Below, piece by piece: positions 1-64,000 of a stretch of DNA of 64,000 bases. The notes beneath the pieces were generated by a model. The model did no database searches, was not told where the DNA came from, and saw only the letters and a program-made list of their open reading frames with translations. The stretch's first letter is position 1, and each line of letters opens with the position of its first letter. The translations under genes were made by a program, and so were the position numbers. The stretch covers positions 29,873 through 93,872 of the forward strand of contig NZ_JANXTI010000065.1 of assembly GCF_025352425.1 (NCBI RefSeq), read 5' to 3'. Source of the DNA: Flavobacterium sp. (GTDB taxonomy: Bacteria; Bacteroidota; Bacteroidia; Flavobacteriales; Flavobacteriaceae).

Positions 1-651
1 TGGTTCAGGCGCATCCGGTGGAGGACTACCATAACTAGGGCAAGCCATTATTTGTATTTGCGCCACGGCATGAAAAGTCTGACAGTTACAATTTGCTTCT
101 CGTGGATGTTCGGGACCACAAGTGCAAACATCAACCATTACTACGCCAACACATATTGGACTTTGATACATTGTTTTAGAACTGTAAATTACCTCTTTGT
201 TAGCGGTATTCAAATAATTATAGATACCTTCTGTTTGTTGATCGGTTAGTTCAGTTTGCGGCATAATTTCAATAATTTGTTTTACAATTTCATCTGTATT
301 GTCTTTATAAACAAACAGGTTGTAAAACTTGCTATCTTCAGGAACAAATTTAGGGTCTAATTTCATTGAATAAACTAAATAATTGTTTTGCAAAGATTTG
401 ACTTGAGTTGTGTCAATATCAAAATCTTCCATATTTCTTGCATTCGCAGAAAGAGATAATGACATTCCAGTGCCAAAACGTGGTTGCCCAATTTCGTTTT
501 TAAACTGTTGAAAAGAAATCACTCGCCGCATTTGTTTGCCGCCGTCAGATTCTTGTACAAAATCTTTTTCGGCTTCACAGCTGACAAAAGTAATGCCAAT
601 CAAAAGTAAACCAAGAAATGAAAAAATAAATCGGTTTGGTTGTTTCTTCAT
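1..651 (-). CDS. Putative lipoprotein, 3' end outside the window
   Basis: An open frame reads leftward from an ATG at 651 and leaves the window without a stop, so the ORF track missed it. The first 217 residues start with a lysine-containing N-terminus, a hydrophobic stretch and a lipobox-like ITFVSC at about residue 25, which predicts a lipid-anchored exported protein. The rest is polar. Near residue 178 there is a cysteine-rich patch (CTCGPEHPREANCNC) and the visible end is proline-rich (SPPPDAPEP). I do not recognise the family. It is separated from the TPM gene upstream by a terminator-like palindrome, so it is probably transcribed on its own. Confidence 0.7.
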   Translation of the reverse strand, partial: MKKQPNRFIFSFLGLLLIGITFVSCEAEKDFVQESDGGKQMRRVISFQQFKNEIGQPRFGTGMSLSLSANARNMEDFDIDTTQVKSLQNNYLVYSMKLDPKFVPEDSKFYNLFVYKDNTDEIVKQIIEIMPQTELTDQQTEGIYNYLNTANKEVIYSSKTMYQSPICVGVVMVDVCTCGPEHPREANCNCQTFHAVAQIQIMACPSYGSPPPDAPEP

Positions 652-705
652 ACATAATATTTAGTTGGTTGATAAAGCTGTAAACCTACAAGTTAAAAAT
701 CACAA

Positions 706-731
706 AAATATCCCCACTAGTGGGGATATTT
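706..731. terminator. Perfect palindrome, probable terminator of the TPM/LemA operon
   Basis: AAATATCCCC and GGGGATATTT flank ACTAGT, giving a perfect 26-bp palindrome 24 bp past the stop of the minus-strand TPM gene and 55 bp before the next minus-strand start. A/T tracts on both sides fit a bidirectional intrinsic terminator. Confidence 0.6.
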
Positions 732-754
732 ATATTTATTAAATAGATTGATAA

Positions 755-1552
755 TTACCAGCTTCCACCAGCGCCACCGCCTGAAAATCCGCCGCCGCCG
801 AAGCCACCACCGAATCCGCCTCCGCCACCGGAACTTCCTCCTCCAAAACCACCACCAAATCCGCCACCTCCGCTTCTGCCAAGAGCGCTTAACAGGATGA
901 TATCGGCAAGACCTATTCCGCCGCCGCCTGAATTTCCCCCGTTGTTTTTGCTTTTGGAGATAATGATGAGGATAACGATTACGATAATGATTATGGGTAG
1001 AATTGGAAAGCTTTCTTCTTTATTGGTTACTTTTCGTTCGGCTTTGTATTTTCCTGTGAACACATTAAACAGTGCATCAGCACCTTTGTCCAATCCATTG
1101 TAATAACTTCCTGCTTTGAATTCGGGAATAATAATATTTCTAATGATTTCTCCGTTTTGCCCTGCTGTCAATCGGTCTTCCAAACCATAACCCGGTGCAA
1201 TCCAGATTTTGTGTTCCTTATTGGCAACCAAAATAAAAACACCATTGTCTTCTTTGGCTTGACCAACGCCCCATTCGTGACCCCATTTTGGTGCCAGGAT
1301 TCCGATATCCTCTCCTTTCAGGCTTTCAATAGTTACCACCACAATTTGGGTAGAAGTAGAGTCGGAATACCGAATCAGTTTTTCTTCTAACTGCATTTTT
1401 TCATTAGCACTTAAAACATTGGCATAGTCATATACGGAAGTTTGCAGTTCAGGAACTTTAGGAATTGTATACTGTGCAAAACTGACTTGAGTAACCAAAA
1501 AACAAACAAACAGTTTTAGGAAAATGGAGATATTCTTTTTGTACTGTATCAT
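755..1552 (-). CDS. TPM-domain (YgcG family) exported protein with glycine-rich tail
   Basis: A 265-residue protein. Residues 1-26 are a signal peptide or anchor ending near VSFAQ. Residues 35-155 match the TPM domain (YDYANVLSANEK, GEDIGILAPKWGHEWGVG, LTAGQNGEIIRNIIIPEF). A hydrophobic segment follows at about 185-200 (ILPIIIIVIVILIII), then a tail made almost wholly of G, S and F. TPM/YgcG proteins are envelope proteins of uncertain biochemical role, often encoded beside LemA, as here. The start overlaps the stop of the upstream TPM gene by 4 bp (ATGA), so translation is probably coupled. The glycine-rich tail resembles other YgcG proteins. Confidence 0.88.
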   Translation of the reverse strand: MIQYKKNISIFLKLFVCFLVTQVSFAQYTIPKVPELQTSVYDYANVLSANEKMQLEEKLIRYSDSTSTQIVVVTIESLKGEDIGILAPKWGHEWGVGQAKEDNGVFILVANKEHKIWIAPGYGLEDRLTAGQNGEIIRNIIIPEFKAGSYYNGLDKGADALFNVFTGKYKAERKVTNKEESFPILPIIIIVIVILIIISKSKNNGGNSGGGGIGLADIILLSALGRSGGGGFGGGFGGGSSGGGGGFGGGFGGGGFSGGGAGGSW

Positions 1553-1989
1553 TCTCCTATAGATATTTCGTTTGACAATTCATCGGTATCGCCTTCAGCA
1601 TAAGGGAAATATTTTTGAAGTTGCTCTCCTGCATTCAGGATGCCATCGATTAAGCCTTGTTTGAAATTCCCATTTTGGAAATGACTCTGCATAACGTCTT
1701 TGGTACAATTCCAAAAATCATCAGCCACTTTTTCGTCAATTCCCTTATCGCCATAAATAGCAAACTGTTTGCTTATTACGGCCACATAAATTATAACGCC
1801 ATTGCGTTCCTGGGTGTTTTCCATGTTAAGGGAACGGAATACTTCCATAGCCCTGTCAATAGCAGCCATGGAAGATTGCTTCTCTATATGTACCCTGATT
1901 TCTCCGGAAGTATTTTTTTCGGCTTTGCCAATAGCTTCAACAATTTCCTGTTCTTCGGCTTTTGTTAAAAACTCTTCTACTTTAGACAT
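1549..1989 (-). CDS. TPM-domain protein without signal peptide
   Basis: A 146-residue protein that is mostly one TPM domain (KNTSGEIRVHIEKQSS near residue 26, ERNGVIIYVAVISKQFAIYGDKG near 61-83, FKQGLIDGILNAGEQLQKYF near 117-136). It has no signal peptide or clear membrane segment, unlike its downstream partner. It lies 5 bp after lemA and overlaps the next TPM gene, so the three form a compact LemA-TPM-TPM unit. The function is not established; a LemA-associated envelope role is inferred from context. Confidence 0.87.
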   Translation of the reverse strand: MSKVEEFLTKAEEQEIVEAIGKAEKNTSGEIRVHIEKQSSMAAIDRAMEVFRSLNMENTQERNGVIIYVAVISKQFAIYGDKGIDEKVADDFWNCTKDVMQSHFQNGNFKQGLIDGILNAGEQLQKYFPYAEGDTDELSNEISIGE

Positions 1990-1994
1990 TGCTG

Positions 1995-2588
1995 TTAGAA
2001 TTTAACATCCGGAGCTTTGTCGGCACCTGCGGCAGCTTCAAAATATGGTTTTTGCTTAAGGCCATACATTCCTGCCAAAATATTTCTAGGGAAGGTGTTG
2101 ATGTTGTTATTATAAGGTTTAACTGTTTCGTTAAAACGGGTTCTTGCCGTTAAAATTTGATTTTCTGTACTGGCCAATTCGTCCTGAAGTTTCAGGAAAT
2201 TTTGGTTTGCCTTTAAATCCGGATATTGTTCTACACTTACCAGTAATCTTGATAAAGCAGAGGAAACCCCAGACTGTGCTTGTTGAAATGAAGCCAATTG
2301 TTCCGGCGTAATATTACTTGGGTCAACAGTAACAGATGTAGCTTTAGCACGAGCCTCAATAACCGCTGTTAAAGTAGTTTGTTCATGTTTTGCATAGCCT
2401 TTTACGGTTTCAACTAAATTCGGAATAAGATCGGTTCTTCTCTGATAGGCAGTTTGAACATTACCCCAACTTTCTTTTATATCTTGCTCAAGCGTCACAG
2501 CCTTATTGTAAATGCCGCTAGCCCAGCTGTATAATATGAATAACACAACTACCACAATAATCCAAGGTAAAAATTTTCTAAAGTTCAT
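1995..2588 (-). CDS. LemA family protein
   Basis: A 197-residue protein. It has one N-terminal membrane segment (FLPWIIVVVVLFILYSW, about residues 6-22) followed by a helical LemA domain with the typical RRTDLIPNLVETVKGYAKHE near residues 50-69 and FNETVKPYNNNINTFPRN near 151-168. Length is normal for the family. LemA proteins are membrane-anchored with an external helical bundle and unknown function; they often neighbour TPM proteins, as here. It is 36 bp from the MerR gene and 5 bp from the TPM gene, consistent with one operon. Confidence 0.92.
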   Translation of the reverse strand: MNFRKFLPWIIVVVVLFILYSWASGIYNKAVTLEQDIKESWGNVQTAYQRRTDLIPNLVETVKGYAKHEQTTLTAVIEARAKATSVTVDPSNITPEQLASFQQAQSGVSSALSRLLVSVEQYPDLKANQNFLKLQDELASTENQILTARTRFNETVKPYNNNINTFPRNILAGMYGLKQKPYFEAAAGADKAPDVKF

Positions 2589-2624
2589 GTTTGTTTAATT
2601 TAAGTTTGTTTTTAATTTTTGATG

Positions 2625-2957
2625 CTATAATTGATTTTTAATATTTACTAACTGCGCTTTAACCGTTTCCAGTTTGCTGATGATTTCATACTTGTCAAGC
2701 GTTTTCTTTTGCCCTTCTTTTAAATGTGTTTTGGCGCCTTCAAGCGTAAAGCCGCGCTCTTTAACCAAATGATAAATCAGTTGGAGATTCTTCACGTCCT
2801 CGGGAGTGAACATTCGGTTGCCTTTCGCATTTTTCTTAGGTTTCAGGATGTCGAATTCCTTGTCCCAAAAACGGATTAGCGATGTGTTTACATTAAAGGC
2901 TTTGGAGACTTCTCCAATGCTGTAATATCTTTTGTCTGGATTGAGTTCTATATGCAT
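2625..2957 (-). CDS. MerR family transcriptional regulator
   Basis: A 110-residue protein with an N-terminal MerR winged helix-turn-helix (YYSIGEVSKAFNVNTSLIRFWDKEF, residues 11-35; NRMFTPEDVKNLQLIYHLVKERGFTLEGA, 47-75) and a short C-terminal coiled region. No effector-binding cysteine cluster or large ligand domain is present. Its ATG overlaps the last base of the M23 peptidase stop codon, so the two are almost certainly co-translated. This M23-MerR pairing is familiar in flavobacteria; the regulated target is unknown. Confidence 0.9.
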   Translation of the reverse strand: MHIELNPDKRYYSIGEVSKAFNVNTSLIRFWDKEFDILKPKKNAKGNRMFTPEDVKNLQLIYHLVKERGFTLEGAKTHLKEGQKKTLDKYEIISKLETVKAQLVNIKNQL

Positions 2958-3937
2958 TAGTCTAGCGATTGATTTTCTTGATTAGCTAATTTTGAAATGG
3001 CGGTATATTCGGCTGCCGAGATATTTCCGTAATAAAAATTTATTGGGTTAACCACCTTGCCGTCTTTATGGACTTCATAATGCAGATGCGGTGCTTCACT
3101 TCTTCCGGTGCTTCCCACGAAGCCTATAACATCGCCCCGCTTTATCCTTTGCCCCGCGCGGCATTTGTATTTACTTAAATGACCATACAGTGTTGAGTAA
3201 CCGTAGCCGTGTCGGATTTCTATGTGATTTCCATAACCCGATTTAGAATTGTCGGCAGCAGCTACAACACCGTCACCCGTAGCAAAAATAGGCGTTCCGG
3301 TGCTCGCGGTGAAATCCATGCCTTCGTGCATTTTTCTAACTTTCGTAAACGGATCGCTGCGGTATCCAAAACCGGAAGCAATGCGTTTTAATTGCTCATT
3401 CTTTACGGGCTGAATAGCCGGAATCGCGGCAAGTAATTTATTTTTTTCCTTGGCCAGTTTCAAAATTTCGTCTAAGGATTTCGACTGTATCGCCAACTCT
3501 TTGGAAATAATGTCAACACGTTTTGAAGTCTTTATAACCAATTCGGAGTTGTTGAATCCTTCCAGTTCTTTGTATCGGTTCACACCTCCAAAACCTGCCT
3601 TACGCTGTTCGGTTGGAATGGGTGAGGTATTAAAATAGGCGCGGTAAATATTGTTATCCCTGTTGGCGACATCGTCAAGAACATCGGCAACTTCATCCAT
3701 TTTTTTATTCAAAATGGCATAGCGAAGTTTCATCGTTTCAATTTCACGCGACTGCAGTCTGTCTTTCGGAGTTTCTAAATAAGATGAGTTCAATAAGGCC
3801 ACAAAACATAAAAATCCAAAAAGTGAAGAAGCAAGTAAAAACAAACCAATATATCCCAACTTTTTGGACAGTTTTGTTTTTATTTTTCGGTAAGCCAAAC
3901 TTTCGCTATCGAAATAATACTTTACTTTCTTCGCCAT
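2957..3937 (-). CDS. Membrane-anchored M23 family metallopeptidase
   Basis: A 326-residue protein. It has a cytoplasmic N-terminus, a membrane segment (LGYIGLFLLASSLFGFLCFVALL, about 28-50), a helical and likely coiled-coil region to about residue 180, then a LytM/M23 domain. The zinc-site signatures are visible: MHEGMDFTASTGTP for the H-x3-D motif and HLHYEV for HxH. These enzymes cleave peptidoglycan cross-links or act as activators or scaffolds; intact motifs suggest a catalytic protein facing the periplasm. First gene of the minus-strand operon, diverging from alaS. Confidence 0.93.
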   Translation of the reverse strand: MAKKVKYYFDSESLAYRKIKTKLSKKLGYIGLFLLASSLFGFLCFVALLNSSYLETPKDRLQSREIETMKLRYAILNKKMDEVADVLDDVANRDNNIYRAYFNTSPIPTEQRKAGFGGVNRYKELEGFNNSELVIKTSKRVDIISKELAIQSKSLDEILKLAKEKNKLLAAIPAIQPVKNEQLKRIASGFGYRSDPFTKVRKMHEGMDFTASTGTPIFATGDGVVAAADNSKSGYGNHIEIRHGYGYSTLYGHLSKYKCRAGQRIKRGDVIGFVGSTGRSEAPHLHYEVHKDGKVVNPINFYYGNISAAEYTAISKLANQENQSLD

Positions 3938-3951
3938 TTTTTATTTTATGC

Positions 3952-3959
3952 TATTTTTG
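3952..3959 (+). promoter_or_regulatory. Candidate -7 element for alaS
   Basis: TATTTTTG fits the Bacteroidota -7 consensus TAnnTTTG. It would give a leader of about 150 nt before alaS. No clear TTG is present at the -33 distance, so the call is tentative. Confidence 0.3.
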
Positions 3960-4053
3960 TGGAAGTTTTAAAAACAATGGTTATACGAACAAATTTAACA
4001 AATGTTTCTGTCAATCCCTAAATTATTTTAGTGGATGTGGTTATTCGTGGATT

Positions 4054-4102
4054 CGGTTATTTGAAATCACCTAAACCAAATCACCGTATAACCAAATAAC
4101 CG
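4054..4102 (+). repeat. Inverted repeat in the alaS leader
   Basis: CGGTTATTTG (4054-4063) is repeated in inverse orientation as CAAATAACCG (4093-4102), 15 bp before the alaS start. A second pair, GGTTATACG near 3978 and CGTATAACC near 4085, overlaps it. The pairs could form alternative stems. No T-box motif is visible. Confidence 0.5.
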
Positions 4103-4116
4103 TATTAACACAAAAA

Positions 4117-6750
4117 ATGAAATCACAAGACATTCGTAAACAGTTTTTACAATTCTTCGAATCCAAAGGACACTTAATTGTTCCTTCGGCGCCAATCGTT
4201 CTAAAGGACGATCCAACCCTGATGTTCAATAACTCGGGAATGGCGCAATTCAAGGAATTTTTCTTAGGCAATGGAACTCCGAAATGCCCAAGAATAGCCG
4301 ATACGCAAAAATGCCTTCGTGTGTCAGGAAAACATAATGACTTGGAAGATGTAGGTTTCGACACCTATCATCATACGATGTTTGAAATGTTAGGTAACTG
4401 GTCTTTTGGCGATTATTTCAAAAAGGAAGCTATCAATTGGGCATGGGAATTATTGACGGAAGTGTATAAAATTCCAAAGGAAAACCTATACGTTTCTGTC
4501 TTCGAAGGAAACCCCGAAGAGAACGTTCCTTTTGACCAGGAAGCCTGGGATATCTGGAAAACATTAATCGATGAAGACCGAATCATCCTTGGAAATAAAA
4601 AAGACAACTTTTGGGAAATGGGCGATCAGGGACCGTGTGGACCTTGTTCCGAAATTCATGTTGATATTCGTTCGGCAGAAGAAAAAGCAAAAGTTTCAGG
4701 AAAGAGTTTAGTAAATAATGACCATCCGCAGGTAGTTGAAATCTGGAATAATGTTTTTATGGAATTCAACCGTAAAGCCGATGGAAGTTTAGAAAAACTA
4801 CCGGCGCAACACGTTGATACGGGAATGGGATTTGAGCGTTTGTGCATGGCATTACAAAGTAAAACGTCGAACTATGACACTGATGTTTTTATGCCACTTA
4901 TTGAAAAAGTGGAACTAATTACAAGTTTTAAATATCTTCCGAATACTGTCACTCCGAGCGCAGTCGAGGAGAAAACCAACATTGCCATTCGTGTAATTGT
5001 CGACCACGTTCGTGCCGTAGCCTTCGCTATTGCTGACGGGCAGTTGCCATCAAATACCGGTGCGGGTTATGTTATCCGGAGGATTTTGCGTCGTGCGATT
5101 CGATACGGATTTACATTTTTGAATACCAAAGAACCTTTCATTTACAAGCTTGTTGAAGTTTTAGCCGATCAAATGGGCGAGTTTTTCCCGGAAATCAAAT
5201 TACAACAACAATTGGTTACGAATGTAATCCGTGAAGAGGAAGCCTCATTTTTAAGAACCTTAGATCAGGGTTTACAGTTGTTGGATAATGTAGTTGCCAA
5301 AACAAAAGGTATCGAAGTTTCGGGCGAAAAAGCATTTGAATTATACGATACGTTTGGTTTCCCAAAAGATTTAACGGCTTTGATTCTTAAAGAAAAAGGA
5401 ATGTCGTTTAACGAAAGTGAATTTGATGCATCAATGAAAGCGCAAAAAGCTCGTTCGCGTGCGGCTTCTGAAGTTTCGACAGAAGATTGGAAAGTTTTAA
5501 TTCCGGGCAACGTTGAAACATTCGTTGGCTATGACAAAACCCAAAATGAGGTAAAAATCACCCGCATCCGTAAAGTGGATTCTAAAAAAGATGGCATTTT
5601 ATACCAAATAGTTTTAGATAATACTCCGTTCTACCCTGAAGGTGGCGGACAGGTTGGCGATAAAGGAACATTGGTTTCGGCTAACGAAACGATTGACATC
5701 ATTGATACGAAGAAAGAAAATAATCTGATTCTGCATTTTGCAAAACAGCTTCCTGAAAACATTGAAGCGAGTTTTGTAGCAAAAGTCAACACCGATTTGC
5801 TGACATCCACTTCCAAAAATCACTCGGCTACACATTTGATGCATTTGGGATTGAGAACGATTTTGGGTACGCATGTCGAGCAAAAAGGTTCGTTGGTTAA
5901 TCCAAACCATTTGCGTTTCGACTTCTCGCATTTTGCTAAGGTAACTGACGAAGAAATTCGCAAGGTCGAGGATTTTGTAAACCAAAGAATTGAAGAACAA
6001 CTACAGTTGGCTGAATATAGAAACCTTCCAATTCGGGAAGCAATGGCAAAAGGTGCGATGGCGTTGTTTGGTGAAAAATATGACGATAACGTTCGTATGA
6101 TTGAATTTGGTGAGAGTAGAGAATTATGTGGCGGAATTCACGTGAAAAACACAGGCGAAATCTGGCATTTTAAAATCCTTTCAGAAGGTGCAGTTGCTGC
6201 GGGAATTCGTAGAATTGAATCCATTACCGGTGAAGCTGTGAAAGCTTATTTTACTCAACAGGAAAATGATTTAGATGCCATAAAGGAAACGTTGAAAAAT
6301 CCGCAGGACACTTTAAAAGCTGTTGTTTCATTACAGGATGATAATGCCAAACTGAAAAAGCAAATCGAGCAATTACTAAGGGAAAAAGCAAAGGGCTTAA
6401 AAGGAGAACTTGCTTCACAATTGCAGGACATAAACGGAATTAAATTCCTGGCAACGCAAGTCGATTTGAATTCGGAAGGAGCAAAAGATTTAGCTTATGA
6501 GTTAGGAACTCTGGGAACCAATTTGTTCCTTGTTTTAGCTACTGCCGAGGACGAAAAACCGACATTAAGCTGTTATATTTCAAAAGAACTAGTTGCTGCC
6601 AAAAACCTTAACGCCGGAACCGTAGTTCGTGAACTGGGGAAATACATACAAGGCGGCGGCGGAGGACAGCCATTCTTCGCAACAGCGGGTGGGAAGAATG
6701 TAGCCGGAATTAAGGAAGCCTTGACAAAAGCTGTTGAGTTTGTGAAATAA
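4117..6750 (+). CDS. alaS: Alanine--tRNA ligase
   Basis: An 877-residue protein of normal bacterial AlaRS length. The class II catalytic core covers about residues 1-260 ([36 protein letters not shown]). The editing domain has HSATH near residue 569 and C671-x3-H675 (CGGIH), the usual zinc ligands that remove mischarged serine or glycine. The C-terminal DHHA1 region ends with [17 protein letters not shown]. It charges tRNA-Ala in the cytoplasm. It is divergent from the M23 operon, and a structured repeat lies after its stop. Confidence 0.98.
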
Positions 6751-6761
6751 ATAAATTTGTC

Positions 6762-6819
6762 TTTCCCGCGAAGGCTGGAACCCACTATAATTATAAATGG
6801 ATTCCCGCCTTCGTGGAAA
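6762..6819. repeat. Intergenic inverted repeat between convergent genes
   Basis: TTTCCCGCGAAGGCTGGAACCCA and TGGATTCCCGCCTTCGTGGAAA form an imperfect 22-bp stem around a short AT loop. It sits between the 3' ends of alaS and the ABC transporter. The sequence type (CCCGCGAAGGCGGGAATCC-like) looks like an interspersed repeat and could act as a bidirectional terminator. Confidence 0.6.
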
Positions 6820-6839
6820 TACAAAATAGAATCCGTTCC

Positions 6840-8591
6840 CTATTCTTTTTTTCGTTCCCCAATCTGCTGACGCCACATTGCATAATACAAACCTTTTTTA
6901 TCTAATAATGCTTCGTGTCTGCCTTGTTCGATAATCTTCCCTTGTTCCAAAACAAAAATGGTATCCGCGTGCATCACGGTGGATAATCGGTGTGCGATTA
7001 AAACCGTAATCCTGTTTTTATCCGAAATGTTCCTGATGGTCGCGTTGATTTCTTCTTCCGTAATGGAGTCCAAAGCAGAAGTTGCCTCATCAAATATCAA
7101 TAAATGTGGATTCCTCAATATGGCACGGGCAATGGATAATCGTTGTTTTTCGCCACCGGAAACCTTTATTCCACCTTCCCCAATCGTTGAATTTAATCCG
7201 TCTTCAGCGCGTTCCAATAATTTGTCACAACTGGCTTTGTGCAACACCTCCAGTAATTCCTCATCGGTTGCAGATGGTTTTACAAATAATAGGTTTTCAC
7301 GAATCGTTCCCGAAAACAACTGCGCATCCTGTGTTACAAATCCGAGTTGTTTTCTCAAATCCAATAAATCAATTTCGCTCGAATCTATCGAATTGTATTT
7401 TACATGGCCTTTTGCCGGAGGATACAATCCAACCAACAATTTTACTAAAGTTGTTTTTCCGGCTCCGGACGGACCAACAAAAGCAACGGTTTCACCCTGT
7501 TTTATATCGAAAGTAATATCTTCCACAGCGGGATGTTTGGCGGTTTTGTGCTTGAAACTCACATTCGAGAAATGTAATGCCTGAATCGAACCTACATGTT
7601 TGGCATCTTTTGGACGGTATTCCTTTGGGGCATTTAATAAATCATTGAAATTCTCCATAGAAACTTTGGTTTCGTTCAGCGCAATGATAAATGCACCTAA
7701 TTCTTGTAAAGGCCCAAAAATAAAGAAAGTAAAAAATACCATTGTCAATAAATCACCAACAATTATTTTCCCGCCAAACAAGAAATAATAAAGGGTAAAT
7801 ACAACACATGTTCTGAGAAAGTGGACCGTAGTTCCCTGAATAAAACTCAAACTTCGTATAAAACGAATCTTTTGCAGTTCGAGTTGCAGGATTTTTAGGG
7901 TGTTTAAATTAAGACGTTTTTCCTCCTGATACGTCAATCCTAAACTTTTCACCAACTCAATATTTCGCAAACTTTCTGTAGTTGAACCCGCAAGCGCATT
8001 GGTTTGTGTGACAATCTTTCGGGAAACGATTTTGATTTTTTTGCCCAAATAGGAACTAATAACCGCTATAACCGGAGCTGTAATCAAAAAGATAAGTGAG
8101 ATTCTGTAATCTATTCGGGAAACGTAGATAATCACGAAAATGAACCCAATTACGGTTTGAAATATAAGCGAAATGGAAAGCGTTATCAACTTTTCAGAAT
8201 CCAATCGTACTTTTGTTAACTTACTTAAAGTCTCGCCACTGCGTTGGTCTTCAAATTCTTCATAAGGCAAATCCAATGATTTTTTAATTCCGTCAGTATA
8301 CATTTCGGCACCGGTTCGCTGAATTACGATATTGGTAAAATAATCCTGAAAGTTTTTTGTGATTCTCGAAATCATAGCGGCTCCTAAAGAAAGTCCGAGC
8401 CAAAAACCAAGTTCTTTTAAAAAACCGAGTTGGTTGCCTTTGAATTTAGCTATTTCAACGCCACAATGTTGCATCAGTTTTCCCGTAATTACTGAGTCGG
8501 ATAGGCTAAAGCAGATATTGATTGCAGCCATTAATAAGGCAAAAAATAAGAGCAGTTTATGTTTTTTGAGGTAAGCGTATAGTAGTTTCAT
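6840..8591 (-). CDS. ABC transporter, fused permease and ATPase (MsbA-like exporter)
   Basis: A 583-residue half-transporter. Residues 1-310 carry the type I exporter membrane domain with about six hydrophobic segments. Residues 335-575 are the nucleotide-binding domain with Walker A GPSGAGKTT, signature VSGGEKQRLSIARA, Walker B HLLIFDEATSALD and the switch histidine in LIAHRLSTV. It should work as a homodimer in the inner membrane. The substrate cannot be told from sequence; lipid or peptide export is typical of the family. It is convergent with alaS. Confidence 0.93.
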   Translation of the reverse strand: MKLLYAYLKKHKLLLFFALLMAAINICFSLSDSVITGKLMQHCGVEIAKFKGNQLGFLKELGFWLGLSLGAAMISRITKNFQDYFTNIVIQRTGAEMYTDGIKKSLDLPYEEFEDQRSGETLSKLTKVRLDSEKLITLSISLIFQTVIGFIFVIIYVSRIDYRISLIFLITAPVIAVISSYLGKKIKIVSRKIVTQTNALAGSTTESLRNIELVKSLGLTYQEEKRLNLNTLKILQLELQKIRFIRSLSFIQGTTVHFLRTCVVFTLYYFLFGGKIIVGDLLTMVFFTFFIFGPLQELGAFIIALNETKVSMENFNDLLNAPKEYRPKDAKHVGSIQALHFSNVSFKHKTAKHPAVEDITFDIKQGETVAFVGPSGAGKTTLVKLLVGLYPPAKGHVKYNSIDSSEIDLLDLRKQLGFVTQDAQLFSGTIRENLLFVKPSATDEELLEVLHKASCDKLLERAEDGLNSTIGEGGIKVSGGEKQRLSIARAILRNPHLLIFDEATSALDSITEEEINATIRNISDKNRITVLIAHRLSTVMHADTIFVLEQGKIIEQGRHEALLDKKGLYYAMWRQQIGERKKE

Positions 8592-8596
8592 TTTTT

Positions 8597-8622
8597 GTCA
8601 TTGCGAGGCACGAAGCAATCTC
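8597..8622. repeat. Short interspersed repeat (ATTGCGAGGCACGAAGCAAT type)
   Basis: GTCATTGCGAGGCACGAAGC with following AATCTC matches, with few differences, the stretch at 53570-53594. ATTGC and GCAAT form short inverted ends. It lies just upstream of the ABC transporter start. Confidence 0.55.
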
Positions 8623-8704
8623 ATTAATTTTTTTCAAAAGTAGAAAATAAATAGCCACTAAGTTTGTGTTCGGATTGCATTACTTTATAATTCGATAGAG
8701 AGTT

Positions 8705-8732
8705 TTGGTTTTAAAATCATTTCGTATTTTTG
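8705..8732 (+). promoter_or_regulatory. Predicted promoter of the GSCFA gene
   Basis: TTG at 8705-8707 and TATTTTTG at 8725-8732 are separated by 17 bp, matching the Bacteroidota TTG-N17-20-TAnnTTTG consensus. The -7 box ends only 4 bp before the ATG, implying a very short or absent leader. Confidence 0.5.
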
Positions 8733-8736
8733 AAAA

Positions 8737-9678
8737 ATGAACTTCACTACAAAAATACCCATTTCAAAATCAGATAAACCGATAGATTATAATTCAAGAA
8801 TTGTGTCTTTGGGTTCTTGTTTTGCCGAAAATATGGGTGAGAAGTTCTGCTATTTTAAATTCCAAAACATCGTCAATCCGTTTGGGATAATCTTCAATCC
8901 GGTTTCAATTGAAAATCTGATTTCGAGAGTTGTGACTAATAAAAAATTTACCGAAGAAGATATTTTTTTTCACAATGATTTGTGGCATTGTTTTGAAGTG
9001 CATTCCGCGTTACGTCATCAGAACAAAGAAATGGTTATAACCAATCTTAATGCTTTAATCGATTCAACGCATTACCAAATAACCAACTCCACACACATCA
9101 TAATTACTTACGGAACCTCTTGGGTTTACCGAAATGAACAGTCCGGAAAAATTGTAGCCAATTGTCATAAAGTGATGCAAAGCAAATTTGGCAAAGAGAT
9201 TCTAACGGTTGAAACTATCGAGAAATCCATTCAAAACACTATTGATATAATCCGAAAAATCAATCCGTATTGCGCTTTCATTTTTACTGTTTCGCCAGTT
9301 CGCCATATCAAAGATGGCTTTGTAGAGAATCAACGAAGTAAATCTCATTTAATCACTGCCATTCACAATTTACAATTCGCAATTCACAATTACTTTCCAT
9401 CCTACGAAATTATGATGGACGAGCTTCGCGATTATCGATTTTATGCCGAAGACATGTTGCATCCAAGCCAGACTGCGATAGATTATATTTGGGTTCGCTT
9501 TTTTGAGAATTATATTTCAGAAGAAAACTTTTCAATGATGGAAGAAGTGTGCAGCATTCAAAAAGCATTGTCACATCGCCCATTTAACCCTGATGCTGAT
9601 AGTCATCTAAAATTTATTAGTAATCTTAACGACAAGATTATCAGGTTACAAGAAAAGTTTCCGCACTTTCAATTTTAA
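8737..9678 (+). CDS. GSCFA domain-containing protein
   Basis: A 313-residue protein with the family-defining IVSLGSCFAENMGEKF near residues 22-37, followed by NPFGIIFNPVS, ITYGTSWVYRN and FTVSPVRHIKDGF. The domain covers most of the protein. GSCFA proteins resemble SGNH-type hydrolases; GSC could hold the nucleophilic serine, and DMLHPSQTAIDYIW near residue 244 would supply the Asp/His pair. The substrate is unknown. It is a single gene with its own promoter. Confidence 0.9.
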   Translation: MNFTTKIPISKSDKPIDYNSRIVSLGSCFAENMGEKFCYFKFQNIVNPFGIIFNPVSIENLISRVVTNKKFTEEDIFFHNDLWHCFEVHSALRHQNKEMVITNLNALIDSTHYQITNSTHIIITYGTSWVYRNEQSGKIVANCHKVMQSKFGKEILTVETIEKSIQNTIDIIRKINPYCAFIFTVSPVRHIKDGFVENQRSKSHLITAIHNLQFAIHNYFPSYEIMMDELRDYRFYAEDMLHPSQTAIDYIWVRFFENYISEENFSMMEEVCSIQKALSHRPFNPDADSHLKFISNLNDKIIRLQEKFPHFQF

Positions 9679-9679
9679 C

Positions 9680-9703
9680 AAAATACGACATTTGCCGTAT
9701 TTT
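9680..9703 (+). terminator. Weak hairpin after the GSCFA gene
   Basis: AAAATACG and CGTATTTT pair across an 8-nt loop immediately after the stop codon. The 3' T-run is short, so termination is uncertain. Confidence 0.35.
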
Positions 9704-9754
9704 ATCCCATAGGTTTTAGTTATAGGTTTGTTCCCGTAATTAACAACCTAAACC

Positions 9755-10144
9755 ATGAAAATTTTTAGAACTACACTGGTATTTGCATTCTTTATGCTGT
9801 GCACTACCAGCGTCTTTGCGCAAAGTAACATTTTTACCGAAAGACCCGTGCTTACGGATGAGGAAGAAGTTTCGGCAACAGTAACCAAAGAAATAGACGA
9901 AGTTTTTCAATCCGCGGATTTTTTAAAAAGAAAAAACAAAAAATTTGCTGATGTCAAAGGCACAATGGTCATTGATATTGGCGTAGTGCAAAACGGAAAG
10001 GTTTCTTCCTTTTTCAAAGTAGATAGCGACATCAAGAATATTGACTTCATCAATTTTATGTCGGACTATATTCTGCAGCACAAATTCCAATTTAAACTTC
10101 AAAAGCAACAGCGCTACAAGGTTCGTTATTCGATTACATTTTAA
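9755..10144 (+). CDS. Small exported protein of unknown function
   Basis: A 129-residue protein with a signal peptide ending at about SVFAQ (residue 23). The mature part is charged, with a region (GTMVIDIGVVQNGKVSSFFKVDSD, about 70-93) that loosely recalls a TonB C-terminal or energy-transducer fold, but I cannot assign a family. It is followed after 42 bp of AT-rich tandem repeat by the PQQ-repeat protein gene and may be co-transcribed with it. Confidence 0.8.
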   Translation: MKIFRTTLVFAFFMLCTTSVFAQSNIFTERPVLTDEEEVSATVTKEIDEVFQSADFLKRKNKKFADVKGTMVIDIGVVQNGKVSSFFKVDSDIKNIDFINFMSDYILQHKFQFKLQKQQRYKVRYSITF

Positions 10145-10150
10145 TACAAA

Positions 10151-10184
10151 CAATAAAAACAATAAAAACAATAAAAACAATAAA
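10151..10184 (+). repeat. 9-bp tandem repeat
   Basis: Three copies of CAATAAAAA plus a partial copy (CAATAAA) fill the intergenic gap and run almost into the next start codon. Length variation here could alter the translation start region of the downstream gene. Confidence 0.75.
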
Positions 10185-10186
10185 CA

Positions 10187-12025
10187 ATGAAAAAAACTAT
10201 TTTAGTAATGACGATGCTAGGCTTGGCATTCACATTACCGGCAACTGCTCAATTTGGGAAGTTATTAGGTAAAGGTAAAGGAGCCGGAAAAAAATCCGGA
10301 AGTTTTGCCACCGTTTGGGAATCAGAATTTGATAACAAAGCTTCGCGATTGGCTTTGTGCGATGGCGACGGGAATTATATTATTGGTACCGATGACAATT
10401 CAGCTACAGTGGTAGACGCGAGCGGGAAAGCTATCTGGAGTGGCGATTATAAAAAACTAACTACAAACAAAACCAATAATTCGGAATACCAATACACAAT
10501 CTGGAAAGACAAAGGCGGTTACCTTTTTCTTTTTGATAAAAGAAGTTTAGGAACGGACAGAGTTGCGGTTTTGGATTTAGCGACCGGAAAAGAGCTGTGG
10601 AATTCTGAATTATATCAGGATCTAATTCCGAAAGGCGGAGCAAAATCCGAGGAAGGCACTGATGAAGGCGAATTGGAAACGGTAAAATACATTAATGAAT
10701 TGGATTCGTTTTTAATTTCACAACGAAATTCAGTGATTTTGGTAAAGGCCAATACAGGCGAAAAAATCTGGGAAACCAATCGTTTTAAAGGCGGTGTTGG
10801 AAAATATGTTTATGACGCCAAACGAAATGAAATCATTATGGTAAATTTCAAACCAACGGCGTTAGGTGCTTTGTTTTCCGGATTTAAAAATCAGTTAGTC
10901 CGAATTAACGCATCGAATGGCGACGTGCTTTGGGATGCCACTTTCACAGGTTCTATCGAAAAAGAGTTGGTTACCAGAAGAGCGATTATAGATTTATGGA
11001 TTAAAGGTGATAAAATATTCATGTACTTAGACGGAATGAATGTTTACGATTATAATACGGGTCAAAAACTTTGGTCAGTAAATTATGAAAACGATATGGG
11101 AGGCAAAGGCGGACTATTCTCAAATAGTGCCCATAAAAAATATTACAGGACTATAGCGGATCCCTTATTTGTTGACAACGCCGTTTACATAGTAATGCTG
11201 GGTGGCAGCAACCGAACAAAATATGTTGAAAAACACGATATGGCTTCAGGGAAATTATTATGGGCTTCAGAGAAAATTACGGGCGCTTTTTGTATGCCGA
11301 ACATTTATAAAGCCGGCGATAAAATCCTAATTCAGGTTGGTGGTAAAGTGCAGGTTCAGGAATACCGACTAGAGAATAGTTCAGGAGGAATGGCAGGAGG
11401 AATGGCGGCACTTGGCGGTTTCGGTGGCGGAAATGTTAAGCAGTGGGTGCCTTATATTTATTGGGATTACAAAGCACAGAAGAATTCCGTATTGTGTATC
11501 GATGATAAAACCGGAACCACGGCCTGGCGTTCAGAAAAATTTGATAAAAGAATTACTGACTTGATTTTGGATGGAGAAAAAACAGTTTTTGTGGGAGATG
11601 GTGATGAATTTTACAGCTATGACATTGCCACAGGAAACCAACTATACGATGTAAAACACAACGATGCTAAAGTTGGTAAAGCGACTGATGTTATTGATTT
11701 TGATGACAAAGTAGTGGTGCTTTCTGAAAAAGGATTGGCGGCTTACAACAAAAAAGATGGTACCCGTGCTTATGCTTCTGAAAAAATAAAAGGAGTTGAT
11801 TATTTCTATCACATCGGCGATAATTATTTCCTTAGAGATCAAAGAAACAGTAAAAACATCATTTATGGAATAGATATGGCCAATGGTGAGACCAAAGGTT
11901 CAGTCGAATCTAAAGGAAAAGGTGGAAGTCCAAAATACGGAAATGGAATAGACATTACTTCTGATGGTGAATATATCTTTGCGTTCAAAGGGAAAAAAGT
12001 AGAGAAAATTAAAGTAAATAATTAG
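10187..12025 (+). CDS. Exported PQQ-like beta-propeller repeat protein
   Basis: A 612-residue protein with a signal peptide (to about LPATAQ, residue 22) and a short basic, glycine-rich segment. Repeated blades follow, of the form VLDLATGKELWNSE, LVKANTGEKIWETN, VRINASNGDVLWDA, DYNTGQKLWSV, DMASGKLLWAS and DDKTGTTAWRS. These are PQQ/pyrrolo-quinoline-like tryptophan-docking repeats forming a propeller. No quinoprotein active-site residues were recognised, so a binding or scaffold role is more likely than dehydrogenase activity. A strong terminator follows. Confidence 0.85.
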   Translation: MKKTILVMTMLGLAFTLPATAQFGKLLGKGKGAGKKSGSFATVWESEFDNKASRLALCDGDGNYIIGTDDNSATVVDASGKAIWSGDYKKLTTNKTNNSEYQYTIWKDKGGYLFLFDKRSLGTDRVAVLDLATGKELWNSELYQDLIPKGGAKSEEGTDEGELETVKYINELDSFLISQRNSVILVKANTGEKIWETNRFKGGVGKYVYDAKRNEIIMVNFKPTALGALFSGFKNQLVRINASNGDVLWDATFTGSIEKELVTRRAIIDLWIKGDKIFMYLDGMNVYDYNTGQKLWSVNYENDMGGKGGLFSNSAHKKYYRTIADPLFVDNAVYIVMLGGSNRTKYVEKHDMASGKLLWASEKITGAFCMPNIYKAGDKILIQVGGKVQVQEYRLENSSGGMAGGMAALGGFGGGNVKQWVPYIYWDYKAQKNSVLCIDDKTGTTAWRSEKFDKRITDLILDGEKTVFVGDGDEFYSYDIATGNQLYDVKHNDAKVGKATDVIDFDDKVVVLSEKGLAAYNKKDGTRAYASEKIKGVDYFYHIGDNYFLRDQRNSKNIIYGIDMANGETKGSVESKGKGGSPKYGNGIDITSDGEYIFAFKGKKVEKIKVNN

Positions 12026-12040
12026 AATTTTAGTTTGAAT

Positions 12041-12076
12041 AAAAGGACTGTAACTTAAAATTTGCAGTCCTTTTTT
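12041..12076 (+). terminator. Intrinsic terminator
   Basis: AAAGGACTG pairs with CAGTCCTTT across a loop of about 14 nt, followed by a T-run, 16 bp after the propeller-gene stop. Confidence 0.85.
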
Positions 12077-12087
12077 AATTAAACCCT

Positions 12088-13512
12088 ATGAAAACATTTT
12101 TAAGCCTTTTTTCTTTCCTCTTTTTTCTTTTTTCCATTAATGCCCAGCAAGTTCAATGGGCGAGTAAATTGGTAAAATATTCTTCCGATTTAGGCGGTAA
12201 GCAATTCGGAATAAAAAGAATATTAGGAAAACCGGATGCTTTTCCACAGGCGGGAAGCAGCCCCAATGCCTGGACACCAAAGAACGCCCTTAATGGAAAC
12301 GAATGGGTAGAAGTGAGTTTTGAAAAGCCACAAATTGTTAAGCAAGTAGCCGTTTTTGAAAACCTCACTGCAGGTTGCGTGGTGAAAATTGGTGTCGATA
12401 CAGGTTCGGGGAAATATGAAACGGTTTGGTCCCGAAAAATGAATTATAAAACACCGACTTTCAAGGCTACCATTCCGGCTGACCACAAATACTATTTCAG
12501 GAGAAAAAGAAGAAAAATTCAGGAAGCACCGGATGTGCTCAATCCCGGAATTGAAAACGCAATATTGGAAAATGCTGTTTCCGGTGTCGTTGGTGTTCGG
12601 GTAGAATTCAATTTTGCATTACTACCAGGACAAAAGCAAATAGACGCTATTGGAATTTCGGATTCGGAAATGCCGCTTGATGCTAAAATAAACACGAACG
12701 ATTCATTTGAAAAATTGCCTCCTCCAACTGTAGTAGCTTTAGACGGAATAACACCAACAAACCCAACAATAACAAACGACGGCAGGAAAATGTATATCAC
12801 CGCAGTGGATAACGACGTGGAGATGATTTATTCTTTTTCTAAAAAAGACGATGGCAGTTGGACCAACAAAACATTGGAAACTACTTTGAATACAGGCACA
12901 AAATATAATTATGTCGAATATGCAGGAACTGATTTTCTCTTAAAAGGCGGAAACGCATACACTAAAGGAACAAATGAAACAGGTTATGAAGTTTTTTCAA
13001 CCAAAAATGGAACTTATGAATCGACAGGTCCAATAAAAGTTACAGCCTATAACAACTATGAAGACACTTCTGACGCTACAATGACAGCTGATAAGAAAAT
13101 TTTTATTATGGGTATTGAGACTGATTTTACACAAGGTGGAACCGATTTATATTTCGCGCAACAAAAAGAAGATGGTACCTATGGATTTTTACAAAACATG
13201 GGTAAAATAATCAATTCAGGGGCAGATGAAGGCATGGCCCAACTGCTTTCTGATAACAAGACCTTGTTATTCAGCAGCAACGGATTCAGTCGCTATGGCG
13301 ATTTTGATATCTATTTTTCTTATCGATTGGATGACACCTGGAAGAATTGGTCGGAACCAATAAATCTTGGCAGTAGGATTAATACAAATGAATTTGATGG
13401 TTTGCCATTTTATGATGAAAAAAATGAAATTCTATACTTCATTTCATTTACCGACGGTAGTAATGTTTTAAAGAGTATTGCTGTATCAAAAGACCTGTTT
13501 AAGAGTAATTAA
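12088..13512 (+). CDS. Exported protein with discoidin-like and PD40-like regions
   Basis: A 474-residue protein with a signal peptide (LFFLFSINAQ, to about residue 20). The N-terminal part contains NEWVEVSFEKPQIVKQVAVFEN, like the opening of a discoidin/F5-F8 type domain. The C-terminal half has WD40-like PD40 features (TADKKIFIMGI, LSDNKTLLFSSNGFSRYGDFDIYFS, DGLPFYDEKNEILYFIS). Similar architectures occur ahead of OmpA domains in Bacteroidota, but no OmpA domain is present here. A carbohydrate- or envelope-binding role is inferred only. Confidence 0.8.
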   Translation: MKTFLSLFSFLFFLFSINAQQVQWASKLVKYSSDLGGKQFGIKRILGKPDAFPQAGSSPNAWTPKNALNGNEWVEVSFEKPQIVKQVAVFENLTAGCVVKIGVDTGSGKYETVWSRKMNYKTPTFKATIPADHKYYFRRKRRKIQEAPDVLNPGIENAILENAVSGVVGVRVEFNFALLPGQKQIDAIGISDSEMPLDAKINTNDSFEKLPPPTVVALDGITPTNPTITNDGRKMYITAVDNDVEMIYSFSKKDDGSWTNKTLETTLNTGTKYNYVEYAGTDFLLKGGNAYTKGTNETGYEVFSTKNGTYESTGPIKVTAYNNYEDTSDATMTADKKIFIMGIETDFTQGGTDLYFAQQKEDGTYGFLQNMGKIINSGADEGMAQLLSDNKTLLFSSNGFSRYGDFDIYFSYRLDDTWKNWSEPINLGSRINTNEFDGLPFYDEKNEILYFISFTDGSNVLKSIAVSKDLFKSN

Positions 13513-13521
13513 ATACAATTT

Positions 13522-13783
13522 ATGAAATATTTTAATCTGATGGAAGATTTATATCCATAAAAATAAATTAGGTACATCTGTTTCCTTTAACATTTTTAAT
13601 ATATTTATCTTATTAAATAAAAATGAAGAAGGAACAGAAATAAGTATCAAAGTTGAAGAATATATAGATTGGCAGATTGTGAATAATGATTTAAATAAGG
13701 CATATGCCGTATTTTTTTTGTCAAATTATCTCAGCAAATTTGTTTCATCAAGTGGTATTGATATTTATCATAAAATAACTTAG
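13522..13783 (+). pseudogene. Possible remnant of a small gene, frameshifted
   Basis: The 369-bp gap between 13512 and 13882 holds two pieces of reading frame. ATG at 13522 reads MKYFNLMEDLYP and stops. An adjacent frame, open from 13541 to a TAG at 13781, reads about 80 residues (including GTEISIKVEEYIDWQIVNND) but has no start codon. Joining them needs one frameshift near the A-run at 13559. The family is not recognised. Chance openness cannot be ruled out in such AT-rich DNA. Confidence 0.3.
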
Positions 13784-13800
13784 GTTGTTTTTATTGTTGT

Positions 13801-13857
13801 CCTTTTCATTCTGTGTTTTATTCAAGCTAAATCACACGTTTGAAAAGGCCTTTTTTT
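13801..13857 (+). terminator. Terminator-like hairpin before the histidine kinase gene
   Basis: CCTTTTCA (13801) pairs with TGAAAAGG (13841-13848), with partial pairing inside (CTGTG with CACAC), followed by CC and seven Ts. It ends 25 bp before the kinase ATG, so it probably ends transcription of the upstream gene or remnant. Confidence 0.6.
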
Positions 13858-13881
13858 AATCATTGCCACATAAATGTTTAG

Positions 13882-15672
13882 ATGAATAGTATAAAAATGA
13901 AATTAAGTATACTTTTTGCACTCTTAATTTTTACGAGTGATTTTGCATTGGGACAAAAAGTAGTTACCAAAAAACAAATCGATTCCATCAACAATCTTCA
14001 GTATGATGTAAAAATTGCCAACACTTCAAAATCGGTTCAATGGTTTACTGAAAATTTATCCAACGCTCAAAAAACAAAATATCCGCAAGGCATTGCCGAT
14101 ACCTATTCTAATTTGGGTTTGGTGTATTATTTTCAAGGGAAATATGATAAAAACACCAATTGCATGCTCAATGCCATTCGGTTGTATGACAAATTGGGAT
14201 TGAAAAGTAAATTAGCGCATGCTTACGCAGAATATGGATATCAACTCAAAATCCGTGATATGAAAATGGCGTTGCGCAATATGCAAAAAGGCATAAAACT
14301 AGCGGAATCTGTTTCAGATGATTCCCAGTTAGGAGCTATTTATGATAATTATGGCGTTTTGAAGGAAATGAATAAGGAACTCGATAGTGCGTTGTTTTTT
14401 TACAACAAATCTATGGCTATAAAACAAAAAATTAAAGACAACCTTGGCATTCCATATAGTGCTAATAAAATTGCTTTGGTAAAATTGATGCAAAAAAAGC
14501 CATCGGAAGCAAAGCAACTTTTGGACTATGCCTACCAAATCAGAGTGAAGATTAAAGATGTTTATGGCATCGCAGAAAATCTCAATTATTATGGTTTCTA
14601 TTTCAAAGAAATTGGAAACGATAAAGAAGCAATAAATTACTTTAATCAGGCAGTAGCGTGGAGCAAAAAAAATAATTATCCATCATTATTGGAAGATAAT
14701 TACAAAGAATTGTCGGATGTGTATGCGCGAAACAGCGATTTTAAAAAGGCGCTTTTGAACTATAAAAACCATGTGTTGTACAAAGACAGCATTATGAATT
14801 TAGACATAAGGTCAAAACAAGCGGAACTCGATACAGAATACCAAACCGAACAAAAGGAGAAAGAAATTTTGTTGCAAAGAGCCCAAATTGCCGAAAAAAA
14901 CCTCTGGATATTAGGTGGATTCTCACTGGCAATGTTTGCTATTTTAATTGGATTGATTTTTTATAACAAACAAAAACAAAAAACAACCCAGCTTCAGAAG
15001 GAAAATGAACTGAAAGATGCATTGTTAAAAATTGAAACCCAAAACAAACTGCAGGAGCAACGCTTACGTATTTCGAGAGATTTGCACGATAATATTGGAG
15101 CGCAACTTACCTTTATTATCTCATCTATTGACAATTTGAAATACGGTTTTAAAATAGAAGACGAAAAACTTGAAAGCAAACTTAACAGCATCAGTTCTTT
15201 TACCAAAGAAACTATTTATGAACTGCGAGATACAATTTGGGCAATGAACAAAGACGCCATTAACTTTGAGGATTTAAAAACCAGGATTTCTAATTTTATA
15301 GAAAATGCCAAAATAGCTTCTCACGGTATCGATTTTCAGTTTGTATGTCATGGCGATTTCGAAGATGCTTTTTTTACTTCTATTGAAGGAATGAACATCT
15401 ACAGAATTATTCAGGAATCTATAAACAACGCCCTGAAACATGCCAATGCCAGTAAGGTTTCGGTGAATGTTCGCAGAGAAAATGCCGGTTACGAAATTGA
15501 AATTATTGATAACGGCGCCGGATTTGATTCGGTCAATACTATTTCAGGCAACGGATTAAATAATCTGAAGAAAAGAGCCAAAGAAATTAACGGAGAAATT
15601 TCAGTAACTTCATTAAAACAAAAGGGAACTACAGTTTCATTACATCTAAAAACCACAAAATATGCCGGTTAG
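13882..15672 (+). CDS. TPR-containing sensor histidine kinase (HisKA_3 type)
   Basis: A 596-residue protein. A signal or anchor sequence (about 1-24) leads to tetratricopeptide repeats over about 60-300 (ADTYSNLGLVYYFQGKYDKN, IAENLNYYGFYFKEIGNDKEAINYFNQA). A membrane segment follows (LWILGGFSLAMFAILIGLIFY, about 338-358), then a HisKA_3 dimerisation domain with the phospho-acceptor in RISRDLHDNIGAQL (about 395). A HATPase_c domain closes it (ESINNALKHANAS, IIDNGAGFD, GNGLNNLKKRA). The TPRs should face the periplasm. It overlaps the response regulator by 11 bp, so the two form a classic pair. The stimulus is unknown. Confidence 0.93.
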   Translation: MNSIKMKLSILFALLIFTSDFALGQKVVTKKQIDSINNLQYDVKIANTSKSVQWFTENLSNAQKTKYPQGIADTYSNLGLVYYFQGKYDKNTNCMLNAIRLYDKLGLKSKLAHAYAEYGYQLKIRDMKMALRNMQKGIKLAESVSDDSQLGAIYDNYGVLKEMNKELDSALFFYNKSMAIKQKIKDNLGIPYSANKIALVKLMQKKPSEAKQLLDYAYQIRVKIKDVYGIAENLNYYGFYFKEIGNDKEAINYFNQAVAWSKKNNYPSLLEDNYKELSDVYARNSDFKKALLNYKNHVLYKDSIMNLDIRSKQAELDTEYQTEQKEKEILLQRAQIAEKNLWILGGFSLAMFAILIGLIFYNKQKQKTTQLQKENELKDALLKIETQNKLQEQRLRISRDLHDNIGAQLTFIISSIDNLKYGFKIEDEKLESKLNSISSFTKETIYELRDTIWAMNKDAINFEDLKTRISNFIENAKIASHGIDFQFVCHGDFEDAFFTSIEGMNIYRIIQESINNALKHANASKVSVNVRRENAGYEIEIIDNGAGFDSVNTISGNGLNNLKKRAKEINGEISVTSLKQKGTTVSLHLKTTKYAG

Positions 15673-16309
15673 AATAGCTATTGTTGACGATAATGTTTTT
15701 CTGCAAAAGGCCATTGCCGAAAAACTATCATTTTTTGATGATTTGGTTTTAAAGTTTACCGCTAATGATGGTAATGAAGTACAGCAGAAATTAGAACAAA
15801 ATAAAAACATCGATTTGATTTTGATGGATATCGAAATGCCGGAATGCAACGGTATCGAAGCCACAAAAATTATTAAGTCAAAATATCCGCAAATCAAAAT
15901 CATAATGCTTACTGTTTTTGACAATGATGAAAACATTTTTAATGCTATAAAAGCGGGTGCCGATGGCTATTTGCTAAAGGAAGTAAATCCAAAGGAACTC
16001 CATCAGGGCATAATTGAAACACTAAATGGCGGTGCGGCCATGAATCCTTCAATAGCTTTAAAGACATTGAAACTGCTGCGTAATCCGGTAAATTTCGAAC
16101 AAAAAAACGATGAAGAAATCAAATTGACTCCGAGAGAAGTTGAAGTTTTAGAGCAATTAAGTAAAGGATTGAATTATAACGTGATTGCAGATAATTTGTT
16201 CCTTTCTCCATCTACAGTTAGAAAACATATAGAAAACATTTATACGAAACTCCAAGTCCACAACAAGCTCGAAGCTATTCAAAAAGCCCGAAGCAATAAT
16301 TTGATTTAA
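15662..16309 (+). CDS. NarL/LuxR-type response regulator
   Basis: A 215-residue protein. The receiver domain (1-120) has the phospho-Asp in DLILMDIEMPECNG and the conserved Lys in GYLLKEVNP. A C-terminal LuxR helix-turn-helix covers about 150-210 (LTPREVEVLEQLSKGLNYNVIADNLF, STVRKHIENIYTKLQVHNKLEA). It is the partner of the overlapping histidine kinase. Targets cannot be told from the window. Confidence 0.95.
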   Translation: MPVRIAIVDDNVFLQKAIAEKLSFFDDLVLKFTANDGNEVQQKLEQNKNIDLILMDIEMPECNGIEATKIIKSKYPQIKIIMLTVFDNDENIFNAIKAGADGYLLKEVNPKELHQGIIETLNGGAAMNPSIALKTLKLLRNPVNFEQKNDEEIKLTPREVEVLEQLSKGLNYNVIADNLFLSPSTVRKHIENIYTKLQVHNKLEAIQKARSNNLI

Positions 16310-16333
16310 GTCTAATCCGTTTAAAATAAATTC

Positions 16334-16341
16334 TATATTTG
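16334..16341 (+). promoter_or_regulatory. Candidate -7 element of the TetR gene
   Basis: TATATTTG fits TAnnTTTG and ends 5 bp before the ATG at 16347. No TTG occurs at the expected -33 distance. Confidence 0.35.
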
Positions 16342-16346
16342 AAAGG

Positions 16347-16922
16347 ATGAAGATTACCGACAGAAAAACCGAAATCATAAACGTGGCAGCCAAGCTTTTC
16401 AAAGAGAAAGGATACAGCGCCGTAACCATGCGCGACATTGCCCAAGCCATGGATATCAAAGCGGCAAGTTTGTACAATCACATCAAATCCAAACAGGAAA
16501 TTCTGGTTTTAATCGTTATCGAAATTGCCGAAGAATTCACCACCACCATGAACGAAGTTGTAAATTCTAACGAAACCACCATCAAAAAAATAGAAAGGAT
16601 CATCCAGTTACACATCGATATTACCTTGCGCGATGCCAATGCCTTGGCATGTTTAAACAACGATTGGATGCATTTGGCTGATGCCGAATTGACGTATTTT
16701 ATCAAAATGAGGGAAGATTATGAAGAAAATTTCCGAACTATAATCAAAAAAGGAATTGCTGACGGTGAAATCAAAAACCTCAATCTGGAAGTGATTATTT
16801 TCTCCACACTTTCTACGTTGCGTACACTCTATCTTTGGTACGGAAAGAAAAAAAGCCCTGATCCTGCAGTCTTAAAATCAAACATGATTAAGGTTTTATT
16901 AAACGGAATTGTAGTTATTTAG
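16347..16922 (+). CDS. TetR family regulator of the paa operon (inferred)
   Basis: A 191-residue protein. The N-terminal TetR helix-turn-helix covers about 8-52 (RKTEIINVAAKLFKEKGYSAVTMRDIAQAMDIKAASLYNHIKSK, quoted in parts). The C-terminal ligand domain is helical with no recognised specificity motif. It lies 115 bp before paaE on the same strand, and a perfect palindrome sits in that gap. By analogy with PaaR/PaaX-type control it is inferred to repress the paa genes and to release DNA on binding phenylacetyl-CoA or another acyl-CoA; the ligand is not shown by the sequence. Confidence 0.88.
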   Translation: MKITDRKTEIINVAAKLFKEKGYSAVTMRDIAQAMDIKAASLYNHIKSKQEILVLIVIEIAEEFTTTMNEVVNSNETTIKKIERIIQLHIDITLRDANALACLNNDWMHLADAELTYFIKMREDYEENFRTIIKKGIADGEIKNLNLEVIIFSTLSTLRTLYLWYGKKKSPDPAVLKSNMIKVLLNGIVVI

Positions 16923-16986
16923 TTTCCTGATAATCAGCGGTTATTAATTTTTCAAACGTTATCGTAACTTTTTAATAATTATTCCT

Positions 16987-16994
16987 TAATTTTG
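16987..16994 (+). promoter_or_regulatory. Predicted -7 element of the paa operon
   Basis: TAATTTTG matches TAnnTTTG and lies 6 bp before the palindromic operator, 43 bp before the paaE ATG. No clear TTG is seen at -33, as expected for a weak or activator-independent but repressed promoter. Confidence 0.5.
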
Positions 16995-17000
16995 CATAGT

Positions 17001-17020
17001 AAACTAACAATTGTTAGTTT
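17001..17020. promoter_or_regulatory. Perfect 20-bp palindromic operator, paa promoter
   Basis: AAACTAACAATTGTTAGTTT is a perfect 20-bp palindrome starting 6 bp after the -7 box, over the expected transcription start of paaE. Position, symmetry and the adjacent TetR gene make it the likely repressor site. Confidence 0.75.
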
Positions 17021-17037
17021 TATCGTAAATCAGATTT

Positions 17038-18111
17038 ATGGCAAAATTTCACAGCATTAAAGTGGCAGATGTTTATAAAGTAACCAAAGATTGTTCGGTA
17101 ATTACGTTCGATATTCCTGCGGAATTGCAGGAAGAATTCCAATTCAAACAAGGACAGCATCTAACGTTGAGAGCCAATATCAACGGCAAAGATGAAAGAC
17201 GTTCCTATTCGTTATGCTCCAGTCCAATGGAAAACAAATGGCAGGTAGCAGTTAAAAAAATTAGCGAAGGTGTTTTTTCCACTTTCGTAAATGATACGTT
17301 AAAAAAAGGCGATTCACTCGATTTAATTGCGCCACACGGAGCTTTCCACACAAATGTCAATCCGGCGCATGCCAAAAACTATATCGCTTTTGCCGCCGGC
17401 AGCGGAATAACGCCAATACTTTCCATCATCAAAACACATTTGGCTGCCGAACCGAAAAGCACTTTTAAACTGTTTTATCTTAATCGAACCGTTAAATCAA
17501 TTATCTTTAAAGAGGAAATTGAGCAACTAAAAAATAAATATTTCGGACGTTTTGAAATCTTTCATTTCTTAACCAAAGAACACCGAAACATTGAGCTTTT
17601 GAACGGAAGATTTTCAAAAGAAAAACTCCAAATCCTAACCGATAAAATCATCGATATACCATCCACAGACGATTGTTTTATCTGCGGTCCGGAACAAATG
17701 ATTTACCTGTTGCGAGATGAGTTAACAGCAGCCGGATTGCCCAAGGAAAAAATACATTTCGAGCTGTTCAACACAGGAATATCAGAAGAAGACAAACAAA
17801 GAATTAGCAAAATAGTTGAGAAAAAAGTCGAAGGAACAGAAGTCACGGTAATCGATGGCGGAAAAGAATTCCATTTCGTTATGGACGAAGCCTATGACAA
17901 CATTCTCGACAGCGCCATCGCCGCGGGAGCTGATTTGCCGTTCGCCTGCAAAGGCGGAGTTTGCAGCACCTGCCGATGCAAAATTGTAGAAGGTACTGCC
18001 GAAATGAAAGTGAATTATGCACTTGACGCCAGTGAAGTAGCTAAAAATTACATACTGAGTTGCCAAGCCGTACCAACATCCAAAAAGGTTGTGGTCGATT
18101 TTGGTGGTTAA
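17038..18111 (+). CDS. paaE: Phenylacetyl-CoA 1,2-epoxidase reductase subunit PaaE
   Basis: A 357-residue protein. It has a ferredoxin-NADP reductase-like half (FAD site RRSYSLCSSP near residue 59; NAD(P) site AAGSGITPILS near 119) and a C-terminal plant-type 2Fe-2S ferredoxin domain with CKGGVCSTCRCKI near residue 305 and a final Cys in LSCQAVP. It passes electrons from NADPH to the di-iron PaaA in the PaaABCE complex. Here paaE comes first in the operon, as in several Bacteroidota, rather than after paaD. A structured repeat of 69 bp separates it from paaA. Confidence 0.95.
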   Translation: MAKFHSIKVADVYKVTKDCSVITFDIPAELQEEFQFKQGQHLTLRANINGKDERRSYSLCSSPMENKWQVAVKKISEGVFSTFVNDTLKKGDSLDLIAPHGAFHTNVNPAHAKNYIAFAAGSGITPILSIIKTHLAAEPKSTFKLFYLNRTVKSIIFKEEIEQLKNKYFGRFEIFHFLTKEHRNIELLNGRFSKEKLQILTDKIIDIPSTDDCFICGPEQMIYLLRDELTAAGLPKEKIHFELFNTGISEEDKQRISKIVEKKVEGTEVTVIDGGKEFHFVMDEAYDNILDSAIAAGADLPFACKGGVCSTCRCKIVEGTAEMKVNYALDASEVAKNYILSCQAVPTSKKVVVDFGG

Positions 18112-18113
18112 TT

Positions 18114-18182
18114 AGGAGCTGATCCCGCTATCCGCTATATCTTTTGTTAAAAAACAAAAGGATACCGCTACTATCGGGGCTA
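18114..18182 (+). repeat. Intergenic structured repeat, copy A (paaE-paaA)
   Basis: Starts AGGAGCTGATCCCGCTATCC and ends CTACTATCGGGGCTA, with a central hairpin CTTTTGTT-AAAA-AACAAAAG. It shares its ends with copies at 23153, 27001 and 33056. Confidence 0.85.
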
Positions 18183-18228
18183 AAAAAGAAATGATAAGTA
18201 CACAATAACTGAACATTAAATAGAAATT

Positions 18229-19185
18229 ATGTCAGAGAAAGAGGTTAAAAATTTAGAAGAACAATTCGATGCCCGCATCGCCCGCGACGAAAAAATCGAG
18301 CCCAAAGACTGGATGCCCGAAAAATACCGTCAAACACACATTCGTCAAATGTCGCAACACGCACATTCCGAAATCGTAGGCATGCTGCCCGAAGGAAATT
18401 GGGTAACGCGCGCTCCGTCGCTACGAAGAAAAGTAGCCTTATTGGCCAAAATCCAGGACGAAGCCGGTCACGGATTGTACCTATACAGCGCCTGTGAAAC
18501 CTTGGGCATTTCCCGTGAAGAATTATATGAACAACTGCATTCAGGCAAAGCCAAATATTCCAGCATATTCAATTATCCAACATTAACCTGGGCCGACATG
18601 GGTGCGATTGGCTGGTTGGTTGACGGTGCTGCCATTATCAATCAGGTGCCTTTATGTGCAACCTCATTTGGACCTTACGCCCGTGCAATGGTTCGTGTAT
18701 GCAAGGAAGAAAGTTTTCACCAACGTCAGGGTTTTCAAATCATGATGACGTTGGCTGAAGGAACACCCGAACAAAAAGCGATGGCACAAGATGCATTGAA
18801 CCGTTGGTGGTTTCCGTCATTAATGATGCTGGGACCAACTGACGCCGCCTCAGTTCACACTGAGCAATCCATGAAATGGAAACTGAAACGCAAAACCAAT
18901 GACGAATTACGTCAGCAATTTGTAGATCAAACCGTGCCGCAAGCGGACATGATTGGCTTAACCATTCCGGATCCAACATTGAAATGGAACGAAGAAACCA
19001 AACATTACGAATTTGGCGAATTGGATTGGGACGAGTTTTGGCAGGTGGTTAAAGGCCACGGACCGTGCAACAAACTAAGGATTGATGCCCGTAAAAAAGC
19101 ATGGAGCAATGGCGAATGGGTTCGTGATGCCGCCATGGCTTACGCCGAAAAACAAACAAATAAAGAATTAGAAAGAGCAGTATAA
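18229..19185 (+). CDS. paaA: Phenylacetyl-CoA 1,2-epoxidase catalytic subunit PaaA
   Basis: A 318-residue protein, close to the 309 residues of the E. coli enzyme. Two ferritin-like iron-binding E-x2-H stretches are visible: [11 protein letters not shown] near residue 83 and [12 protein letters not shown] near 155. The oxygenase epoxidises the ring of phenylacetyl-CoA with PaaC as structural partner, PaaE as reductase and PaaB as bridge. It is followed after 70 bp by paaB. Confidence 0.96.
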
Positions 19186-19216
19186 ATTGTTATCAGTTCT
19201 CTGTTCTCTGTTTTAA

Positions 19217-19248
19217 ACGGACAACCGACAACCGACGACGGACAACTT
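19217..19248 (+). repeat. GACAACC-type direct repeats between paaA and paaB
   Basis: ACGGACAACCGACAACCGAC continuing GACGGACAACTT is built from repeated CGACAA/CGGACAA words. A 26/32 ungapped match occurs inside the E2 gene at 29046-29077. Confidence 0.6.
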
Positions 19249-19255
19249 TAAAACT

Positions 19256-19537
19256 ATGAAAAACTGGCCACTTTGGGAGGTATTTATCAGAAGTAAAAAC
19301 GGATTAGAACACCGTCATTGCGGTTCCCTTCACGCAAGTGATGCAACGATGGCGCTAGAAAACGCTCGCGATGTCTATACCCGCAGAATGGAAGGCGTGA
19401 GCATTTGGGTCGTTCCATCAGCGCAAATCACAGCATCCAACCCGGAAAATAGCGCAGAGCTTTTTGATCCTGCAAAAGATAAAGCCTACCGTCATCCAAC
19501 GTTTTATGAACTTCCGGACGAATTAAAACACATGTAA
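19256..19537 (+). CDS. paaB: Phenylacetyl-CoA epoxidase subunit PaaB
   Basis: A 93-residue protein matching PaaB in length and in WPLWEVFIRSKNGLEHRHCGSLHA at the N-terminus, ARDVYTRRMEGVSIWVVP in the middle and FYELPDELKHM at the end. PaaB bridges PaaAC units in the epoxidase. The stop is 1 bp from the paaC start, so translation is coupled. Confidence 0.95.
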   Translation: MKNWPLWEVFIRSKNGLEHRHCGSLHASDATMALENARDVYTRRMEGVSIWVVPSAQITASNPENSAELFDPAKDKAYRHPTFYELPDELKHM

Positions 19538-19538
19538 G

Positions 19539-20291
19539 ATGAAAGACAATTTAGTGCAATACATCTACGGAATTGCCGATAACGCACTGATTTTGGGCCA
19601 GCGTTTAGGCGAACTTTGCGGACACGGGCCAAGCTTGGAAACTGATATTGCCATGACTAATATTTCGCTCGATTTGTTGGGGCAAGTGCGTAGTTACTAC
19701 CAATACGCGGCGCAATTACAAGGTGGAGACGTCACCGAAGACACCATCGCTTTTTTGCGTTTGGAAAGAGAATACAAAAATATACTGCTGGTTGAACAAC
19801 CAAATACCGATTTTGCTTATTCCATCACAAGACAATTCCTGTTCGATATTTTTCATTTGGCTTTATTGGAACAATTGCAAAACAGCAAAGATGAAATGCT
19901 TTCGGCCATTGCCAAAAAAAGCATCAAGGAAGTTTTATACCACACGCGTTTCTCTTCTGACTGGATCAAAAGATTAGGAGATGGTACCGAAGAAAGCCAC
20001 GATCGTATCCAAACAGCGATGAATGATTTATGGATTTTTACAGATGAATTATTCCACCAGACAGATGCAGACAAAGCAATTGTTACCGAAGGAATCGGTG
20101 TAGATGTGACACTTTTAAAAGCAGGTTTTTATCAAAAGATAAATGCTATTTTAGAAGAAGCAACATTGCAACAGCCAGCCATTGAATACTTCCAAAAAGG
20201 AGGAAAGTTAGGAATTCACAGTGAACACATGGGTTACATTTTGACAGAAATGCAGTTCATGCAAAAAACGTATCCCAACATGAATTGGTAA
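19539..20291 (+). CDS. paaC: Phenylacetyl-CoA epoxidase structural subunit PaaC
   Basis: A 250-residue ferritin-like protein (DNALILGQRLGELCGHGPSLETDIAMTNI near the N-terminus; GKLGIHSEHMGYILTEMQFMQ at the C-terminus). PaaC resembles PaaA but acts as the structural partner. Length is normal. One base separates it from paaB upstream and from paaD downstream. Confidence 0.96.
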   Translation: MKDNLVQYIYGIADNALILGQRLGELCGHGPSLETDIAMTNISLDLLGQVRSYYQYAAQLQGGDVTEDTIAFLRLEREYKNILLVEQPNTDFAYSITRQFLFDIFHLALLEQLQNSKDEMLSAIAKKSIKEVLYHTRFSSDWIKRLGDGTEESHDRIQTAMNDLWIFTDELFHQTDADKAIVTEGIGVDVTLLKAGFYQKINAILEEATLQQPAIEYFQKGGKLGIHSEHMGYILTEMQFMQKTYPNMNW

Positions 20292-20292
20292 A

Positions 20293-20793
20293 ATGACGGC
20301 AACTGAACTTCATATCGACCAACAACTGTTTGATATACTCGAAACAGTATCAGACCCGGAAATTCCCGTACTTTCCATCATGGAGATGGGAGTAGTACAC
20401 TCGGCAATATTGGTAAATGACGTAGTTGAGGTCGAAATTACGCCAACATACAGCGGTTGTCCAGCCATGGATGTAATTACGGATGATATCAAATCAGCCT
20501 TCAAACAGAAAGGGTTTCAAACCAATGTTAAGTTAGTATTGTCACCAGCCTGGACCACCGATTGGATTACGCCAAAAGGACGCGTAGCTTTAGAAAAATA
20601 CGGGATTGCTTCTCCGTTAACTGCTGAGGCAGACAAAGAAGCATTATTAGGAAACAAAAAAGTTGTGAAATGTCCGCAATGCGGATCATTGAACACAAAA
20701 CTAGTCAGTCAGTTCGGATCCACAGCCTGCAAAGCATTCTTTCAATGCGAAGATTGTTTGGAGCCGTTTGACTATTTCAAATGTTTAAAATAA
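20293..20793 (+). CDS. paaD: Epoxidase maturation factor PaaD
   Basis: A 166-residue protein. It has an N-terminal MIP18/DUF59 domain (DPEIPVLSIMEMGVVHSA, PTYSGCPAMDVI) and a C-terminal four-cysteine zinc-ribbon-like motif (CPQCGSLNTK, CEDCLEP). PaaD is thought to help assemble or protect the iron centres of the epoxidase. Tight spacing (1 bp after paaC, 7 bp before paaG) supports a single transcript. Confidence 0.94.
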   Translation: MTATELHIDQQLFDILETVSDPEIPVLSIMEMGVVHSAILVNDVVEVEITPTYSGCPAMDVITDDIKSAFKQKGFQTNVKLVLSPAWTTDWITPKGRVALEKYGIASPLTAEADKEALLGNKKVVKCPQCGSLNTKLVSQFGSTACKAFFQCEDCLEPFDYFKCLK

Positions 20794-20800
20794 AGTATAG

Positions 20801-21580
20801 ATGAGTTCAGTACTTCTTAAAATAGAAAACAACATCGCGTTTATTAATTTAAACCGACCGGAAGTTTTTAATAGTTTCAATCGTGAAATGGCTTTGTCAT
20901 TACAAAACATATTGGACGATTGTGATAATGATGCCAACGTTCGCGCTATTGTAATCACCGGAAATGGAAAAGCTTTTTGTGCCGGACAAGACTTAAAGGA
21001 AGTTACCGATCCCGAACTGAATCCAGGTTTCAGAAAAATCCTTGAAGAACACTATGGTCCCATTATTCAAAGAATCAGGACCATAGAGAAACCGGTGGTA
21101 GCCGCTGTAAACGGTGTAGCCGCTGGTGCAGGAGCTAATATAGCTTTAGCCTGTGACATCGTGGTTGCCGCGGAAAATGCCAGTTTTATCCAGGCGTTTA
21201 GTAAAATCGGATTGGTTCCTGACAGCGCCGGAACATTTTTCCTTCCGAGATTAATCGGATTCCAAAAAGCTTCCGCCATAATGATGTTGGGCGATAAAAT
21301 AAGTGCATTGGAAGCTTTTAATATGGGAATGATATATAAAATAATTGCATCGGGACTATTTGAAGAAGAGGTTTGCAATTTAGCGATGACTTTAGCTCAA
21401 ATGCCCACAAAGGCTTTAGGTTTAACCAAAAGATTATTAAACCAATCGATGACCAATAATTTGGAACAACAACTCGCATTGGAAAGTGATTTGCAGATTG
21501 AAGCCAGTTCGTCCAACGATTACAAAGAAGGCGTAACCGCTTTTGTAGAAAAAAGAACGCCGGAGTTTAAAGGAAATTAG
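20801..21580 (+). CDS. paaG: 2-(1,2-epoxy-1,2-dihydrophenyl)acetyl-CoA isomerase PaaG
   Basis: A 259-residue crotonase-fold protein. Specific PaaG-like features are CAGQDLKEV near residue 61, FSKIGLVPDSAGT near 132-144 with the catalytic Asp in VPDSAGT, and the C-terminal YKEGVTAFVEKRTPEFKG. PaaG turns the ring epoxide into oxepin-CoA and can also move double bonds later in the pathway. It is 1 bp from paaH. Confidence 0.92.
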   Translation: MSSVLLKIENNIAFINLNRPEVFNSFNREMALSLQNILDDCDNDANVRAIVITGNGKAFCAGQDLKEVTDPELNPGFRKILEEHYGPIIQRIRTIEKPVVAAVNGVAAGAGANIALACDIVVAAENASFIQAFSKIGLVPDSAGTFFLPRLIGFQKASAIMMLGDKISALEAFNMGMIYKIIASGLFEEEVCNLAMTLAQMPTKALGLTKRLLNQSMTNNLEQQLALESDLQIEASSSNDYKEGVTAFVEKRTPEFKGN

Positions 21581-21581
21581 T

Positions 21582-22748
21582 ATGAAAGTAGCAGTTATAG
21601 GTTCCGGAACCATGGGAAGCGGTATTGCGCAGGTAGCTGCCACAGCAGGTTGTGACGTAAAAATTTACGACACCAATCTAGATGCCTTATCCAAAAGCAA
21701 GGCGGCTTTAGAAAGTACTTTATCTAAATTAGTTGAAAAAGGAAAAATCGAGGCCAGCGAAAAATCCCGAATCACTCAAAACATTGCCTATGTTCACGCT
21801 TTAGGCGATTTGTCGCACTCCGATTTGGTGATTGAAGCCATAGTCGAAAATGCTGACATCAAACGAAAATTGTTTTCTGAACTCGAAAATTATGTGTCGC
21901 CAGAAACAATCTTGGCTTCCAATACGTCTTCATTATCAATAGCTTCCATTGCCGCTTCCTGCCATAAGCCGGAACGCGTTATTGGAATTCACTTTTTTAA
22001 TCCAGCACCATTAATGCAGTTGGTTGAGATTATTCCTGCCGTACAAACCAGCGAGGAAGTTTTAAAAATTACTATCCAAACTATAACCAACTGGAAAAAA
22101 GTGGTTGCCGTAGTGAAAGACACTCCGGGATTTATCGTAAACCGCGTCGCCAGGCCATTTTACAGCGAAAGCCTACGAATGTATGAAGAAGGCGTAGCTG
22201 ACTTTGCCACCATCGACTGGAGTTTAAAAACTATTGGCGGATTCAGAATGGGACCATTCGAACTAATGGATTTCATCGGAAACGATGTCAATTATGCCGT
22301 AACCGAAAGTGTTTTCACAGCCTTCTATTTTGACCCCAAATTTAAACCATCATTTACACAAAAACGTTTGACAGAAGCTGGTTTCTTCGGAAGAAAAACG
22401 GGAAGAGGCTTTTATAATTACAATCAACAAGCTGTCACCTCGAGCGCAGTCGAGAGGCCCAAAGAAGATTTAGCTTTGGCACAAACCATATTCGAACGTG
22501 TTATTGTTATGCTTATCAACGAAGCAGCTGATACATTGTTTCTGAACATAGCTTCCGCTAAAGACATCGACAATGCCATGACAAAAGGCGTAAATTATCC
22601 AAAAGGATTATTGGAATGGGCAGACGAATTAGGCATAAAATGGTGCGTAGAAAAACTCGACGCGTTATACAATGAATACCATGAAGACCGCTATCGTTGC
22701 AGCCCGATTTTAAGAAGAATGAGTGCAGTTAATAAAACTTTTTTCTAA
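21582..22748 (+). CDS. paaH: 3-hydroxyacyl-CoA dehydrogenase PaaH
   Basis: A 388-residue protein with an N-terminal NAD-binding motif (GSGTMGSGIAQVAATAG, residues 7-23), the HFFNPAPLMQLVEII active-site stretch near 139 and a repeated C-terminal 3HCDH domain. It is shorter than the E. coli PaaH of about 475 residues. It oxidises 3-hydroxyadipyl-CoA in the lower pathway. The TAA stop and the paaI ATG share one base. Confidence 0.93.
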   Translation: MKVAVIGSGTMGSGIAQVAATAGCDVKIYDTNLDALSKSKAALESTLSKLVEKGKIEASEKSRITQNIAYVHALGDLSHSDLVIEAIVENADIKRKLFSELENYVSPETILASNTSSLSIASIAASCHKPERVIGIHFFNPAPLMQLVEIIPAVQTSEEVLKITIQTITNWKKVVAVVKDTPGFIVNRVARPFYSESLRMYEEGVADFATIDWSLKTIGGFRMGPFELMDFIGNDVNYAVTESVFTAFYFDPKFKPSFTQKRLTEAGFFGRKTGRGFYNYNQQAVTSSAVERPKEDLALAQTIFERVIVMLINEAADTLFLNIASAKDIDNAMTKGVNYPKGLLEWADELGIKWCVEKLDALYNEYHEDRYRCSPILRRMSAVNKTFF

Positions 22749-23155
22749 TGGATGGCACCAAAATACCATGCAAAATGTTGAGCCTTGATCCATACAGCCA
22801 ATGGCTCGGCATCGAAATTCTCGAATGTGAACTTGGGCGTTGCAGAGTTGCTATGACCGTTCGCAAGGAAATGCTCAACAGTATGAATAAAGCCCACGGC
22901 GGAATTACTTATTCTTTGGCCGATACCGCTTTTGGATTTGCCGCAAATACGCATGGCAGATTCGCAGTTTCCATCGAAACGTCAATCAATCATATCGAAG
23001 CCGTGAACGAAGGCGATTATCTGGTGGCCGAATCCATCATCGAAAAAGTAAACAATAAACTCGGTTTCAACATTATCGAAGTAAAACGCGGCAACGAAAT
23101 GGTCGCGCTGTTCAAAGGCGTTGTTTACAGAACTGCTAAAGAATGGGAGGATTAG
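22748..23155 (+). CDS. paaI: Hotdog-fold acyl-CoA thioesterase PaaI
   Basis: A 135-residue protein with the PaaI signature HGGITYSLADTAFGFAANTHG near residues 45-65, including the Asp of the catalytic motif. PaaI rescues CoA from dead-end ring-hydroxylated acyl-CoAs. Its TAG stop codon is part of the TAGGAGC start of repeat copy B, so insertion of that repeat may have set the C-terminus. Confidence 0.93.
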   Translation: MDGTKIPCKMLSLDPYSQWLGIEILECELGRCRVAMTVRKEMLNSMNKAHGGITYSLADTAFGFAANTHGRFAVSIETSINHIEAVNEGDYLVAESIIEKVNNKLGFNIIEVKRGNEMVALFKGVVYRTAKEWED

Positions 23156-23234
23156 GAGCGGTTGGTTCGGGCTTTTCCAGTAATGGTAATTCCCGCTTTC
23201 CGCGCTGCATGGCAGCTTGCTGCAATCGGGGCTA
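23153..23234 (+). repeat. Intergenic structured repeat, copy B (paaI-paaJ)
   Basis: Runs from TAGGAGCG, which includes the paaI stop, to GCAATCGGGGCTA. The core (GGTTCGGGC ... GTAATTCCCGCTTTCCG) differs from copies A, C and D but resembles the element at 53604-53673. GCATGGCAGCTTGCTGC forms an internal hairpin. Confidence 0.8.
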
Positions 23235-23268
23235 AAGAGTAAATGAATTGAATAGAATTTAAAATACA

Positions 23269-24471
23269 ATGGAAGCATACATCATAGACGGAGTCCGTAC
23301 TCCAATCGGAAGTTACCAAGGTTCACTGGCATCGGTTCGCGCGGATGATTTAGGTGCATTGGTTATAAAAACCGTAGTTGAAAAGAATCCAAATATTCCT
23401 AAAGATGCATACGACGATGTAATCATGGGCTGTGCGAATCAAGCCGGAGAAGACAATCGTAATGTAGCTCGTATGTCTTCGCTTTTAGCAGGATTGCCAT
23501 ATAGCGTTCCCGGAGAAACTGTAAACCGTTTATGCAGTTCGGGACTGTCGGCAATAATCCACGCAAATCGCGCTATCAAAGCTGGTGACGGACACATTTT
23601 TATCGCAGGCGGAATCGAAAATATGACTCGTGGACCATTAGTAGTTTCTAAACCATCAGCTGCTTTCGGAACCGATTCCAAAATGTACGATTCAAGTTTC
23701 GGTTGGAGATTTATCAATCCGAAACTGCATCAAATGTATGGTACAGATGCGATGGGAGAAACAGCAGAAAATCTGGTGGAAATCTACAATATTTCAAGAG
23801 AAGATCAGGATGCTTTTGCTTTGAACAGTCAGATAAAAGCAGCAGCAGCTCAAACATCAGGAAGATTGGCAAAAGAAATAGTTGCTGTAGAAATTCCGCA
23901 ACGCAAAGGCGACCCAATTCAATTTTCTAAAGACGAATTCATAAAACCAAACACAACATTAGAAGGCTTATCCAAATTACGCACAGCTTTCAAGAAAGAC
24001 GGAAGTGTAACCGCCGGAAATGCTTCGGGCTTAAACGACGGAGCAGCAGCAACTATCATCGCATCCGAAGAAGCTGTAAAAAAATACAATTTGAAACCTT
24101 TAGCAAGAATAGTAAGCTCTGCAGTAGTTGGTGTTGAACCAAGAATTATGGGAATCGGCCCGGTTGAAGCTACTAAAAAAGCATTGGAAAAAGCAGGCTT
24201 GACATTAGATCAAATCGACATTATCGAATTAAACGAAGCATTTGCAGCACAAGCCTTAGCCTGTACACGCGCATGGGGAATCGCGGATAACGACCCAAGA
24301 TTAAATCCAAACGGCGGTTCGATTGCAATTGGACATCCACTTGGAGTTACAGGAGCCAGAATTGCGTATTCCGCAGCCTTAGAATTACAGCTAACAGGAA
24401 AACGATATGCATTAATTACAATGTGTATTGGCGTGGGACAAGGTTACGCAGCCATAATTGAAAAAGTATAA
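23269..24471 (+). CDS. paaJ: 3-oxoadipyl-CoA / 3-oxo-5,6-dehydrosuberyl-CoA thiolase
   Basis: A 400-residue thiolase. The nucleophilic cysteine is in VNRLCSSGLSAI near residue 90, and the other active-site motifs are NEAFAAQALA, GHPLGVTGARI and CIGVGQG. Length and the GEDNRNVARM region match PcaF/PaaJ enzymes. It releases acetyl-CoA twice in the pathway, leaving succinyl-CoA. The gene is preceded by repeat copy B and followed after 25 bp by paaZ. Confidence 0.94.
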   Translation: MEAYIIDGVRTPIGSYQGSLASVRADDLGALVIKTVVEKNPNIPKDAYDDVIMGCANQAGEDNRNVARMSSLLAGLPYSVPGETVNRLCSSGLSAIIHANRAIKAGDGHIFIAGGIENMTRGPLVVSKPSAAFGTDSKMYDSSFGWRFINPKLHQMYGTDAMGETAENLVEIYNISREDQDAFALNSQIKAAAAQTSGRLAKEIVAVEIPQRKGDPIQFSKDEFIKPNTTLEGLSKLRTAFKKDGSVTAGNASGLNDGAAATIIASEEAVKKYNLKPLARIVSSAVVGVEPRIMGIGPVEATKKALEKAGLTLDQIDIIELNEAFAAQALACTRAWGIADNDPRLNPNGGSIAIGHPLGVTGARIAYSAALELQLTGKRYALITMCIGVGQGYAAIIEKV

Positions 24472-24496
24472 AATTTACTGAACTAAATTCAGCACA

Positions 24497-26992
24497 ATGA
24501 ATAAAATACAAAATTACATTTTAGGAAATTGGACATCAGGCGTAGGAGAAGGCGTTCCTTTAATTGATTCGGTGACTGGACAAATCGTCGGTCATGCTTC
24601 TACACAAGGGCTAGACTTTGGCGAAATCCTTCACTACGGAAGAACCAAAGGTGGCGAAAAACTCCGCAAAATGACTTTTCAGGAGCGAGGGAATATGATT
24701 AAAAACCTAGCGCTGTATCTGACCAAACGCAAAGAACAATTCTATGAAATGAGTTATAGGACGGGAGCTACCCGCGTAGACAGTTGGATTGACATCGAAG
24801 GTGGTTTCGGAAACTTATTTGCAAACGCCTCATTGCGTAAATTATTCCCAAACCAACCGTACCATGTAGAAGGTGACCCAATTGATTTGTCTAAGGGTGG
24901 ACGTTTTATGGCGCATCATATTTTGGTGCCAAAACGAGGTGTTGCAGTACACATTAATGCATTTAATTTTCCAATTTGGGGTATGCTCGAAAAATGTGCC
25001 GTAAATTGGATGGCCGGAATGCCAGCAGTGGTAAAACCAGCAACATCAACATCGTATTTAACCGAAGCAGTGGTTAGGGAAATCATCGCTTCCAATATTT
25101 TACCCGAAGGTGCTTTGCAATTGATTTGCGGTTCAGCCAATACACTTTTAGATACTGTCGAAAGTCAGGATGTTGTTACCTTTACCGGTTCGGCCACGAC
25201 GGGAAGAATGTTGAAAGCCCATCCAAGAATCATTAACGAATCGGTGCCGTTTAATATGGAAGCTGATTCATTAAACTCTTCTATTTTAGGAGAAGATGCC
25301 ATTCTCGGAACTCCCGAATTTGATTTATTCATCAATCAGGTTCGCAGCGAAATGACCGTAAAATGTGGTCAAAAATGTACAGCAATAAGAAGAATTATCG
25401 TTCCGGAAAAATTAATGGACGACGTTCAAATAGCTTTAGGAAAAGCATTGGATAAAGTAACTATTGGTGACCCAAGATTAAAAGAAGTGCGAATGGGTTC
25501 ATTGGTTTCTATAGACCAAGTGGAAGAAGTAAAAGCCAGAACACACGAAATTGCCAAAACAGCCAAAATTGTCTATGGCGATTTTGATAAATTAAATTTA
25601 ATCGGAGCCAACGGCAAAGGCGCGTTCATTAGTCCAATGTTACTTCGGGAAGAAAATCCGTTTACAAATTTATCAGCTCACGATACAGAAGCTTTCGGAC
25701 CAGTAGCGACAATTATGCCGTATAAAAACTTAGATGAAGCTATCGAATTGGCCAAACTCGGGAAAGGTTCATTGGTATCTTCTATCGTAACCAATTCGGA
25801 CGAAATCGCTAAAGAGTACGTAATAAACGCTGCAACGCATCACGGAAGGATTTTGGTGTTGAATAGAGAAAACGCGAAACAAAGTACGGGTCACGGTTCG
25901 CCGCTACCATTATTGGTTCACGGTGGTCCCGGGCGCGCGGGAGGTGGCGAGGAAATGGGAGGAGTTCGCGGAATCAAACATTATATGCAGCGCTGTGCCG
26001 TACAAGGTTCGCCAACCACATTAACGGAAATCACCGGCATTTATCAGCCGAATTCGGCCTACAAAGAATCGGCTCAACATCCATTCCAATATCATTGGGA
26101 GGATATTCAACCAGGCATGTCGTTAAAAACACACAAACGTACCATTACGGATACAGATATCATCAATTTTGCCAACTTAACGTGGGATCATTTCTACGCG
26201 CATACCGATATTACCTCGCTTGACGGAAGTATTTTTGAAAAGCGAACGGCACACGGATATTTCATTTTGGCCGCGGCTGCCGGACTGTTTGTGCATCCGA
26301 ATAAAGGTCCGGTTGCTGCTAATTATGGTTTGGAAGAATGCCGTTTCCTGCGCCCGTTATATCACAACGATACGGTTTATGTGCGTTTGACCTGTAAACA
26401 AAAAATCGAAAGGGATGTTGCTTCTGCCGAGCATCCAAGCGGCATTGTAAAATGGTTTGTGGAGGTTTTTGATACCGAAGACGAATTGGTAGCAGTAGCT
26501 ACAATTTTAACGATGGTGCAGAAAAAGCAAGAAGTTTTTGTTGAAATAACCGATGAGAAAATTGCAGAATGGCTTAACAAGTTGACAGAAAACATGAAAC
26601 CACACTGGGGTATTTTAACACCGCAACATCTATTAGAACATTTGGAGGATGGTTATAAAATTTTGTCGGGACAAGTCCAGGATTTTGAGATTGCAACACC
26701 GGAAAATATTTTGGAGAAAGTGCACCATTCATTATACAATTACGAAAAGTTTCCAAAAGGAAGCGCTTTTCCAACCATGAAAAAAGGGGAACTTGAAGAA
26801 TTAATGCATCCGGATTTCTTAACAGCCAAAGAAAAGTTTTTAGAGGCAAGAGAAGCTTATACAACGTTTTTTAAAGAAAACCCCAAAGCCATCTTAAAAA
26901 ATATGGTCTTCGGAGAACTAAACCGATATGAATCTTATTTGTTGGAAAGAAAACATTTAAATCATCATTTTGGGCAATTCGGAATTTTATAA
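24497..26992 (+). CDS. paaZ: PaaZ ring-opening enzyme with extra C-terminal DUF1569/DinB-like domain
   Basis: An 831-residue protein; E. coli PaaZ has 681. Residues 1-515 are the aldehyde dehydrogenase half, with E255 in FNMEADS and C294 in CGQKC at the positions of the known catalytic pair. Residues 530-675 are the MaoC-like oxepin-CoA hydrolase half with D564 and H569 in WDHFYAH. Residues about 686-831 form a third domain resembling DUF1569 of the DinB-like superfamily (MKPHWGILTPQHLLEHLEDG, ERKHLNHHFGQFG). Ring cleavage and aldehyde oxidation are known for PaaZ; the role of the third domain is unknown. No break or internal start suggests a recent artefact. Confidence 0.95.
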   Translation: MNKIQNYILGNWTSGVGEGVPLIDSVTGQIVGHASTQGLDFGEILHYGRTKGGEKLRKMTFQERGNMIKNLALYLTKRKEQFYEMSYRTGATRVDSWIDIEGGFGNLFANASLRKLFPNQPYHVEGDPIDLSKGGRFMAHHILVPKRGVAVHINAFNFPIWGMLEKCAVNWMAGMPAVVKPATSTSYLTEAVVREIIASNILPEGALQLICGSANTLLDTVESQDVVTFTGSATTGRMLKAHPRIINESVPFNMEADSLNSSILGEDAILGTPEFDLFINQVRSEMTVKCGQKCTAIRRIIVPEKLMDDVQIALGKALDKVTIGDPRLKEVRMGSLVSIDQVEEVKARTHEIAKTAKIVYGDFDKLNLIGANGKGAFISPMLLREENPFTNLSAHDTEAFGPVATIMPYKNLDEAIELAKLGKGSLVSSIVTNSDEIAKEYVINAATHHGRILVLNRENAKQSTGHGSPLPLLVHGGPGRAGGGEEMGGVRGIKHYMQRCAVQGSPTTLTEITGIYQPNSAYKESAQHPFQYHWEDIQPGMSLKTHKRTITDTDIINFANLTWDHFYAHTDITSLDGSIFEKRTAHGYFILAAAAGLFVHPNKGPVAANYGLEECRFLRPLYHNDTVYVRLTCKQKIERDVASAEHPSGIVKWFVEVFDTEDELVAVATILTMVQKKQEVFVEITDEKIAEWLNKLTENMKPHWGILTPQHLLEHLEDGYKILSGQVQDFEIATPENILEKVHHSLYNYEKFPKGSAFPTMKKGELEELMHPDFLTAKEKFLEAREAYTTFFKENPKAILKNMVFGELNRYESYLLERKHLNHHFGQFGIL

Positions 26993-27000
26993 ATAGTAAT

Positions 27001-27099
27001 GGAAGCTAATCCCGCTATTCGTTGCAATCTTTTTTGCATTTCCCTTTCGCCAACGCTTCAGGGCAATCCAAAAAAGGATTTCCACTGCTATCGGGGCTA
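27001..27099 (+). repeat. Intergenic structured repeat, copy C (paaZ-crotonase)
   Basis: Starts GGAAGCTAATCCCGCTATTC and ends CTGCTATCGGGGCTA, with a core TTGCAATCTTTTTTGCATTT and CCAAAAAAGGATTTCC almost identical to copy D. Confidence 0.85.
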
Positions 27100-27115
27100 A
27101 AAAAATAAAAATTAA

Positions 27116-27865
27116 ATGGAAGCATACGTTAAACACGAAATACAAAACAACATCGCCACAATCGAGTTTTTTCATCCCGAACAAAATTCGTTGCCAAGTG
27201 ATATATTAAAATTATTAGCACACACAATCACAGAAGTTGGTAACAATGGCGACGTAAAAGTCGTTATCCTTAAAAGTGGCGGTGACCGAACCTTTTGTGC
27301 CGGAGCCAGCTTTAAGGAATTAATGGTCATCAACGATGCTGAAACCGGAAAAATATTTTTCTCCGGTTTTGCCAATGTAATCAACGCGATGCGAAAATGC
27401 CCAAAATTCATTATCGGTCGCATACAGGGAAAAACCGTTGGAGGAGGCGTAGGAATTGCCGCTTCGACCGATTATTGTATGGCGACCCAATTTGCCGCTA
27501 TCAAATTGAGTGAACTTAACGTCGGTATAGGACCTTTTGTAGTTTCTCCTGCTATCGAAAGAAAAATGGGGGTTTCAGCCATGTCGCAAATTGCCATTGA
27601 TGCCAATACATTTTACGAAGCAAGTTGGGCAAGAGAAAAAGGTTTGTATGTAAGTATATTCGAAAGCATTGAAGCATTAGATGCAGAAGTTCAAAAATTC
27701 GCCGAGCATCTATGCACCTACAATCCTGAGGCAATGGTGGAAATGAAAAAGGTTTTCTGGCGAGGAACAGAAGATTGGGACAATTTATTAGCCGAAAGAG
27801 CTGCCATTAGCGGAAGATTAGTGCTGTCTGATTTTACAAAAGAAACATTGAAGAAATTTAAATAA
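27116..27865 (+). CDS. Enoyl-CoA hydratase/isomerase family protein (PaaF-like by position)
   Basis: A 249-residue crotonase-fold protein (DRTFCAGASFKELM for the oxyanion-hole region near residue 58, GRIQGKTVGGGVGIAASTDYCMA near 101). The first hydratase glutamate may be the E in LSELNVGIG. The second catalytic Glu position of classical hydratases appears to be Gln or Ser in AMSQIA. By place it should supply the 2,3-dehydroadipyl-CoA hydratase step (PaaF), but the sequence is divergent and isomerase or another crotonase activity is possible. It is flanked by repeat C and an inverted repeat. Confidence 0.8.
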   Translation: MEAYVKHEIQNNIATIEFFHPEQNSLPSDILKLLAHTITEVGNNGDVKVVILKSGGDRTFCAGASFKELMVINDAETGKIFFSGFANVINAMRKCPKFIIGRIQGKTVGGGVGIAASTDYCMATQFAAIKLSELNVGIGPFVVSPAIERKMGVSAMSQIAIDANTFYEASWAREKGLYVSIFESIEALDAEVQKFAEHLCTYNPEAMVEMKKVFWRGTEDWDNLLAERAAISGRLVLSDFTKETLKKFK

Positions 27866-27873
27866 AGACAAAG

Positions 27874-27936
27874 AGATAATAGACGAAGAGATGACAGACA
27901 GAAATCTATTATCTATCCGTCTATCATCTATTATCT
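27874..27936. repeat. Inverted repeat between the crotonase gene and paaY
   Basis: AGATAATAGA near 27874 pairs with TCTATTATCT at 27927-27936, with partial pairing inside (GATGACAGAC with GTCTATCATC). The arms fill almost all of the gap. Confidence 0.55.
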
Positions 27937-27944
27937 AAGAAAAA

Positions 27945-28541
27945 ATGATATACGAATTCAAAGGATTTATCCCCGTTATACACGAAAGCAGTTTCATCCA
28001 CCCGCAAGCCGCGGTAACCGGAAATGTGATTATTGGAAAAAATGTTTACGTTGGTCCGGGCGCTGCCATTCGGGGTGATTGGGGCGAAATCATCATTGAA
28101 GACGGTTGCAACGTTCAGGAAAACTGCACTATCCACATGTTTCCCGGAAAATCGATGGTATTAAAAGCCGGCGCGCATATTGGCCACGGAGCGATTATTC
28201 ACGGAGCGAATATCGGGGCAAATTGTTTGGTTGGAATGAACGCGGTTATTATGGATGATGTAAATGTTGGCGATGAATGCATCATAGGAGCATTGAGTTT
28301 TATCAAAGCCGGAATGGAAATCCCGAACCGCAAAATGGTTGTTGGAAATCCGGCGGTTATCATCAAGGATGTTTCTGATGAAATGATTGACTGGAAAACC
28401 AAGGGAACGGCTTTGTATCAGCAATTGCCAAAGGAATGTTACGAAACCTTAAAAGCAGTAGAACCATTAAGGGAAATTCCAACCAATCGACCAACACAGG
28501 AAGCGTTTTACAAAACATTAGAAGAATTTAGAAAAAAATAA
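27945..28541 (+). CDS. paaY: PaaY, hexapeptide-repeat thioesterase / gamma-carbonic anhydrase-like
   Basis: A 198-residue left-handed beta-helix protein. Hexapeptide repeats occur through about residues 15-125 (VIIGKNVYVGPGAAIRGDWGEI, AHIGHGAIIHGANIGANCLVGMNAVI). Metal-binding histidines are in CTIHMF and AHIGHGAIIHG. Length and C-terminal helix match E. coli PaaY (about 196). PaaY is linked to removal of inhibitory oxepin-CoA-derived thioesters. One base separates it from the E2 gene, tying the dehydrogenase module to the paa transcript. Confidence 0.92.
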   Translation: MIYEFKGFIPVIHESSFIHPQAAVTGNVIIGKNVYVGPGAAIRGDWGEIIIEDGCNVQENCTIHMFPGKSMVLKAGAHIGHGAIIHGANIGANCLVGMNAVIMDDVNVGDECIIGALSFIKAGMEIPNRKMVVGNPAVIIKDVSDEMIDWKTKGTALYQQLPKECYETLKAVEPLREIPTNRPTQEAFYKTLEEFRKK

Positions 28542-28542
28542 A

Positions 28543-29817
28543 ATGCCAATAATCGAATTTAAAATGCCTAAAATGGGTGAAAGCATTTCGGAAGCTACAA
28601 TCATCACTTGGTTGAAAAGCGTAGGCGATTTTGTCAACGCCGAAGAAACCCTCTTGGAAGTGGCGACGGATAAAGTCGACAGCGATATTCCGTCACCCAT
28701 ATCAGGAACGATTACGGAAATTCGATTTCACAAGGATGCTATTGTAGGCGTTGGAGAAGTTTTGGCATTAATTGATGCTAGTGAGAAGGTTGCAGGAAAG
28801 AAAATCACGATTGGCAAAACGGAAACCAAGTCAATGCCGAATGATAGCAAAAAGGCAGAAGTAGAAATACAAGTCAAATCCAATCCCGATGCTTTTCTTT
28901 CCCCATTAATCATTTCAATTGCGCAAAAAGAGAATCTATCAATAGAAGAACTGCAAAGTATTACTGGCTCAGGAATGGACGGGCGCGTCCAAAAAAGCGA
29001 TGTTTTTCAGTATTTAAAAAATAGGAAATATCCTATTCAAAGCAAACCGACAACCGCCCACCGACAGCAGACAACTTTTCCAAAACCAAAAATAAATTTC
29101 ACAGAAGGAAAAGACCATATCGTAGAAATGGACCGTATGCGCAAAATGATTGCGGATCATATGGTATATTCAAAGCAAACGTCGCCTCACGTGACTTCTT
29201 ATATTGAGGTGGATGTGACGAATTTGGTGAACTGGAGAAATGAAAATAAAGATAAATTCCAATCGAAGCACAACGAAAAACTAACATTCACACCTGTTTT
29301 TGTTCAGGCTGTAGCTAAAGCAATTCAGGATTTTCCGATGATTAATGTCTCCGTTGATGAGAAAAATATCATCGTCCATAAAGACATCAACATTGGAATG
29401 GCGACAGCATTGCCAAGCGGAAATTTAATCGTTCCGGTGGTAAAAAATGCCAACGAAAAAGATTTAGTAACTATTGCAAAAGCCGTTAATTATTTGGCAG
29501 ATGCTTCCCGAAATAATAAACTAAAACCGGAAGAAATTCAAGGAAGTACATTCACGATTTCGAATGTTGGAACCTTTGGAAGTTTGATGGGAACGCCAAT
29601 TATAAACCAGCCGGAAGTAGCGATTTTGGCACTCGGAATCATTAAAAAACGTCCGGAAGTAATTATGACTTCCAAAGGCGATGAAATTGCCATCCGCAGT
29701 ATGATGTTTCTTTCTCTTTCGTTTGACCACAGGGTGGTTGACGGATTTTTAGGTGGGTCTTTTTTGCAAAAAGTAGGCGATTATTTAGAACAATTTGATA
29801 CCAACACAACTCTATAA
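28543..29817 (+). CDS. 2-oxo acid dehydrogenase E2 (dihydrolipoyl acyltransferase)
   Basis: A 424-residue E2. The lipoyl domain (1-80) has the lipoyl lysine in EVATDKVDSDIPSP. A peripheral subunit-binding domain lies at about 120-155 (SPLIISIAQKENLS, GSGMDGRVQKSDV). The catalytic domain (about 190-424) contains SLSFDHRVVDGFLGG. The linker at 167-179 is encoded by DNA similar to an intergenic repeat. E2 moves acyl groups from E1 to CoA. Branched-chain 2-oxo acids are the usual substrate of this type; the paa context raises phenylpyruvate as an alternative. Confidence 0.9.
   Translation: MPIIEFKMPKMGESISEATIITWLKSVGDFVNAEETLLEVATDKVDSDIPSPISGTITEIRFHKDAIVGVGEVLALIDASEKVAGKKITIGKTETKSMPNDSKKAEVEIQVKSNPDAFLSPLIISIAQKENLSIEELQSITGSGMDGRVQKSDVFQYLKNRKYPIQSKPTTAHRQQTTFPKPKINFTEGKDHIVEMDRMRKMIADHMVYSKQTSPHVTSYIEVDVTNLVNWRNENKDKFQSKHNEKLTFTPVFVQAVAKAIQDFPMINVSVDEKNIIVHKDINIGMATALPSGNLIVPVVKNANEKDLVTIAKAVNYLADASRNNKLKPEEIQGSTFTISNVGTFGSLMGTPIINQPEVAILALGIIKKRPEVIMTSKGDEIAIRSMMFLSLSFDHRVVDGFLGGSFLQKVGDYLEQFDTNTTL
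29046..29077 (+). repeat. Repeat-like segment inside the E2 linker
   Basis: ACCGACAACCGCCCACCGAC continuing AGCAGACAACTT matches the intergenic 19217-19248 segment at 26 of 32 ungapped positions. It encodes the low-complexity linker PTTAHRQQTT. Confidence 0.45.
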
Positions 29818-29833
29818 TATCATGCAGGAAGTA

Positions 29834-30889
29834 ATGACAAACTCAATTAAAATAACGAAAGCAATGCAGTCAAAAGCAAGTGAAGTTGATTTTCACAACA
29901 TCGTTATGGGAACCCGATTTTCAGATCATATGTTTATTTGTGATTATCAGAATGGCGAATGGCAAAATCCGAGAATTGAACCATTGGCTATGATTCCGAC
30001 ACATCCGGCGGCTATGGCATTGCATTATGGTCAGGCGATTTTTGAAGGAATGAAAGCCACTATGGGAAAAGACGGAACGCCGTTATTATTTCGTCCCGAT
30101 GAGAATGCCAAACGAATGAATTTCAGTGCGGACCGAATGGGAATGCCTTTGTTTCCTGAAGATTTATTCGTTGAAGCATTAAAACAATTTGTAGCGATAG
30201 AAAAAGAATGGATTCCGACACAGGAAGGTAGCGCTTTATATCTGCGCCCGTTTATGTATGCCGACGAACCTTTTATCGGAATGCGTGCGGCGACTAGCTT
30301 TAAGTTTATTGTTATGGCATCGCCAACCGGGCCTTTCTTTCACAAAAAAATTAAATTATATGCAGAAAAAAAATATGTTCGTGCCGTAAATGGTGGAACC
30401 GGAGAAGCGAAAGCAGCCGGAAACTATGCCGCTGCTATTCGTCCGACCGAGCATGCCAAAACAAAAGGCTATGACCAAGTGTTGTGGTTAGATGCGCAAC
30501 ATTTTGAACACATTCAGGAAGTGGGTACGATGAATATTTTCTTCAAAATAGGAGGTAAGTTCATTACGCCCGATTTGAGCGGTTCAATTCTGGCGGGAAT
30601 AACCCGAATGAGCGTGATTGACATTTTGCGAGATAAAGGATATGAAGTTACCGAACGTCCGATTACTATTACTGAAATCATTGAAGCTTCAGAAAACGGA
30701 ACTTTGGAAGAAGCTTTTGGTGCCGGAACTGCAGTTGGTATTGCTCGAATTGAAGAAATTGGAAACAAAGATTTGTCGATTAAATTCCCAGCAGAGAATC
30801 CGGTTTCGGATATGGTAGCGAACACTTTAGAAGGCATAAAAACACAAGAATTAGAAGATAAATTTGGCTGGTTGGTTGCAGCAAAGTAA
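29834..30889 (+). CDS. ilvE: Branched-chain amino acid aminotransferase (class IV PLP)
   Basis: About 351 residues from the ATG at 29834. The track ORF starts at 29795, overlapping the E2 gene; 29822 is another option. I prefer 29834 because AGGAAG precedes it and MTNSIKITKA aligns with typical family N-termini. Class IV features are HYGQAIFEGMKA near residue 61, the PLP-lysine region GGTGEAKAAGNYA near 189 and GTAVGIARIEEIG near the C-terminus. It exchanges amino groups between branched-chain amino acids and 2-oxoglutarate. In this operon it may also, or instead, handle phenylalanine; that is inference. Confidence 0.9.
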   Translation: MTNSIKITKAMQSKASEVDFHNIVMGTRFSDHMFICDYQNGEWQNPRIEPLAMIPTHPAAMALHYGQAIFEGMKATMGKDGTPLLFRPDENAKRMNFSADRMGMPLFPEDLFVEALKQFVAIEKEWIPTQEGSALYLRPFMYADEPFIGMRAATSFKFIVMASPTGPFFHKKIKLYAEKKYVRAVNGGTGEAKAAGNYAAAIRPTEHAKTKGYDQVLWLDAQHFEHIQEVGTMNIFFKIGGKFITPDLSGSILAGITRMSVIDILRDKGYEVTERPITITEIIEASENGTLEEAFGAGTAVGIARIEEIGNKDLSIKFPAENPVSDMVANTLEGIKTQELEDKFGWLVAAK

Positions 30890-30914
30890 GTTAATCACTG
30901 TAAATATAATTTTG

Positions 30915-30978
30915 TTAACCATTAAGATATTAAGAAAGTTAAGGAAAACTTAATGAAACTTAATATCTTAATGGTTAA
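30915..30978. repeat. Perfect 20-bp inverted repeat before the E1 gene
   Basis: TTAACCATTAAGATATTAAG (30915-30934) and its exact reverse complement (30959-30978) flank a 24-nt loop with a smaller AAGTT/AACTT stem. The track ORF start at 30953 lies inside this element, which argues for a start further downstream. Confidence 0.85.
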
Positions 30979-31012
30979 TAAAGCAAATCATTATTTAGCT
31001 CAAAATAAAAAA

Positions 31013-33058
31013 ATGTTAGATAAAAACATCCTCCAAAAAGCATTTTCAACAATGGCCACTGCCAAAGCAATGACCAACTTGTATGAAAATAATTTTAAGA
31101 TTGTTTCCAAATATGTTCACGCCACTTCGCGCGGGCACGAAGCCATTCAGATTGCGATGGCGCTGCATTTACTGCCACAGGATTATGCTTTTCCGTATTA
31201 TCGTGATGATGCAATGTTACTCGGAATTGGGATGCAGCCTTATGATCTGATGCTGCAATTGATGGCCAAAAGAGACGACCCTTTTTCAGGAGGGCGAACA
31301 TATTACTGTCACCCAAGTTTGAAAGATGATGATAAACCTAAAATTCCACATCAGTCGTCAGCAACAGGAATGCAGGCCATTCCTGCAACAGGCGCTGCGA
31401 TGGGTTTTTGGTATAAGGAAAACATTGGAATTGAAGATAAAAATCAAGAAGCTCCGATTGTCGTTTGTTCGCTTGGCGATGCTTCGGTAACGGAAGGTGA
31501 AATTGCTGAAGCGTTTCAAATGGCGGCATTGAAGCAATTACCGATTTTGTATTTGGTACAAGATAACGGTTGGGATATTTCAGCAAATGCGGCTGAAACA
31601 CGAGCACAAAATGCGTTTGAGTATGCCAAAGGTTTCCACGGAATTGAAGCGATTTCGATTGATGGTGCCAATTTTACCGAAAGTTATTTAGCGATTCAAA
31701 AGGTAGTTGCTACTATTCGAAACGAAAGACGACCGTTTTTAGTTCATGCCAAAGTACCATTACTGAATCACCACACATCTGGCGTTCGTATGGAATGGTA
31801 TCGAGACGATTTGGAAGAAGCACAGTCGCGTGATCCTTTTCCTGTTTTGGAAAAGCAATTATTGGATGCAGGATTTACGACAAAAGAAATAGAGAATATA
31901 GAAAATTCGGTTGCAGCCAAAGTACAAGCTGATTTTGATAAAGCCCAATTAGCCGAAGATCCAAGACCCGAAGATTTGTTTACGCATGATTTTGCACCAA
32001 CTCCAATTACCGAAGAAACAGGCGAAAGAAATCCGCAACGCGAAGATAAAGTTGTGATGGTCGATTGCGCTTTATTTGCTGTGGAAGAATTGATGAAGTC
32101 GCACAAAGAATGTTTGCTTTACGGACAAGATGTAGGCGGACGTTTGGGCGGCGTTTTCAGGGAAGCGGCGACTTTGGCCCAGAAATTTGGTGACGAGCGC
32201 GTTTTCAATACGCCAATCCAGGAAGCTTTTATTGTAGGTTCTACAGTTGGAATGTCAGCCGTTGGTCTCAAACCAATTGTAGAAGTACAGTTTGCTGATT
32301 ACATTTGGCCTGGACTTAATCAATTGTTTACCGAAGTGAGCCGTTCCAGTTTTTTATCCAATGGAAAATGGCCGGTAAGTATGATTTTGCGTGTGCCGAT
32401 TGGTGCGTACGGTAGTGGTGGTCCGTATCATTCGTCTTCGGTGGAAAGTGTGCTTACAAATATTCGCGGAATAAAAATAGCGTATCCAAGTAACGGCGCC
32501 GATTTAAAAGGATTACTAAAAGCAGCCTATTACGACCCAAATCCCGTGGTGATGCTGGAGCACAAAGGCTTATATTGGAGTAAAGGAAAAGGTACCGATG
32601 CTGCGCGGGTAAATGAACCAAGTGAAGATTATATTCTGCCTTTTGGCAAAGCCAATATCGTTCAGGAAATCTGGGGACAGGAATCGGAAGAAACAATCTC
32701 AGTTATAACATACGGAATGGGAGTTCACTGGGCATTGAACGCTTCTGCAGGGATGAAAAATCAAGTAGAAATTATTGATTTACGAACCTTATTTCCGTTA
32801 GATGAAGAAGCGATTTTGAAATCGGTTAAAAAAACTAAAAAGTGCCTGGTTGTTACCGAAGAACCAACGAATAATTCCTTTGCGAGAAGCTTGGCAGGAA
32901 TGATACAGGAAAAATGTTTCAAACACCTCGACGCTCCGGTAATGGTTATCGGTTCTGAAAACATGCCGGCTATTCCATTAAACAGCACTTTGGAATTCAC
33001 GATGATTCCGAATGAGTATAAAGTGAAGCTAAAGATGGAGGAGTTGTTGCAGTATTAG
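31013..33058 (+). CDS. Fused 2-oxo acid dehydrogenase E1 alpha-beta
   Basis: About 681 residues from the ATG at 31013; the track start at 30953 falls in the inverted repeat. The alpha half has the thiamine diphosphate motif GDASVTEGEIAEAFQMAALKQLP and QDNGWDIS, plus HTSGVRMEWYRDD. The beta half starts near residue 350 (LYGQDVGGRLGGVFREA) and contains FADYIWPGLNQL and LEHKGLYWSKG. E1 decarboxylates 2-oxo acids and acylates the E2 lipoyl group. Fusion of alpha and beta is common in Bacteroidota. The TAG stop belongs to repeat copy D. No E3 gene is in the window. Confidence 0.92.
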   Translation: MLDKNILQKAFSTMATAKAMTNLYENNFKIVSKYVHATSRGHEAIQIAMALHLLPQDYAFPYYRDDAMLLGIGMQPYDLMLQLMAKRDDPFSGGRTYYCHPSLKDDDKPKIPHQSSATGMQAIPATGAAMGFWYKENIGIEDKNQEAPIVVCSLGDASVTEGEIAEAFQMAALKQLPILYLVQDNGWDISANAAETRAQNAFEYAKGFHGIEAISIDGANFTESYLAIQKVVATIRNERRPFLVHAKVPLLNHHTSGVRMEWYRDDLEEAQSRDPFPVLEKQLLDAGFTTKEIENIENSVAAKVQADFDKAQLAEDPRPEDLFTHDFAPTPITEETGERNPQREDKVVMVDCALFAVEELMKSHKECLLYGQDVGGRLGGVFREAATLAQKFGDERVFNTPIQEAFIVGSTVGMSAVGLKPIVEVQFADYIWPGLNQLFTEVSRSSFLSNGKWPVSMILRVPIGAYGSGGPYHSSSVESVLTNIRGIKIAYPSNGADLKGLLKAAYYDPNPVVMLEHKGLYWSKGKGTDAARVNEPSEDYILPFGKANIVQEIWGQESEETISVITYGMGVHWALNASAGMKNQVEIIDLRTLFPLDEEAILKSVKKTKKCLVVTEEPTNNSFARSLAGMIQEKCFKHLDAPVMVIGSENMPAIPLNSTLEFTMIPNEYKVKLKMEELLQY

Positions 33059-33153
33059 GAGCTATTCCCGCTATTCATTGCAATCTTTTTTGGGTTTCCC
33101 TTTCGCTTCGCTACAGGAAAATCAAAAAAGGATTTCCATTACTATCGGGGCTA
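33056..33153 (+). repeat. Intergenic structured repeat, copy D (after E1)
   Basis: Starts TAGGAGCTATTCCCGCTATT, its TAG being the E1 stop codon, and ends TTACTATCGGGGCTA. The core TTGCAATCTTTTTTGGGTTT and AAAAAAGGATTTCC matches copy C. Confidence 0.85.
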
Positions 33154-33226
33154 GAAAAAACAAAATAAAAACCGTAATAATAAATGTTACGGTTATCTAT
33201 TTTTGCTAATTGTGACTGCGAACTGC

Positions 33227-33760
33227 CTACTTCTTCTGCGGTGGATACTGTTCTAAAATCTTAGAAACAAACTCCTTTATTTTTTCATCCTTTTTATTGG
33301 TGTCTTTTGTCAAAGTGCCCTGACCTTCACCCTGCCAAATCAATTCTTTTTTCTTTGCATCGATGATGTCGACGTATAAAGTTCCTTCTGTATATCTTGA
33401 AACTGATGTGTTTCCGCCCCATAAATAAGGATTCCATCCGTAGCCCCAGCCATAACCCCATCCGGCATTGTATTGGTTTACATTAACTTGCTCTCTTTCT
33501 TTGGTAAAAAAGGCAATCAACAAATCAGGGTTTTCACTTTTTGTAAATCCTTTTGAAGTCATTACTTCATCAATAGAGCGAAGGATTCTCTTTTTATCTA
33601 AATCGGAAATCTCGGCTTTGTCTATTCCGGTTTTATGGAAAGCATAAGTTTTGTAGGGCGAAAAATCTACTTTTTTGTCATAATCGGAATTCACACTAAC
33701 AGAGCAGCATGAGGAAAAAACAAAGAGAAGAAGTAACGGTAAAATTTTTAATGTTTTCAT
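33227..33760 (-). CDS. DUF4136 lipoprotein
   Basis: A 177-residue protein with a lipoprotein signal (LLLLFVFSSCCS, Cys near residue 18). The DUF4136 pattern follows: VNSDYDKKVDFSPYKTYAFHKT near 24-45, GFTKSENPDLLIAFFTK near 75 and GTLYVDIIDAKKKELIWQGEGQGTL near 127. A Gly/Trp/Tyr-rich segment (GWGYGWGYGWNPYLWGG) sits in the middle. Function of the family is unknown; an outer-membrane-anchored periplasmic protein is expected. Confidence 0.88.
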   Translation of the reverse strand: MKTLKILPLLLLFVFSSCCSVSVNSDYDKKVDFSPYKTYAFHKTGIDKAEISDLDKKRILRSIDEVMTSKGFTKSENPDLLIAFFTKEREQVNVNQYNAGWGYGWGYGWNPYLWGGNTSVSRYTEGTLYVDIIDAKKKELIWQGEGQGTLTKDTNKKDEKIKEFVSKILEQYPPQKK

Positions 33761-33824
33761 AGCTATAATTTATTTAAGTTTCTAGTTCAAAATTTAGCTT
33801 AGAATCAAAAACTTTAATTCCAAA

Positions 33825-35801
33825 CTAAAACAACGAATCGTCAACTATGTTAGGGATGGTAACTTTTAATAAAGGTTGCGTAGCCATGGCTCTTTTTATT
33901 GCAAAAATTGCTCCTTCATTTCTGGCCCAATTTCTTCTTGAAATCCCGTTATTAACATCCCAGAAAAGCATTGACTCTAAGCGTCTTGACGCGTCCGCAG
34001 ATCCATCAAGAACCATACCAAATCCCCCGTTAATTACCTCGCCCCACCCAACGCCTCCGCCATTATGGATAGAAACCCAGGTAGCACCACGGAAACTGTC
34101 GCCAATTACGTTTTGGATTGCCATATCAGCAGTAAACCGCGAACCGTCATAGATGTTGGAAGTTTCCCTATAAGGAGAATCCGTTCCGGAAACGTCATGA
34201 TGATCACGACCTAGAACTACATAACCAATTTCGCCAAGGGCAATTGCCTGATTGAAAGCTTCTGCGATTTTTATTCGTCCTTCTGCATCGGCGTATAGGA
34301 TTCGGGCTTGTGAACCAACGACTAATTTATTTTCCTGTGCGCCTTTTATCCATTGGATGTTATCTGCCATTTGCTGTTTGATTTCGGAAGGTGAGTCTTT
34401 CATCATTTCCTCCAGAACATCACAGGCAATTTTATCCGTCTTCTCTAAATCTTCAGGATTTCCGGAGGCGCAAACCCAACGAAACGGTCCAAACCCGTAA
34501 TCAAAACACATTGGTCCCATAATATCCTGCACATAACTCGGGTATTTGAAATCGATTCCGTTTGCAGCCATTACATCGGCGCCAGCTCTGGAAGCTTCTA
34601 ACAGAAAAGCATTTCCGTAATCAAAGAAATAGGTTCCTTTTTCGGTGTGTTTATTGATAGCTTTGGCGTGACGTCGTAAAGTTTTTTGGACTTCTTCTTT
34701 GAACTTAGCCGGATTGTTCGCCATCATTTCGTTGGCATCCTCAAAAGAAATTCCAGCCGGATAATAGCCGCCAGCCCATGGATTATGTAGGGAAGATTGA
34801 TCAGAACCTAAATCAATATGTATATTTTCCTGATCGAAACTTTCCCAAACATCAACTATATTTCCTAAATAGGCGATAGAAACTGTTTCTTGATCACGAA
34901 GCGATTTTTTGACTCTTGTAACTAGATCGTTGATGTTTTCAATTACTTCATTTATCCAGCCTTGTGAGTGACGGATGTGTGTAATTTTTGGATTGACTTC
35001 GGCACAAACGGTCACGCATCCGGCAATGTTTCCCGCTTTTGGTTGTGCGCCCGACATTCCGCCTAAACCGGAAGTAACAAATAAACCGCCTTTTGGTACT
35101 TTTTTAATTTTTCTGAATCCGTTAAGAACAGTAATTGTTGTTCCGTGAACGATTCCTTGTGGGCCGATATACATATAGCTGCCGGCAGTCATTTGTCCGT
35201 ATTGGGAAACGCCCAGGGCATTCATTTTTTCCCAATCGTCAGGTTGCGAATAATTTGGAATTACCATTCCGTTAGTAACGACAACTCTTGGTGCCTCTTT
35301 ATGAGATGGATACAATCCCATTGGATGACCAGAATACATCGTCAAGGTTTGCTCTTCGGTCATTTCTGCCAAATAGTGCATCGTAAGTAGGTATTGTGCC
35401 CAGTTTTGAAAAACAGCTCCATTTCCGCCATAGGTAATTAACTCGTGTGGATGTTGAGCAACTGCATAATCCAAATTGTTTTGAATCATCAGCATAATGG
35501 CTTTTGCTTGTTCACATTTCCCCGGATATTCAGAAATGGGACGCGCATACATTTTATAATCAGGACGAAAACGATACATATAGATGCGACCATATTTTTC
35601 TAATTCTTCTTTGAATTCGGGAAGTAAAGTGGCGTGATGTTGTGGCTCGAAGTAGCGCAAGGCATTTTTCAACGCTAGTTTTTTCTCTTCATCAGAAAGG
35701 ATTTCCTTTCGTTTTGGCGCGTGATTTATTTCGGCTTCGTATGGTTTAGGATTTGGCAGTGTAGCTGGAATTCCTTGTTGTATTTGTTCCTGAAATGTCA
35801 T
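33825..35801 (-). CDS. hutU: Urocanate hydratase
   Basis: A 658-residue protein, the long form seen in Bacteroidota. Urocanase motifs include YGGNGAVFQNWAQYLLTM near 122, PSHKEAPRVVVTNGM near 165, GGLFVTSGLGGMSGAQPKAGNIAG near 237-260, and FGPFRWVCASGNPEDL near 440 with the active-site cysteine region. It hydrates urocanate to imidazolone propionate in histidine breakdown, using tightly bound NAD. No other hut gene is adjacent, so the pathway must be dispersed. A structured repeat lies just upstream of the start. Confidence 0.96.
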   Translation of the reverse strand: MTFQEQIQQGIPATLPNPKPYEAEINHAPKRKEILSDEEKKLALKNALRYFEPQHHATLLPEFKEELEKYGRIYMYRFRPDYKMYARPISEYPGKCEQAKAIMLMIQNNLDYAVAQHPHELITYGGNGAVFQNWAQYLLTMHYLAEMTEEQTLTMYSGHPMGLYPSHKEAPRVVVTNGMVIPNYSQPDDWEKMNALGVSQYGQMTAGSYMYIGPQGIVHGTTITVLNGFRKIKKVPKGGLFVTSGLGGMSGAQPKAGNIAGCVTVCAEVNPKITHIRHSQGWINEVIENINDLVTRVKKSLRDQETVSIAYLGNIVDVWESFDQENIHIDLGSDQSSLHNPWAGGYYPAGISFEDANEMMANNPAKFKEEVQKTLRRHAKAINKHTEKGTYFFDYGNAFLLEASRAGADVMAANGIDFKYPSYVQDIMGPMCFDYGFGPFRWVCASGNPEDLEKTDKIACDVLEEMMKDSPSEIKQQMADNIQWIKGAQENKLVVGSQARILYADAEGRIKIAEAFNQAIALGEIGYVVLGRDHHDVSGTDSPYRETSNIYDGSRFTADMAIQNVIGDSFRGATWVSIHNGGGVGWGEVINGGFGMVLDGSADASRRLESMLFWDVNNGISRRNWARNEGAIFAIKRAMATQPLLKVTIPNIVDDSLF

Positions 35802-35816
35802 TTTAAGCTGTGTTTC

Positions 35817-35878
35817 GCGTTAGGGATGGGAGCTGGCTACCGTGTAGCGCGGACAGCCCGACCCTTGTGGTAACGCCC
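35817..35878. repeat. Intergenic repeat with GCGTTA/TAACGC ends, copy 1
   Basis: CGCGTTAGGGATGGGAGCTG to CCCGACCCTTGTGGTAACGCCC, with 6-bp inverted ends and internal CTACCGTGTAGCGCGG. A relative lies at 60678-60738. It lies between hutU and the DUF5522 gene. Confidence 0.75.
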
Positions 35879-35880
35879 AA

Positions 35881-36063
35881 TTATTTTTTAATAGTTCCTG
35901 TTTTTTTATCGAATCCGTATGGACAATGACGGCAGCCACTTTTGCAGCAATAGCCGCGTCTCAAGTGATATTTTTCGGTGAAACATTTATAACCTTCGGG
36001 TGTGAAATAGAAATCTTCACCTTCGATTAGTTTATTTTCATTATTTTGCTCATCCATAGCCAC
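35881..36063 (-). CDS. DUF5522 family small cysteine-rich protein
   Basis: A 60-residue protein with the conserved DFYFTPEGYKCFTEKYHLRRGYCCKSGCRHCPYGF, in which four closely spaced cysteines and a histidine (CCKSGCRHC) may bind metal. This short family is widespread in Bacteroidota and has no known function. It runs from an ATG at 36063 and ends just before the GCGTTA repeat. It is divergent from the HExxH membrane protein gene. Confidence 0.85.
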   Translation of the reverse strand: MAMDEQNNENKLIEGEDFYFTPEGYKCFTEKYHLRRGYCCKSGCRHCPYGFDKKTGTIKK

Positions 36064-36084
36064 AAATTTAAAGCATTATAACAA

Positions 36085-36411
36085 ATGTTTGTAATCGTTT
36101 CAAGATATTTAATTCCAAAAGGTTTTCGAGGGATAACTTTGTTCCCTTTTATTATCGTTTCAGAAAACCATTTGAAGCAAAATCCGGTAATGATTAATCA
36201 TGAAAAAATCCATATCCGTCAGCAGATGCAGTTATTAATTTTGCCTTTTTTTATTTGGTACGGAATAGAGTATTTGGTTAAATGGTTTATTTATAAAGAC
36301 AAGAATGCCGCATATAGGAATATTTCTTTTGAACGGGAAGCGTATGCAAATGAAAAAGACCTAAACTATTTAACGCGTAGGTCTTTTTGGAAGTTTTTAA
36401 ACTATTTGTAG
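36085..36411 (+). CDS. Small membrane protein with HExxH motif
   Basis: A 108-residue protein. Hydrophobic segments lie at about 12-27 (GFRGITLFPFIIVSEN) and 50-70 (LLILPFFIWYGIEYLVKWF). Between them is NHEKIHIRQQ, an HExxH arrangement as in gluzincin metalloproteases. A downstream FEREAYANEKD could supply a third ligand. The spacing recalls trimmed M48/M56-like domains, but at 108 residues it would be a minimal form. Family not recognised. Its coding 3' end contains a terminator-like hairpin. Confidence 0.75.
   Translation: MFVIVSRYLIPKGFRGITLFPFIIVSENHLKQNPVMINHEKIHIRQQMQLLILPFFIWYGIEYLVKWFIYKDKNAAYRNISFEREAYANEKDLNYLTRRSFWKFLNYL
36353..36388 (+). terminator. Terminator-like hairpin inside a coding 3' end
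   Basis: AAAAAGACCTA (36353-36363) pairs perfectly with TAGGTCTTTTT (36378-36388), and the T-run is in the right arm. The CDS continues to 36411, so the hairpin overlaps its last codons. Confidence 0.5.
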
Positions 36412-36471
36412 GCGTTGGTCAACAATTACAGATTCATTTAATTGAAATTGTGTAAAATGATTTACATAAGC

Positions 36472-36479
36472 TACTTTTG
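36472..36479 (+). promoter_or_regulatory. Candidate -7 element of the PLP enzyme gene
   Basis: TACTTTTG fits TAnnTTTG and ends 13 bp before the TTG start at 36493. A possible -33 TTG is about 21 bp upstream, slightly too far. Confidence 0.4.
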
Positions 36480-36492
36480 AAAAAATATTTTT

Positions 36493-37395
36493 TTGGAAAG
36501 CTATAATCAGAAAATCAATTTAGAAAACACCAATATCTCGCTTTATATAAAAAGGGAAGACTTACTTCATCCGCTTATTTCAGGAAATAAAATCAGAAAA
36601 TTAAAATATAATCTCCAGCAGGCGAAAAATGAAAATAAAGAAACGCTTTTGACTTTTGGAGGTGCTTTTTCCAATCATATTCTGGCAGTTGCGGCTGCGG
36701 GGAAAGAACAAGGATTCAAAACTATTGGAATCATCCGCGGAGAAGAACTGAAAGATAAGGTTTTAGAAAACCCAACCTTGAAAAAGGCCAGCGATCTCGG
36801 AATGGTTTTTGAGTTCGTGCGCAGAGAAATTTACAAAGAAAAAAGCAGCCCGGAATTCACCCGGCTATTGACAGAAAAATTTGGAGACTTTTATTTAATT
36901 CCGGAAGGCGGAACCAACGATTTAGCGGTTAAAGGTTGCGAAGAAATTTTAACAGAAACTGAAGACAAGTTCGATTATATTTGTTGTGCCGTTGGCACGG
37001 GAGGAACCGTTTCGGGCCTAATAAATTGTTCAAAAGATAGTCAACAAGTTTTGGGTTTCCCTGTATTAAAAGGTGATTTTCTAAGAGAAGATATTTGTAA
37101 ATTTGTTTCCGGCACAAAATGGGATTTGATTACGGCCTATCATTTTGAGGGTTATGCTAAAGTTTCGGAAGAATTGATACTCTTTATTAATGAATTTTAT
37201 AAAAAATATAAAATCCCGTTAGATCCAATTTATACAGGAAAGATGATGTTTGGGGTTATGGATTTAATTGATAAGAATTATTTTCCCGAAAACTCAAAAG
37301 TACTGGTTATTCATACCGGTGGTTTACAAGGAATTGCCGGAATGAATAATTTATTGAAACACAAAAAACAATTACAAATTACAATTTATGATTAA
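36493..37395 (+). CDS. PLP-dependent deaminase (ACC deaminase / D-cysteine desulfhydrase family)
   Basis: A 300-residue fold type II PLP enzyme. The PLP lysine is expected in SGNKIRKLKYNL near residue 34, with TFGGAFSNHILAVAAAG near 56 and CAVGTGGTVSGLI near 162. Members act as 1-aminocyclopropane-1-carboxylate deaminases or D-cysteine desulfhydrases; sequence alone does not decide, though D-cysteine desulfhydrase is common in Bacteroidota. The start is TTG, since an in-frame stop lies just upstream (36478-36480). It overlaps the glucosaminidase gene by 8 bp. Confidence 0.85.
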   Translation: MESYNQKINLENTNISLYIKREDLLHPLISGNKIRKLKYNLQQAKNENKETLLTFGGAFSNHILAVAAAGKEQGFKTIGIIRGEELKDKVLENPTLKKASDLGMVFEFVRREIYKEKSSPEFTRLLTEKFGDFYLIPEGGTNDLAVKGCEEILTETEDKFDYICCAVGTGGTVSGLINCSKDSQQVLGFPVLKGDFLREDICKFVSGTKWDLITAYHFEGYAKVSEELILFINEFYKKYKIPLDPIYTGKMMFGVMDLIDKNYFPENSKVLVIHTGGLQGIAGMNNLLKHKKQLQITIYD

Positions 37396-38290
37396 GAAAA
37401 CACTTTTAGTACTGCTTATGATTTTCGTTGCGTCGTGTAGTGCAAATCATTCAGTTGTCAGAACAACAAAACCTGACCCAAGAAAGTCAGAAGCTCCGGT
37501 GGTTCAACGCGTCAGAAAACCAATTTATAGACCTGCCACTGTGAATAATTCAGTTGCAATTACAAAGAAAGATTCACCAAATGTTGCCAATTACTCCAAT
37601 GGTACTGAAGTTTTAGAAGCTACAACAAGAGTAAAAGTTACTACTGCAATGGTCTTAGCCTACATCGAAAATTATAAAAATGTTGCGAAAGAGAATATGG
37701 TTAGATCAGGAATTCCTGCCAGTATCACATTGGGTCAGGCACTATTAGAATCGGGAGCGGGAACCGGACCGTTGAGCGTTCAGGCCAATAATCATTTTGG
37801 TATTAAATGCCATAAGGAATGGACGGGGCCAAGTATTAAATATTCTGATGATGCTGAAGATGAATGTTTTAGAAAATACGACCAACCAAGTGAGTCTTTT
37901 AAAGATCATTCTTATTTTTTAACCAGCAGGCCAAGATATGCCGAGCTTTTTGAATTTGAAAAAGACGATTATCGAAGTTGGGCTTATGGACTGAAAGCAG
38001 CGGGTTATGCAACCGATTCAAAATATCCAGACAAACTTATTGGATTAATAGAAAAATACCAGTTAAATAAATTCGACGCGGAAGTTTTAGGAAAAGATTT
38101 TGTACCCACCACAACGGTTGTAAGTAAATCAATTGCATACAACGATGATGTTCAAAAATATACGGTTATCAAGGGCGATTCATTGTATTCTATTTCCAGG
38201 AAATTTAACATCTCAATTGACGAATTGAAAAAGAAAAATAACTTAACTGATAATACTATTTCTCTCGGTCAAAGTATTATTGTCAAATAA
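37388..38290 (+). CDS. Glucosaminidase and LysM lipoprotein
   Basis: A 300-residue protein with a lipobox (FVASCS, Cys near 17) and a basic, proline-containing linker to about 80. A mannosyl-glycoprotein endo-beta-N-acetylglucosaminidase-like (FlgJ/GH73) domain covers about 85-230 ([48 protein letters not shown]). A C-terminal LysM domain is at 253-300 ([19 protein letters not shown]). It should cut peptidoglycan from the outer membrane side. Confidence 0.93.
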
Positions 38291-38309
38291 TAAAATCCAC
38301 ATTCCAAAT

Positions 38310-39596
38310 ATGATTTATCAAAGAAGCAGTCAGTTATTTGCTGAAGCTGAAAAAGTTATTCCCGGCGGCGTAAATTCCCCGGTACGCGCGTTTAAAGGTG
38401 TTGGCGGAACCCCAATTTTCGCCAAAAGTGCCAAAGGTGCCTATCTTTATGATGAAGATGATAATAGGTTAATTGACTATATCAACTCCTGGGGTCCAAT
38501 GATTTTAGGACATGCTTTTCAGCCCGTTGTTGATGCCATAATTGACAAGGCTAAAAAAGGAACTTCATTTGGAATGCCAACTGAATTGGAGACTAAGATT
38601 GCTGAACTGGCAGTTTCAATGGTGCCAAATATCGATAAAATACGTTTTGTAAACTCCGGAACCGAAGCTTGTATGAGCGCTATTCGTTTGGCAAGAGGTT
38701 TTACAAAAAGAGATAAAATCATAAAATTTGCCGGCTGCTATCACGGGCATTCGGATTCTTTTTTAATTCAGGCCGGAAGTGGCGCAAGTACTTTCGGAAC
38801 ACCAAATTCTCCCGGAGTAACCCAAGGTACAGCGAAGGATACATTGCTTGCTGCTTTTAATGATGTAGAAAATGTAAAAGCATTATTTGATGCCAATAAA
38901 AGTGAAATTGCTGCTATCATTATTGAACCCGTTGCCGGAAATATGGGTTGTGTACCGCCATTAGCGGGATTTTTGCAATCGTTAAGACAACTTTGTGACG
39001 AGAACGGCACATTGCTGATTTTTGACGAAGTGATGACGGGATTCCGATTGGCAAAAGGCGGCGTTCAGGAATTGCTCAATGTTAGAGCCGATATCGTTTG
39101 TTTTGGTAAAGTTATCGGTGGCGGTTTACCCGTTGGTGCGTTTGCAGCAAGAAAGGAAATCATGGATTATTTATCACCGCTTGGGCCGGTTTATCAGGCC
39201 GGAACGCTTTCCGGAAATCCGTTGGCAATGGCTGCCGGTTTTGCGATGCTCCAGACTTTAAATAATGATTCGGATATTTTCACAAGATTGGATGAAAAAA
39301 CGGCGTATCTACACAAAGGAATTGAGAAAGTACTAACTTCTAATAATGTTGTGTTTACAATTAATAGAGTGGGTTCTATGATTTCAGTACATTTTGACGC
39401 GAATCCCGTTTATGATTTTAATACGGCTAAGAATGGGGATAATGAAACGTTTAAAAAGTTCTTTCATGGTTTGTTGAATGAAGGGGTTTATATTGCGCCT
39501 TCGGCCTACGAAACCTGGTTTATCACTGATGCCTTAACCTATGATGATTTGGATTTTACCATTGCTGCTATAGATAAAGTCGCTAAGACGTTATAA
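38310..39596 (+). CDS. hemL: Glutamate-1-semialdehyde 2,1-aminomutase
   Basis: About 428 residues from the ATG at 38310; the track start at 38280 is a TTG overlapping the upstream gene. HemL features include [15 protein letters not shown] near the start, [18 protein letters not shown] near 145 and [16 protein letters not shown] with the PLP lysine near 268. The family is normally about 427 residues. It makes 5-aminolevulinate for haem in the C5 pathway. A strong terminator follows. Confidence 0.95.
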
Positions 39597-39600
39597 ATAA

Positions 39601-39631
39601 AAAAAGTCCCAAATTAATGGGACTTTTTTTA
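39601..39631. terminator. Intrinsic terminator between hemL and the convergent small gene
   Basis: AAAAAGTCCC pairs with GGGACTTTTT across an 8-nt loop and ends in a T-run; the A-run on the left makes it bidirectional. Confidence 0.88.
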
Positions 39632-39649
39632 TTGCTAATATTGAAAATA

Positions 39650-39979
39650 TTAGTGTGTTAATTTTTCTAACAAAACTGTGTTTTTTTCTAATTTTTCCAT
39701 TTGTTTTCCGTCCAAAGTCGCTCTTATTTTTGCTTCGACAACTCTTGAAAATTCTGCTCTTCTTTCCGGAGAAAGATTTTTGTCATCCAGAACAATTATT
39801 TTTTGTTCAAAAAGTCTTGCGAAATTATCACTTTGAATTTGTTCTAATCCTAAAAATTCACTTAACTCAGCGGCTTCTTTTTTCCCCTTATCATATGCTG
39901 ATGGAGTGTTTTTGTCTTGGGCACTTGCATTAATAGAAAATGCTAACATAAATGTTAAAGCAGCAATTATTTTTTTCAT
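39650..39979 (-). CDS. Small exported protein of unknown function
   Basis: 109 residues from the ATG at 39979. The track start at 40039 would add 20 residues in front of a clear signal peptide (MKKIIAALTFMLAFSINASAQ). The mature part is helical and charged (FLGLEQIQSDNFARLFEQKI, SPERRAEFSRVVEAKIRATL) and resembles the helical LTxxQ/Spy-like proteins of the next gene, but weakly. It may be co-transcribed with that gene, 69 bp upstream. Confidence 0.75.
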   Translation of the reverse strand: MKKIIAALTFMLAFSINASAQDKNTPSAYDKGKKEAAELSEFLGLEQIQSDNFARLFEQKIIVLDDKNLSPERRAEFSRVVEAKIRATLDGKQMEKLEKNTVLLEKLTH

Positions 39980-40048
39980 TGTGTAAATTTTTAGTTGAAT
40001 TAATAAGTCCAAAACTAATTTATTTTGGTGTAAACTCAAAATTTATTT

Positions 40049-40486
40049 TTATTTACTTTCCGGAAGATTGTGTGATTTTCTTTTTTCTCTTCTTTCTGTC
40101 ATCTTTTCTTTAAAGTTATCTTTTCTTTCTTCACGTATCTTTTCCCATTTAGTATACTGTTCCGCAGTTAATATTTTTTTCATTTCTGCGGCTAGAGTAG
40201 CTTGTTCGGCTTCTCTTCGAGCTTTCATTTCGTCTCTTTTTTTTGTCAAAAGCTCTTTCATTTCGGCTCTTTTGGCTTCTCTTTTTTCTACTTCTTTACT
40301 CACTAAAACTTTAACATCCTTGACTTGCTTTTCGTTTAAGTCCAAATCCTTAGTCAATTTTTTTACCTGAAAATCAACTTTTTGTTCCGAAGTTAATTCA
40401 CCTCCTCCAGCTCTTCTTCCTTCTTTTTCTTGTGCAAATGCTGTTATTCCAACAACTAATAATGCAGCGACAATTACTTTTTTCAT
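40049..40486 (-). CDS. Spy/CpxP-like small exported helical protein
   Basis: A 145-residue protein with a signal peptide (VIVAALLVVGITAFAQ, to residue 19). The mature part is highly charged and helical, with LTSEQKVDFQVKKLTKDLDLNEKQ near 32-55 and ILTAEQYTKWEKIREERK near 108-125, close to the LTxxQ motifs of periplasmic Spy/CpxP chaperones. Arg/Lys/Glu-rich coiled coil between them. An envelope-stress chaperone-like role is inferred. Confidence 0.75.
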   Translation of the reverse strand: MKKVIVAALLVVGITAFAQEKEGRRAGGGELTSEQKVDFQVKKLTKDLDLNEKQVKDVKVLVSKEVEKREAKRAEMKELLTKKRDEMKARREAEQATLAAEMKKILTAEQYTKWEKIREERKDNFKEKMTERREKRKSHNLPESK

Positions 40487-40586
40487 TTTATATGTTTTTA
40501 TAATTTGTGTCCATAGGACGACGATGGTTTTAAAAGGTTTAATGACTAACGAAATTTTATGAAGAAGAACTCAATTGAGATTTTCG

Positions 40587-42278
40587 TTAATTCAAAACCA
40601 CCGTTTTATTTTCTCCGTCAACAGCAACTTTGGTTAAACCATGTTTTGCCAGACCTTTCATGGCGGCATCCCATTTTTTCCCGCTTAACGCTGATTTATC
40701 TTTGAGTTGCGTTATAGGTTGATTATTTTCTGCTTTTAATAACCCAATAATGAGTTTTTCGTCTTCGGTCAAATCTAATTGTTTTTTCTCCGGGCGCATT
40801 TGCGGGAAGAACAACACTTCCTGAATGGAAGGATTATTGGTCAAGAACATTATCAGTCGGTCCATTCCAATTCCCAATCCTGAAGTTGGCGGCATTCCGT
40901 ATTCTAAAGCTCTTAAAAAGTCTTCATCTATAATTCCGTTTGCTTCGTCATCACCTTTTTCTGCCAAAGCCATTTGTGCCTCAAAACGCTCTCGTTGGTC
41001 AATTGGATCATTCAATTCTGAATAGGCATTGGCAATTTCTTTTCCGCAGACCATCAACTCAAAACGTTCTGTCAATTCCGGATTATTTCTGTGTTCTTTG
41101 CATAGCGGAGACATTTCTTTTGGATAATCGGTAATGAACGTTGGCTGAATAAAATTCCCTTCGCATTTTGCTCCAAAGATTTCATCAATCAGCTTTCCTT
41201 TGCCCATGGTTTTATCCACTTCAATATGCATTGATTTTGCAGCTTCAAACAGTTCTGCTTCGTTTTTTCCCGAAATATCAAAACCCGTAAATTGTTTGAT
41301 GGCATCGGTCATTGTAACTCTAGCATAAGGTGCTTTGAAGTTCACTTTGTGTTCGCCAAATGTTGCTTCAGTAGTGCCGTTTACTTCATTGGCACAATAT
41401 TCCAATAAGTTTTCGGTCATTTCCATCATCCAGTTGTAGTCTTTGTAGGCTACATAAATTTCCATTGCAGTAAACTCAGGATTGTGCGTTCTGTCCATTC
41501 CTTCGTTTCTGAAGTTCTTCGAAAACTCATATACACCGTCGAATCCACCAACGATTAATCTTTTCAGATACAATTCATTTGCAATTCTCAAATACAAAGG
41601 AATGTCCAACGCATTGTGGTGTGTTATAAAAGGACGAGCTGCTGCTCCACCGGGAATAGATTGTAAAACCGGCGTTTCAACTTCAATGTAACCGGCGTTG
41701 TTAAAGAAGGTTCTCATTGCGGCGAACAGTTTTGTTCTTTTCATAAAAACTTCCTTCACGTGTGGATTTACCACCAAATCAACATAACGCATTCGGTAAC
41801 GCAATTCGGCATCATTAAAGGCATCGTGTACATTTCCTTCCTCATCTGTTTTTGGCAATGGCAACGGACGTAATGTTTTGCTTAAAAAGGTAAAATTCTC
41901 CACGCGAATGCATTTGGCACCAACCTGGGTTGTAAACAATTCACCTTCAATGCCAATGAAATCACCTAAGTCGGTTAGTTTTTTAAAAACCTGATTGTAC
42001 AAAGTTTTGTCTTCTTCAGGACAAAGCATATCACGGTTTAAATACAATTGGATTCGGCCTTCGCTATCCTGTAGTTCGGCAAAACACGCTTTTCCCTGAT
42101 CTCTAACACTCATCAAACGACCGGCAACGATAACCTTCTTACCTTCCTCAAAGTTTTCCTTAACCTGCTTTGAAGTATGGTTTACAGGAAATAAATCCGC
42201 TGGATAAGGGTTGATTCCCAGTCCGCGAAGTGCGTTCAGTTTTTCTCTTCTGATGATTTCTTGTTCCGAAAGTTGCAT
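40587..42278 (-). CDS. lysS: Lysine--tRNA ligase, class II, with C-terminal extension
   Basis: A 563-residue protein. An OB-fold anticodon-binding domain lies at about 55-150 and the class II core from about 170 to 495 (VETPVLQSIPGGAAARPF for motif 1, FRNEGMDRTHNPEFTAMEIYVAY for motif 2, GMPPTSGLGIGMDRLIMFLT for motif 3). An extra 65-residue tail (ITQLKDKSALSGKKWDAAMKGLAKHGLTKVAVD) looks like a small winged helix; such tails are seen in flavobacterial LysS. A good promoter lies upstream. Confidence 0.96.
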   Translation of the reverse strand: MQLSEQEIIRREKLNALRGLGINPYPADLFPVNHTSKQVKENFEEGKKVIVAGRLMSVRDQGKACFAELQDSEGRIQLYLNRDMLCPEEDKTLYNQVFKKLTDLGDFIGIEGELFTTQVGAKCIRVENFTFLSKTLRPLPLPKTDEEGNVHDAFNDAELRYRMRYVDLVVNPHVKEVFMKRTKLFAAMRTFFNNAGYIEVETPVLQSIPGGAAARPFITHHNALDIPLYLRIANELYLKRLIVGGFDGVYEFSKNFRNEGMDRTHNPEFTAMEIYVAYKDYNWMMEMTENLLEYCANEVNGTTEATFGEHKVNFKAPYARVTMTDAIKQFTGFDISGKNEAELFEAAKSMHIEVDKTMGKGKLIDEIFGAKCEGNFIQPTFITDYPKEMSPLCKEHRNNPELTERFELMVCGKEIANAYSELNDPIDQRERFEAQMALAEKGDDEANGIIDEDFLRALEYGMPPTSGLGIGMDRLIMFLTNNPSIQEVLFFPQMRPEKKQLDLTEDEKLIIGLLKAENNQPITQLKDKSALSGKKWDAAMKGLAKHGLTKVAVDGENKTVVLN

Positions 42279-42297
42279 GTTCTTGTATTTAAGCGAG

Positions 42298-42327
42298 CAA
42301 AGATAGGTATTAGTGTTAAAGTTTCAA
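42298..42327 (-). promoter_or_regulatory. Predicted lysS promoter
   Basis: On the minus strand TTG (42327-42325) and TATCTTTG (42305-42298) are separated by 19 bp, an exact fit to the Bacteroidota consensus, 19 bp before the lysS ATG. Confidence 0.65.
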
Positions 42328-42360
42328 AGTGGAAATTTTTTTTGCAGAACGATCACAGCT

Positions 42361-42430
42361 AATGACACTTAGTGACACCTAATGGTCCATTTTGACACCC
42401 AACGACGCATTTTGACACCTAATGACACCT
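42361..42430. repeat. 10-bp periodic tandem array
   Basis: Seven head-to-tail 10-bp units of the AATGACACCT type (AATGACACTT, AGTGACACCT, AATGGTCCAT, TTTGACACCC, AACGACGCAT, TTTGACACCT, AATGACACCT), in the 304-bp gap between lysS and lipB. Confidence 0.8.
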
Positions 42431-42456
42431 AAAACCGACAGTTTTTATACCTCTCT

Positions 42457-42489
42457 TCGGGTGTTGTTCGGGTATCGTTCGGGTATTGT
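42457..42489. repeat. 11-bp tandem array with distal inverted copy
   Basis: Three 11-bp units TCGGGTGTTGT, TCGGGTATCGT, TCGGGTATTGT. A related inverted copy, GAACAACATCCGAACAA, follows at about 42512-42528, so the region can also fold back on itself. Confidence 0.75.
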
Positions 42490-42556
42490 TCGCAAAACAG
42501 GCCTTTTTTGGGAACAACATCCGAACAAAGGTGGGAGAAAACCCAATAGAAAATCG

Positions 42557-42564
42557 TAATTTTG
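42557..42564 (+). promoter_or_regulatory. Candidate -7 element of lipB
   Basis: TAATTTTG fits TAnnTTTG and ends 18 bp before the lipB ATG. No TTG is seen at the expected distance. Confidence 0.4.
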
Positions 42565-42582
42565 TAATCTCATATTGAAAAA

Positions 42583-43296
42583 ATGAACAAGGAAATTCAA
42601 CTTCAGGATTTAGGGAATAAGGATTATAAAAAAACCTGGGATTATCAGGAAGAATTATTTAAGCATATTGTAGATATAAAAATTCAAAATCGAAGGGACG
42701 AAACCCAATTGGAAACGCCCAACTATTTTCTGTTTGTTGAGCATCCACACGTTTATACCTTAGGAAAAAGCGGCGATATGAGGAACCTGCTTTTATCTGA
42801 AAAGCAATTGGAAGCAAAAGGCGCAACCTTTTATAAAATTAACCGTGGCGGAGATATTACCTATCATGGCCCGGGACAGATTGTTGGTTATCCAATATTG
42901 GATCTAGAAAACTTCTTTACCGATATCCATAAATATTTGCGTTTTCTGGAAGAAGTTATCATACTGACTTTAGCTGAATATGCTATAATAGGCACGAGGA
43001 GTGAAGGCGAAACTGGAGTATGGCTTGATGTGGGAACACCATTTGCCCGAAAAATTTGTGCCATGGGTGTTCGTGCCAGCCGCTGGGTAACGATGCATGG
43101 TTTTGCTTTAAATGTAAATGCGAATTTGGGTTACTTCGATAATATTATTCCTTGTGGCATAAAAGGGAAAGCAGTTACTTCAATGCATGTAGAGCTTGGA
43201 AAGGAAGTCAATGAAGAAGAAGTTAAAGCAAAGATACTAAAACATTTTGCTACGCTATTTGAATGCAGTCTTCACAAACTTAACGCTGCAATCTAA
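42583..43296 (+). CDS. lipB: Lipoyl(octanoyl) transferase
   Basis: A 237-residue LipB. Motifs include the [21 protein letters not shown] block near residues 88-108 and [18 protein letters not shown] near 163-180 with the region of the catalytic Lys/Cys ([13 protein letters not shown]). It moves octanoyl from acyl carrier protein to lipoyl domains such as that of the E2 in this window. Its last 42 bp overlap the 3' end of rnhB on the other strand. Confidence 0.94.
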
Positions 43297-43911
43297 AAAA
43301 GCCTCATCATTTTCAAATTCCAATTCGGATTGCTCCGGTAACAGGCGGAAGCTCATCCGATGGTATTTCGTTGTGCCATATTTTCTTATGGCTTCGCGGT
43401 GTTCAATTGTTGGATACCCTTTATTCTGTTTCCAGTTGTACATTGGAAATTCCTCATGAATGGTACACATATATTCGTCCCTATATGTTTTTGCCAAGAC
43501 AGAAGCAGCGGCTATACTCATAAATTTACTATCACCCTTTACAATGGTAGAATACGGGATGTTGTTTATGTCCTTGAACCTATTCCCGTCTACTATTATG
43601 TAATGAGGTGTGGGATTCAATTTGTCTATGCAATGGTGCATCGCTTTAATAGAAGCATTTAAAATGTTTATTTCGTCAATAATACCCGCTTCGAGATGAG
43701 TGACCGAAAAACAGATTGCCTTGCTTTCGATTAGTGGTTTAAGCTGTTCTCTTATTTTTTCAGAAAGTTGTTTGGAATCATTTAACAAACTTAATTCAAA
43801 TCCATCAGGCAGAATAACAGCTGCAGCGGTGACCGGACCAGCAAGGCAACCACGCCCAGCTTCATCAGTACCACATTCCACCCCAAAATCTGAAAACTTA
43901 AATTTGAGCAT
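43255..43911 (-). CDS. rnhB: Ribonuclease HII
   Basis: A 218-residue protein with the [20 protein letters not shown] motif (first two acidic catalytic residues, near residue 16) and YIIVDGNRF and [24 protein letters not shown] further on. It removes ribonucleotides from RNA-DNA hybrids. The last 14 codons lie opposite the end of lipB, a 42-bp tail-to-tail overlap with no terminator. Confidence 0.95.
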
Positions 43912-43922
43912 TTATTTTTTTG

Positions 43923-43930
43923 CAAAAATA
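43923..43930 (-). promoter_or_regulatory. Candidate -7 element of rnhB
   Basis: TATTTTTG on the minus strand ends 11 bp before the rnhB ATG. The nearest TTG upstream is too close for a good -33. Confidence 0.35.
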
Positions 43931-44092
43931 TAAAAACGGACGCAACCCTTCACAAATAATTGTATCATCATCGAGAGTTACAAAACAAACGAAAACATTA
44001 ACATTAATTAGAACCATTATTTACTGTTAATATTTGGTTAATTAAGAAATAATTAAGAAGTTTGCAAAATAACTAACTCAAATAAAATTAAT

Positions 44093-47000
44093 ATGAGATC
44101 GAAGTTCAAATGGATTTTTACGCTATTATTAGCGTTATCAATGCAGTTTTCGTTTGCACAAGAGAAAACTGTAACGGGTGTTGTTTCGGATAATTCTGGA
44201 CCGGTACCTGGTGCAAATGTTGTCGTTAAAGGAACAACTAGAAGTACACAAACAGATTTTGATGGAAAATATTCCATTAAGGCAAAAGCAGGAGAAGTTC
44301 TTGTAATTTCTTATGTTGGTTCGTCTGACGCAAGAGTTACTGTTGGGGCTGCAAACAACGTTAACGTTAAACTTCAGGAAGGAGTGGAACTTGCCGAAGT
44401 TGTAATTCAAACCAATTTAGGTTATTTCAAGAAAGACGCTAACAAGGTTACTTCTTCAATTTCAACTGTTTCAGGTGAGGAATTTACAAAGCAGACTCCT
44501 TCGTTAGCCTTCACAAATGCGCTTCAAGGAAAAGCTGCAGGTGTACAGGTAACAGCTAGAAATGGTATGCCAGGTCAAGGCGCTTATGTTACTATTAGAG
44601 GTAACGTGAGTATTACGGGCGGATATGCAGGTGCTGCTTATGTGGTAGATGGTGCTTATGTAAGTGAATCTGAGGCTTCAGCTATTGCTCCGGGAGATAT
44701 TGAAACGGTATCTGTTATTAAGGATGCTGCTGCTGCTGCTCTATATGGTGCAAAAGGAGGTAATGGTGTTGTTGTCATTACAACCAGAAGAGGTAAAACG
44801 GGTTCAAAAGCTAAATTTGAAATAACAAATTCAATTGGCTATACTGAAAGACTTAAAGATCCTTTTGACATGATGACTACAGCTCAAAAATTACAATATG
44901 AGCAAGATTTAGGTGAGGGGCCAGGTTTTGATGCTACTCCGGCTCAATTAGCCATATTACAATCGTTTGATCATAATTGGCAGAATACATTACTTAGACA
45001 TGGTGCTTTACAGAATTTTAGTTTTTCTGTTAGTGGTGGGACTGAGAAAACTTCTAATTTCTTTTCATTAGGATATAATAAAGATACAGGTATTATTAAA
45101 GGAATCAAAGGTTACAATAAAATAACTGCAGCATTTAATAGTGATTACCAAGCTACGGATTATTTTAAATTTGGTTTTAGCGTTAGAGGATCTTATGAAA
45201 CTAACACATTACCAAGAGATAGATACAATTCGCAAAACCCTTTTGCTGCTATGATGTGGTATAATGGTTATGAGCCTGAGTTTGATAGTGATCCTGATAC
45301 TGGTGAATTAGTTTTAGATGCGGATGGTAATCCGACTTATAATTTAACACATACTGGTTTCCCTATTGGCGAAGCATTAAGAAACAATCCTGAAGAAACA
45401 AGATTTTTCAGATCATATGTAAGACCTTATATTGAGTTAAAACTATTAAAAGGATTAACTTTTAATACTAGTTTTGCTATCAATTACGAAAGATACCAAA
45501 GAGAGTATTTTAACAAACCAGGTTCTGTTCTTGATGGTTATGTGGGAGATCCAACAGCACCAGGTTCTAAAACGGATAATGGTTATGACAATATAGATAT
45601 GCAATGGACTAACACTGCTAACTACAAATTTAAAATTGGTGAAAACCACAATTTTGATGTTAGAGGTCTTTATGATTATACTTATAGCAATTTTAGATCA
45701 TATGCTGCCACCCGAAAAGGATTTGCAGGGGATTATCCAACAGCTGGAACTATACCAACAGCTGCCACTTCAGGAAGATCAGAAGAAGCAGCTTATGCAA
45801 TTCTAGGTGTTGTTGATTATGATTATAAAGGCAAATATTTATTGTCTGTTAGTGGAAGAAATGACTGGTCTTCATTATTAGGTGCTAACACTAATAATAT
45901 TTTTGCAAAAGCAGGATCCATTGGTTGGGTTGTATCCAAAGAAAGTTTCTTTAAATTCAAACCAATTACTTTCTTGAAATTAAGAGCTTCGTTAGGACAA
46001 TTAAACTCAACAAACGGAGCTGTTAGATATGGAAACATATCAACTTATGTAACTACTAACTATGGTGGAGGTATAGGTACTGTATATAATAATGATAGAA
46101 TTGGTAATACTTCTCTGCGATTTGAACAAGTAGAAAAATTAGATCTTGGTTTTGAAACCAGATTATTCAAAGACTATATTGCTTTAACGGCATCTTATTT
46201 TAAAGACAAAAGGAAAGCCTTCCTTTTTGCAGATGTTACTACTCCAGGAGAAGAACTCAATGTTACAAGAAATGCTGGTGACTGGGAAGCAAAAGGATTT
46301 GAAATTGAGTTAAAAGCTTTTGCAATTAAGAGCCAAGATGTAAACTTATCTTTCTATGTTAATGCTGCAAAGTTTGATAGACACATCATTAAATTGAATG
46401 ATCCAACTACTGAAGCAATTAGAGGATTTACAATAAATAGAATTGGATATAGCCCGGATTCATTTTACCTAGTTCGTTACGCAGGAGTTGATTCAACAAA
46501 TGGAGATGCTTTGTATTATGATGTTAATGGTGCTGTCACAAATGTGTACAGTGCTAACGATAGAGTTTTATTAGATGATAAAACTCCTTATGCAAAATAT
46601 GAAGGTGGTTTCGGTATGGAATTTGAATTTAAAGGTTTTGATGTTTCTACGGACTTTGTATTCAAAGAAGGCAACTATACATATAACTTAAGATACAGAG
46701 ATTTATTAACGGATGGTGTTTCTATTGCTGATAATCAAGCAGCCGCTGCTTTAGATTATTGGACTCCAACTAATACAGACGCATCACAACCAGCACCATT
46801 GCAATTATCGGGTGTTGATAATAATCAAGATTCAACAAGATTCCTAGAAGACGCAAGTTATATTCGTTTCAGAAACTTAAATTTTGGTTATACTTTTGGT
46901 AAAAAATTATTAAAAAATTTGCCTTTAGACAAAGTTAGAATCTACACACAAATGCAGAACTTACACACTTGGTCAAAATTTAATGGAGATCCTGAGATTG

Positions 47001-47104
47001 GTATTGGTAATGGTGAATCAGGTACTGCTATACCTGGTACATATGCTGGATATTCCTACCCTACTGTTAAGTCTGTTTTATTTGGTTTAACAATTAATTT
47101 CTAA
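44093..47104 (+). CDS. SusC/RagA family TonB-linked outer membrane transporter
   Basis: A 1003-residue protein. It has a signal peptide (LLLALSMQFSFAQ, to about 23), a carboxypeptidase-regulatory-like domain (VTGVVSDNSGPVPGANVVVKGTT, residues 25-105), and a TonB plug domain with GNVSITGGYAGAAYVVDGA and AAALYGAKGGNGVVVITTRRG. A long beta-barrel follows to the terminal VLFGLTINF. SusC proteins import large nutrients with a SusD lid. It lies 11 bp before susD. No sigma/anti-sigma pair is adjacent. The ligand is unknown, but the nearby M4 protease hints at peptides. Confidence 0.95.
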   Translation: MRSKFKWIFTLLLALSMQFSFAQEKTVTGVVSDNSGPVPGANVVVKGTTRSTQTDFDGKYSIKAKAGEVLVISYVGSSDARVTVGAANNVNVKLQEGVELAEVVIQTNLGYFKKDANKVTSSISTVSGEEFTKQTPSLAFTNALQGKAAGVQVTARNGMPGQGAYVTIRGNVSITGGYAGAAYVVDGAYVSESEASAIAPGDIETVSVIKDAAAAALYGAKGGNGVVVITTRRGKTGSKAKFEITNSIGYTERLKDPFDMMTTAQKLQYEQDLGEGPGFDATPAQLAILQSFDHNWQNTLLRHGALQNFSFSVSGGTEKTSNFFSLGYNKDTGIIKGIKGYNKITAAFNSDYQATDYFKFGFSVRGSYETNTLPRDRYNSQNPFAAMMWYNGYEPEFDSDPDTGELVLDADGNPTYNLTHTGFPIGEALRNNPEETRFFRSYVRPYIELKLLKGLTFNTSFAINYERYQREYFNKPGSVLDGYVGDPTAPGSKTDNGYDNIDMQWTNTANYKFKIGENHNFDVRGLYDYTYSNFRSYAATRKGFAGDYPTAGTIPTAATSGRSEEAAYAILGVVDYDYKGKYLLSVSGRNDWSSLLGANTNNIFAKAGSIGWVVSKESFFKFKPITFLKLRASLGQLNSTNGAVRYGNISTYVTTNYGGGIGTVYNNDRIGNTSLRFEQVEKLDLGFETRLFKDYIALTASYFKDKRKAFLFADVTTPGEELNVTRNAGDWEAKGFEIELKAFAIKSQDVNLSFYVNAAKFDRHIIKLNDPTTEAIRGFTINRIGYSPDSFYLVRYAGVDSTNGDALYYDVNGAVTNVYSANDRVLLDDKTPYAKYEGGFGMEFEFKGFDVSTDFVFKEGNYTYNLRYRDLLTDGVSIADNQAAAALDYWTPTNTDASQPAPLQLSGVDNNQDSTRFLEDASYIRFRNLNFGYTFGKKLLKNLPLDKVRIYTQMQNLHTWSKFNGDPEIGIGNGESGTAIPGTYAGYSYPTVKSVLFGLTINF

Positions 47105-47115
47105 TATTAAAAAAT

Positions 47116-48561
47116 ATGAAAAAAATATTTTTATTTTCGGTTTTGTTATTGTCTTTTATTTCTTGCAATAAAGATGATATAACATTTTATCCATATAATG
47201 CTGTAAGTGATGCAACAGTTTTAGCTAAACCAGCAGACTTTACCAATGCAATTAATGGAGCTTACGCTTACATGATTAAAAGAGGTGGGGCTGATGGTTT
47301 TGGTGAAGAATTATTAATTGACTCAGAAGTTGCAACAGACAACTTGATTCTTAATCCTCAAGGCAGACAGTCCAATAAAGATGGTTTTAGATTTACTTCT
47401 ACACCAAGTAGTAGCCATTTTGATTTTTATTATTCTGGTTACAGAGCTATAAATATGGCAAATTTAACATTACAAAGACTTGATGTTTTAGAAGCTGGAA
47501 CTTTTAAAGATAATATTGAAGGAGAGGCAAGATTTATTCGTGCAATCAACCACTTTGAATTATTAAGAAATTATGGAAAGATTCCAACACAATCTGCTGA
47601 TGCCTTGGCATCACTTGGTATTGCTTATAATGAAGTAGTTGATCCTGTTTCAAAACCTTCAAGATTAACAGTTCAGGAGTCATATGATAAGGTATTAGCT
47701 GATTTATTGATTGCAAAAGATAAAATCGGTGATAATACAATTACTACTGGTCACCCTGGAAGAGCGGCAGTTTATGCATTATTGTCTAGGGTATATTTAT
47801 ACATGGGACAATGGCAAAACTGTATTGATAACGCTAACTTAGCTATTTCAACTTTCTCAGGAGATGTTGCTACACGTGCTCAATTCTATACCAGCGCAAC
47901 TAATGGTTTGTGGGAGGACTCTAATGCTGCGGGTGTATTGTTCAAATTGAGATTAGATGTTGTTGATGGTGTAACACCAGGAGTTGCTTATTCTCAAGCT
48001 GCAGGAGCTCAAATAAAATCAGAATATGTAGTTTCTAAAGAATTCTATGATAAATTCCTAGCTACAGATATTAGAAAAGCGGCTTACATAAAAACAGGTC
48101 CTTTTTCCGGGAATACTTATAACAACATATCTAAATATGATGGTAGAGGTACGGGAACGAGAAATCTTGTTGATATAAAAGTATTGAGAATTGAAGAAGT
48201 ATATTTGAATAAAGCCGAGGCTGAATACAACCTAAACGGTGGTGGTTTAGCTTCATTAGATAAAATACGTTCCAATAGATATTCTCCATTTGTATCCGGA
48301 GGAGAAACAGGTCAGGCACTGTATGATGCCATTCAACTAGAAAGACGTTTGGAGTTTGCTTTTGAGATGGATAGATTTTATACTTTGAAAAGATTAAATT
48401 TACCAGTTGTAAGAAGTGCAACTGATGGACATTATTCTAATGGAACGGGAACACCTGCAGAATTTACCAACCTACCGGCTGGTGATTTCAGATGGCAATT
48501 TCCTATTCCACAGGATCAAATAGATATCAATGAAAATCTTCAACAAAATCCAGGTTACTAA
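47116..48561 (+). CDS. SusD/RagB family nutrient-binding lipoprotein
   Basis: A 481-residue protein with a lipobox (LLLSFISCNKD, Cys near 17), the SusD_2/SusD-like N-terminal region (GEARFIRAINHFELLRNYGKIP near 140) and the C-terminal RagB region ending FRWQFPIPQDQIDINENLQQNPGY. It forms the surface lid over the SusC barrel. It is followed by a strong terminator, so the protease downstream is a separate transcript. Confidence 0.95.
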   Translation: MKKIFLFSVLLLSFISCNKDDITFYPYNAVSDATVLAKPADFTNAINGAYAYMIKRGGADGFGEELLIDSEVATDNLILNPQGRQSNKDGFRFTSTPSSSHFDFYYSGYRAINMANLTLQRLDVLEAGTFKDNIEGEARFIRAINHFELLRNYGKIPTQSADALASLGIAYNEVVDPVSKPSRLTVQESYDKVLADLLIAKDKIGDNTITTGHPGRAAVYALLSRVYLYMGQWQNCIDNANLAISTFSGDVATRAQFYTSATNGLWEDSNAAGVLFKLRLDVVDGVTPGVAYSQAAGAQIKSEYVVSKEFYDKFLATDIRKAAYIKTGPFSGNTYNNISKYDGRGTGTRNLVDIKVLRIEEVYLNKAEAEYNLNGGGLASLDKIRSNRYSPFVSGGETGQALYDAIQLERRLEFAFEMDRFYTLKRLNLPVVRSATDGHYSNGTGTPAEFTNLPAGDFRWQFPIPQDQIDINENLQQNPGY

Positions 48562-48581
48562 TAACTTTGATTTATAGTTTT

Positions 48582-48611
48582 AAAGCCGACTTTTTTAAGT
48601 CGGCTTTTTTA
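48582..48611 (+). terminator. Intrinsic terminator after susD
   Basis: AAAGCCGACTT pairs with AAGTCGGCTTT across a four-base loop and continues into a T-run. Confidence 0.9.
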
Positions 48612-48650
48612 TTTTTTTTTTGTAATTTAGCCCGAATAAAAAATTGTGTC

Positions 48651-51545
48651 ATGAAAAAGTATTATATAATTTTATTAGTTGTTTATTTTTCTTCCTTTAA
48701 TTTGTGTAATTCACAAACAAAATACAACGAGAATAGCGGTATTCAGAAATCCTATAAATTCAATAACACCGTTAATAGGGGAGAGGCTATTGCTTTTTAT
48801 TTGAAAAGGAATGGCTTAGATACAGAGGTTTCTTTTGTATCAAAAAAAGAAACAACAGATCAAAGTGGAATGGTTCACCAAAGAAACCAACAATTTTACA
48901 AAGGAATTAAAATTGAATTCGGAACATTGATAACACATACCTTAAACGGGAATGTTATCTCTATCAATTCAGAGTTATATAATCCTAAATCTGTAAATAG
49001 TGTACCAACATTAACTTCACAAATTGCTTTCAATAAAGCATTGTTGAATATTGGGGCTCAAAAATACCTTTGGGAGGATAATGAGCAAGCCAAAATAATG
49101 GATTACGAAAAGCCAAATGGAGAACTGGTGTTTTTCCCAATTGTTAAAACAGGTGAGATAACATTGGCTTATAAGTTTGATATCTACTCTATAGAACCAC
49201 TATCAAGAATAGAAATTTTTGTAGATGCACATTCGGGCAAAATACTATATAAAAATCCAATCATTAAACATTTATCCGAAACAACTAAAAGTATAAATGA
49301 AAATGCGATATCATTAGAGGCATTGTTAACTGGGACTGCTGCGACTAAGTATAGTGGTTCAAGAAGTATTGAAACCGTTTTTAATACCAGTTTAGGTAAA
49401 TATGTTTTATCTGATATTACAAGAGGAAATGGGGTCGTGACCTATAATTGCGAAAGACTGGTTAATACGTATCAAAATGTTCACTTTCAGGATAATGATA
49501 ATAATTGGACAAGCACAGAACATGCCAATTCATACTTTGACAATGCTGCTTTGGATGCCCATTGGGGTGCTGAGATGACATATGATTTTTGGAAAATCAT
49601 TTTTAACCGTAATGGGTATGACAACAATAATGCAATCATTAAAAACTATGTTCATTTTCAGAGAACTGCGGCTACTTTAAGCAATGCTTTTTGGAATGGC
49701 TCTGTTATGAGCTATGGAGACGGTGTTAACAAACCATTTACTGCTATAGATATATGTGGGCATGAAATAGGACATGCTGTTTGTACCTATACAGTAAATC
49801 TTGCTTATCAAAATCAATCTGGTGCCATGAATGAAGGATATTCTGATATTTGGGGAGCCTGTATTGAACATTTTGGAAAAACCGGAAATTTTTCAGGCGT
49901 TCCAGCTGCTTCCGTATGGAAAATAGGCGAAGATATTACTAGTGGAGGTTTACGTTCTATGGTAACTCCAAATACAAATGGGGATCCAGATTGTTTTCAA
50001 GGGACAAACTGGAAAGTAACAGGAGATGAAGGAACCTGTATACCATCAGGCACATCAAATGATTATTGTGGTGTACATAGCAATAGTGGTGTTATGAATC
50101 GTTGGTTTTATGTTTTGACAATGGGTGCTTCAGGTACGAATAATGCTCCTATTGCAGATAGAGATACTTACAATGTAACAGGTATAGGAATTGTTAAATC
50201 GTCTCAAATTGCTTATTATGCAGAAAGAGATTATCTAACACCAAATTCCACTTATTTTGATGCTAGAGATGCCACAATTGAAGTAGCTAAAAGTTTGTAC
50301 TGTAGTGCCAGTCCTGAAGTGGCTGGAGTTACTAATGCATGGTTTGCTGTAAATGTTGGAAATAGTTATGTTAGTGTTGCAAATGATGTTAGTCAGGAAA
50401 GCCTTCCCGTAAATAACTCTGTGAACTGTGGTGTTACAAGTGTTATACAAACTGTTAGTTTTAAAAATCTTGGGACAAGTACACTTACATCTGTTACCAT
50501 ATCCTATAACTTAGATGGAGGAACAAATACAAACATAGTTTGGAATGGAAGTCTTTCCACTTGCGCAACAGGGAGTCAACAAATAACAATCAACACATCA
50601 AGTTTATCGGCAGGAACACATATATTAAATGTTACTACCACTACATCAGGTGATGCAGTTGTTTCAAATAATGCTAAATCGACTTATATTTTTGTTAATC
50701 AATCAGCAAGTGTTAACCAGATAAATACATTTGAATCAGCATCAGATAATTTATTGGCGTCTAATGAACCTATTTCTGTTTTGTCAGTTTGGCAAAGAGG
50801 TATTATGAACAAGCCCAATTTAACAGACAGCTCAAATGTATATGCCACTGGTTTAACGAATCCTTATCCATCGGACACCAAATCTTACCTAACTTCAAGA
50901 TGCTATGACTTGTCCCAGGCACAAAATCCTATTTTAAAGTTTGATATGGCGTTTGATTTACAATACAGTGCTGATATTTTGTACATGCAATATTCAGCGA
51001 ATGGAGGTAATTCATGGAATTTATTAGGTACAGATTCGAATACTAATTGGTATACAAGTAACTCAGGTTGTGCAAATTGCATTGGCAGTGAATGGACGGG
51101 TGATGCAGGTAGTATGAATGCAAGTGGTTCAACCAATGGCACAAAAAGGGAATATAGTTATGATCTTTCCGCATTTGGTGCTACATCGCCAAGTCCGCAG
51201 TCAAATATGTTATTCAGATTTGTTTTCCAATCAGATGCTACAGATAGCTACGATGGGGCACTTATAGATAATTTCGTAATTGAAACTTCATTAGGTACTA
51301 ATGAATTTTTAATTAACGATACTAACATATATCCAAACCCGGTAAAAGGAATTTTAAATTACACTATTAGTGATCAGGTTGTTTTAACCGCCATTACCAT
51401 TCATGATGTTTCGGGTAAAGAGATATACAAATCAGGAAATACGATTAATAACGTAATAGACGTTTCCAGCCTTTCTTCGGGAGTTTATTTTGTAACATTT
51501 AAATCTGACAAAGGTTCGGTTAGTAAGAAATTTATTAAAGAGTAA
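48651..51545 (+). CDS. Secreted M4 (thermolysin-like) metalloprotease with T9SS tail
   Basis: 964 residues from the ATG at 48651; the track start at 48567 runs through the terminator. After a signal peptide there is an FTP propeptide region (about 30-120). The catalytic domain has HEIGHAV (H371-H375) and NEGYSDIWG (third ligand near E395). A CARDB-like beta domain and a C-terminal adhesion-like region follow. Residues about 885-964 are a type A type IX secretion signal (NIYPNPVKGILN, GVYFVTFKSDKGSVSKKFIKE). It should be exported to the cell surface or medium to digest protein. Confidence 0.94.
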   Translation: MKKYYIILLVVYFSSFNLCNSQTKYNENSGIQKSYKFNNTVNRGEAIAFYLKRNGLDTEVSFVSKKETTDQSGMVHQRNQQFYKGIKIEFGTLITHTLNGNVISINSELYNPKSVNSVPTLTSQIAFNKALLNIGAQKYLWEDNEQAKIMDYEKPNGELVFFPIVKTGEITLAYKFDIYSIEPLSRIEIFVDAHSGKILYKNPIIKHLSETTKSINENAISLEALLTGTAATKYSGSRSIETVFNTSLGKYVLSDITRGNGVVTYNCERLVNTYQNVHFQDNDNNWTSTEHANSYFDNAALDAHWGAEMTYDFWKIIFNRNGYDNNNAIIKNYVHFQRTAATLSNAFWNGSVMSYGDGVNKPFTAIDICGHEIGHAVCTYTVNLAYQNQSGAMNEGYSDIWGACIEHFGKTGNFSGVPAASVWKIGEDITSGGLRSMVTPNTNGDPDCFQGTNWKVTGDEGTCIPSGTSNDYCGVHSNSGVMNRWFYVLTMGASGTNNAPIADRDTYNVTGIGIVKSSQIAYYAERDYLTPNSTYFDARDATIEVAKSLYCSASPEVAGVTNAWFAVNVGNSYVSVANDVSQESLPVNNSVNCGVTSVIQTVSFKNLGTSTLTSVTISYNLDGGTNTNIVWNGSLSTCATGSQQITINTSSLSAGTHILNVTTTTSGDAVVSNNAKSTYIFVNQSASVNQINTFESASDNLLASNEPISVLSVWQRGIMNKPNLTDSSNVYATGLTNPYPSDTKSYLTSRCYDLSQAQNPILKFDMAFDLQYSADILYMQYSANGGNSWNLLGTDSNTNWYTSNSGCANCIGSEWTGDAGSMNASGSTNGTKREYSYDLSAFGATSPSPQSNMLFRFVFQSDATDSYDGALIDNFVIETSLGTNEFLINDTNIYPNPVKGILNYTISDQVVLTAITIHDVSGKEIYKSGNTINNVIDVSSLSSGVYFVTFKSDKGSVSKKFIKE

Positions 51546-51564
51546 CTTTTAATCAATTATATTA

Positions 51565-51599
51565 AAAAAACCATCCCAGTTAATTGGGGTGGTTTTTTT
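51565..51599 (+). terminator. Intrinsic terminator after the M4 protease
   Basis: AAAAAACCATCCC pairs with GGGGTGGTTTTTT (one G-T pair) across an 8-nt loop. Confidence 0.9.
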
Positions 51600-51625
51600 A
51601 TGATTTTATTACAAATAGTTTTGTG

Positions 51626-51633
51626 TATTTTTG
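51626..51633 (+). promoter_or_regulatory. Candidate -7 element of the porin gene
   Basis: TATTTTTG fits TAnnTTTG, 17 bp before the ATG at 51651. No good -33 TTG. Confidence 0.45.
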
Positions 51634-51650
51634 CTCCGTAATATTTTAAG

Positions 51651-53567
51651 ATGAAATACTTATTAACCGTACTCTTTTTATTGATTGTTTCAGTTGGTTT
51701 TTCTCAGGATGGTCAAACTGTTGCTGCTAAAAGCGTCCCAAAGAAGCAACCTAAAGCAGCTTTCAACCAATATAGGATTATCACGTTGCAAAAGGATACT
51801 ACTTATGTAGACACTTCTTTGACCATCAAAAAAGAATACGAATACAATTATTTGCGCAAGGACATTTTCGGGCTTCTGCCTTTTGCTAACGAAGGGCAAA
51901 CCTATACAGTTCTCGATTTCGGATTGAAAAACTTTAATTCCTTTCCTGAAATTGGCTTTTCAGGGAAACAATTTAATTATTTAGGGGTTAACGATATTAA
52001 ATATTATTCTGTCGCAACGCCGGTTACCGAGTTGTATTTCAAAACCGTGATGGAACAAGGACAATCTCTTGATGCTTTTATTACGGTAAATACTTCGGAA
52101 CGATTTAACATGTCAGTTGCTTTCAAAGGATTGCGTTCTTTGGGAAAATATATCAACCAACTTTCAAGCACAGGAAATTTTAGGTTTACGTCAAGTTATA
52201 ATACGCTGAACAAAAGGTATTATCTAAATTTTCATTTCACCGGACAGGATTTTTTAAATGGAGAAAACGGCGGAATTACTACCATTGAGAATTTCGAAAG
52301 CGCGGATGGAGCCTATTCAAACCGCGCCCGACTTGAAGTATACTTAAAGGATGCCAAATCTTTTATGAAGGGTAAAAGGATTTTCTTTGATCATAATTTC
52401 AGGATTAATGCCAAAAAGGCCGATAACAATTTATACATAACACACCAATTCAATTACGAAAACAAATTCTTTGAATACAATCAACAAACGGTTCTTTCTA
52501 CTGTTGGCGATCTCGATGACGTAAAACGTTTTGGCACTTCCTATGTTACTTCAAACATTAATGACCACACACGTTATAACAGATTGTATAATAAAGTTGG
52601 CGCCATTTATGAAAATTCGTTGCTTGGAAAATTCCAGTTTTTTGCCGAGAATTTCAGGTATAATTATTACTACGACAAAATATTGATTTTAAATTCAGGA
52701 ACAATTCCAAGTTCTTTGAATGACGAGATCAACACTGTTGGTGGGCAATACGACTACAGAAAAAACAAATGGAACGGAACCTTTACTTATTCCAATTCGA
52801 TTTCTAATCAGCCGATGTCAAATTTTGATGCCAAACTGAACTATAAACTCAATGATAAAAACGAGTTTGTTTTTCAATACCAAATGATAAGTAAAATTCC
52901 GGATCATATTTATAATCTGTATCAAAGTAGTTATGTTGATTATAATTGGTACAATGATTTCAAAAATGAAAAAATAAATAACATCGAAGCTACGGCCAAA
53001 ACCCAATGGCTTGATGCTTCATTGCAGGTAAGTTCCATCAATGACCATTTGTATTTTAGCAACGATGCCACCGACCCGCAGCAGCAAATTATCTCGCCAA
53101 AACAATACGATAAAACCATTAATTACTTGTCGGTGAAAGTAAGCCGCGAATTCAAATGGTGGAAATTGGCTTTAGACAATACAGTATTATATCAGCAGGT
53201 TGACCAACAAGATGACGTGCTGAATGTACCAAAAATCGTGACCAGGAATTCACTTTACTTTACCAACTATTACTTCAAAAAAGCACTGTATCTGCAAACG
53301 GGTTTTACGTTTAATTATTTTACCAAATATTATATTAACGATTACAATCCGGTAACTACCGAAGCGTTTGTGCAGAATCAAACAAAAGTTGGTGATTTTC
53401 CCATGCTGGATTTCTTTATCAATGCAAGGATTCGTCAGACCAGGATTTTCTTAAAAGCAGAACATTTCAACTCCAAAATAACAGGAAACAATTTCTACAC
53501 AGCACCAAATTATCCGTATCGTGATTTCATGATCCGGTTTGGTTTGGTTTGGAATTTCTTTCAATAA
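51651..53567 (+). CDS. Putative outer-membrane porin (flavobacterial Porin_10-like)
   Basis: A 638-residue protein with a signal peptide (LFLLIVSVGFSQ, to about 19). Alternating amphipathic strands run through the protein and it ends in aromatic FGLVWNFFQ, typical of beta-barrels. N-terminal KKEYEYNYLRKDIFGLLPFANEGQTY matches the Bacteroidota putative-porin family. Substrate unknown. It is a single gene between two terminator or repeat regions. Confidence 0.82.
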   Translation: MKYLLTVLFLLIVSVGFSQDGQTVAAKSVPKKQPKAAFNQYRIITLQKDTTYVDTSLTIKKEYEYNYLRKDIFGLLPFANEGQTYTVLDFGLKNFNSFPEIGFSGKQFNYLGVNDIKYYSVATPVTELYFKTVMEQGQSLDAFITVNTSERFNMSVAFKGLRSLGKYINQLSSTGNFRFTSSYNTLNKRYYLNFHFTGQDFLNGENGGITTIENFESADGAYSNRARLEVYLKDAKSFMKGKRIFFDHNFRINAKKADNNLYITHQFNYENKFFEYNQQTVLSTVGDLDDVKRFGTSYVTSNINDHTRYNRLYNKVGAIYENSLLGKFQFFAENFRYNYYYDKILILNSGTIPSSLNDEINTVGGQYDYRKNKWNGTFTYSNSISNQPMSNFDAKLNYKLNDKNEFVFQYQMISKIPDHIYNLYQSSYVDYNWYNDFKNEKINNIEATAKTQWLDASLQVSSINDHLYFSNDATDPQQQIISPKQYDKTINYLSVKVSREFKWWKLALDNTVLYQQVDQQDDVLNVPKIVTRNSLYFTNYYFKKALYLQTGFTFNYFTKYYINDYNPVTTEAFVQNQTKVGDFPMLDFFINARIRQTRIFLKAEHFNSKITGNNFYTAPNYPYRDFMIRFGLVWNFFQ

Positions 53568-53569
53568 AG

Positions 53570-53594
53570 TCATTGCGAAGCTCGAAACAATCTA
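53570..53594. repeat. Short interspersed repeat, second copy of the 8597 type
   Basis: GTCATTGCGAAGCTCGAAAC continuing AATCT resembles 8597-8622. It follows the porin stop by 2 bp. Confidence 0.5.
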
Positions 53595-53603
53595 GAACGA
53601 AAG

Positions 53604-53673
53604 GTTCGGGCATTATCAGCCGGCGTAATTCCTGCTTTACGGTTTGCACGGCAAACTCTCCAATCAGGGTTAG
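53604..53673 (+). repeat. Intergenic structured repeat related to copy B
   Basis: GGTTCGGGC at the start, GTAATTCCTGCTTTACGG in the middle and CCAATCAGGGTTA at the end match the corresponding parts of 23153-23234. GTTTGCACGGCAAAC forms an internal hairpin. A further short hairpin GACTGCC-ACT-GGCAGTC lies at 53714-53730. Confidence 0.6.
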
Positions 53674-53780
53674 TTATTAAACCATTTTATTTTTTGTAAA
53701 CAAAAACATACCTGACTGCCACTGGCAGTCCTCCACTTAATATCAAATAATCAGGGTTAGACGATAATCCATTTGAATTT

Positions 53781-53811
53781 TTGGAAACCGTCAAAATAGA
53801 CAGTACATTTG
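53781..53811 (+). promoter_or_regulatory. Predicted promoter of the cystathionine beta-synthase-like gene
   Basis: TTG (53781-53783) and TACATTTG (53804-53811) are 20 bp apart, close to the consensus spacing. The -7 box is 54 bp before the ATG. Confidence 0.5.
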
Positions 53812-53865
53812 TCGAAAATAAGAAGAAAATCTTTTTTCTTTCTTCTTTACTCTATTCTCTAAATA

Positions 53866-55227
53866 ATGAAATACGCAGAAAACATATTAGGAACTATCGG
53901 TAACACGCCATTAGTAAAGCTTAACAAAGTTATAGAAGGAATTGACGCCTTGGTTTTAGCCAAAGTAGAAACCTTCAATCCGGGAAATTCCACCAAAGAC
54001 AGAATGGCTGTTAAAATGGTTGAAGATGCCGAAGCTGACGGAAGATTAAAACCAGGAGGAACCATCATCGAAGGAACATCAGGAAATACAGGAATGGGCT
54101 TAGCACTTGCTGCCATTGTAAAAGGTTACAAATGTATTTTTGTAATTACAGATAAACAATCCAAGGAAAAGATGGATATTCTACGTGCTGTTGGCGCTAA
54201 AGTTATTGTTTGCCCTACAGATGTTGAACCAACTGACCCGCGTTCGTATTATTCCGTATCCAAAAGATTAGGCACCGAAATTCCAAATTCATGGTACGTA
54301 AATCAATATGACAATCCATCAAATGCCCAGGCACATTACGAACAAACCGGACCTGAAATTTGGGAACAAACCGATGGGAAGGTTACACATTTCGTCGTTG
54401 GAGTGGGAACTGGCGGAACTATTTCCGGAATTGGAAAATATCTGAAAGAAAAAAATCCAAATATTAAGGTATGGGGAATTGATACCTATGGTTCTGTATT
54501 TAAAAAATACCATGAAACGGGAATTTTTGACGAGAACGAAATCTATTCGTATATCACCGAAGGTATTGGAGAAGATATCTTGCCAAAAAATGTAGACTTT
54601 TCAATCATTGACGGTTTTACCAAAGTAACCGATAAAGATGCTGCAGTTTACACAAGAAGAATTGCCTTGGAAGAGGGAATTTTTGTGGGTAACTCTGCGG
54701 GGTCATGTGTAAAAGGATTACTCCAGTTAAAAGAGCATTTTACTAAAGACGATGTCGTGGTGGTTTTATTCCACGATTCGGGAAGTCGCTATGTTGGGAA
54801 AATGTTCAATGATGATTGGATGCGTGAAAGAGGCTTTTTGGACGAAAACATTACAACAGCTGAAGACGTTATCAAAGATCACAAAGACAAACCGTTGGTA
54901 ATTGTGCGTACAGAAGAATTGGTTTCACATGCTATCGAGCGCTTGAAAAAATATAATATTTCTCAGATTCCGGTAATTGATATCACTGGTTTTGTGGGAA
55001 GCTTAGATGAAACAGATTTGTTCAGAAGTTACGTAGAAGACAGCGATATTGCTGACAAGCCAATTCGTGAGATCATGGGTAAACCTTATCCAATTGTGAA
55101 AGCAAATACGCCAATTGAAGAACTGTCTAAGTTAATCAACAAAGATAACCAAGCCGTTTTGGTAGATTTAGGCAACGGAAAACATCACATTATTACGAAA
55201 CACGATATTATCAGCTCTATCAAGTAA
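53866..55227 (+). CDS. Cystathionine beta-synthase-like PLP enzyme with CBS domains
   Basis: A 453-residue protein. The fold type II PLP domain (1-320) has the PLP lysine in NPGNSTKDRMA near residue 45, EGTSGNTGMGLA near 71 and the phosphate-binding VGTGGTISGIG near 183. The C-terminal 340-453 holds paired CBS motifs (NISQIPVIDITG, MGKPYPIVKANTPIEEL). This is the cystathionine beta-synthase layout for transsulfuration; cysteine synthase activity is also possible. The CBS pair suggests adenosyl-ligand control, by analogy. Confidence 0.9.
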   Translation: MKYAENILGTIGNTPLVKLNKVIEGIDALVLAKVETFNPGNSTKDRMAVKMVEDAEADGRLKPGGTIIEGTSGNTGMGLALAAIVKGYKCIFVITDKQSKEKMDILRAVGAKVIVCPTDVEPTDPRSYYSVSKRLGTEIPNSWYVNQYDNPSNAQAHYEQTGPEIWEQTDGKVTHFVVGVGTGGTISGIGKYLKEKNPNIKVWGIDTYGSVFKKYHETGIFDENEIYSYITEGIGEDILPKNVDFSIIDGFTKVTDKDAAVYTRRIALEEGIFVGNSAGSCVKGLLQLKEHFTKDDVVVVLFHDSGSRYVGKMFNDDWMRERGFLDENITTAEDVIKDHKDKPLVIVRTEELVSHAIERLKKYNISQIPVIDITGFVGSLDETDLFRSYVEDSDIADKPIREIMGKPYPIVKANTPIEELSKLINKDNQAVLVDLGNGKHHIITKHDIISSIK

Positions 55228-55245
55228 TTTTTAGAAGCAAGATAT

Positions 55246-55297
55246 AAGAGGCAAGAAGCAAGAGTAATATCTTTTTTCTTGCCTCTTTTTTCTTTTA
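55246..55297. terminator. Bidirectional terminator between convergent genes
   Basis: AAGAGGCAAGAA (55246-55257) pairs with TTCTTGCCTCTT (55276-55287), a perfect 12-bp stem, with a T-run on the plus side. It serves the CBS-like gene and possibly the convergent PNGase gene. Confidence 0.8.
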
Positions 55298-55305
55298 TTT
55301 AATTC

Positions 55306-56949
55306 TTATTCTCCAATCAAAACTCCCGAAACATTCCAGAAACTGAAACTGCTTCCTTCAGGTAATCCTTGCGGAATCTTAATTTGTATGGTATGAGTTC
55401 CTGCTTCTAAGTTTCCTAAATCAATAAAAATTGGATTGGTTACCGTTCCCGGACACCAATTTGCCCGACTGTAATCGGATGATGATAATCCGTTAGGGAA
55501 ATTTCCAGATGCTGGATTTGACAAACGATAGGAACCACAATCTTGTCGCCAGGGCGTAAAACTAAATGTTGCAGCACCGTCTAAATAAATTGAGTTTTTC
55601 TTTGTCACAAATTCATCTCCATTTTCCCAACCGCCGTGACCTGTAGCTATGTAACGAAGTTTGCAGTTTTTCATTGGCTTGTTTAATTTGAAAGTAACTT
55701 CCAAACCTTTATCTGAACTAAACATCGTTCCATATTCCTGCCCGGCCATTTCCATAATATTAGTAGTGCAGAAAAGAGGAACAATTAGAGTTGGAATAAC
55801 TTTGCTTTCTTCTTCATGAATCGTAATATTAGCCGACACTTTGTGACCGCCTTTGTCATAATTACCAATATTGATTCCAATCCAAACTTCCTGATTGCTC
55901 AACAAGGTTCTCAAATCGGAAACATCCTGACGATACAGCACATTTTCTGCCCATGTTTTATCCTTAAGTTGTAATGTGTTGTATTGCTTTACGCCAAAAG
56001 GAGTAAAGAACCGCATCAATTCTACAATCGGGCTATAATCTTCTGTTGCAACAACTCCTTGATATTCCTTTCCATTTCCGTTGTTATACATTGGTAATGT
56101 TTTTGCTCCGTTTTTTAAGCCATCCAAAAATGACTTTCCTCTATCCGTCGGGATAATGAAAAATGAACCCGTTCTGTCGTAAGCATCGCCATTGGATTGT
56201 TCCGTTACGTCTACAAAAATCTGGCTACCAACTTTTATTTGTGGAATTTTAATCTTTCTAACAGCAATAGTTCCATTAGCAAATCGAAGAATAGTATCGT
56301 TTGATTTGGAAGCATCCGAAAAGTTGATAATTTGGTCTTTAAAAACATTGATTGTAGTAAAGCGGCTTTTCCACAGCAAGTCTTTATAAGTTAAGGCATC
56401 AACTTCTTTACCGCGTATTTCGGTAGTATCTAAATCTTTATTTTTTTCTATTTTAACTGCTGATATTACAAAATTTCCATTTCGTATTATTTCCAATACC
56501 AAACCTAAATTTTGTCCCAAGATTATTGGAGAACCTTTTACTTTTAAATCATTCGTATACCACAACTCAATCGTATTAGAGTTGACAATGGTCTTTGCTT
56601 TTTTGCAGGTATAACCTAATATTTTTTTTGTTTCATTCAAATAATCGAAAGTCTGTGCAGCTAATGAAACGGTATCTTTCGTATAAATCACGCCACGTTT
56701 TAAGGAGGCAAACTGCTTAAAAGAATTAGTTGTCCTATTTATCCAGGTATGCTCAAAAGGATAAGTTTCATTTTGATTATTAATGTTTTCAGTCATCAAT
56801 AGCGTATGTGTGGTTCCGGCAAAAACAACAATTCGATCTTGTTCCTCAATCAAACTCCCGTTAGAACTTTTCAGGTAACTGATTTTATAACTTTGTGAAA
56901 ATAATTTTGTGGTAACTATCAACAAAACAAATAAAAGTAAATTTTTCAT
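55306..56949 (-). CDS. GLPGLI-PNGase F fusion, exported glycoamidase-like protein
   Basis: A 547-residue protein with a signal peptide (to about 19). Residues 20-170 look like a GLPGLI domain (ETKKILGYTCKKAKT, YTNDLKVKGSPIILGQNLGLVLEI). Residues about 200-547 resemble both domains of peptide-N-glycosidase F: GDAYDRTGSFFII near 254-266 with D258 in the position of the catalytic Asp, MRFFTPFGV, HGGWENGDEFVTKK with E446 near the position of a second catalytic acid, and SRANWCPGTVTNP near 494. The predicted role is release of N-glycans from glycoproteins. The fusion with GLPGLI is unusual; no T9SS tail is visible. Confidence 0.85.
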   Translation of the reverse strand: MKNLLLFVLLIVTTKLFSQSYKISYLKSSNGSLIEEQDRIVVFAGTTHTLLMTENINNQNETYPFEHTWINRTTNSFKQFASLKRGVIYTKDTVSLAAQTFDYLNETKKILGYTCKKAKTIVNSNTIELWYTNDLKVKGSPIILGQNLGLVLEIIRNGNFVISAVKIEKNKDLDTTEIRGKEVDALTYKDLLWKSRFTTINVFKDQIINFSDASKSNDTILRFANGTIAVRKIKIPQIKVGSQIFVDVTEQSNGDAYDRTGSFFIIPTDRGKSFLDGLKNGAKTLPMYNNGNGKEYQGVVATEDYSPIVELMRFFTPFGVKQYNTLQLKDKTWAENVLYRQDVSDLRTLLSNQEVWIGINIGNYDKGGHKVSANITIHEEESKVIPTLIVPLFCTTNIMEMAGQEYGTMFSSDKGLEVTFKLNKPMKNCKLRYIATGHGGWENGDEFVTKKNSIYLDGAATFSFTPWRQDCGSYRLSNPASGNFPNGLSSSDYSRANWCPGTVTNPIFIDLGNLEAGTHTIQIKIPQGLPEGSSFSFWNVSGVLIGE

Positions 56950-57004
56950 TACAAAATGATTTTTATTAAAGTAAATTTCTTACTTTAGATGAAAATTTGG
57001 AAAC

Positions 57005-58273
57005 GTGAAAGAAGATTTTCTCCATTATTTATGGCAATATAAGAAGTTTGACTTTTCTAACCTAACAACCGTTTCCGGAGAATTATTAACGATAACGCAT
57101 TGTGGTAATTATTTGCAACAAAGTGGACCGGATTTTTTTAACGCTCAAATTGTTATAGGAAATCAAAAATGGGCCGGAAATATTGAAATCCATATAAAAT
57201 CTTCTGATTGGTATCTGCATCATCACGAGAAAGACCCGAATTATGAGAATGTAATTCTGCATGTCGTTTGGAACCACGACACGCCAGTCTTCAGAAAAGA
57301 CAATTCTGAAATTCCTGTTTTGGAACTTAAGAATTACATATCTAAAAAAGATTTAGAAAATTATCAGGCATTAGTGTCGCCAAAATCCTGGATTTATTGT
57401 GAAAGTCAAATTGCGACTGTTGATAGTTTTGTTTTGTTGAATTGGCAGCAACGGTTATTTATTGAAAGGCTGGAACGAAAATATATTCCGATTGAACAAT
57501 TGCTAGAGGAGACAGAAAATAATTGGGAAGCGGTTTTGTTTTGTATGCTGGCAAAGAACTTCGGGTTGAATACCAATGGAGAAACGTTCTTTAAAATAGC
57601 CAAATCATTTCCGTTTTCAATAATTAGAAAGGAAAGTGCTGAAGTCGAAAATTTAGAAAGCCTACTTTTTGGAACAGCCGATTTATTTCCGTTCGATATT
57701 CAGGACAACTATACTAAAGATTTAAAAAACCGATTTGAATATACCTCTCAAAAGCACAAGTTGAAAAAGATAATCATTGAACCTGTTCAGTTTTTTAAAC
57801 ATAGGCCCGATAATTTTCCGACGATACGGTTGGCACAATTGGCAATGTTATATCATAAACAGCAAAATTTATTTTCGAAAGTGATTGCCTCTAAAACGTT
57901 AAAAGAGTTACATCAACTATTTGAAATTACAATTTCTGAATATTGGCAAACGCATTATCAGTTTGATAAAGAAAGTCCAAAGAAGAAAAAACAGTTTTCC
58001 AAGTCATTCATCGATTTGCTGGTCATCAACACCATTGTCCCAATTCAGTTTGCGTATGCCAAAAGTCATGGAAAAGAGACATCGGAATCTTTACTGGATT
58101 TACTTCGGGAAATTGCTGCCGAGAAAAATATAATTATAGAAAAATTTTCCAATTTTGGAATTAAAGCAAAGAATGCTTTTGAAGCCCAATCGTTATTGCA
58201 ACTCAAAAACGAGTATTGCAATTACAGTAAATGTTTACAATGCGTTGTTGGAATTCAACTTTTAAAATCGTAA
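57005..58273 (+). CDS. DUF2851 family protein
   Basis: A 422-residue protein starting at GTG. The DUF2851 signature opens the protein (DFLHYLWQYKKFDFSNL, GPDFFNAQIVIGNQKWAGNIEIHIKSSDW, HHHEKDPNYENVILHVVWNHD). The N-terminal half has an acidic/His pattern loosely like nucleases, which is only a suggestion; function is unknown. It ends with a cysteine pair (CNYSKCLQC). It is 22 bp before the PspC gene, so the next three genes may be one operon. Confidence 0.88.
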   Translation: MKEDFLHYLWQYKKFDFSNLTTVSGELLTITHCGNYLQQSGPDFFNAQIVIGNQKWAGNIEIHIKSSDWYLHHHEKDPNYENVILHVVWNHDTPVFRKDNSEIPVLELKNYISKKDLENYQALVSPKSWIYCESQIATVDSFVLLNWQQRLFIERLERKYIPIEQLLEETENNWEAVLFCMLAKNFGLNTNGETFFKIAKSFPFSIIRKESAEVENLESLLFGTADLFPFDIQDNYTKDLKNRFEYTSQKHKLKKIIIEPVQFFKHRPDNFPTIRLAQLAMLYHKQQNLFSKVIASKTLKELHQLFEITISEYWQTHYQFDKESPKKKKQFSKSFIDLLVINTIVPIQFAYAKSHGKETSESLLDLLREIAAEKNIIIEKFSNFGIKAKNAFEAQSLLQLKNEYCNYSKCLQCVVGIQLLKS

Positions 58274-58295
58274 TTTTAATTTTTAAATAAAACGA

Positions 58296-58523
58296 ATGTC
58301 AGTAGTTATTCAATTAAAATATTTCTTCGAAAAATACGGTTTTGATGTTTCTTCCCGTTTGGCGGATAAGCTTGGAATGCGGGCTTCCAATGTGCGTTTG
58401 TTTTTTATCTACATCACTTTCGTAACGGCCGGTTTGTGGTTTGGGGTGTATCTTACTTTAGCTTTTTGGATTAGGTTGAAAGATTTGATTCGGGGCAAAC
58501 GAACGTCTGTTTTTGATTTGTAA
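58296..58523 (+). CDS. PspC-domain small membrane protein
   Basis: A 75-residue protein with a PspC-like segment: GFDVSSRLADKLGMRASNVRLFFIYITFVTAGLWFGVYLTLAFW (in parts), containing one to two membrane-spanning stretches from about residue 32. PspC proteins are linked to envelope stress sensing. It lies 3 bp before the helix-hairpin-helix gene. Confidence 0.8.
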   Translation: MSVVIQLKYFFEKYGFDVSSRLADKLGMRASNVRLFFIYITFVTAGLWFGVYLTLAFWIRLKDLIRGKRTSVFDL

Positions 58524-58526
58524 AGT

Positions 58527-59408
58527 TTGGAAACAAATGATTCAATAATAAAATCCTTTTTAACCTATTCGAAAAGTCAACGGATTGGAATCCTATTGTT
58601 TTTTGGGATTATCATTCTGGTTCAGGGAATTTATTTTTTCTATGACTTTACAATTAAGGAAACCATTGACAAAGAACAATTTAAATGGTTGGCGAATCAA
58701 AGCACAATAGATAGTTTAAAAGGCAATAACAAAAATTATAAACCAACTATTTATCCCTTCAATCCCAATTTCATAACTGATTTCAAAGGATACAAACTCG
58801 GAATGTCTGTTGATGAAATCGATCGCTTACTTGCCTTTAGAAATCAAAATAAATTTGTTAATTCTGCCGAAGAATTTCAGGCAGTGACAAAAGTTTCCGA
58901 TTCTTTACTGCGAACCTTTTCGCCTTATTTTAAATTTCCGGATTGGGTTACTAATAAAAAGAACAGTTTTCAAACATTTGCAAAAAAAGATTTTTCAAAG
59001 CCGGAAAAAGTCATTGTTATGGATATTAATGAGGCTTCAAAAGAAGATTTGATGAAGGTTTATGGAATTGGTGATAAAATTTCCGATAGAATTTTGGGTG
59101 AGAAACAAAAATATGGCGCTTTCGTTTCTATAGAACAGATGAATGATATTTGGGGATTGTCACCAGAAGTAATAGAAAAACTGAAAACATCTTTTGTGAT
59201 AAAATCAACCGTAAATGCCAAAAAGATTAATATTAATAATGCGTCAGTCAAAGAGTTAAGTCAATTCCCCTTTTTCAGATATCAATTAGCAAAGGATATT
59301 GTTATTTACAGAACCATGAAAGGCGAAATTAAGATTGAGGATTTGACAAAAATTAAAGGTTTTCCCGTAGAAAAAATCAAGATAATAGCCTTATATTTGG
59401 AATTCTAA
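58527..59408 (+). CDS. Helix-hairpin-helix (ComEA-like) membrane-anchored protein
   Basis: A 293-residue protein from a TTG start at 58527; no in-frame ATG lies near. One membrane segment (IGILLFFGIIILVQGIYFFY, about 20-39) precedes several helix-hairpin-helix units, two of them strongly ComEA-like (DINEASKEDLMKVYGIGDKISDRILG, about 172-197; NINNASVKELSQFPFFRYQLAKDIV). ComEA-type proteins bind DNA outside the inner membrane. A role in DNA uptake or repair is possible but not shown. Confidence 0.82.
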   Translation: METNDSIIKSFLTYSKSQRIGILLFFGIIILVQGIYFFYDFTIKETIDKEQFKWLANQSTIDSLKGNNKNYKPTIYPFNPNFITDFKGYKLGMSVDEIDRLLAFRNQNKFVNSAEEFQAVTKVSDSLLRTFSPYFKFPDWVTNKKNSFQTFAKKDFSKPEKVIVMDINEASKEDLMKVYGIGDKISDRILGEKQKYGAFVSIEQMNDIWGLSPEVIEKLKTSFVIKSTVNAKKININNASVKELSQFPFFRYQLAKDIVIYRTMKGEIKIEDLTKIKGFPVEKIKIIALYLEF

Positions 59409-59435
59409 AATTAAGATAAAAATAGCCTTAGTTAT

Positions 59436-60605
59436 ATGAATTCAATTTACTTTACAGAAGAACACGAATTATTCAGAGCCAGTTTGAAAGATTTTTTGCG
59501 TACCGAGGTAGTTCCGCATATTGAGAAATGGGAAAAAACTGGAACGATTGAGCGCTTTATTTGGAAGAAGTTTGGTGAAATGGGCTTTTTTGGACTGGCA
59601 TATCCTGAAGCTTATGGTGGATTGAATCTTGATCTGTTTTATACCGTAGTGTTCCTGGAAGAACTTCAAAAAATAAAATCTTCGGGCTTTGCAGCTGCCA
59701 TGTGGGCACACGCTTATTTAGCAATGACGCATCTAAATGCCGAAGGAGATGAACGAATTAAACAGAATTATTTAGCGCCAAGTATTTCCGGAGATAAAAT
59801 AGGTGCTTTGTGTATTTCTGAACCTTTTGGTGGTAGTGATGTTGCAGGTATGCGAACAACTGCCGTTAAAAAAGGAAATAAATATATTATAACCGGATCT
59901 AAAACATTTATTACTAATGGGATATACGCCGATTATTATGTAGTGGCGGCAAAAACAAGTCCGGATTTAGGGAATAAAGGAATAAGTATGTTCCTAATGG
60001 ATACAAACTTAAAAGGAATTACGGCTACAAAGTTGGATAAACTAGGATGGAGAGCTTCAGATACTGCTGAGATTGCTTTTGATAATGTTGAAATTCCTGA
60101 AGAAAATTTAATGGGAGAAGAAGGAAAAGGATTTCCTTATATTATGCAGCATTTCGCTTTAGAAAGATTAATTATGGCAATAAATGCACACGCAAGAGCC
60201 GAATATGCTATAGAATATACCATAGATTACATGTCGCAAAGACAAGCGTTTGGAACTACAATCAATAAGTTTCAGGCATTAAGACATACCATGGTTGACC
60301 ATGCCACAGAAGTAGAACATTGTAAAGTGTTTAATTACGCTGCTGTTGCTCGATTAAACAAAGGCGAATATGTAGTAAAAGAAGCTACTATGGCTAAATT
60401 AAAATCTACAAAAGTAGCCGATGAAGCAATTTACAGTTGTTTGCAAATGTTGGGCGGTTATGGTTATATGGAAGAATATCCATTGGCTCGTTTATTAAGA
60501 GACAGCCGTTTAGGACCAATAGGTGGTGGAACTTCAGAAATTCTTAGAGAAATCTTGTCAAAAATGATTATTGACAAACAAAACTATAAGCCGGCGGTGA
60601 AGTAG
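59436..60605 (+). CDS. Acyl-CoA dehydrogenase
   Basis: A 389-residue protein. It contains the FAD/substrate motifs ALCISEPFGGSDVAGMRTTA near 127, GSKTFITNGIYADYYVV near 154 and LGGYGYMEEYPLARLLRDSRLGPIGGGTSEI near 345-375, with the catalytic Glu expected in SEI. The family makes 2-enoyl-CoAs and passes electrons to ETF. The substrate chain cannot be told. It has no neighbouring beta-oxidation genes. Confidence 0.94.
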   Translation: MNSIYFTEEHELFRASLKDFLRTEVVPHIEKWEKTGTIERFIWKKFGEMGFFGLAYPEAYGGLNLDLFYTVVFLEELQKIKSSGFAAAMWAHAYLAMTHLNAEGDERIKQNYLAPSISGDKIGALCISEPFGGSDVAGMRTTAVKKGNKYIITGSKTFITNGIYADYYVVAAKTSPDLGNKGISMFLMDTNLKGITATKLDKLGWRASDTAEIAFDNVEIPEENLMGEEGKGFPYIMQHFALERLIMAINAHARAEYAIEYTIDYMSQRQAFGTTINKFQALRHTMVDHATEVEHCKVFNYAAVARLNKGEYVVKEATMAKLKSTKVADEAIYSCLQMLGGYGYMEEYPLARLLRDSRLGPIGGGTSEILREILSKMIIDKQNYKPAVK

Positions 60606-60638
60606 GGTTGAGAAAATAATGAATAGAGAATAGAAAAT

Positions 60639-60672
60639 GACCAAATTTGCAGGATTGTGATTTGGTCTTTTT
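60639..60672 (+). terminator. Intrinsic terminator after the acyl-CoA dehydrogenase
   Basis: GACCAAAT pairs with ATTTGGTC across a 13-nt loop and runs into six Ts. Confidence 0.8.
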
Positions 60673-60677
60673 TATTT

Positions 60678-60738
60678 GCGTTAGAGATTGAAGCAAAGTG
60701 CCATGCACTGCGGAAAGCGCGACCCGAAGGGAAACGCC
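60678..60738. repeat. Intergenic repeat with GCGTTA/AACGCC ends, copy 2
   Basis: GCGTTAGAGATTGAAGCAAA to GCGCGACCCGAAGGGAAACGCC matches copy 1 at 35817-35878 at both ends (GCGTTAG-GAT and CGACCC-G-AACGCC). Confidence 0.75.
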
Positions 60739-60780
60739 AAAATAATTTAAAATTTATAATTCATAATTCAAAATAATTAT

Positions 60781-60788
60781 TACTTTTG
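60781..60788 (+). promoter_or_regulatory. Predicted -7 element of rpsU
   Basis: TACTTTTG fits TAnnTTTG and is 29 bp before the ATG, giving a short leader that holds the Shine-Dalgarno. Confidence 0.5.
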
Positions 60789-60801
60789 CACCCTTAACGA
60801 G

Positions 60802-60809
60802 AGGAGGTG
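60802..60809 (+). promoter_or_regulatory. Strong Shine-Dalgarno of rpsU
   Basis: AGGAGGTG ends 8 bp before the rpsU ATG. Such a strong match to the 16S rRNA tail is rare among genes in this window. In flavobacterial ribosomes bS21 helps hide the anti-Shine-Dalgarno, so this site suits autoregulation of rpsU. Confidence 0.85.
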
Positions 60810-60817
60810 TCTATATT

Positions 60818-61012
60818 ATGTTAATTATACCAATTAAAGACGGAGAAAATATCGATAGAGCATTAAAGCGCTATAAAAGAAAATTTGATAAGACCGGAAC
60901 TGTTCGTCAGTTGCGTTCACGTCAGGCTTTCATCAAACCTTCAGTGGTAAAAAGAGCACAAGTTCAAAAAGCTGCTTATATCCAGAACATGAAAGACGGA
61001 TTAGAAAGTTAG
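60818..61012 (+). CDS. rpsU: 30S ribosomal protein bS21
   Basis: A 64-residue basic protein typical of bS21 (MLIIPIKDGENIDRALKRYKRKF, RQLRSRQAFIKPSVVKRAQ). It sits near the 3' end of 16S rRNA on the platform and in Bacteroidota contributes to anti-Shine-Dalgarno masking. It has its own promoter and a strong Shine-Dalgarno, and a hairpin terminator follows. Confidence 0.96.
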   Translation: MLIIPIKDGENIDRALKRYKRKFDKTGTVRQLRSRQAFIKPSVVKRAQVQKAAYIQNMKDGLES

Positions 61013-61037
61013 TCACTAACTTTTCTGAAAATATACT

Positions 61038-61085
61038 AACCGTTAGTTATTAAAGTTTTATAACTTTGATGCTAACGGTTTTTTT
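61038..61085 (+). terminator. Terminator between rpsU and the recombinase, abutting the next ATG
   Basis: AACCGTTAG (61038-61046) pairs with CTAACGGTT (61072-61080), with an inner AAAGTT-TTAT-AACTTT stem, and the T-run ends directly at the next ATG (61086). Confidence 0.8.
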
Positions 61086-61982
61086 ATGGAGAATTCTAAA
61101 AATAAGTTTCTTGATTATCTATTGTTAGAGAAAAATTACTCTCAGCATACGGTCACTGCTTATATAAATGATTTAGGTTTTTTTGAATCTTTTTTAGCTA
61201 ATGAATACGATGATGATAATTTGCTTACCGTAAATTACAACCAAATCCGGTCCTGGATTGTTTCACTCTCTGATGATGGAATTTCAAATACTTCGATTAA
61301 CAGAAAAATTTCTTCACTAAAATCGTTCTATAAATTTTTGCTAAAGACAAAGCAAATTGATTCAAGTCCGCTCTTAAAACACAAAGCATTAAAAGCACCA
61401 AAAAAAATCCAAATTCCTTTTTCGGAAAAGGAACTGGATATGGTTTTGAATCAAATAATCTATAAAGAAGGATATGAAGGTATAAGGGATAAATTAATAG
61501 TCGACCTGTTTTATACTACCGGAATAAGAAGAACAGAATTAATAAATTTAAAATTAAAGAACATTGATTTGACGAGCCATACTATCAAAGTATTGGGAAA
61601 AAGAAACAAAGAAAGAATAATTCCAATTTTAACAATAATTGAAGAACAGGTAAAAAAATATTTGTCTGAAAGATCAAGTATTCAAGATGTTAAAGATGGC
61701 GATTTTTTTTTCCTACTATTAAATGGAGTTAAATTAAACGATTCGTTTGTTTATCGGTTAATAAATTATTACTTTAGTAATGTCTCAGAGAAGGTAAAAA
61801 AAAGTCCCCATATATTAAGGCACACTTTTGCGACACACCTTCTAAATAATGGGGCAGACATAAATTCAGTAAAGGAATTATTAGGACATTCTAGTTTAGC
61901 TTCGACACAAGTTTACACACACAATAGTTTAGCCGAACTCCAAAAAGTATATAATGGTGCTCATCCTAGAAATAAAAAATAA
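61086..61982 (+). CDS. Tyrosine recombinase, XerC/XerD type
   Basis: A 298-residue protein. The N-terminal SAM-like core-binding domain (6-85) is LDYLLLEKNYSQHTVTAYINDL. The catalytic domain has the first Arg in TTGIRRTELINL, H-x2-R in HILRHTFATHLL, His in LLGHSSLASTQ and the Tyr nucleophile in VYTHNS. Length and housekeeping context suit a chromosome-dimer-resolving Xer protein rather than an integrase. No att site or mobile genes lie nearby. Its start codon abuts the rpsU terminator, so expression may depend on readthrough. Confidence 0.92.
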   Translation: MENSKNKFLDYLLLEKNYSQHTVTAYINDLGFFESFLANEYDDDNLLTVNYNQIRSWIVSLSDDGISNTSINRKISSLKSFYKFLLKTKQIDSSPLLKHKALKAPKKIQIPFSEKELDMVLNQIIYKEGYEGIRDKLIVDLFYTTGIRRTELINLKLKNIDLTSHTIKVLGKRNKERIIPILTIIEEQVKKYLSERSSIQDVKDGDFFFLLLNGVKLNDSFVYRLINYYFSNVSEKVKKSPHILRHTFATHLLNNGADINSVKELLGHSSLASTQVYTHNSLAELQKVYNGAHPRNKK

Positions 61983-62014
61983 TTCTAAATGTTTAATTAA
62001 TAAAATAGTAGATT

Positions 62015-62317
62015 ATGAAGGTAAGTGTTAATGCGGTTAATTTTGCTGTTGACAGAAAGCTAGTAGATTTTATTCAAGAACGATTGAGTAAACTAGAGAA
62101 ATTTTATGATAAAGTTGTCTCAGCTGACGTTTTTTTGAAGGTTGAAAAGACAAGTGATAAAGAAAATAAAGTAGTTGAGGTTAAAATTCATGTACCAGGA
62201 GACGATTTTATGGTAAAAAAGCAATGCAAAACTTTTGAGGAAGCAATAGAGGTTTCGGCAGAATCATTAGAGCGATTATTGATTAAAAGAAAAGAAAAAA
62301 TCAGAACACATATTTAA
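62015..62317 (+). CDS. hpf: Ribosome hibernation-promoting factor, short form
   Basis: A 100-residue protein of the HPF/RaiA (YfiA) family (VDFIQERLSKLEKFYDKVVSADVFLK, ENKVVEVKIHVPGDDFMVKKQCKTFEEAIEVSAESLERLL). It should bind the 30S decoding region under slow growth. Short form, so dimerisation would need another factor. It is 32 bp after the recombinase. Confidence 0.94.
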   Translation: MKVSVNAVNFAVDRKLVDFIQERLSKLEKFYDKVVSADVFLKVEKTSDKENKVVEVKIHVPGDDFMVKKQCKTFEEAIEVSAESLERLLIKRKEKIRTHI

Positions 62318-62340
62318 AATAATTTTTTTCAAAAAATGTT

Positions 62341-62370
62341 TTGATTAAAAGACAAAAACATATACATTTG
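62341..62370 (+). promoter_or_regulatory. Predicted tRNA-tuf promoter
   Basis: TTG (62341-62343) and TACATTTG (62363-62370) are 19 bp apart, an exact consensus match, just before the tRNA cluster. Confidence 0.75.
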
Positions 62371-62371
62371 C

Positions 62372-62398
62372 AGTCCGTTAGAAATAGCGGACTTTTTT
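62372..62398 (+). terminator. Hairpin with T-run right after the tRNA promoter
   Basis: AGTCCG and CGGACT pair around a 10-nt loop and are followed by seven Ts, only 1 bp beyond the -7 box. It could end transcription from hpf or act as an early attenuator or processing site. Confidence 0.6.
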
Positions 62399-62408
62399 TA
62401 TTGATATT

Positions 62409-62482
62409 GCCAGCGTAGCTCAGTTGGCTAGAGCAGCTGATTTGTAATCAGCAGGTCGTGGGTTCGAGTCCCTCCGCCGGCT
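62409..62482 (+). tRNA. tRNA-Thr(TGT)
   Basis: A 74-nt cloverleaf with anticodon TGT at 62443-62445 in GCTGA-TTTGTAA-TCAGC. The D-arm AGCTCAGTTGGCTAGAGC and T-loop TTCGAGT are standard. Two stem mismatches are visible: A4-C69 in the acceptor (GCCAGCG with CGCCGGC) and a T-T pair in the T-stem (GTGGG with CCCTC). No encoded CCA. Confidence 0.95.
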
Positions 62483-62506
62483 CTTTTTTTTATTGAAATA
62501 TGGTTA

Positions 62507-62587
62507 GGGGAGATACTCAAGCGGCCAACGAGGGCAGACTGTAAATCTGCTGTGAGAACTTCGCAGGTTCGAATCCTGCTCTCCCCA
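62507..62587 (+). tRNA. tRNA-Tyr(GTA)
   Basis: An 81-nt class II tRNA: acceptor GGGGAGA with TCTCCCC, anticodon GTA at 62541-62543 in CAGACTGTAAATCTG, long variable arm (TGTGAGAACTTCGC) and T-arm GCAGGTTCGAATCCTGC. No mismatch was found. Confidence 0.96.
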
Positions 62588-62588
62588 C

Positions 62589-62720
62589 AAACTTTAAAAA
62601 AGGATTTATCCGAAAGTTCACTTTCGAGTAAATCTGTTTTAAAGTTTGGATAAGGCAACGCCTTATCAGGATCATCGCCGAAGGCGGTAATCCCATCAGG
62701 ATTGTCAAGTTGATAATCCA
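62589..62720 (+). repeat. Run of hairpins between tRNA-Tyr and tRNA-Thr(GGT)
   Basis: Successive perfect or near-perfect stems: AAACTTTAAAA/TTTTAAAGTTT with an inner CGAAAG-TTCA-CTTTCG (62589-62647), GATAAGGC-AAC-GCCTTATC (62649-62667) and CGCC-GAA-GGCG. The words ATCAGGAT are repeated directly. No tRNA fold was found. The following stretch to 62789 shows nothing recognised. Confidence 0.65.
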
Positions 62721-62789
62721 AAAATGGAATTTAGAAATGGGAATTTGGTCTTTCTGAATCCTAATATCTAACTTCTGGACTAGGCATTA

Positions 62790-62861
62790 GCCGACTTAGC
62801 TCAGGGGTAGAGTGCTTCCTTGGTAAGGAAGAGGTCACGGGTTCAATTCCCGTAGTTGGCT
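62790..62861 (+). tRNA. tRNA-Thr(GGT)
   Basis: A 72-nt tRNA: acceptor GCCGACT with AGTTGGC (one G-T pair), anticodon GGT in CTTCC-TTGGTAA-GGAAG and T-arm ACGGGTTCAATTCCCGT. It is immediately upstream of tuf, as in many bacteria. Confidence 0.96.
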
Positions 62862-62917
62862 CAAATTAAAAATTGAACACTAATAAATATATATAACTAA
62901 GTTTAAAATTAATTAAA

Positions 62918-64000
62918 ATGGCAAAAGAAAATTTTAATCGTAACAAGCCACACCTTAATATTGGTACAATTGGGCACGTGGATCACGGAAAAACTACATT
63001 AACGGCTGCAATTACAAAAGTATTATCAGATGCAGGTTACTGTCAAGCAAAATCATTTGATCAAATTGATAATGCTCCAGAAGAAAAAGAAAGAGGTATT
63101 ACTATCAATACATCACACGTTGAGTATGAAACAGCTAACCGTCACTATGCACACGTTGACTGTCCAGGTCACGCGGATTATGTAAAGAACATGGTTACTG
63201 GTGCTGCTCAAATGGATGGTGCTATTTTGGTAGTAGCTGCTACTGACGGACCAATGCCACAAACTCGTGAGCACATCCTTTTAGGTCGTCAGGTAGGTAT
63301 TCCAAGAATCGTTGTATTCATGAATAAAGTGGATATGGTTGATGATGAAGAGTTATTAGAACTTGTTGAAATGGAAATCAGAGATTTATTATCTTTCTAT
63401 GATTATGATGGAGATAATAGCCCTGTAATTCAAGGTTCAGCTTTAGGTGGATTGAATAATGATCCAGCTTGGACTCCAAAAATTCTTGAATTGATGGCTG
63501 CTGTTGATGTCTGGATTGAAGAGCCAGTTCGTGACGTAGCAAAACCATTTTTGATGCCGGTTGAAGATGTATTTACAATTACTGGTCGTGGAACTGTTGC
63601 TACAGGTCGTATAGAAACTGGTATTTGTAATACAGGGGATCCTGTTGAAATCATCGGGATGGGTGCTGAGAAATTAACTTCTACAGTAACAGGAATCGAA
63701 ATGTTCCGTCAAATCTTAGATAGAGGTGAGGCTGGAGATAATGCAGGTATCTTGTTAAGAGGTGTTGCAAAAGAAGATATTAAAAGAGGAATGGTTATTT
63801 GTAAGCCAGGTTCTGTTAAACCACACGCTAAATTTAAAGCAGAGGTTTATATCTTGAAAAAAGAAGAAGGTGGTCGTCATACACCATTCCATAATAATTA
63901 CCGTCCACAGTTTTACGTTCGTACTACTGACGTAACAGGAGTTATTACTCTACCTACAGGAGTTGAAATGGTTATGCCTGGTGATAACTTAACTATTGAT
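62918..64000 (+). CDS. tuf: Elongation factor Tu, 3' end outside the window
   Basis: The first 361 of about 395 residues; the ORF runs off the right edge and is not in the track. G1 [10 protein letters not shown]3 [13 protein letters not shown]4 MNKVDMV and G5 GSALGG are visible, followed by domains II and III ([24 protein letters not shown]). It delivers aminoacyl-tRNA to the ribosome. It is likely co-transcribed with the tRNAs. Confidence 0.97.

What the first reader, a model, noticed from the sequence alone, without database searches (positions are those of the whole stretch)
55306..56949. GLPGLI domain fused to PNGase F
The N-terminal 150 residues have GLPGLI-like motifs (GYTCKKAKT, GQNLGLVLEI) and the rest resembles both PNGase F domains, with D258 and E446 at likely catalytic positions. 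No T9SS tail is seen, so the enzyme may stay in the periplasm, unlike secreted PNGase F. An N-glycan-handling role for GLPGLI would be new.
Basis: partly seen in the sequence, partly recalled or inferred. Interest (0 to 1): 0.6.

Follow-up and report, generated by a model that had tools for sequence, protein, structure and literature searches.

The report
Type II PNGase F with GLPGLI domain
The gene encodes an ordinary, already crystallised kind of sugar-removing enzyme (type II PNGase F); its puzzling 'bowl' domain turns out to belong to the large uncharacterised GLPGLI family, which gives that family a structure and a testable function (holding greasy molecules).

Summary
The protein has a signal peptide, a GLPGLI-like N-terminal domain and both PNGase F domains, all with overwhelming scores. 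It is a member of a known kind: PNGase F-II (PDB 4R4X/4R4Z, 7ZGN), whose N-terminal 'bowl-like' (NBL) domain has its own Pfam family. D258 and E446 are conserved. G362 and E400 match the EMTypeII pair G380/E418, so core alpha-1,3-fucose should be tolerated. It occurs in about a third of sampled congeners at one syntenic site, outside any sugar-utilisation locus. Lack of a T9SS tail is normal for this subfamily. The idea that GLPGLI handles N-glycans is not supported: published removal of NBL left activity unchanged.

Profiles match reciprocally, standalone GLPGLI profiles find significantly only NBL-bearing PNGases in the PDB, and a confident model of a standalone GLPGLI protein has NBL as its best structural match. 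The next matches are the LolA/RseB/VioE/EPDR1 superfamily of hydrophobic-pocket proteins. This contradicts the published view that the fold is unique to two enzymes, and suggests a hydrophobic-ligand or membrane-docking role.

The parts
55306..56949 (-). PNGase F-II gene (547 aa)
   Evidence: single ORF; phmmer to 4R4Z/4R4X 698 bits, residues 19-547
56896..56949 (-). signal peptide, about residues 1-18 (MKNLLLFVLLIVTTKLFS), no lipobox cysteine
   Evidence: read from sequence; mature 4R4Z chain aligns from residue 19; SignalP not available
56380..56883 (-). NBL / PNGase_F-II_N domain, residues 23-190
   Evidence: PF22252 2.5e-64
56401..56739 (-). GLPGLI-homologous core, residues 71-183 (ETKKILGYTCKKA ... 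ELWYT ... GQNLGLVLEI)
   Evidence: TIGR01200 3.7e-13; hhalign to standalone GLPGLI 99.2%, 5.5e-20
55819..56355 (-). PNGase F catalytic domain, first half, residues 199-377
   Evidence: PF09112 2e-62
55315..55737 (-). PNGase F catalytic domain, second half, residues 405-545
   Evidence: PF09113 3.4e-53
56176..56178 (-). D258, followed by R259; counterpart of PNGase F D60-R61 (D60 numbering from general knowledge)
   Evidence: invariant in intact homologues
55864..55866 (-). G362 = G380 of EMTypeII (E118 in PNGase F); opens the pocket for core alpha-1,3-fucose
   Evidence: constant offset of 18 with E400/E418; G in 47/47 NBL-bearing, D in 23/23 short homologues
55750..55752 (-). E400 = E418 of EMTypeII, which takes over the E118 role
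55612..55614 (-). E446, in HGGWENGDEF; counterpart of PNGase F E206 (numbering from general knowledge)
   Evidence: conserved

Best explanation
An exported type II peptide:N-glycosidase F. The C-terminal double beta-sandwich hydrolyses the bond between asparagine and the first GlcNAc, using D258 and E446. [quoted passage not shown] It probably acts in the periplasm or on released glycopeptides as a scavenging enzyme. The N-terminal domain is a GLPGLI-family domain, acquired in what looks like a single fusion. It most likely does not take part in catalysis; its LolA-like half-barrel more probably binds a hydrophobic ligand, a lipid surface or a partner, and so positions the enzyme. Shown here: domain identity, residues, homology, distribution and synteny. 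Inferred: activity, location, and the job of the N-terminal domain. The confidence given is for the type II PNGase F identity with a GLPGLI-family domain; the job of the domain is scored among the rivals.
For: Pfam and PDB matches over the full length. Catalytic and specificity residues conserved with published EMTypeII roles. About 47 of 150 sampled genomes of the genus carry the full-length gene, in 28 of 29 loci examined between the PLP/CBS synthase gene and DUF2851. NBL = GLPGLI: reciprocal HMM matches of 18/18 standalone proteins, one of them (L002) chosen independently by TIGR01200; hhalign; GLPGLI profiles find significantly only PNGF-II and 7ZGN in the PDB; AF2 model of a standalone GLPGLI protein (pLDDT 90.1) best matches 4R4X/4R4Z/7ZGN (1e-9 to 1e-8). 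NBLs form one clade, SH-aLRT 99. NBL removal harmless in vitro.
Against: No assay. The genome has one GH92 mannosidase, no GH18 and no glycan-utilisation genes around either gene, so N-glycan use as food is not clearly supported by context. The LolA link is by predicted structure only, E 2e-4 to 1e-2, TM-score at most about 0.55 on the target; no Pfam LolA family hits the window protein. A model of the window protein from its single sequence failed (pLDDT 32.5).
Confidence: 0.92

Rival explanations
1. The N-terminal domain is a glycan- or glycoprotein-recognition module that feeds the catalytic domain.
For: It is linked only to type II (G/E) PNGases, 47/47 against 0/23, so it could bear on substrate choice.
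Against: Its removal did not change activity or specificity; a similar module sits away from the active site in a related enzyme model (PMC12381499); standalone relatives lie next to carboxypeptidase-regulatory-like genes, not glycan genes. The link with type II can be shared ancestry.
Confidence: 0.12
2. The domain is a hydrophobic-ligand or membrane-docking module of the LolA superfamily that holds the enzyme at a membrane or to a lipid-bearing partner.
For: After the PNGases, the best fold matches are all one superfamily: LolA, LolB, RseB, VioE, ependymin-related proteins, whose shared trait is a hydrophobic pocket (PMC6363788).
Against: No pocket or ligand was examined; VioE shows the fold can do something else; matches are weak in TM-score.
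Confidence: 0.45
3. The domain is a folding or secretion aid, or an inert spacer with no ligand.
For: Catalysis does not need it; type I PNGases do without it; authors suggest orientation of the catalytic module.
Against: 16 columns are invariant over relatives as little as 30% identical, more than a spacer would keep.
Confidence: 0.3
4. The GLPGLI similarity is a chance motif match.
For: The TIGR01200 score sits at the cut-off (49.8 against 50) and the literal GLPGLI string is absent.
Against: Reciprocal profiles, hhalign 5.5e-20, and fold match 1e-9.
Confidence: 0.02

Closest known systems
PNGase F-II / EMTypeII of Elizabethkingia meningoseptica (PDB 4R4X, 4R4Z)
   Same: Full-length match of 698 bits, same domain order, G/E specificity pair, NBL domain
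   Different: Another species; activity of the window protein untested
B. massiliensis B035DRAFT_03341 PNGase (PDB 7ZGN, titled 'Glpgli family protein')
   Same: Same architecture and residues (436 bits)
   Different: Sits beside a GH92 gene in its genome; the window gene does not
PNGase F / EMTypeI and Bacteroides group 1 PNGases
   Same: Catalytic domain, D and E catalytic residues
   Different: No NBL; E118 or D where this has G; PNGase F does not accept core alpha-1,3-fucose
GLPGLI family TIGR01200 / Porph_ging PF09697
   Same: Core ETK.ILGY.C.KA...W.T....P...GL.LE, and predicted fold
   Different: Standalone 215-300 aa exported proteins; the window copy has GQNLGLVLEI for GLPGLILEV and carries an enzyme
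LolA superfamily (LolA, LolB, RseB, VioE, EPDR1)
   Same: Fold match of a standalone GLPGLI model, next after NBL
   Different: No sequence match found by Pfam; pocket and ligand unknown

Membership tests
Type II PNGase F | PNGase_F-II_N + N-glycanase_N + N-glycanase_C in one chain | tested here: met
Type II PNGase F | Catalytic D and E conserved | tested here: met
   D258, E446
Type II PNGase F | G at the E118 position, E at the 418 position | tested here: met
   G362, E400
Type II PNGase F | Releases N-glycans with core alpha-1,3-fucose | not testable with these tools
   needs an assay
GLPGLI (TIGR01200) | Score over the curated cut-off | tested here: inconclusive
   49.8 against 50; 52.3 in the genome search
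GLPGLI (TIGR01200) | Literal GLPGLI motif | tested here: not met
   GQNLGLVLEI instead; so a homologue of the family, not a canonical member
GLPGLI (TIGR01200) | Homology with standalone members, by profile and fold | tested here: met
LolA superfamily | Highly curved beta-sheet fold | tested here: inconclusive
   model of a relative: E 2e-4 to 1e-2, TMt up to 0.55; the window protein itself could not be modelled
LolA superfamily | Hydrophobic pocket | not tested
T9SS cargo | C-terminal sorting domain | tested here: not met
   none in this gene; 62 matches elsewhere in the genome

The most novel reading that the evidence does not exclude
The NBL domain of type II PNGases and the whole GLPGLI family are one branch of the LolA superfamily: exported half-barrels that hold a hydrophobic ligand, and in these enzymes dock an N-glycosidase to a lipid or a lipid-bearing partner.
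Probability: 0.4. Interest if true: 0.6.

Novelty: new member of a known kind. Interest (0 to 1): 0.4.

Why it matters
GLPGLI proteins are common in Flavobacteriia (46 of 151 genomes of the window's family match even the related NBL model, some with up to nine copies). Several are under direct PhoP control in the duck pathogen Riemerella anatipestifer (PMC9603813), and no function is given for them in the papers I could search. Tying them to solved structures, and to a superfamily of hydrophobic binders, makes their function directly testable. It also warns that 'GLPGLI family protein' in databases can hide a PNGase.

Tried and rejected
Gene on the plus strand: frame closed. Chance GLPGLI match: rejected by reciprocal tests. 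Sugar-utilisation locus: neighbours are an M4 protease with T9SS tail, a porin, a PLP/CBS synthase, DUF2851, a helix-hairpin-helix protein and an acyl-CoA dehydrogenase. GH18 partner: none. Structure of the window protein from its single sequence: useless, so not searched. First related-loci query with a broad GLPGLI alignment: no conserved patch. The automatic ORF pick was wrong for L026-L029 and L040; these rows are left out of the residue counts. Sun et al. 2015 is not held; its claims are taken through PMC9522356.

Full report
What is there. The interval is one minus-strand gene, 56949 to 55306, 547 aa, with an N-terminal hydrophobic signal and no lipobox. Pfam reads it end to end as PNGase_F-II_N, N-glycanase_N, N-glycanase_C. 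In the PDB its best matches are PNGF-II of Elizabethkingia meningoseptica (698 bits) and the Bacteroides massiliensis PNGase 7ZGN (436 bits), the latter deposited as 'Glpgli family protein'.

Residues. D258 (in YDRTG) and E446 (in HGGWENGDEF) are conserved. Crouch et al. 2022 (PMC9522356) give G380 and E418 as the residues that let EMTypeII take core alpha-1,3-fucose; both fall on the window protein with one offset of 18, at G362 and E400. All 47 intact NBL-bearing homologues in my sample have G and E; all 23 cleanly read short ones have D and Y. The prediction is a type II enzyme. The counts are not independent, because the two sets are separate branches.

Distribution and setting. About 47 of 150 sampled genomes of the genus hold the full-length gene at 42-100% identity. 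In 28 of 29 of the loci I examined it lies between the same two genes, the PLP/CBS synthase and DUF2851, so it looks like an old, vertically kept gene, not an island. The genome has one GH92 mannosidase, also alone between housekeeping genes, and no GH18. The T9SS tail is absent here and in every homologue whose end I read, although the genome has 62 tail matches. Crouch et al. note the same type I signals in Bacteroides and leave the location open.

The N-terminal domain. The literature calls it NBL, of unknown function, with a fold 'unique to these two proteins'; in 2025 its role was still unknown (PMC12381499). No paper in the library holds both GLPGLI and PNGase F. I tested the link in five ways. 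(1) A search with PF22252 over 151 genomes of the family rang mostly in standalone ORFs of 215-300 aa. (2) All 18 standalone proteins match both TIGR01200 and PF22252, including L002 of the window's own genome, which was picked by TIGR01200 alone. (3) hhalign of NBL against standalone sets: 99.2%, 5.5e-20, and 97.1%, 5.4e-11. (4) Profiles of standalone GLPGLI find PNGF-II (7e-13, 5e-5) and 7ZGN (7e-10) and nothing else significant among 177,635 PDB sequences. (5) A confident AlphaFold model of a standalone Flavobacterium erciyesense GLPGLI protein, made without any PNGase sequence (pLDDT 90.1, pTM 0.84), has 4R4X, 4R4Z and 7ZGN as its six best PDB matches (1e-9 to 1e-8). NBL is a GLPGLI-family domain. 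A tree puts all NBLs in one clade (SH-aLRT 99), in keeping with one fusion, though 170 columns and long branches limit it.

The wider fold. After the PNGases, the same search lists RseB, ependymin-related proteins, VioE, LolA and LolB (2e-4 to 1e-2, TMt up to 0.55). These are one superfamily, whose common trait is a hydrophobic pocket in a strongly curved sheet (PMC6363788). That paper and PMC6608618 do not mention PNGase. This is a lead from a predicted structure, not a proof, but it turns 'bowl of unknown function' into a concrete hypothesis: the bowl holds a hydrophobic ligand or docks on a lipid surface. Removal of NBL leaving the enzyme unchanged in a test tube fits a positioning role and speaks against a part in handling glycans.

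Verdict. The gene itself is ordinary, a new member of a known kind.

Noticed in passing
L108-L187, flanks of standalone GLPGLI genes: In a set of 35 flanking ORFs, 13 match CarbopepD_reg_2 and 6 are further GLPGLI/Porph_ging proteins: GLPGLI genes often sit in tandem and just upstream of large carboxypeptidase-regulatory-like proteins.
   Followed up: partly
G090, G022, G010, G033, G070, G050: Several genomes carry 5-9 GLPGLI copies, some in tandem arrays on one contig.
   Followed up: no
window 48567-51545: M4 thermolysin-like protease with FTP propeptide and a T9SS tail, three genes from the PNGase.
   Followed up: no
G040, G289, G264, G317, G595, G392, G554; e.g. L070: A distant second group of N-glycanase_N proteins (about 38-51 bits, 440-560 aa), in some genomes beside the type II enzyme; not classified.
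   Followed up: no
L189 9432-12275 (minus strand): The genome's only GH92 alpha-mannosidase, alone between housekeeping genes rather than in a glycan locus.
   Followed up: partly
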